A stretch of 30,365 nucleotides of DNA from Intoshia linei (lineage: Eukaryota; Orthonectida; Rhopaluridae): positions 1 to 30,365 of the forward strand of contig LWCA01000364.1 in assembly GCA_001642005.1 (NCBI GenBank), read 5' to 3'. Numbering within the stretch: position 1 is the stretch's first letter; each line of letters begins with the position of its first letter. Below the pieces are notes generated by a model. That model was not told the origin of the DNA, searched no databases, and saw only the letters and a list, made by a program, of their open reading frames with translations. A program made the translations under genes and the position numbers. Below are positions 1 to 30,365 of this stretch, one piece after another.

Positions 1-181
1 ATGTCTTTGGGCGTCCAATTTTATTATTTAATTTTTTTGACAAACGATTATTGAAATACGTTTGTATGCACTTCCTACTTCTTGCTAATGTTATCGCAAT
101 TTTCGACTGGCTATGCCCTTCCTCTATCATATAATCAATAATTCCCTTTTCCCGTTCATTTAAATATTTTCCTTTAGACAT
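1..181 (-). CDS. Tc3/Tc1-like transposase, N-terminal part (runs off left edge)
   Basis: Reading leftward from an ATG at 181-179 the frame stays open to the window edge for 60 codons. It begins MSKGKYLNEREKGIIDYMIE and continues with a helix-turn-helix pattern (EGHSQSKIAITLARSRKCIQ), then a basic stretch ending in GRPK. That layout, an HTH of the 'L..E...I..M..EG.S...IA..L.RS...I..Y' type followed by a GRPR/GRPK minor-groove linker, is the N-terminal DNA-binding region of Tc1/Tc3-family transposases. The catalytic DDE part would lie left of position 1, so it is unknown whether the element is intact. The sequence to the right (284-475) carries TAGAGCAC-type ends that could be its terminal region. 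No stop or frameshift is seen in the visible part. Confidence 0.72.
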   Translation of the reverse strand, partial: MSKGKYLNEREKGIIDYMIEEGHSQSKIAITLARSRKCIQTYFNNRLSKKLNNKIGRPKT

Positions 182-283
182 CTTTATCAAAAATTGTGTA
201 TTCTATATGTATTTATTAATTAGATATATTTTGAAATTAAAAAATTTAGCTTTAGTGCTAATTAATACCTAAAATATAATCTC

Positions 284-475
284 TTAGAGCACTTTTGTCG
301 CGTGATCGATAATGACTATAAATATATTGGGGTAAATAGCGATAAATAATTGCCATAAATTATATTTATACACTTTGAAATGTCATATGTAAGTGACATT
401 TTATAAATTTATTAAATTTTATTTTAATTTTTATCCAGAAAATGGTTTTAATAGCATTTTTATAGAGTGCTCTAA
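284..475. mobile_element. TA-flanked short inverted-repeat element, or terminal part of the neighbouring Tc3-like transposon
   Basis: The left end reads T-TA-GAGCACT at 284-293 and the right end reads GTGCTC-TA at 467-474. This gives a 6-7-bp inverted terminus just inside a TA dinucleotide, the usual Tc1/mariner target. The span is 192 bp and non-coding. It lies about 100 bp upstream of the transposase start at 181, so either it is an independent MITE or the right end (475) is the outer terminus of the larger transposon. The inverted repeat is short, so confidence is modest. Confidence 0.4.
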
Positions 476-700
476 CGTTTTGTCAGGGGGTGTATATGTA
501 GAATCTAAAATTTATTTTTGAGGTACATTGTCAACAGGGCCGTGTAAAGCTAAAAGCCTGGAAAAATAAAAACTGTAAACCATATATATAAAAAATTTGC
601 TGTCGTTCCAACATTTTTTAATCAACCCGCTAAAATTTACAATTAACTAGAAAAAAATACCAAAAATGTAAAATTTTTAAGAAATTTCCAACATTATCTG

Positions 701-1033
701 TTAATTAGTATGATTAGTATGTGGGTAGTATCCGTTCATATGACTCGGACCTCGTTTGGTTGATATGACCGCATCATATGATCCCATAATGTGAAATGAA
801 TAATCACCTAAATAACTACAATCTTCAACCTGTAACTTTATAGGTAAAATTTCATATTTAATGAAGCAATTTTTTTCCAAATCATTATACAATAAATGTG
901 TAACAATATCTTTAGATGCATAATTTTCAACAAAGAACTGTTTGAAATTATCCACTAATGATATATATTTTGAGTAAATTCCTCTGAGAATTTCATCGTT
1001 GTAACTAAATGCTACCTTTTCCAAAACTTTAAT
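701..1033 (-). CDS. Exon-like ORF, unknown protein (putative terminal exon)
   Basis: On the minus strand a good acceptor (AAATTTTAG, AG at 1035-1034) opens a 110-codon frame that ends with TAA at 703-701. The sequence is mixed and soluble-looking, with no low-complexity bias. It starts IKVLEKVAFSYNDEILRGIY, contains DCSYLGDYSFHIMGSYDAVI, and ends in a His/Asn/Gly-rich tail (SHMNGYYPHTNHTN). A frame this long is unusual by chance in DNA this A+T-rich, and the composition is protein-like. I do not recognise the family. No upstream exon could be identified to the right, so it may be the last exon of a gene, a fragment of a mobile element, or a chance frame. Confidence 0.35.
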   Translation of the reverse strand: MKVLEKVAFSYNDEILRGIYSKYISLVDNFKQFFVENYASKDIVTHLLYNDLEKNCFIKYEILPIKLQVEDCSYLGDYSFHIMGSYDAVISTKRGPSHMNGYYPHTNHTN

Positions 1034-2045
1034 CTAAAATTTTCAAAATTAACAAAATTTAATTATTAATTATTAATATTATTATTTTTTTTATTTTTAA
1101 TTATTTATTTTTATTGTAAGTAAAATAAACGGAATTATCAGCCTTCATCAGTACAATGACTGTATGCAAAGAGTCGCCACACTTTTTTGATCATGGACCT
1201 CAAAAAAATAGTTATTTGTAAGTTCAGTAAAAAAAAATATATTAAAGTTCGATTCCGTTTTCAACACCTTTTTTGAAAAGTACCAATCGAGGGTAACGAA
1301 ATTATTTTGTTTTTACTGTATTGATTATTAACTAATAATAAAAATAAAAAATTACAAAAAACACAGACCCAAAACGTGAGTCACTGTGAGTACATTATTA
1401 ATTCAAAATTTATAGTCTAAACATTGTTTTGCCCCAGGAGTTCACATAGAAAAATTTGGCGATCTTTGCTATATATATTTATAATTAAAATTTTTGCTTA
1501 CTATTTTACATTAAAAGTTTTTTTAACAATTAAATATTCACCCTAATTTATTAACGTATTCTACTTCTACAAGCCAATAATTTTACATATAATTGACATT
1601 TACAAAAAATATTAAATAATAATACTAAATTTCAACCATACATTTTATCATACAAGTTTTATTATACTAATAAAATACATCAAAGTAAATTGACTTGTAG
1701 ATCTACAATACGTTATGCATTTAAGTGTTAAATGTAACCTTCAAATAGTATTTATCATTATTGCTCCACTCTGCAAGACTATTTAAATTTTCACAAAGAT
1801 TATTTTCGAATTTGATATTTTTAAAATATAAGCAAATGTCAACGCTGCATTTTATCAAATATATTCGAGCCAAAAATGATTCTTTTTCCGACTCTGAAAC
1901 AAGTAAATTGTTTTATACAAAATAACAACATATTGTAAAATAACAATGGTTCTTAAACCTCCCTTAAAACTAAATGGACCCTTTATTTCTTTCTAAATTT
2001 TTCGCGGAACCCTTAAAAATTTCTAAAGCATATTTATAATATATC
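1034..2045. other. Non-coding A+T-rich stretch
   Basis: No convincing exon was found on either strand. The segment 1140-1200 is less A+T-rich and contains GAGTCGCCACAC. A stretch at 1946-2020 has hAT-like wording (TGGTTCTTAAACC, CGCGGAACCC) but no matching second terminus. Nothing else can be supported. Confidence 0.4.
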
Positions 2046-2385
2046 TACTGTCTTTTCTCGATTATAAGAAGTCTTCTTATACATGTATTCGAGAGTAGAA
2101 GGAAAATTGCTTATAATCAAAAACAAGCAGACTTTTAATCAGACCTTAAAAAAAATAAAAAATACACTAAAAGTAATTTTCTAATTAGTATAAACTTATA
2201 AATTAGACATTCTATTGTATGAAAAAAGTTATTTTTTAAAGATAAATTGATATGTTGTCTATTTTTTGTTTAAAATTCGTTCTTTCGAAAACAAGCAGAA
2301 ACTGCTTATATTCAAAAATATTCAAATTTTATTTAGTTAAAAATTTGTATTTCAGGGGTCTGCTTATAATCAAGAAAAGATAGTA
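2046..2385. mobile_element. TA-flanked MITE (Tc1/mariner type), about 340 bp
   Basis: Long inverted termini face each other. The left end reads TA then CTGTCTTTTCTCGATTATAA (from 2048). The right end, read on the minus strand from 2385, is TA then CTATCTTTTCTTGATTATAA. They differ at two positions over 20 bp, and the similarity continues for a few bases. The TA at both outer edges is the expected target duplication. Internally, partial repeats of the terminal motif occur near 2110 and 2290 (CTTATAATCAAAAACAAGCAG and similar). There is no coding capacity, so it is a non-autonomous element. Confidence 0.8.
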
Positions 2386-3052
2386 ACATTTGATATTGAT
2401 TTGATTAATAATGGTAGAAATTAAGAAGTCAATATCTAAGATTAAAATCAAGATTTTAGAAATCTTAGAAAAAAATAAAAAATATTGATAGTTTTTAATT
2501 TTATTCAAAAATTTTGGCTGAAATTCAAAAGTCGCAGATTCTCAGAGTGATTTGAGTTTTTGACCTACAAGGTGCAAATTTCTTGGAATGAAATTTATGA
2601 ACAAAAAAATTACTGGAAAACCCTGTATTACCCTGTAGAATTTCTCCTTTTTAAAATTTTGATGTTTTATACATAAATAGTAAAAAATATTTCGCATAAC
2701 TTTCGAAAACCATACGGACCCTAGTTTAAGTAACATTTCAATATAAAAAACATAATTACCATTTTTTATTTCATTTTGATAACTAGTCATTAACTTTGAT
2801 ACATTTTCAACACTTTGATGTTGTAATATGAATTTTAAGATCTAAATTTGTGTAAATGTTAACGTTTTCAAAGAATAAAGATAATTCAAATTGACATCGT
2901 CTCATTCAGTGTTTTAAAATAAAATATAAATAGAAACCAGATTTTCATGTATAAATATATTAGAATATCCCAAAAATACACTTTTTTAAATGATCAAAAA
3001 TTATATTTCAGTATCATCATTATTGGTGATTATAAGATAGTATCTCGAATGT
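2386..3052. repeat. Non-coding; contains a decayed relic of the 0.8-kb repeat family
   Basis: On the minus strand, about 2620-2530 reads AAATTTCATTCCAAG, then GTAGGTCAAAAACTCAAATC. This matches the best-conserved module of the 0.8-kb family seen at 29490-29560 (AATTTCAACCTCC, then GGGTCAAAAACCCTGTTGTC). The rest is A+T-rich and I see no gene. An 82-codon open frame over this region is interpreted as repeat sequence. Confidence 0.45.
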
Positions 3053-3224
3053 TAGAGCACAATTTTGCAATTTAACGACGAACGTTCACTTTTTTGAAGA
3101 AAATGTTTTAAATTTATAATTTTTTAATAATTTTATTTTTTTGTTAACTAAAATGTCTTTTACACATATAAAACTGAAACAATTTTGACTTTTAACTACA
3201 CGGCAGATATACAAGCGTGCTCTA
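3053..3224. mobile_element. Short TA-GAGCAC MITE
   Basis: The left terminus is TA-GAGCAC at 3053-3060 and the right terminus is GTGCTC-TA at 3217-3224, giving a 172-bp unit. The outer 8 bp are identical to those of the 284-475 unit, which suggests the same family and a TA target. The inverted repeat is only about 6 bp plus TA. The internal sequence is non-coding. Confidence 0.45.
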
Positions 3225-4654
3225 AATATAAAAATTTTTTAAATTTTGTAGTGCATTTCGTATTTTTTTTTTTTTTTTCGTACATATTTTATTTTACGTT
3301 GTAGACCCAACTTTTCTAATTTTTTCGAAAATTGACATCATTACTGTGTAATACATGTGTGTATGTAATGTATATGTGTAATATTTAATATATCAATATA
3401 AAATTTATATTATAAATGTGTTTTAATCAAAGAAAATGTAATGGATCGGTCGGAAAATTTTTTCGATGTCGACGAGCGTGTATGAACAGGGAAATGTCGG
3501 ACCGTGGAGACTAATATTACAAAAAATAGTATTTTAAAATAAATATTAAAAGTCGGAAACGGGACTTTGTCAATATATCATTTCATTGTTACGTATATAG
3601 CAGTTATTTGACATTTTATAGAACAAAATGCTTGAACGATATATTCATGTTTAGATTGATCTAAAATTATTTATATTTTAAATAATAATTATTATTATAA
3701 TTAGTCAGTAAAGAGAATATGAGCTACATGTAAGAAAAATTATTAAAAAACGCCAATAATTTTCCAAGTAACTACGCCGACTGGGTTTTAAATTTATTAA
3801 AATGTAAATATACTATAAATTTCTATTTCTAGATGTATGCATGTATGTAATACATATGTCACTGCTTCTGATAAAAAAATTATGCTATAAAAAAAATTAT
3901 TTTAGTAAATTTTTTTTTTAGAGGTAAGTAGAATAGGTAAACAATGCTAGAATTCTAATAACCACGTTATGCATTCCACATGTAAATTTATAACCACATA
4001 TCAATTCATCAATATAATTTGAAAACAAAACACATTAATTAATATTATAATAATATCATGAGCACTATTAATAATACTTTGTAGATAGTGACATATTTGA
4101 ATACAAATTGATAAATCGTATAATTCTGGATCATTACTAAAAATTTAATATAAAGTTGTTTAAAATAACAAAATCCAGTTATATATACAAATTTATAAAA
4201 GTATCGTCAAACCTATTTTCTATTATTATTATAAATCTAAAAATAAAACTACACTATTACAGACTGCCCAAAGTCCGACCGACGACACGAATTTTTACAT
4301 TCCGCCGAATATATTATTCATAATTAATAAAGTAACAAGATCGCTAAAGTAAAAAACCAGTGTGTTCAATTCCAAAGTATGCTCTAAAACGGCCATATAA
4401 TGTACAAAACATGCATAAAATGTAACACTATAATTCAGGGTTTCCCTCACTTTTTTCACAGCGAATCGAAAATAAATTATATTAGAGTAAAATTACTAAG
4501 CAACATTAAAAAAAATTGATAAAAAACATAATAAATTGACTTTTAATTAGTAAAAATTTTTCACGAACCAGTACTGGTCCGACATATATATGGTACCAGC
4601 CATGGATATAACAATGAATTTAATTAAAATGGCCAGAAAATTATTAGATTTAAA
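3225..4654. other. Non-coding A+T-rich stretch
   Basis: No exon with supporting splice signals was found on either strand. A less A+T-rich patch lies at 3440-3510. A solitary GTATGCTCTAAAACG at about 4378 resembles one terminus of the GAGCAC family without a partner. Confidence 0.4.
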
Positions 4655-5176
4655 CTATCAGAATAATCTTTTTTTTAATTTTCAGACCGTTAATTATTTC
4701 ACATTTTTTGTTTTAATAAAATATTTCGAAAAAAAAATATATGAATACTAAAATGCTTTTTTGAACGTGAAGTCTTCACTTATTCGGATTGAAATTTTTT
4801 GTGTGTTAACAGGATACAACTGTACCGCCTGTAAATTTTTGAAATTCTAGGGCTGTTTTCATTAAAAAAAGAAGGGTAATTTGTGGTTTGCACTCTGAAG
4901 ATATAATTTTTTTAAATTTAAATTTATGATAATGATTATGATGTTAAAATCCGCATCAGCGTATATATTTTTTTAAATTCTCCTACTCGTTTGATTTTCA
5001 AAAAGAGGGACAATTGGAATTTTTGACCAATAAGATGTGAGTTTAGGAGGTTGAAATTTATCTTATACGTCTCGAAAAAAACTGTAATTGACATGTGGAC
5101 TTTATAAAATTCTAAGACTGGTAGTTATTTCAATAAAGTGGAATATACAAACAAAAATCGTGTAGCATATTATAAA
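4655..5176 (-). repeat. Copy C of the 0.8-kb interspersed repeat family (inverted, truncated)
   Basis: Read on the minus strand from 5176, this matches the copies at 25866 and 29378 nearly continuously. In order it shows TGCTACACGATTTTTGTTTG, CACTTTATTGAAATAACTAC, CAGTTTTTTTCGAGACGTAT, AAATTTCAACCTCC, TATATACGCTGATGCGG, AGCCCTAGAATTTC, TTAACACACAAAAAATTTC, and AATTAACGGTCTGAAAATTA. Similarity stops near 4655 at GATTATTCTGATAG, so the last 150-200 bp of the unit are missing. It has no coding capacity or recognised transposase. Confidence 0.85.
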
Positions 5177-6061
5177 AGTTAAAATGTGCGGACCAGCATT
5201 TGGAAAACTCTGATATAATTAATAAACATACAAATATTGACAGAAAAAAAAATTTAAAAAATATAATCCAAGAAATAATACCTAAACGTTGAATAATTTG
5301 GTAAATTAATGCTATAGAAATTATAATGTTCGTCGTATAACCAAAAATTTGTGTTATATTTGGATAAAGATTTTTTACAAAACACAGAGGATTTTTTAAT
5401 AATTTTTAACATTGTATTAGACTCAAAAATCAAATTGCTGTCTTGATAAATCTAAAACATAAATTGATTGACATGAAAATGTTAATTATATATATCTTTT
5501 ATTGTGACCAGTCTAACGCACACATGGGATAGGTCTGACATTTAATAAAAATAAAGAATAATGAAATTTTTTTCTAAATTTTATCCACTAGAGGTGAAAG
5601 TGAAATAGATGTCAAAAAATGTTTAATGACATATGTGAAAATGGAATATAAAAAAAAAACAATGATACAGTATTCTCTCTCAAGTTGACCAATGTACTTG
5701 ATACAATTTTGCAATATAACAAAAAGCTAAACCTATAAGTAATATACAATACAATAATACAATGTATAATAATATACATTTTTCTCTGAAAATTTTCATA
5801 CCTTGAACCCAGTTAGCATTACCAATAAAAATTAATCTTTTTAAAAAACTAAGTAAAACTAGAGAAGCGTATCCAAACAGTTGTTGACGAACTGTAGAGA
5901 GAATATTGTATTTGTCTTATTTTAAAATTCATTAATATTCTAGTTAAAATTTTCTATCGATTCGTGCTTAATGTTTGAAAGTAGATGACCGGTGGTAATC
6001 CTTATCCCAATGAAATCTTGACATTAAATAAATGTTGGTAATTAATTTTTTATGATTAATC
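5177..6061. other. Non-coding A+T-rich stretch
   Basis: No exon with convincing splice signals is visible on either strand. There is no recognised repeat other than simple A+T-rich runs (for example around 5740-5780). Confidence 0.35.
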
Positions 6062-6215
6062 CAGTGTTCGTCACAGTGGGTATGACAAGAAACATTGAAA
6101 TTTTTTTCACATATACAAAAGTATTATTTCATCTATACATCTATGAACAATAAAAAAATAATATTTGTAGAAAATTTTGTTCCCACAGTTAAAATGAAAA
6201 AAGTGACGACCACTG
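6062..6215. mobile_element. hAT-type MITE, 154 bp
   Basis: The left end is CAGTGTTCGTCAC. The right end, read inward on the minus strand, is CAGTGGTCGTCAC (12 of 13 identical). CAGTG-type ends are typical of hAT non-autonomous elements. The flanking 8-mers GATTAATC (6054-6061) and AACTAATT (6216-6223) agree at five positions, consistent with an old 8-bp target duplication. It is non-coding. Confidence 0.65.
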
Positions 6216-6673
6216 AACTAATTTATAACTAAAATTACACTAAAAATATTTTCATTTTTTAGATAATAATAAAAAACTAAACGAGATTTAAAATGTTTTA
6301 AATTGAATTTTTTTTCAAGGTAAATTTTCCCGTCATTCAAAATGTTTTCTGGATTTACATATTTTGAATCGAATTTTTCAAAGGAAGGAGTAATCAAATT
6401 AATAATACCACAATTTTGACTTTTATGCTCTAAAAATATAATAAAGACAATGACAGATATAACGGATAAACCATCGTTTGCAAAATAGAGTCTAATAAAA
6501 TATACAAGATATTCCCGACAAAATGAATAATATATGATCTAATTATCCATCTTCTAATATAAATAATAAATTCGGACGAAACAAGATATCTACTCAAATG
6601 AAGAATTTTAAATTGTACAACGGTGATTCAAACATTTATTTTAGAAAATTTCGTTGCATTTAATCGTTTCAGA

Positions 6674-7088
6674 CAGGAGTTCTCAACCTTTTTAAACCAA
6701 CTCCCCCATTCCACCATAATTCATAAATTTCTAAATCACGACCCCTATGATAAAATGAACTATAATTTTTATAACATCAATAATAATGGAAAAAAAAGGT
6801 AAATAATTTTTATTTATTTCCATCCGACCAATGCACCCGGTGATTAAGTGAAAATTCCTTAATTCTAGTTGTATGCTCATTAATTTAATAACAATATATT
6901 CTATTTGACATACATTTGTTATATTATTGAAGGTTCACATTCCATAATACCAAATACATAATGACTAAATTTTTTTGTCAACAATATCAAAAATAATATA
7001 TTTGACATTTTTAATAATATTGGTTGCAGCGCCGCTATATTTTTAAAACGACCCCTGGAAGGGGGCTAACTCCCACGTTAAACCACTT
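6674..7088. mobile_element. hAT-type insertion, 415 bp, abutting an exon-like ORF
   Basis: The left end is CAGGAGTTCTCAACCTTTTT, the familiar 'CAGGGGTTCTCAACC' hAT wording. The right end read inward on the minus strand is AAGTGGTTTAACGTGGGAGT. It includes GACCCCT (about 6740) and its near-complement AGGGGTCG (about 7055) internally. The flanking 8-mers are GTTTCAGA (6666-6673) and ATTTAAGA (7089-7096), six of eight identical. The right-hand copy contains the stop codon of the minus-strand exon that ends at 7091. Non-autonomous. Confidence 0.6.
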
Positions 7089-7090
7089 AT

Positions 7091-7399
7091 TTAAGATACA
7101 TTACTTGAAATTGTGATACAATCATCATTATAAATGTCTTCAATTTTAGCAAATTGACCATTACATGGTGGATGGTACTGAAATAAATAATTTCCACAAG
7201 AAATAACAGAAAAACGTCGGCATGATGAAATGCTTACTTTTGGCATAATGTTCAAATTTTCGTTCATAACTTTAAACGTTCTAAATAAAAACATATTACA
7301 AATATCTACATTTACTATTTAAAAAAGTATATTATTTACTTATTCAACACTTTGACAAATCCATCGTCCACAATTTCATCGTTATTAAAGAATAAGTAT
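7091..7399 (-). CDS. Two-exon fragment of an unrecognised cysteine-containing protein (C-terminal end)
   Basis: Exons 7399-7340 and 7280-7091 join in frame across a 59-nt intron with GT-AG ends (acceptor TTTTTATTTAG); the split codon AA|A gives Lys. An acceptor, AATTGTAG, lies before 7399. The product reads YLFFNNDEIVDDGFVKVLNK, then TFKVMNENLNIMPKVSISSC, then a Cys-containing stretch with four cysteines (SSC..., ISCG, PPCNG, NDDC) and a TAA stop. Composition is protein-like and the intron is in the size class of the two certain genes here. I do not recognise the family, and no further upstream exon was found up to 9850. The stop codon lies in the target duplication of the hAT insertion at 6674-7088, so the original C-terminus may have been different. 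Confidence 0.45.
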
Positions 7400-8063
7400 C
7401 TACAATTAAAAATACAAATTCGAATACAATTTCAAATATTTTCAATGTGGTCCACCCAAATCAGTGTCCCAGATAATTTCGATGATCGCTATGAGCCATC
7501 TAACAAACGGAAAATACAAAATCCGATTTTACCAATCTTATCCAGAAATTTTCCCTTAGGGTTTGTAAAAGTGGGTGTTTCCCTTAAGGGTGAATAAAAT
7601 TGGAATTTTAGTAACAATGGATAAATGGGAATATTCTCATTGATTATTTATCACCAAACTTGAATATAATTTAAGTGGTCCGTGTATATTAAAAAAATCT
7701 TTAAAAATTAAAATTTCTACGTTTTTTAGAGCACATTTATTCAATCAATTTTTAAATATTTGGAGATAATTTTGAAACTAAAACTTTGTAGTTTTTGAGT
7801 GAACATTTTAAAAATTTTAAAGGATCTTCAAAATATTTTAAAATTGGTAAAAAAATAAATATTCGGAACGTTTCGACAATGAATTTGACATTGGAACGTT
7901 GTTTGTATGATTAAACTCTAAGAAACTAAAAAAATTACACAATCACGCCATATGCCATTTCTTTTAAAACACTTTTGACAGTTAAATTTGACCTTTTCTG
8001 AAAAATAAAATATTTTTACTATATTAATACTATTAATAAATTGTATCTTTTAAATAATTGGAA

Positions 8064-8351
8064 CAGGGACCGGCAACCAGTGGTCCACAGAATAATTTTG
8101 GTAACCCTTTGAGTACCTATGTTAATTATTTCTTTTTAAATTTTTCAACTTTTAAACACTTTTCTACTATAATTTTATCATTTTAACTTTAAATTTTCAG
8201 ATCGCCGGGATATTATTTTGTTGAATATACTAGAACTGCTTCTCTTCAGTTAAAATTAAAATTTATCATGTGTAAATTGTCAAAAACGGGACCCTTAGAA
8301 TTTTTTTATAAAAAAAGTGGCCCACGCGATGTAAAAAGTTGCCGACCCCTG
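8064..8351. mobile_element. hAT-type MITE, 288 bp
   Basis: The left end is CAGGGACCGGCAAC and the right end, inward on the minus strand, is CAGGGGTCGGCAAC (12 of 14 identical). This CAGGGGTCGGCAAC end is a familiar hAT MITE terminus. The flanking 8-mers AATTGGAA (8056-8063) and AATTAGGG (8352-8359) share their first four bases and one more. The inside contains GTGGTCCACAG near the left end and GTGGCCCACGC near the right end, extending the inverted structure. Non-coding. Confidence 0.75.
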
Positions 8352-9855
8352 AATTAGGGAAAATAAAAATATCAATTTAACATAAAAGTCCATGAATTTT
8401 TATAAAAATATAATGTAAATAAATTTGGTAAATATAATTAACTAAAACAGTAATTTTTTCTGAAAATCTATCTTTCATGCCGTGTTAATTCACGCCCTCC
8501 TATGCTAAAAATACAATAACCAAAAAATTAAAAAGAATAAATTTTTTTACATTTTGTTAATAACCCATGAATCGTAGACTATAAAAATGTGTGCACTAAT
8601 TAATTATTAATATATTAAAAATTACAGTAAAAGTAATTAATTCAACTTTTTCTTGCGAAATCAACAAAAATGTGTAATACCGTCGATTACATAATAATCC
8701 GTCTCTCAAAACATTTAAATCTATACACATTTTAATATTTTCAATGACTATTTAAATTTCATGGAAAAATTACCAAAATAAACAGCATCCAATACATCAC
8801 AATTAAAATTAATGCAAAAACCCGTTAATACTTCAAAAAAATTTGATTTAGTATTGAGTAGAAAATGATAATCAAAATCATTTTTGTGGTCACTAAAATC
8901 AAAAAAGTGAAAATTACAAAATGTAATGTAAAAAAATTTACTTTATAAGTTTTCTATTTTGTTGAACAATAGTTAAAATATTGGAAACTAATGTTAAAAT
9001 TGCAGCACTTTTGTGAATTATCCATAATTCATGTTTCTATTAAAAAAATAAAAAAAGATAAAAATATATTATATAAAAAATTAAAAGAAACCTTATTCAA
9101 ATCATTCATAACAGAAAAGAAACGGAGAATAGGTTCATGTCTGAATAAAAAAGAAATAATCACATATCCGTCCTAAGATTATGTTCAATGAATTTTTCAA
9201 AAATTTTACTTTGGTAAATATATAAATACGTCCATTAGTACATCCAACAAGTATATCAACATGATTTCTACGCAAAAGTATTATTAAAATAAAAGTTTAA
9301 AAATCTCAACAAAAATATACCCGTATATTTCATTTTGATAAAAAAAATCAAAACAATTAATTTTATATTGAGATATTTTACAAATTTTAATCTTTTTGTC
9401 ATTTTTCAAATCTATAGTCAAATAAAATAAAATATTAATACAAATTCACCCTTTAGTATTAAATGTTCATCATTTCTATATAAAATATGAGTTTCGTCAT
9501 GATGTAACAGTTTTTCAGATCCAATATTTTCTAAATATTATTAAATCAAGTCTTATACTTTTTCAAATTCAGACATGTACAAATTTTAGACTACAGTAGC
9601 CAAGTATGTATTACCAGAAAAATGATGTTCATTATTTTGATTATTATTATTATTATCGTTATTTGAGTAAATTCTGTTTATAATTGAACACATAAATCCG
9701 TTAAACTCTAATGTTAATATTACAAATAAATACAAATATATATAAGAATTAATTTATAAATTACAAAGTAAACTTGATTGCCTGGTTGTTATAACTTAAC
9801 TAAGCGTCCCATTTTTTTGGATTTATTTTGTAAATAAACTTTTCATTTAAAGCAG
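8352..9855. other. Non-coding upstream region of the UBC13-like gene
   Basis: No further exon is visible. A 61-codon Lys-rich frame at 8991-9176 looks like A-rich sequence. A short TTA microsatellite lies near 9642-9657. The promoter and 5' UTR of the gene starting at 9856 must lie here, but I see no diagnostic core promoter element. Confidence 0.4.
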
Positions 9856-12800
9856 ATGAATAAGAGAATTTTAAAAGTATTTTGATCGTTTTTATCATTT
9901 ATAAATAAATTTTAATAGGAAACTGAAAGATTACAAACTACGCCTATTGATGGGTTTATTATTAAATTGAATCCCACAAATAATCGATGTTTTGAAGCAA
10001 TTATGCATGGACCTCCAGATGTAATTTATATAAGGATTATTTTATTTCTTTGTTTTTTGTAGAGTCCATATGAAGATGCTAGTTTTCAATTAAAACTGTT
10101 TTTACCTGAAAAATATCCTATGGTTGCTCCTAAAATTAGATTCATTTCTAAAATATATCATCCAAATATTGACAATGTTGGAAGAATTTGTCTGGATATT
10201 TTAAAGGGTATTTTTTACTTTCTGGTGTTAATAAGTAGACAATTTTCGTGATATATTATTAATGTATTTATAATTATGATTTATTTACATTGTTAACAGG
10301 TGAACTTTACATTGTAAAGTCATAGAACGAGAAATTTAGAATATTAAAAGAAAAAAGTTGCAGAGTAAATTTTCAAAAAAATTGTTTATAATTATTTTTA
10401 CTAGCAATTTAATTAATTGAAGATTTTACAGTAATTTTTAAGAGAATTTAAGAAAGCGACCAAAAAAGCCTATGGGCTATTTTAGTTTATTTTAAATGAC
10501 ATTTAAACCCAAAAATACAGGATTGTATAAGTTATAAATTATAACTATGTTGGAAAAAAATATTGGTGACATTTAATTTTTAGGAATTTTTTTGGATTAA
10601 GGTGTCGACATTGTAGATTGGGCGCTGAGTAACGTAAATAGCAGTATGAATTGTAATATTATATTATTTTGATAAAATGGCGACATTGCGATTACTGAGT
10701 GTTGTGGCTTTTTTACTAGGATATTGGAAAAATTAAAAAAAATATTATCTATCATGTTTTATTTGAGTTTATTTTATATTTATAATTGTAGTTAATAATA
10801 ACTAGTTATTGCAGACGTTTCAATGACAACGAAATTATCATAATATGTTAATTTTTTTTTTTATTGATAGCTTAATTAATTGCATGTTTTATGATGATTT
10901 GATAATATTTTTATACTTTTGTGGTCAACTCAGTTTATAAAATAATCTACTTCACTGAAAATTTAGGAATCGAAAAAATTAAATTTGTAGTTTAAAATTT
11001 CATTTAAATTATTTAAAAGGATAACAAATTATTTTAAATGTATCGCTTCTCGAGCTTTTGGCTCGGATCAAAAAGTGTAGTATCTGTTCTTACAAGCGTA
11101 ATTTCTTGTACGCTACCCACGTGGTAGCACAGAAGTTATCCCTATTTTTAGATCTTGGTGATTGTTTCCTGCTTGCAGGTTCTGCACCACGGGTTGTCGT
11201 GTTCTTGCACTATTTACGTGTACAGCCCATTTATCAATTAAAAAAGAATCATTACTTGTTTATTATTGAGTAAAACATAAATTTTTTACTTACAGTTTAG
11301 CTCTACTAATCAATTAATACGTTGAAATTAAAATTTTCTGTTTTTATGAATTATTTTTAACTAAAATTTGTAATTATTTTATATTTTATTTAACTACTAA
11401 TCGTTAGTCTAACGGTGCATTGGTATACTGTAGTAACCAGAGTTGCCGGAAAATATATCGTGTATCATGAAGTTCATCGATATACCTATTCAAAATTCTC
11501 ATATATTCAACAGAATTAACTTTAATAGCACAACTTACAATGATTCTTTGTCCATCTTCTTTTATGGCACCCCATATCATAATACTGCTGCTGAATTTTA
11601 CCGTACTATTAATGTGGGTGTACCTACTATGACGCTTTTTGGTACGTCTAACATATTTCGAGCCCTTGAAAATAAATTAAATTTACTTTTGTTACTAAAA
11701 ATCACTAAATTCCAGTTCATTGATGACCAGTCAATACGATTTAGACACCATTGTAATCTTTTCTATTTTTTTGTAGAAGTTAGAAATGGTTTCTTTGTTG
11801 CAACTCTTCCAAAACGTCTACCTCTGCTTAAATTTCGTTATATGGTATCAATACTGATATTTGCTTTCAATGGAAGCTGTGATTTTAATTGAGATGCTGT
11901 CATAAATGCGTCTTATTTGGACGAAAATTTTGGTCTCTGGCATGTAAAACATGTGGACGTCCTGATCTCTTTATATTTTTGAGAGGAATACCATTGTTAT
12001 GTTTTTTTATCATTTCCTGAACTGCACATCTTGATATTGAAAGCTTTCGGGCGATTTTTGTCTGCGGGTAACCTTTTTTGTAAAAATCGACTATTAATTT
12101 ACTTTTTTCTATGCTAATTTGTGGCATCTGTAGTGTCTAATATTCTTATAACTATAATAAAAATTATTTGCATACCAATGAAGAATAAACGGTTCAAAAT
12201 AGCAAGTGCCTAAAACTTTTACACTGGAAAAAATCCCTCTATCTGACCGCCAAGAAAAAACTAATTTAACTAACACTTAAAGAAAAAATCCACTTTTACC
12301 AATATTTTTTTGAAAAATCCAATTTTACCAAACTTTTAGGCATATTGCTGAAAATCTAATGTTGTGTCACTTCCAGCTTCATATATGGTAGAAGCGGGAT
12401 TTAGCCATTTTTTGTTATTAGGAAAACATAAAATGCCTTAATGTTGAAAAACGTGGAGACTTACGTTTTAAGATCACAAACTTATTCATTAACTTTGACA
12501 AATTAATTAAATCTACTAATTTAAATGCACAGCGGCGCTGTAACATAAAAAAGATTAAGAAACATGGTTTAATTACTTGTAATTACCATCGGTAGTATAT
12601 GTATGCCTATGTTATAACTTTAAATTAGACAAGTGGACCCCAGCTTTACAAATACGAACCATTCTTATGTCTGTTAGGGTTCTGGTAGCTGTACCAAATC
12701 TGGATGATCCTCTTGTGGAGTATATTGCGAAGCATTTCAAAGACAACCTTAAAGATGCCGAAGAAAAAGGTTTCATTTATTTATATACATGTGTTATACT

Positions 12801-12863
12801 AATAATTTAGCTAAACAAATGTCCAAACTTTATGCCCTTCCGAAAAATGCTAATTTTAAATAA
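9856..12863 (+). CDS. UBE2N: UBC13/UBE2N-like ubiquitin-conjugating enzyme (complete, 5 exons)
   Basis: Exons 9856-9876, 9919-10020, 10063-10207, 12629-12769 and 12811-12863 join in frame to 154 codons including TAA (153 residues; UBC13 proteins are about 150-152). Three introns are 42, 42 and 41 nt; the third is 2,421 nt. The last short intron has a TACTAAT branch site. The protein starts MNKRILKETERL, matching the RRIIKETQRL start of UBC13. It has [13 protein letters not shown] (residues 73-76), the catalytic Cys84 in GRICLDIL, then [18 protein letters not shown] and a KLYAL tail. UBC13 with a UEV partner builds Lys63-linked ubiquitin chains in the cytosol and nucleus. Notable changes are TPA for the RING-contacting SPA motif, and Lys52 where human UBC13 has Glu55 at the UEV interface, while Phe54 (human Phe57) and Met61 (human Met64) are kept. 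Metazoan UBC13 is usually near-invariant, so this looks like a fast-evolving orthologue or paralogue. Confidence 0.92.
10208..11041. other. Intron 3 of the UBC13-like gene, 5' part
   Basis: This starts with the donor G|GTATTT after ILK and contains no recognisable exon. About 10600-10710 is somewhat less A+T-rich (GTGTCGACATTG, GGGCGCTGAG, ATGGCGACATTGCG) without an identifiable feature. The 55-100 bp before the U2 start do not show a snRNA proximal sequence element that I can name with confidence. Confidence 0.5.
11042..11229 (+). ncRNA. U2: U2 spliceosomal snRNA (diverged, structurally complete)
   Basis: The 5' end ATCGCTTCTCG and the branch-site recognition block GTGTAGTATCTGTTCTTA match U2 snRNA, and the length (about 188 nt) is the usual U2 length. 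Stem-loop I is CGAGC-TTTTG-GCTCG. IIa is TACAAG-CGTAATTT-CTTGTA, the same 20-nt size as the canonical hairpin. IIb is GCTACC-CACGT-GGTAGC. The Sm site is ATTTTTAG. Stem-loop III is TGGTG...CCTGC-TT-GCAGG...CACCA. Stem-loop IV is GGGTTGT...ACAGCCC with loop core TTGCACTA in place of TTGCAGTA. Most stems differ from fly and human sequence on both sides yet pair, so this is covariation, not pseudogene decay. It has extra A residues before GTGTAGTA (ATCAAAAAGTG). It sits in the long intron of the E2 gene, same strand. Confidence 0.85.
11405..12226 (-). pseudogene. Tc1-like transposase remnant, inactivated
   Basis: Read on the minus strand from 12127, [20 protein letters not shown] is followed by an HTH ([20 protein letters not shown]) and SGRP, the DNA-binding part of a Tc1 transposase. 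The frame then breaks. Downstream pieces include a motif block with [16 protein letters not shown], then [20 protein letters not shown], and finally QYTNAPLD before a stop near 11405. In Tc1 transposases these blocks read IFSDESKFNLF, WGAI and QQDNAPCH. The two visible catalytic Asp positions are Asn and Thr here, several in-frame stops occur (in the blocks around 11850 and 11780), a frameshift lies near 11630, and the C-terminus is missing. A CAGTG-type end (CAGTGTAAAAGTTTTAGGCA read from 12226) may be its 5' inverted repeat. It lies antisense inside intron 3 of the E2 gene. Confidence 0.85.
12227..12628. other. Intron 3 of the UBC13-like gene, 3' part
   Basis: This is non-coding. At about 12331 the plus strand reads AAACTTTTAGGCATATTGCT, similar to the proposed Tc1 terminus (AAAGTTTTAGGCACTTGCT) but in opposite orientation, so a second terminus-like fragment may lie here. 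The stretch ends in the acceptor TTTAAATTAG before exon 4. Confidence 0.45.
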
Positions 12864-13091
12864 TTTGTATAGTCCATTGTAAAGTTTGCAATACAATATT
12901 TACTAATTATTTTTTAATATTACCACGTGCAGTTAATATAATTATAATACTAGCTTCACTGTTATGAATGTTATGTGCTTCGTATAAACCATAACTAGCT
13001 TTGCTGAGGGTTGATTTTTTTAGTTCGATGAAAAAAATATATTCAACCTTACATAAAAATGCTACTATTCACTATTACTAATACTTTAAAC
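12864..13091. other. Downstream of the UBC13-like gene, non-coding
   Basis: This is the 3' flank after the TAA at 12861-12863. I see no canonical AATAAA within the first 100 bp, so the poly(A) signal is either a variant or further away. There is no exon on either strand. Confidence 0.4.
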
Positions 13092-13358
13092 CAGTGGCCA
13101 CTAAACTTTTTGACATGGGAGCCGGAATAACTAAAAGAAACCCACGAGCCAAATGGAAAATATGCATAACGGTATTTTAAATTACGATTTAAAATTTACG
13201 TTAATGAATTAATAAATTTCATAATCTAGAAATGACGAGTCGATACTATCGACTCGATAGTATATATTTAATATCTATGTCGATGATAATTTGTAAGATA
13301 TCATCGGTGTATATTGTAGTAGATTTTTAATTTGCGGGTCGTAGTTTAGTGGCGACTG
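13092..13358. mobile_element. hAT-type MITE, 267 bp, perfect 8-bp target duplication
   Basis: The ends are CAGTGGCCACTAAACT and, inward on the minus strand, CAGTCGCCACTAAACT (15 of 16 identical). The element is flanked by CTTTAAAC at 13084-13091 and CTTTAAAC at 13359-13366, a perfect 8-bp duplication as made by hAT transposases. Inside, 13225-13310 contains nested palindromes (ACTATCGACTCGATAGT, GATATCATCG). It has no coding capacity. It sits between the two convergent genes. Confidence 0.93.
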
Positions 13359-13366
13359 CTTTAAAC

Positions 13367-14229
13367 TTGTGACCAAACTTGTTTAACCATATCAAATATA
13401 TTGTTTCATTAACTGTTCAAATTTAAAGTGAACTATTCACACTTAATTTTATTTTGTTAATATTTGTACGATGTAATTTTGTCATGCGATATTTTTAATT
13501 TATTAGAAAGAATCCGTGTAATAATCTTGAAAGTAATGTAAAAACTACAATCGTAAAAATGATGATAAATAACATGAATTATAAAAAAAGAAAATTTTCA
13601 ATATTTAATGGATTCACCCCATTTGAAAACATTTTTCGGATGTAGGAATGTTATCAACATTAAAATAAATAACAAAATGTATTAAATGTGATATTATTTT
13701 AAATTCTACGACTTAGCTTTTACCATTTTTCAAATTAATGGGTAATTTGTGGTTTTCGTTGTGAAGAATATAAGTATGAATTTAATATAAGATTTTGAGG
13801 TTCAAATGTATATTTCTCATCATTTAAAAAAAAGTGTATAATTCCAAGTTTTGACCGTGAAGGACTCAATTTCGGAAAATAAAATTTACGATAATAAAAA
13901 CCTCCTACTCTCTGAAATTAATGGTAACAAACATATAATTTTTACTTAATCTTTACTTATTTATTTTAATTAATATTTAAAACCCTATTCTTGTTCGCAG
14001 CCTAGACATACTAATTGAATATTTTTAATTTTTAATTTTTATTAGTAAAAATGAATATATATAATTTTCGTTAGTATTACTATAAACTATAAATTAACCA
14101 ATTAAACTTTAAATTGCGAAAATCTGATTTCTCTCGACGAATCTAAATTGGTTTTTAAATGAATTTAAATTAATTTACTCATGCCATTTCGTAAATTGAT
14201 TACATTAATTCTACCTAAATTATCATATA
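13367..14229. other. 3' flank of the fibrocystin-L gene; weak repeat relic and possible poly(A) signal
   Basis: The minus-strand reading contains AATAAA at 13965-13960, about 265 nt past the stop codon, a candidate poly(A) signal for the fibrocystin-like gene. About 13735-13905 resembles a strongly decayed, inverted relic of the 0.8-kb repeat (GGTAATTTGTGG, AATTCCAAGTTTTGACCGT). No other gene is seen. Confidence 0.4.
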
Positions 14230-14581
14230 TCATTTAACGTAAAAATAATAACCAAGTTTGTCTTTTTTAATTTTTGCGAAATAGGCCAATAGTATAAATA
14301 TTATTATCAATATTATTAAAAGGCAAGGTATTAAAACTGAAAGTAGCACCGTTTGTAGATAACTTTTCTAAATAACATGATTAATCTGAAAAGGACAAAA
14401 AATAATACCATAGAACTTTTTTGTAGTACCGAACCATCGATAGCTAAATATGTGTCAAGATATGCGGAAAAAGTGGAATATTTTATTTCAACTTGTGATG
14501 CTAATATTTCTTTTAATGATTTAATCATATCCACTATATTAAGGGGTGTTCCACTTATTTCCATTTTTATCATTATGCTAC
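14230..14581 (-). CDS. Fibrocystin-L exons 14-15: stalk, single transmembrane helix and basic tail
   Basis: Exon 14 begins at 14581 after a 60-nt intron (G|GT-AGC) and reads SIMIKMEISGTPLNIVDMIK, then VEIKYSTFSAYLDTYLAIDG. It ends at G14430 or at G14409. Exon 15 (14367-14230) starts after TTATTTAG and encodes KSYLQT, then about 25 hydrophobic residues (VLLSVLIPCLLIILII continuing IFILLAYF). It ends with a short Lys-rich tail, AKIKKDKLGYYFYVK, and TGA. Both donor choices preserve the frame. The intron read-through that would end ...RCYFQF is rejected, because only the spliced form gives the single membrane anchor expected for this family. Confidence 0.85.
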
Positions 14582-17500
14582 CTATTTAGTTATTATTTAA
14601 CTGTATAATTTATCTAAATATATTTTAATGTCACTATTTACCTTCGAGTATTCTAAAATTAGAAAATATTATATCTTTTCCAATTTGTTCAAATTTTGTT
14701 TTGACACAAAGTGTAAATCCTTCAAAATCAACATTTTTTAATGAATCAAAGGTTGAATCGATTTTAAATGTTACATTTTTAGTTAAAAAATTTTTTTCAT
14801 CTGGAACAATTTCATTTTTTAAATTTACGTAGACAGTAGCATAACTTTTCAATGGATAAAAATCTAGTGATCCTGTAATTTCCGATACAAATGTAAATAT
14901 TCCTCCTGAATTTAGTATTGTAATGCTTTCGCTCAATTGAATGCTACTAATGTCTGAAGTGTTGCTCACGTTTAAGTTGATTTTGTTGATTTTTTCATTT
15001 TTTGAATTCACCATATTTATTTCATTATTATTGCTGCAATTATAATCCGGACTTAATCGAATTTGCCATGTTTCATTCTAAATATTAGACTATTGAAATT
15101 TTGATTTTAAGGGAATAAATGTTTCAAGAAATAATAAATTTATCAAATTTCAGTTTATAATAACAAATAGTTTTAATAAATAATTACTTACTTCATACAT
15201 TAACTGAGCCATTAGTCGTGGCCCACTACTATTAATAAAAGAAAGTGTGCCGCCAACTAAATGGCGGACTGTAATGAATTTTGTAATAATTTCAGGATAA
15301 TTCTTAAGCATGACAGCTTGAATTTGCAATAATATCTGATTATTTTCATTTTCTACAGATCTTAAAGTTTTATGAGGTTCATTTTATATTTGAGTTTAAG
15401 AAATATTAAAAAGATAAAGATGAGGTACACACGTCTTAATATGTAAATATTTTTATTCAAAACGGGACTCCTTGGCTATGCCTATCAAAAATTCATGTTT
15501 TGTGTCATTTACAATGAAATTTAAATAATGCAATACGAGTATTTTTGGGAATACATAATGTATGTCATATTTTTTTTTAGAAAAAATCTAATTAGATAAA
15601 AGAGGACTTTTGAGCAAGAATTTCATTTAACTGGAATTATTATTTTAGTTTTTAAGGAATATTTTCAAAGCAATATTGGTTTGATTAATATAATAATAAT
15701 AATTTACCTTAACATTAAGAAATTTTCTAGTAATAAAATCAACAATTTTGATTTTAAAATTAAAAGGCACATTTTGTTCAACATTCATAGAAAGAACATT
15801 TGCAGATATGGGTTGTTTTGGAATTTTAAATGATTTTGATTGTATTATTCCGTGTTTAAAATAACTATTTCCAACAACTTTGGCATCTAGCCTAAAATTA
15901 AACATTCATGTGGGGATAATAATAACTTGTCCAGTGGACAATGTCCACAGCTCTCTTGATTATGGATTTAGGTTAGTGATTTTGAAATGGGGTTCCTGAA
16001 CCCCTTGCGGTTAAAAACTGTATGCCTGGGGTCCGTGAGATTCAAATTTAATTTGATTTAATTCATTTAATTTTTTTTATTTTTATAGTAAAATTTTTCA
16101 GGATACTATTTAATGTTCCGACTAATTTAATAGTTTCAACGTCTAATTTAATATTTACAACGCATAATTTAATTAATTTAACATTATTTAATAAGTACTT
16201 TAGTCGTCTAATTTAATGCTTAAGCGTGTAATATAATTATTGTACCATCTAACTTATTATTCGAAACGTTTGAATTAAGTTATAAATTTCTGTGGATCAC
16301 CACAAATTAACATTTCTCATAAGCCGTTTTTAGTTTTTAATTATGTATTAGCATTTTTAAGTAAATTTTATACATACATGGTCAGTTTCTCGAAATTCTT
16401 CCAATTCAAATCAAAAATTGTATGTGACAGACCCGACATTACTAAAAACTGGAAAAATGCGTTTCAATGGGTTTAAAAACAAAATAAATCAAAACAGTTT
16501 TAAAAATTTTTTTAATATGAGAAAATGTTTAAATTCTGTTTGGAAAATATCGATGCATCGTAAAAATTGGAAATTTTCGAAGTGTACGTGTCCCTTTTTG
16601 AGTAAAAATTAAATGTGTAAACATTCTATCGGTATAGCAATACGACAAAGAATTGATAGGTGTATTGTACCTCGAGAGTCGAAAGCTCTCCCATTGAATG
16701 TCAAGGAAAAGGAGACGACCAGCTTAGGCTAATCAAGCTTTGCAGAGGCCGTGTTAAATTAACGGTTAATTCACAATAAATTAAAAGTTAGTTTTATAAA
16801 AAATAACGTTATGCTTGAATAAAATAAATGCTACTTCTATTAATTTAGACGCTGACATTATAACTATAGACGCTGGTGAAATTAGACGCTGTAACTATTA
16901 AATTATATGTTGCAATAATAATAATTCAATTTTTAATATTTATTACAGAGTTGCCAGATTTTGGGAATTTATCCCAAAGCCTAGACGACCGCTACATTAT
17001 TATTTCAAAACTACCAATTTTATCCTACCATTAATAAAATTTAATAATATTTGATAAAAAATAACATTTCAGACACTCAGTGAAAAATCACTGTTACAGA
17101 TATTTTATTGTAAAATCCATTTAATGAAAACACAAAATAAAAAATTATTATTTTTTGAAAAACATGACTTTACCAAATCTTATGAGAAAAAATCTTTTAT
17201 TTTTACATAAATCTTATATATATATATCTCATGAAAAAATGAATTTAATTTAACAAAACTGATGTCCATTCAATGTGTGGAACTATCTGTAAAATATAAA
17301 TGTATTTTTTAAATAAAAAACAATTTATAAGCCCATAAAAATAAAAAATTCAATTATGAAAAATATAAATAAAATAATTATTTTATAATTTAATGATTAG
17401 ATTCTAATGGTTAAAATGATAATTATTATTCTACTTATTAAAAAAAGGAAAAAATAATTATATAATATTATAGTGTATAGTGTCGCCATCAGTACCATGC

Positions 17501-20500
17501 AGAGGGGTTGGGCCATATGGCCCGATCCTACAATCATAAGGGACTAATATTTTAATTTATTAATATGTAATATTAGAAAATTTCTTAATTATGATGAATC
17601 ATCATTGATGACCAATGCAACTTACAATTGTTATTTTGATTTTTAGGTAATAAAGTTTTGATTAAACAATTTATAGACGTCCCAGTTTTAAAAAAAATTT
17701 ATTTTCCCAAATTTTCCATCTGGCTCAGGCTTACTGCTGGCTCTACGCGGCCCTGGTCGCTCAATACTTTTAAAAGAAAGGATACATTTTAATTTATTAT
17801 TATTATTATTGATTTGAATCGAACATATTCAGATTATATCAAACATAAATTTGCATATAAAATTAAATTAAAATAAAAACCTGTAAAATTTAGAATTATC
17901 TGCTTGAATAATGGTAAAATTTGTAAAAGTTGCACACCCCGATATGACTTGTCTTACATTATGTTGAACATTCATGATAATGTTGTTGTCATCATCAATT
18001 AAAGTCAATTCCACACTCCACAACCCAGTTGATGAATACAAATTTTGAATAGGTTGATTGGTTTCATCATAAATACAAACAATTAAAGGTTTTTCAAAAA
18101 TGGCCCCAGCATGTAAAGGGATAGGATTCTGAAAGATTTTCATTGAAGTAGGAATGACAATAGTTTCTAAAATGATATTATGTCCAACATTTTGATCGGC
18201 GGTAATTATATACTGTTGATAATTTGGATCTTCTGGTGGAGGAACTGGTTTGGTTATAGTCATATTAATAACAATAGCATTCATTATTTTTGAAATGGAA
18301 TCACTCTGTATAGCTTCACCCAAGTTTGATACGATGCTTGTTAATTTTTGGAATGACAGTACTGGTGTTTTTACACCTGGATTGTCACCAAACTCTAATT
18401 GCACGGATAATTTTCCTATAGCACGTTTTTTCTGTAAAGCATTTGACTCTGAAATAATATTCACTATTCTAACTTGACTAGGATCTAATCCTAAAAATAT
18501 TCTCAAATTGTTGATGATATCAACTCCAAAAAAATCGTCAATTGTCATATCCGGTAAATCAAAGCTAAACCGTACCACCGCCACTATAGATATTTTGTAA
18601 TCAATAGATGACTGAACGGTCAAGTACAATGTTTTACTCATTGTGTCGTAAATATTGGCACCCGACGTGCCGTCTGATATATAATAAAAGGGTTTATCGA
18701 CTGTTTTGTATCTGTATTCTCCTGGTGAAACTTCTACTCTGTTACTAGGCGGTACATAAACACCATTAGCCGTAACATCTATTCTTTGAGAAGTTGAATA
18801 ATAAATGGCTACAAAAATAAAAACAGTTGCACCACTTGATGGCAACATTAATCTCAAATTTTGAGGCAAGGTGCTACTCAGGTGGATAGTATAATTACTA
18901 CCTGCCGTAACTATAGGTCTATATAAACTTAATCGCTCTCTACAAGCATAGCCTTCGCATATTCCGTGGTCGGATGGGCCATTCATTACGTCTAAGAATA
19001 AATCTCCAGACAAAATGGCAATTGGGCCAATTCTTCTGGTTAATGTATCGGAATCAAGACTTTCTAAATGAAGATGATAATAATCGTCTTCTTGGCACCG
19101 GTACGCCGTCCATTCTTCATTCCATACACATCTATTATTCTGAATTCCTACTTTTTTGTATAAATGTTTGTATTCTATTCTGTTTCCATTTAAATCAGTC
19201 GACATTGTTTTGGGAATCCTATGATCTCCAAAACCGCGACTCTGGTCTCCATTCCACTGAAATGATGAATCTGGTATAATTGCATATTTTCGATTTTCTT
19301 TGGGGTAAAAATGTTCAAGTAATGAACCATCCAAATCTTTAATCAACAATTTTTTATTCATATCACAGTCCATATCGATACACCCATTAAATGTTTTAAT
19401 ATTAGACAATTTGGGTCTGCCAAACTGTGCAATATTATTTTCAGAAACATTAAAATATTTAAGCTTGTTTGTTTTAATCATGTATGAGTAATCTTTATTT
19501 TCAGGGTTATATACGAATATATAGTTTTTACTGTTTTGACACCCTTTATTGTAATTAACAAATACTGTGTCTTTGACGTTTATATCAAATGACAACAAAT
19601 TTCGAGACATTAATGTATGTAATGCCATTTCTGGAAACATGTTATCATTTTCATTTGTCGTTGGCCATAATATTGCATGATATGATTGTTCGCCACCAAT
19701 TTTTGGAGGTGTCGAAGATGTGGCAATAACATAAAAGCCTTTATTAGATTTTTCTATATTATTATTTTGACAGTCGAATCCCTTGGACATGCCCACATAT
19801 ACGGATCTTTCAATAGTTACATAATGTTTATTTAAAATGTGATTTACAGGCGAACCCCCCAGAACCATTGCAAATGTACCAATCTTGGTATCTATTAAGA
19901 TGTTATCACTCAACAGTATATTACATTCTGATTGAGTGTATATTCCATAAGTCCAGACCTTCCAAATTTTAAATGAACGGATTCTAACGCACTTGTCAGA
20001 AATGGGCAAAGTGGTGGCCTGGCAATTTTCTGGTTCAATTAAAACACCAATTACAGCGGCTCCAATGATATTATTATGCCATTGCACAGCATTACTCGAT
20101 GTACACAATTCACCGCCAGTATTAAACGCTGCTCTTTCTGACCCAATCACAACATTGTCGATGCATTGTGTATCAACACTATTTACTGTATGAATTGCAC
20201 CATCATAATTCAAATTGAAAGGTTCATATCTTCCATTATATGTCCCTGAAAAAAGGTTATGTAAAACCAAATTTCCACTTATAAGTGTTGTTTTACTATT
20301 GGTTACTATTGCACTAACCACCGTGTGATATATGGTATTAAATTCAATTTTTATATTTGAGGATCCAAAAATACCCACTGCAGTTGAATAACAATTTCTG
20401 AAAGATGAGAATCGAACAAAATTATCACTCATTTCTTCATTACTTATGTCTATGAAAGCTATAGAAAAACGAGGATCAGATGGAGATACAAACCCTTCTT

Positions 20501-23500
20501 GTCCAGTCTGCATAAATTCTACTGATTCTATTCTAATTTTACCTGCAAAAATTTAAAAATTTAAAGATTAAAAAATTATGTTTTATATAACCTTGAAAAG
20601 ATTTTATGTCAGGAATACCATCAATTAAATTTACTTCCGTTGTCCGTCCCACAACAACTCTTCCACCGAAAGATTGCTTATGACTAGTTCCATCATCGTA
20701 ACCAAATATTTTTATATTTCGTGTCAATAATCCAACTAAAATCTATTTAGATAATAATATTAATAATAAAATAACCATAAACAGAAATTTCGTAAGATTG
20801 GCTTGAACTATTTTCTACTATTCTATCGTTCACAATAAAATGATTATAGTTTAATGGGGTTTCTAGATTTATTATTCCAAGTTTTAAATCAACAGATTTA
20901 ATTTGAACAATTTCTGTCTCTCCACTGTCAAAACTTGATGAAGATATGACAATTTCATCTTTTGTCTTCCAGGTGATAGCTCCGTTTACAGTAATGCTAT
21001 TGTCCCCTTTTCTAGCTGACATTACCAATTTATATTTATTGAAACTTTTATCTGATCCAAATAGTTGCAGTAAACCAAAAACAGCTAAAATTATAATTTT
21101 TATAAATAACGTCGCATCATTGTCAGAGCCCAATATACCATGTTCGAGGAATATACAAATATTAATTAGGCCTTTAATTTCATATTTTCTAAAAGATGCG
21201 TATTATCATATAACCACTAACTCACGGATCAAGGTTCTCAGCTTGACAGTTATGATACTGACAAATATATAAATCCTTACTTATATAAATGTTCAATTTA
21301 GAAAAATTATAGCAAATTTTGGAAAAAATATACATTGTTCTATCGATTATAGCATATTATATATATAGTTATACGTACTACCTCAATAAGGCACCCAATA
21401 TGATCAATTGTGTATGTAACTCTTTTGTGTGTTATCGTTTAATTAAAAAAGTCAATGGTTTATAAAATAAAAAACTCAATTTGTAATAAAGTTTTCAGAG
21501 ATTGATGTTTTAAAGTAAATTTTATTTACAGAAATTAGATCCTTCTGGGTCAAAAACACAAATTCCCATTTTTTTAAAAACTGAAGAGCCATAGAATTTA
21601 AAAAACATTGACTTTTCTCGGAATATTTATAAAGTATTAACATTGTCGTTAATGTCAACATCAGAACCTTATATTTTTATGTTCCAAGCCCCAGATTACC
21701 CTTTTCTTTCAAATTAAAAGTCCTAGAATTTAATAAAAACATACATTTTGGTAAATCTCAACAAGAGAAGTTTACATCTTTATGGTTTAAACTTTCAACC
21801 CATATTACACGTTTTTTTAAATCTAGTGCTAGAATTTTAAAACAAAATTACAGCTAATGCAGTTATTGCAATTAACATACAGAAAAAATTTTAATCTCAA
21901 ATAGCGACGCTATAACGGTCAAAAAAGCACTTTAGTATTCATTTTTTTATTTGGTATATTATTTACTTTATAAACCAAAAGTATTCAAATGTCAATAACT
22001 CATAATCATATAATTTAAATAAAAGATTATTCATAGACAGATTATTCCACGTGATCTAAAGAAAACATTTGAACCCATAGAAGTCTGCGTATTCCTGGTC
22101 AAAAATTAATTTTAATATATTATCAACCAATATTTTTTAAATTTTAATTTAAAATTGAAAATCTAAATATTCATCTTAAAATTTCAAAAAAAAGTGAGAA
22201 TGAAAGCTATAAGTATTTGAAATACAGAAATCATGGTTTTAGTCTCATAAATGGAACCATTCCGTTTTTTTATCATTGCTACGCAATTATCTATTGGTAT
22301 TTTCAAAAAAATTTAAAGTTTATCAATTAAAGTATAACTTTGTTATTATGCAAAATGTACTTTAAAAAAATAAACTAATTTTTTAATTTTGCTTGTAAAT
22401 TAAAGTGGCCAGAAAAAATACGTACTATTGATTTTGGTTTATTTGGTGTTAAATGTAAAGCCAAAACTAATTATCTATGACGAATAAAAATTTTCGGCTT
22501 AAAATTTATGGCCACTTTAGGTAAATTACCCATTACTAGTGGTAATACAATCAGAAATCTGGTAAAGCACGTGCTGGTAATAAAAATTTTACCAATAATG
22601 CTGGTAACACCTTTGCTTATTGCAGCAAAATATTTGTACTTATCGAAAAAGGATACGGAATATATTTCATCACATTACACAAATTTTTAGAAACTTATAA
22701 TTTACACAAATAAAGAGTATTGAACATTGTTCACAACTTGAAGGATTTGAAAGAATTCTCATTTTAATTAAATATTATTATGTAAACTAACCTATAGATT
22801 TAGATCCAATTTTGGGTCCATATTCAGTAACATATTCCACAGTATCTTGATTTCCATGCAACACAATATCAAAATCTCTAGTAAAAGCTTCTTGAGCAGT
22901 TCCAGCAAACATGTGACCACCTTGAATAATAATATTAAATACGTGTAATTCAATTTTTGGAGATGCTACACCATTTAAATTGTTTTTTACTTGCAATGTT
23001 CCTCTAATGATTATTTCCTGGTAAACAGTTTTTTCGCCGGTATCTAAAATTACCCATAAATTTTTTGGGATAATAATTTTTGCTCCATTTGAAGGTAGAC
23101 CATTAGTAGTAGAGGAACAGTATATTTTGTCTTCCACTAAAGTTGTCGACCAGGATGATGTCATAGACCATTGAAGTGAATTATTTGGAGTTATAGTAAT
23201 CTCATTAATTTCGTCTCCATCACCGGGTAATTTGCATTGGTAATAAAAGCATTTTTTTGCTTCAAACTTTACATCTAAATCACAGTAATCTTTATCATGA
23301 GGAGAACATACACCTACATATGTCAATTCTTTACCAGCTTTACTATAATGATAATCTCCAAAAATTAAACCGCTGTCCCACGGTGTACCACCGTTGTTTA
23401 ATGGTGACGTGATCGTGTAATTATGATTTTTAACTGTAGGGTCTTTATTTAAAGGTACATTAAGTATATCATAAAAATCTTGTTTTAATATGTGGCTTAT

Positions 23501-26500
23501 GAAAATAAATTCATTTTTTTCCAAATTCCATATACGCCCTAAATAGCTAATATTTGATATTTGTAGTCCATTTTCCCAAACTATTGAATATGATTCACCA
23601 ACCACACCCATAAACATCCACCCATCTGAAAAAACATCTCTTTTGATTCTGTATGGTACTAAACTTTCCCCATTTTTATTTTTCACAATAATGTTTTTAT
23701 AAAGCAAACTTTCGGGTAACGCTTCATTGAAACTGAAACGAAACATGCTCACGGTAGGTGAACATAAAAGTGCCTTGAAATTAACACTCCACATTCCAGT
23801 TGTATCAATTTTACACTTTGATAAAGGTACTAAATCTGTTTTTGGTACTACACGATAGCCAGCAACATTTGTATCTGTCAAACTTCCATCCAAATCTACC
23901 AATTCCATCTAGTATATACTTATAAATTATATATTGTATTATACCATATGTTCCCATTTAAAATCACTTCTTTTTGAAGAATTTATATACTTTACATTTT
24001 TAAATTTATAAGTGTATCCACCACAAATATTTGTACATTCGCAAATCACCTTAACCAACCCAAATGTAGAGCATATCTGTCCATTTTTTTCTCCGTCGTA
24101 ATTAATATACGTCACTCCTAATATATAATTATAATTAATTGCATTTATTTTTAATGTTACCATCGTATAGTAATCCATTTCCAAACGGCAATACAGTTCC
24201 ATACTAAATATTTGATAAATATACTTTTTTAGAAACCAGAAAAATAGTACACGGTCGCATAATATCTGCAATTAAAATGACTTAAAAAAATTAAAAAGAC
24301 TATTAAAATAATAAAAAGTTGAACGAAATCAAATTGCTGTAAAATTTTGTTTGATAATTTTATCACACATTTAGGCATAGTATGATTATATACCGTGGTA
24401 CTTTCGAAACGTTTGGTTTTACGGATGCTATGATAAACTAAATGATGCATATGATTATAAATACATTGTGCTAAATCACTAAATCTTATCACTTTTCTAA
24501 TTTTTTTAATATACGAGTGAGTAATTCGGCCAATGAAGAAAGATGGATAATTTAATTTTCAATAGTTGAATCAGCGAATCAGTGATTTTTTTATTTCGAG
24601 ATATAAATAAATTTTAAAAATTATTATTCATTATTAAAATTTTAAGGTTCAGAATTTTGTAATGTTTCCTTTTATTACCGTTATTTATAAAAAATACTAA
24701 AAATTTTCCACTAAAATTTATTTTAATTTTTTGCAGATACAGAATACTATATTATTAAAATATTCATTTAAAGATTAAAGATTGTTATTACAGACAGAAT
24801 ATTAAATTATTTATTATATTTATTGGTATTATTATTATTGGTGAATAGTGTTTGCATCTGAGATGACCCAGTGACTACCCGCTCATTTTTTTAATATATT
24901 GACGACATGAAACTAAATAGATAAAAATTACTTTGCTGCAAGGAGGATGAGCTTGATAATTAAAATGAGATATAATTGTAGCACCAGTAACCATTGCTCC
25001 AGTATATTTGTATTGGGGTGTATTATGCATAATATGAACGTGTTCCAAATTAGCTTCAAAATTATTTCCAACCAAAAAATTTTTATATTGAACTGAACTG
25101 CACCTAACCCATTCCGCTCCACGTAAAGAGTTCCAGACAATCATTTTTTCAAAAATGGCAGGTTTTGTAGCTGCCCCATAATCGCATTTTCCATACGTTT
25201 TAGACGTCTCACGAGGATCATAACGTTCAAAAATCCACAAACCGTACCAACCTACTGAATGAACAGTGTTGTTGAAACATTCCAGTAAAGGAGCGAATCT
25301 AGGACAAATTGACTTGTCAAATGAAGGACCTTCAGGATGTTCCCTCATTCTGTACCAAATTCCAAAATGGGTTCCTCCAGCAATATGATTATGTCTTACA
25401 ATGTTGTAAGGATGAGTGATCCAGAGTCCAGCTGGCGATATGTCGTCATTCAATAAACTAGAACTAGATTTTACATGTACGAGAAGGTTATATTGGATTA
25501 TATTTTCACGTTCTATGCTATCTTCTAAAAAAACGGCTCCACCCATTACATCATATATTACGTTTCTTTCAAGCACTAAAATGTGTATTTATATTGATAT
25601 GAACGATTATGCAAGTTTTACTCGATCCTATACAATGGCCAATATTTTTAAAGTAAATTGTGATTCATTGTCGGAATAAAAATTTTAAATTTTGAAAAAA
25701 TGTATAGGTTCTTGAAAGTCTAGTCCAGTGTTTCCCAAATGGTTTGCCATAAGTAGAATTCAGATGCGTCGCAAAGAAATTTTACTTTATTTTATAAATT
25801 TTTAAAAATTAGTGTCTAAACGTTTACATTGACGAATATTGTAGGATTTAGTATTTAATATAATATGCGATTTTTGTTTGTGTGTGTGTTCCACTTTATT
25901 TAATATTGAATTTTATAAAGTCCACATTTCAATTACAGTTTTTTTTCTGGGTGTGTTCGCAAAATTTATTTCAACCTCCCAAACTCATATCTTACGGGTC
26001 AAAAACCCCAATTGTCCTTTTTTTTAAAAATCAAACAAGTTGGAGAATTTAAAATAATATATACGCTGATACGGATTTTAAAATCATAAACATTATTATA
26101 AATTTAAATTTAAAAAAATTATATCTTCAAGGCCAAAACCCCAAATTACCCTTTTTTTAAATGAAAACAGCCCTAGAATTTAAAAAAATTTACAGGTGGT
26201 AGAGTTGTATTATGTTAACACACATAAAAAATTTCAATCTGAGTAAGTGACGACTTCACGGTTAAAAAATCATTTTAGTATTCATATATTTTTTTTCCGA
26301 AATATTTTATTAAAACCAAAAATGTGAAATAATTAACCGTTCAAAAATTAAAAAAAAAAAAATTATTCTGATAGTGCCTATTCCAGTTGATATAAATACA
26401 AAATTTCAACCCCAGATATCTACGCATTCCCGGTGAAAAATAATTTTTAATATATTATCAACCAATATTTTTCAAATAGTTCGATTAAAATCAAAAATTG

Positions 26501-29334
26501 AAAAAGGTAAATATTGAAAATGTAAATATTGATCCAACCATTTCAAAAAAAATGTGCAGTGAACGTCTACACATTTCCCATAAAGAAATATGGGTGAAAA
26601 TCTATATAATTCATTCCTTCGGAATTTTTTAAATTTTAAATTCTCATTTTCAAAACATTTTGAATAAAATTTAAATAGAAACTAAACACGAAACATGATT
26701 TATTGAAACCTGTTATAACCATTCAATTTAATCAGTTATGGCAAATTGATGTTTTAGGTCCGTTTATAGAAAATTCAAAATTAAATAAAGCATTTTTGTA
26801 TTATTATATTATATTTTTATCGTTTTTAATCTTTGCAAATTTTCGAATATCGATGTGTTATTTTCTTATCAAAATTTTTATTTATTTCACATGTGCTCCA
26901 AGAAATAAAAAAGGTTAACAATAACTGCTCCAGTGATTCGCAATACAAAATTAAGTACGCCTCAAGAATTTTAAATAATTTCAAAAATTGAATAAAACTT
27001 ACAATTGTTAATAAATTAATAAAAAATACAAGGCAATTAATTTAATTAATTTACACATAAAAAAAATCACATCGTTTATCAAAACGTTTTTTAGAGTCAT
27101 TTCAATAATGTTTAAACTTTTGGGTTCACATTTATTAGGGGGATAATATTTTAGCAAAACAGTCAAATATTCGAGCAAATCGATTTGAAGTGTTAAGAAA
27201 TTTTTTTACATATTTGGTGCACCGCCAATTTTCATTACCTTTAAGTACGCGTAATAGCAAAAAGTTTGGGGACCACTCGTCTAGTCACTAGAGCAGTGCT
27301 TTCTAATCTGTGTGTTGCCAAACTTTTAAAATTTATAATCTAAAGTGAACAGAAAAAATACCTACTAACAATTTTAATTTATTAGTTTGTTAGTGTAAAA
27401 TTTAAGTTTTAAGTTTTTCACTTTTTTTGGTGACGAGAACAATTCTCGTCCACTTATTTTTTTAATTTTTGTGTCGCAAAATTTTTCGAAATTGAAATGT
27501 GTCGCCAACCAAAAATTTTTGAAAGCACTACACTAGAGTCTAGTTAATAGAGTTTAATAAGTACAGTAATGTAGCAGTAACATTTTTTTAGCCATGTATA
27601 GCAAAAAATAATAATACAGTCTAATTTCTCGTTATATGAATATTTTAAAGACTAATTTTGTAATTAAAAATATACAAATTGGATGATTTATGTTAATAAA
27701 ATATTATTATGCATTGGCTCTTCTATTTCAAAAAATTCTGATTAACATTTTTATTGAAGTAAAAAAATTTTAAAAGTATCTTCTTTTTTAATTAGTAATA
27801 GCAAAATATTCAAAAACAGTCATTATTTTTATATAAAATTTTTTTGTCAAAATTTCACTTATTTTCTGCATACAACTAATTTTATATAGATAAATAGTGT
27901 AAATAGTGAAAACTTTTAAATTTTGAAAAAAGTGCTCCACTTTTCACAACTTGTCTATAGTCCGCTTAAATTAAGCCTTAATCCGTATCTACTGTAGTAC
28001 TCATTGATACTACATCTGTATCGAAAATTAATTATATTTAATTTTATTCTGTTTTTTTGATTTTTTCTGTTATTTATTACCTACTAAAAGCCCCTTTAAA
28101 TTAACATGATTATTGTACTTGATAAAAATAAATAATCCGTTAATCTGCGTTTTTCGAAAACTAGTAATTCAGTTAATCAGTAATTAGACTGTACAATAAT
28201 TACATATATTGTGACTGTTGTGAATGTTTATTGCCCGATTATAAGTTTTGTGTATGGAACATCCTTTTACATATGATCCAGTCATATTTCCATTAATATG
28301 AAAATGAATAGGATAACGTCCTATTCTAAAAGCTTGACCAACATTGAATAATTCAACATATTCTATATGTATTTTTGCAGAGTTGGAATCAAATACATGG
28401 CTATGTGCCATTATTTGACCTCCATATTCATCAGAACCAACTTCATTCCCAAATCGTCCCTAGTGTAAAATTAAATGAGTAATATTTATTAATATGTGAT
28501 GTAATTAATTTTGGGTACTATGAAAATAGAGCAATTTTTAAATACAAAATATTGGATTATTAACTGGGACCATTCCAGTGTAAATAAGCTAAATTAAAAC
28601 CGTGTCACCTGTTAAAATGGATTAGATTTTAAATAATGATTGCTTGACCCATCAAATTTTTTAAGGATTTGGTGCATTCAAAAAAATAAAATATTTTTCT
28701 CCAAAATTATTTTAATTATATTAAAAAGTTGCCAAACCCGATTTTAAAATTTTGACTCACTTTTCAAATTACTAAGTAGTACTACATTTGTATCTGTACT
28801 ACAAATTCTGTAGTATCTTGTATTGAAGATATGAAAATGAATTTGATGTATCAAAATGAACAAAAACTAAAAATTTTAAGAAAATAGAAAATAACCTGAA
28901 AACACGTTTGTACAGCAAATTGACCTATCAAAAAATAAAATACAAAATTTTTAGTAATTCACCTGTATCAAAAGTTTCTGGGCAAGCTTTAATATTATCA
29001 GCCCATTGTTCATTAGAACTTCCTCTAAATAAAATATTGTGAGACAAAAGTCCCACTTCCGCTCTCAGTTCAATCGAAGCTCCATTAGAGTAAGTTTCTG
29101 TAATACCCAAATGTTTAAATTTAGCATTTGTATCTAGAGTAATTGTTTTTTCATCCAATTCAATCTTTATTATTAAAAATGTTTCATTTTCATTTTGACT
29201 ATTATGACCACCAGTCGTAGGAATAACAATTTTATCGCCAATTTTCCAATTCACTTTTGTTTTAAGTACAATTACATTTCCACCAATTTCCAAAGTATTT
29301 GCTAGTAGAGACCACGTTTCAGGAGTCTTTCGAC
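14230..29334 (-). CDS. PKHD1L1: Fibrocystin-L (PKHD1L1)-like membrane protein, 3' part of gene, 15 exons
   Basis: Exons, 5' to 3': 29334-28963, 28924-28896, 28459-28204, 25575-24932, 24203-24161, 24117-23945, 23908-22792, 21084-20776, 20735-20592, 20542-17881, 15891-15708, 15335-15192, 15077-14642, 14581-14430 (or 14409) and 14367-14230. All junction phases agree, and after the first partial codon the sum is 2,267 codons including TGA. The layout matches the C-terminal half of fibrocystin-L: the segment after the first G8 domain, PbH1 beta-helix, second G8, second PbH1 region, ectodomain, one membrane helix, basic tail. The family consists of very large single-pass cell-surface proteins; vertebrate PKHD1L1 is a stereocilia-coat and immune-cell protein, and its role in invertebrates is unknown. 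Fourteen introns: 36-62 nt for seven or eight, the others 114-2,628 nt with repeats. The 5' half (IPT/TIG repeats and first G8 in relatives) is off the right edge. Confidence 0.92.
14642..15891 (-). CDS. Fibrocystin-L exons 11-13: membrane-proximal ectodomain
   Basis: Exon 11 (15891-15708) reads RLDAKVVGNSYFKHGIIQSK and ends FLNVK with donor AAG|GTAAAT. Exon 12 (15335-15192) is placed by phase: acceptor AATAATCAG, then ILLQIQAVMLKNYPEI, ending MAQLMYE with donor GAA|GTAAGT. Exon 13 (15077-14642) reads NETWQIRLSPDYNCSNNNEI and runs to FSNFRILE, donor GAAG|GTAAAT. Exon 12's acceptor lacks a pyrimidine tract, and nearer TTTAAG and TGTAG sites are out of phase. So that single boundary is less certain, although the joined wording (beta-strand followed by a Gly-rich turn) fits the fibrocystin C-terminal repeat pattern. 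Confidence 0.78.
15892..17880 (-). other. Fibrocystin-L intron 10 (about 2 kb), with an unexplained less A+T-rich patch
   Basis: Donor CAG|GTTTTT at 17880 and acceptor TTTAATTTTAG before 15891. About 16610-16750 stands out in base composition and holds a hairpin, GAGAG-T-CGAAA-G-CTCTC. There are also short palindromes GGGTTCCTGAACCCC (around 15990) and GGGCCATATGGCCC (around 17511). At 17700-17760 is a G+C-rich stretch (CTCTACGCGGCCCTGGTCGC) that may be one end of a repeat. No coding exon was found; a 64-codon plus-strand frame at 16418 is not supported. Confidence 0.5.
17881..20542 (-). CDS. Fibrocystin-L exon 10: second PbH1 region and ectodomain (887 residues)
   Basis: This is the largest exon. 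It starts (G)GKIRIESVEFMQTGQEGF after acceptor TTTTTGCAG, upstream of the first Met, which is internal. PbH1 rungs follow (FGSSNIKIEFNTIYH, TTLISGNLVLHN, NNIIGAAVIGVLIEPENC). The second DLDGSL motif comes next (KKLLIKDLDGSLLEHF), then NDHRIP-type and Cys-rich segments (CVWNEEWTAYRCQEDD), WTRRIGP-like TLTRRIGPIAI, and FYYISDGTSG. A Pro-rich stretch, KPVPPPEDPNYQQ, lies near the end. The last codon is split, TAC AG|G, so the true continuation is KFYRLDAKVV in the next exon and not the intron read-through RFLF. Confidence 0.93.
20592..21084 (-). CDS. Fibrocystin-L exons 8-9: post-G8 region
   Basis: Exon 8 (21084-20776) begins after TTATAATTTTAG and reads AVFGLLQLFGSDKSFNKYKL. Further on come TWKTKDEIVISSSSFDSGET and TPLNYNH, equivalent to 'VFGGLDLHG' and 'DEIVI.S.DYD...E' in relatives. 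A 40-nt intron (20775-20736) is removed, and TATG|TTGGA gives VYVGLLTRNIKIFGYDDGTS, the 'EVGLLTRNI' signature. Exon 9 ends SFQ-G at 20592 (phase 1), followed by a 49-nt intron. An upstream open extension of exon 8 (to 21133) is intron sequence. Confidence 0.9.
21085..22791 (-). repeat. Fibrocystin-L intron 7 with a strongly diverged copy of the 0.8-kb repeat (copy D)
   Basis: Donor ATAG|GTTAGT, acceptor TTATAATTTTAG. Between about 21530 and 22260 the plus strand follows the same order of motifs as the copies at 25866 and 29378 (GAATTTAAAA, TTAGTATTCATTTTTT, AATTTTAATATATTATCAAC and CAATATTTTTTAAATTTTAA), with many substitutions. About 22402-22519 has facing AAAGTGGCC and GGCCACTTT ends around 120 bp. 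No exon is seen in the intron. Confidence 0.6.
22792..23908 (-). CDS. Fibrocystin-L exon 7: DLDGSLT module and second G8 domain
   Basis: A 36-nt intron (23944-23909) precedes MELVDLDGSLTDTNVAGYRV, the conserved 'LVDLDGSLTG' signature of the family. A middle region of about 240 residues follows, with PWDSGLIFGDYHYSKAGKEL and the Cys-bearing CKLPGDG. The second G8 domain starts around exon residue 252 (SWSTTLVEDK). It carries GAKIIIPKNLWVILDTGEK, IIIRGTLQV, FNIIIQGGHMFAGT and FDIVLHGN, in the G8 order of IP..V.LD, L.I.GTL, I.GG...G and I.LHG. The exon ends GPKIGSKSI plus G in phase 1; G|CT joins to AVFGLLQLFG. Confidence 0.92.
23945..24203 (-). CDS. Fibrocystin-L exons 5-6: 43-nt microexon and following exon
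   Basis: The microexon 24203-24161 encodes YGTVLPFGNGLLYD plus one base. It is bounded by acceptor CAAATATTTAG and donor GATG|GTAACA. A 43-nt intron leads to 24117-23945, giving the joined wording GNGLLYDGVTYINYDGEKNG. This is followed by CECTNICGGYTYKFKNVKYI and KWEHM, the Cys-rich 'GGYTYKFKNIKF' unit typical between the PbH1 region and the DLDGSL motif. The longer, misreading frame in this area must be abandoned because it skips the conserved VTYINYDG junction context. Confidence 0.85.
24204..24931 (-). other. Fibrocystin-L intron 4
   Basis: 728 nt from donor AAA|GTAATT to acceptor CAAATATTTAG. An 87-codon open frame within it has no supporting splice signals and does not fit the phase of the flanking exons. 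Nothing else recognised. Confidence 0.6.
24932..25575 (-). CDS. Fibrocystin-L exon 4: beta-helix continuation
   Basis: Acceptor CACATTTTAG; the frame starts (T)TG-CTT for LLERNVIYDVMGGAVFLEDS. It goes on with PAGLWITHPYNIVRHNHIAG, GTHFGIWYRM, CPRFAPLLECFNNTVHSVGW and YGLWIFERYDP. These Gly-Leu-Trp-Ile, HN and N.. repeats are the rungs of the right-handed beta-helix. It closes with HPPCSK and donor AAA|GTAATT in phase 0. This is the 214-residue core of the first PbH1 unit in the window. Confidence 0.9.
25576..25865. mobile_element. Fibrocystin-L intron 3, 3' part, with one hAT-type terminus
   Basis: At 25727 the plus strand reads CAGTGTTTCCCAAATGG, wording typical of a hAT inverted terminus, followed by GATGCGTCGCAAAG. 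No opposite terminus was found before the repeat that begins near 25866, so this is a truncated element at best. Confidence 0.35.
25866..26668 (+). repeat. Copy A of the 0.8-kb interspersed repeat family
   Basis: About 800 bp nearly identical in its inner part to 29378-30171: TTAACACACATAAAAAATTT, GAGTAAGTGACGACTTCAC, CCCAGATATCTACGCATTCC and AATATATTATCAACCAATAT occur in both at matching spacing. It starts ATGCGATTTTTGTTTGTGTG and ends around CATTTTGAATAA. It lies in the 2.6-kb intron 3 of the fibrocystin-like gene, in antisense orientation to it. It has no open frame of note and no clear inverted or long terminal repeats. Confidence 0.93.
26669..27293. other. Fibrocystin-L intron 3, middle part
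   Basis: No exon. A possible old hAT-like pair: CAGTGATTCGCAATAC near 26931 facing AAAAAGTTTGGGGACCACT at about 27260, but target duplications are not recognisable. A 71-codon frame at 26703 is composed mainly of Phe, Ile and Tyr from T/A-rich DNA and is not supported. Confidence 0.35.
27294..27530. mobile_element. hAT-type MITE, 237 bp, perfect 8-bp target duplication
   Basis: The left end is CAGTGCTTTC and the right end, inward on the minus strand, is TAGTGCTTTC. Further in, GTGTGTTGCCAA and its near complement TTGGCGACAC (minus strand) extend the inverted structure. The flanks CACTAGAG (27286-27293) and CACTAGAG (27531-27538) are identical, as expected for hAT insertion. Part of its interior (AAAGTGAACAGAAAAAATAC) resembles 22404-22423. 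It lies in fibrocystin-L intron 3. Confidence 0.9.
27531..28203. other. Fibrocystin-L intron 3, 5' part
   Basis: A+T-rich sequence following donor ATAT|GTAATT at 28203. The sequence 27993-28022 (CTGTAGTACTCATTGATACT) contains a small inverted motif. There is no exon or recognised repeat. Confidence 0.4.
28204..28459 (-). CDS. Fibrocystin-L exon 3: first PbH1 beta-helix segment
   Basis: After acceptor TTTTACACTAG the frame reads GRFGNEVGSDEYGGQIMAHS, then VFDSNSAKIHIEYVELFNVG, GRYPIHFHINGNM and NRAINIHNSHNI. GRYPIHFH and the NRA..IH..HN wording are hallmarks of the PbH1 region after each G8 domain. The exon ends in phase 1 at 28204 (ATAT|GTAATT). Joining T|TG to the next exon gives NILLERNVIYDVMG, which matches the family pattern 'NLLVENNVAYDVMGH'. 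The following intron is 2,628 nt and hosts repeats. Confidence 0.88.
28460..28895 (-). other. Fibrocystin-L intron 2
   Basis: 436 nt between donor CAG|GTTATT after QTCFQ and acceptor TTTTACACTAG. The interior 28770-28815 contains a small inverted motif (AAGTAGTACTACATT). Nothing else recognised. Confidence 0.55.
28896..29334 (-). CDS. Fibrocystin-L exons 1-2 of the window: post-G8 segment and 29-nt microexon
   Basis: The acceptor ATTATAATTATAG precedes G|RKTPETWSLLANTL, the segment that follows the first G8 domain in this family. It continues VNWKIGDKIVIPTTGGHNSQ and ELRAEVGLLSHNI, both family signatures (GDEIVI, EVGLLSRN). After CPETFDTG (exon end 28963) a 38-nt intron leads to a 29-nt microexon, 28924-28896, encoding QFAVQTCFQ, the equivalent of the conserved 'ATQTCFQGRFG' stretch. 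The phases fit exactly (G|GT, then phase 0). Confidence 0.88.
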
Positions 29335-29377
29335 CTATAATTATAATACGCATTTAAAAAATTCTAACTTATATAAA

Positions 29378-30171
29378 ATGCGACACGATTTTTGTTTGTC
29401 TGTCTGTGTGTCCTACTTTATTGAAATAACTAGCACTCTTAGAATTTTTGAAAGACCACATTTCAATTACAGTTTTTTCCGAGACGTATAATAAGATAAA
29501 TTTCAACCTCCCAATTTCACATCTTAAGGGTCAAAAACCCTGTTGTCCCTCTTTATGAAAATTAAACGAGTTAAAGAATTTAAAAAAAATATATACGCTG
29601 ATGCGGATTTTAAAATCATAAACATTATCATAAATTTGAATTTCAAAAAATTATACCTTCATGGCCAAAACCACAAATTCCCTTCCTTTTTTTTTGAAAA
29701 CAGCCCTAAAATTTCAAAAAATTTACAGGTGGTAGAGTTGTATTATGTTAACACACATAAAAAATTTCAATCTGAGTAAGTGACGACTTCACAGTCAAAA
29801 AATCATTTTAGTATTCATATATTTTTTTTCCAAAATATTTTATTAAAACCAAAAATGTGAAATAATTAACGGTTCAAAAATTAAAAAAAAAATTATTCTG
29901 ATAGTGCTTATTCCAATTGATATAAATACAAAATTTCAACCCCAGATATCTACGCATTCCCGGTGAAAAATAATTTTTAATATATTATCAACCAATATTT
30001 TTCAAATAGTTCGATTAAAATCAAAAATTGAATAAGGTAAATATTGATCCTACAATTTCAAAAAAAATGTGGATTGTACGTCTACACATTTCCAATTATA
30101 ATAAAAATCTATATAATTCATTCCTTCGCAATTTTTAAATTTCAAATTTTCATTTTCCAAACATTTTGAAC
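29378..30171 (+). repeat. Copy B of the 0.8-kb interspersed repeat family
   Basis: This starts ATGCGACACGATTTTTGTTT, carries CAGTTTTTTCCGAGACGTAT, TATATACGCTGATGCGG and the shared inner blocks listed for copy A, and ends near CATTTTGAACATC. Internal TTTCAA units recur at about 29496, 29638, 29762, 29930 and 30055, each followed 20-30 bp later by a GGTCAAAA-like block, indicating a modular structure. It sits immediately upstream of the first fibrocystin exon in the window, so it lies in an intron whose other end is off the edge. Confidence 0.93.
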
Positions 30172-30365
30172 ATCTACGGCAACGAATTTATAAAAGTTTT
30201 GATACTAACTTAATTTAACTTAGTTTGAAAATGCTAAAAAGAAAAGTAACATTCACAAGAAAAAAGGTCAAAAGTATGGACACATTTAACATCAATCATT
30301 TGCAATAATGTTAAAATTAATTATTCAATTAATTATTGATACACAATTGGTATTTTTAAGTATTT
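30172..30365. other. A+T-rich sequence at right edge
   Basis: No exon of the fibrocystin-like gene can be identified between the repeat and the edge. The expected preceding exon (end of the first G8 domain) must lie beyond 30365. Confidence 0.5.

Follow-up and report, generated by a model that had tools for sequence, protein, structure and literature searches.

A divergent U2 snRNA gene of Intoshia linei, probably a working copy, nested within a UBC13-like gene

Small nuclear RNA (snRNA) genes of the Sm class have been described inside protein genes. The available text of PMC4053861 places two of them, LU and U5:23D, in adjacent introns of Drosophila fas2, with PSEA and PSEB at LU, and the available text of PMC13083258 places the human U2 gene RNU2-2 within the 5′ UTR of WDR74, away from the other U2 copies. 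We analysed a stretch of 30,365 nucleotides of DNA from Intoshia linei (the window), which holds a U2 snRNA gene within a UBC13-like gene. The locus resembles fas2 in that an Sm-class snRNA gene is nested in a protein-gene intron, but the RNA is U2 instead of LU or U5 and the host gene is different. It resembles RNU2-2 in that a U2 gene overlaps a protein gene away from other U2 copies, but here the gene lies in an internal intron and not in a 5′ UTR. An earlier note on this DNA had called such a location unusual; in view of these precedents, it is uncommon at most and not new.

The host gene was reconstructed from its exons (Table 1). Joined, the five exons (9856-12863) gave exactly the deposited 153-residue protein A3Q56_03330 of Intoshia linei (100% identity, 100% coverage), with two neighbouring choices fitting equally well at the last exon junction. 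This protein is a ubiquitin-conjugating enzyme (Pfam UQ_con, 3e-40), and its named relatives are of the E2 N/UBC13 types, at about 55-61% identity. Its introns measure 42, 42, 2421 and 41 bp, and the U2 gene lies in the longest of them, in the sense orientation reported before; the median intron of the species is 57 bp in the available text of PMC6543705. The same intron may also hold a Tc1/mariner-like transposase remnant, which matched Sleeping Beauty weakly (E 0.24) and whose second piece had no Pfam match. Farther along the window (17868-28459, minus strand), opposite to the UBC13-like gene, we observed exons of a fibrocystin-L-like gene with G8 and CEMIP beta-helix domains.

Table 1. Features of the U2 locus and its host gene, in window coordinates; C325 and C154 are the two other U2 copies of the assembly
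Feature	Position	Strand	Remarks
Exons of A3Q56_03330	9856-9876, 9919-10020, 10063-10207, 12629-12769, 12811-12863	+	yield deposited protein P0005 exactly
Host intron of UBC13-like gene A3Q56_03330	10208..12628	+	2421 bp; exons reproduce deposited protein
Upstream flank homologous to C325 flank	10820..11041	+	alignment score 64 vs maximum 20 in 985 random pairs
AAAAAAT element at -69 (putative)	10973..10979	+	-68 in C325, -58 in C154; AT-rich sequence
TTTAAAA box at -30 (putative)	11012..11018	+	same place in C325; TTTATAA at -29 in C154; AT-rich sequence
U2 snRNA, window copy	11042..11235	+	130.7 bits to Rfam RF00004, over model positions 1-192 (of 192)
Stem I, slipped register, nt 9-14 with 20-25	11050..11066	+	six pairs, one U-G, 3/3 copies
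Three extra A ahead of branch-site block	11072..11074	+	insertion vs Rfam consensus, 3/3 copies
Branch-site recognition block GTGTAGTATCTGTTCTTA	11075..11092	+	same letters as Rfam consensus
Stem IIa	11091..11110	+	6/6 pairs; 2 pairs changed on both sides vs Rfam
Stem IIb	11112..11128	+	6/6 pairs as drawn; 3 pairs changed on both sides vs Rfam
Stem IIc 3′ arm, pairs nt 57-64 (11098-11105)	11132..11139	+	8/8 pairs, 3/3 copies
Presumed Sm site AUUUUU	11144..11149	+	letters identical in 3/3 copies
Stem III	11156..11189	+	two pairs broken: 11161 with 11184, 11167 with 11180
Stem IV	11191..11228	+	loop-closing pair 11203 with 11215 broken; loop UUGCACUA kept
3′-box-like element AATTAAAAAAGAATC	11236..11250	+	U1/U5 matrix, p 0.13 ungapped
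Possible Tc1/mariner-like transposase remnant	11404..12136	-	in the same 2421-bp intron; HTH_28 3.3e-05, below Pfam cut-off

At the Rfam gathering scores, U2 (RF00004) was the sole match in the window. The covariance-model match ran end to end (E 1.2e-26) and its 130.7 bits stood above the curated cut-off of 46 bits, demonstrating a full-length, structured member of the U2 family, as had been claimed. The start at 11042 agreed with that assigned before, while the 3′ end is better placed at about 11235, where the match ends, than at 11229. The RNA shares with RF00004 the branch-site block, stems IIa, IIb and IIc, most pairs of stems III and IV (21 of 24) and the Sm site, and departs from it in its low identity to the consensus (63%, 121/191), in three extra A residues and in a one-register slip of stem I. 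The branch-site block was intact, as stated in the earlier note, and its GUAGUA recognition sequence, in the context GUGUAGUAUCUGUUCUUA, agreed with the consensus. In fly and worm U2, one extra A probably stands before this block; the position of the three in Intoshia was set by the Rfam alignment inside a run of five A. The AUUUUU downstream is what we take to be the Sm site. By the human ranges in the available text of PMC13083260 (U2/U6 helix I, n. 20-28; branch helix, n. 32-44), the extra A residues sit between the helix I region and the branch helix region. A literature search for U2 snRNA and Intoshia found nothing, in a search whose reach excluded most subscription papers and which is no proof of absence.

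The RF00004 search was extended to the genome assembly (34.65 Mb, 1319 contigs), as the earlier note had proposed. It revealed three U2 copies, C325 (135.7 bits), C154 (131.5 bits) and the window copy, whose score was the lowest; 46 of 5256 first-look candidates were scored by Infernal, so that the count is at least three. A DNA-based search at E up to 1 returned the same three (3/3 candidates scored), and neither approach found a canonical U2 elsewhere in the 34.65 Mb. The three copies carry the same type of divergence, including the three extra A, and none is more canonical than the others. Judged from the sequence, the divergent form is therefore the U2 of the Intoshia linei lineage itself, the first of two options raised previously, rather than an aberrant paralogue that accompanies a normal U2. 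A RasGEF exon precedes the C325 gene by about 1.9 kb, both being on one strand (5 of 10 listed frames tested), and no Pfam family was found near C154 in 4 of 11 listed frames.

We compared the secondary structure of the window copy with the Rfam model and with its two sisters. Among the 45 model pairs, 23 were the same, 13 carried changes at both positions without loss of pairing, 2 carried a change at one position and likewise paired, and 7 were unpaired, in an alignment that is fitted to the structure and favours pairing. The many paired substitutions described earlier were thereby confirmed against the Rfam consensus, but the accompanying statement that every stem still pairs was wrong for this copy. 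In the Rfam register two pairs of stem I were broken, and a one-base slip gave six pairs; going by the title of one study in the reference list of PMC13083260, a strengthened stem I is said to be able to block splicing with human U2, which makes the continuous stem I of Intoshia noteworthy. In stem IIb, a seventh Rfam pair was broken. Stems IIa and IIc are mutually exclusive in U2 according to the available text of PMC8516221, and both pairings are possible in the window copy (6/6 and 8/8). Stems IIa, IIb and IIc can form in all three copies and are invariant, so that stem IIc supplies no covariation inside the genome. In stems III and IV, whose 24 pairs were drawn from the folds of C325 and C154, 21 formed in the window copy, whereas none was broken in either sister; the three lost pairs (nt 120-143, 126-139 and 162-174) were kept in both. 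Pair 128-137 reads C-G, U-G and U-A in the three copies and is the sole two-sided change inside the genome. The isolated 3′ domain folded at -22.3 kcal/mol in the window copy, compared with -28.9 in C325 and -26.3 in C154. The folding z of the window copy was -2.65 (equalled or bettered by 3 of 200 shuffles), and its minimum-energy fold was not canonical and lacked stem III, while those of C325 and C154 contained stems III and IV. By these predicted structures, neither sister is as weak as the window copy, which may be drifting; a comparison with other copies, which had also been suggested, revealed one type of divergence throughout but weaker stems III and IV here.

The window copy and C325 differed at 10 of 194 positions, all within nt 109-194 (0/108 in nt 1-108; 10/86 in nt 109-194). 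The window copy differed from C154 at 16 positions and C325 from C154 at 11, in each case with one difference before nt 109. At the rate of the 3′ domain, the chance of 0/108 would be about 1.6e-6, a rough figure that assumes independence of sites. The 222-bp upstream flanks of the window copy and C325 were homologous yet strongly diverged: random pairs (985) had a mean score of -6.1, and the same test gave 30 for C154 with the window copy and 16 for C154 with C325. By plain identity with free gaps the upstream flank was not distinctive (0.69, where random pairs averaged 0.65). For the three pairs of copies, the scores of the downstream flanks were 20, 14 and 24, indicating at best short stretches of likeness. 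The identity of nt 1-108 despite diverged flanks points to selection on the transcribed RNA, and it is a better sign of the selection that had been proposed for this structured U2 than the paired substitutions cited before. That the paired substitutions of this copy itself show selection was not supported: the compensatory changes are common to Intoshia U2 genes in general and, relative to its sisters, the window copy carries stem-breaking changes. In this copy, the 5′ domain looks constrained but stems III and IV look drifted.

Sequences that suggest a putative promoter and 3′ box flank the gene. The words common to the three U2 genes are TTTAWAA at -30/-29 and AAAAAAT at -68, -69 and -58, putative elements in an AT-rich context. 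Behind the gene, the 3′-box matrix, for which a by-eye consensus served to choose the sites in nine U1/U5 genes, gave p 0.0012 when a one-base gap was permitted, a gap allowed after the ungapped p of 0.13 had been seen. C325 scored 12.8 bits ungapped, and C154 reached 12.8 bits only with a gap.

We consider it likely that the window copy is an ordinary gene for the U2 of the major spliceosome, one of three, duplicated as DNA with its upstream flank and probably transcribed and used in the U2 snRNP. A DNA segment with U2 and its own upstream flank would have been copied into, or out of, the intron of the UBC13-like gene. The gene's own promoter would most likely drive transcription, and the RNA would be cut near a 3′ box, loaded with Sm proteins in snRNP assembly and, within the U2 snRNP, employed in recognising branch sites. 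The end-to-end RF00004 match, the three copies of the same type, the identity of nt 1-108, the -30 and -69 words, the 3′-box-like element, the possibility of both IIa and IIc, and the presence of U1, U5 and U6 in the genome count for a working gene. Counting against it are the three broken 3′-domain pairs, the lowest bit score, the ungapped 3′-box p of 0.13, the absence of the PSE, a promoter element present at U1, U6, U11, U12, U6atac and MRP genes, which is however absent in all three U2 genes, and the failure to find U4 in the assembly. On balance, the copy is a real U2 gene, and probably a working one, from an animal that evolves fast. It provides a U2 sequence from a strongly simplified, tiny parasitic worm, in whose U2 the stems are rewritten and the branch block, Sm site and IIa/IIc alternative retained.

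The same broken pairs (3/24 vs 0/24 in each sister), the loss of stem III from the minimum-energy fold and the imperfect 3′ box would also fit a young pseudogene, a recently working copy whose decay is first visible in stems III and IV. We regard this as unlikely, given the absence of any difference to C325 in nt 1-108, with its chance of about 1.6e-6 if sites are independent, and the retained Sm site and stem IV loop. In other animals, U2 copies are known to evolve in concert, and gene conversion between copies, instead of selection on each, might underlie the identity of nt 1-108, a reading compatible with a working gene. Its probability appears low: the window-C325 identity stops at -1 and -2 already differs, and a tract of conversion would not have to halt where the gene starts. 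Selection on the transcript seems to explain the identity better than conversion.

We give little credence to a bolder reading, in which the U2 of Intoshia has been structurally retuned as a whole and the intronic copy, with a weakened 3′ domain, is a second, functionally distinct U2. Were it true, the three extra A and the slipped stem I, whose five Watson-Crick pairs run without a break, would shift the balance of stem I against U2/U6 helix I and the branch-interacting loop, a change that might go together with this lineage's very short introns. U2A′ and U2B″ bind at the 3′ domain of U2, and a specialised variant in which its weakening alters their binding, co-regulated with the host gene, would fit the lost loop-closing pair of stem IV, beside an intact loop, and the sense-strand intron location. 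It is most improbable, since nt 1-108, which cover the branch-site and U6-pairing regions, are the same as in C325 and drift accounts for the changes equally well. A retrocopy was rejected in view of the upstream flank common to the window copy and C325 (score 64 vs a random maximum of 20), which favours duplication at the DNA level.

Returning to the ordinary U2 gene that we favour, the other spliceosomal RNAs of the genome were also surveyed. U1, U5 and U6 were found by Rfam over their curated cut-offs, U6 being well conserved (112.8 bits), its U4-pairing part included. At E 0.001 the assembly yielded no U4, a miss that is no proof of absence; with the limit raised to E 10 there were only five matches, each of 20 bits or less, and an exact pattern had 0 occurrences across the assembly. 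It may lie in an assembly gap or be too diverged. RNAs of the minor spliceosome appear to be present in Intoshia linei: U11 (80.5 bits) and U6atac (37.6 bits) were over cut-off and a U12 candidate (35.8 bits) under its cut-off of 53, the set occupying L012 (C490:1399-1529), L049 (C936:52372-52513) and L044 (C182:3229-3321). Three U1-like loci had altered 5′ ends, namely L007 (C1088:17038-17194, 74.3 bits, UCAAUUACCUAA), L008 (C813:33056-33212, 58.4 bits, UUAAUUUACUUU) and L009 (C813:35002-35148, 36.3 bits, AUACGACUGCAG), against a cut-off of 69.5. Each carries a PSE and a 3′ box, at sites within the training sets, and they are either variant U1s or decaying copies.

The PSE matrix was built from eight U1, U6 and U5 sites. 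The element GTGNATAAATTATG, near -74, was present in 6/6 U1 genes, 2/2 U6 genes and one U5 gene, largely the training set, and at -73 to -75 of U11, U12 and U6atac, outside it; it also stood at -75 of an RNase MRP gene that was itself found through the pattern. The matrix scan revealed no significant site in 3/3 U2 genes and 2/3 U5 genes. Genome-wide, the pattern occurred 17 times, compared with once for a reversed control. Six of the 17 sites front genes for U1 (4), U12 (1) and RNase MRP (1), three front a repeated unit and eight have no gene assigned (Rfam was run on 12 of the 17). A common Intoshia PSE could aid the finding of more small RNA genes. Three similar loci, L031, L039 and L041 (C385, C1020 and C1065), carry the PSE and TATATAAG followed by the conserved stretch AGTGAATAGACNATATATGCC; a search of Rfam up to E 1 matched none of them, and they possibly represent an unassigned small RNA or a repeat family.
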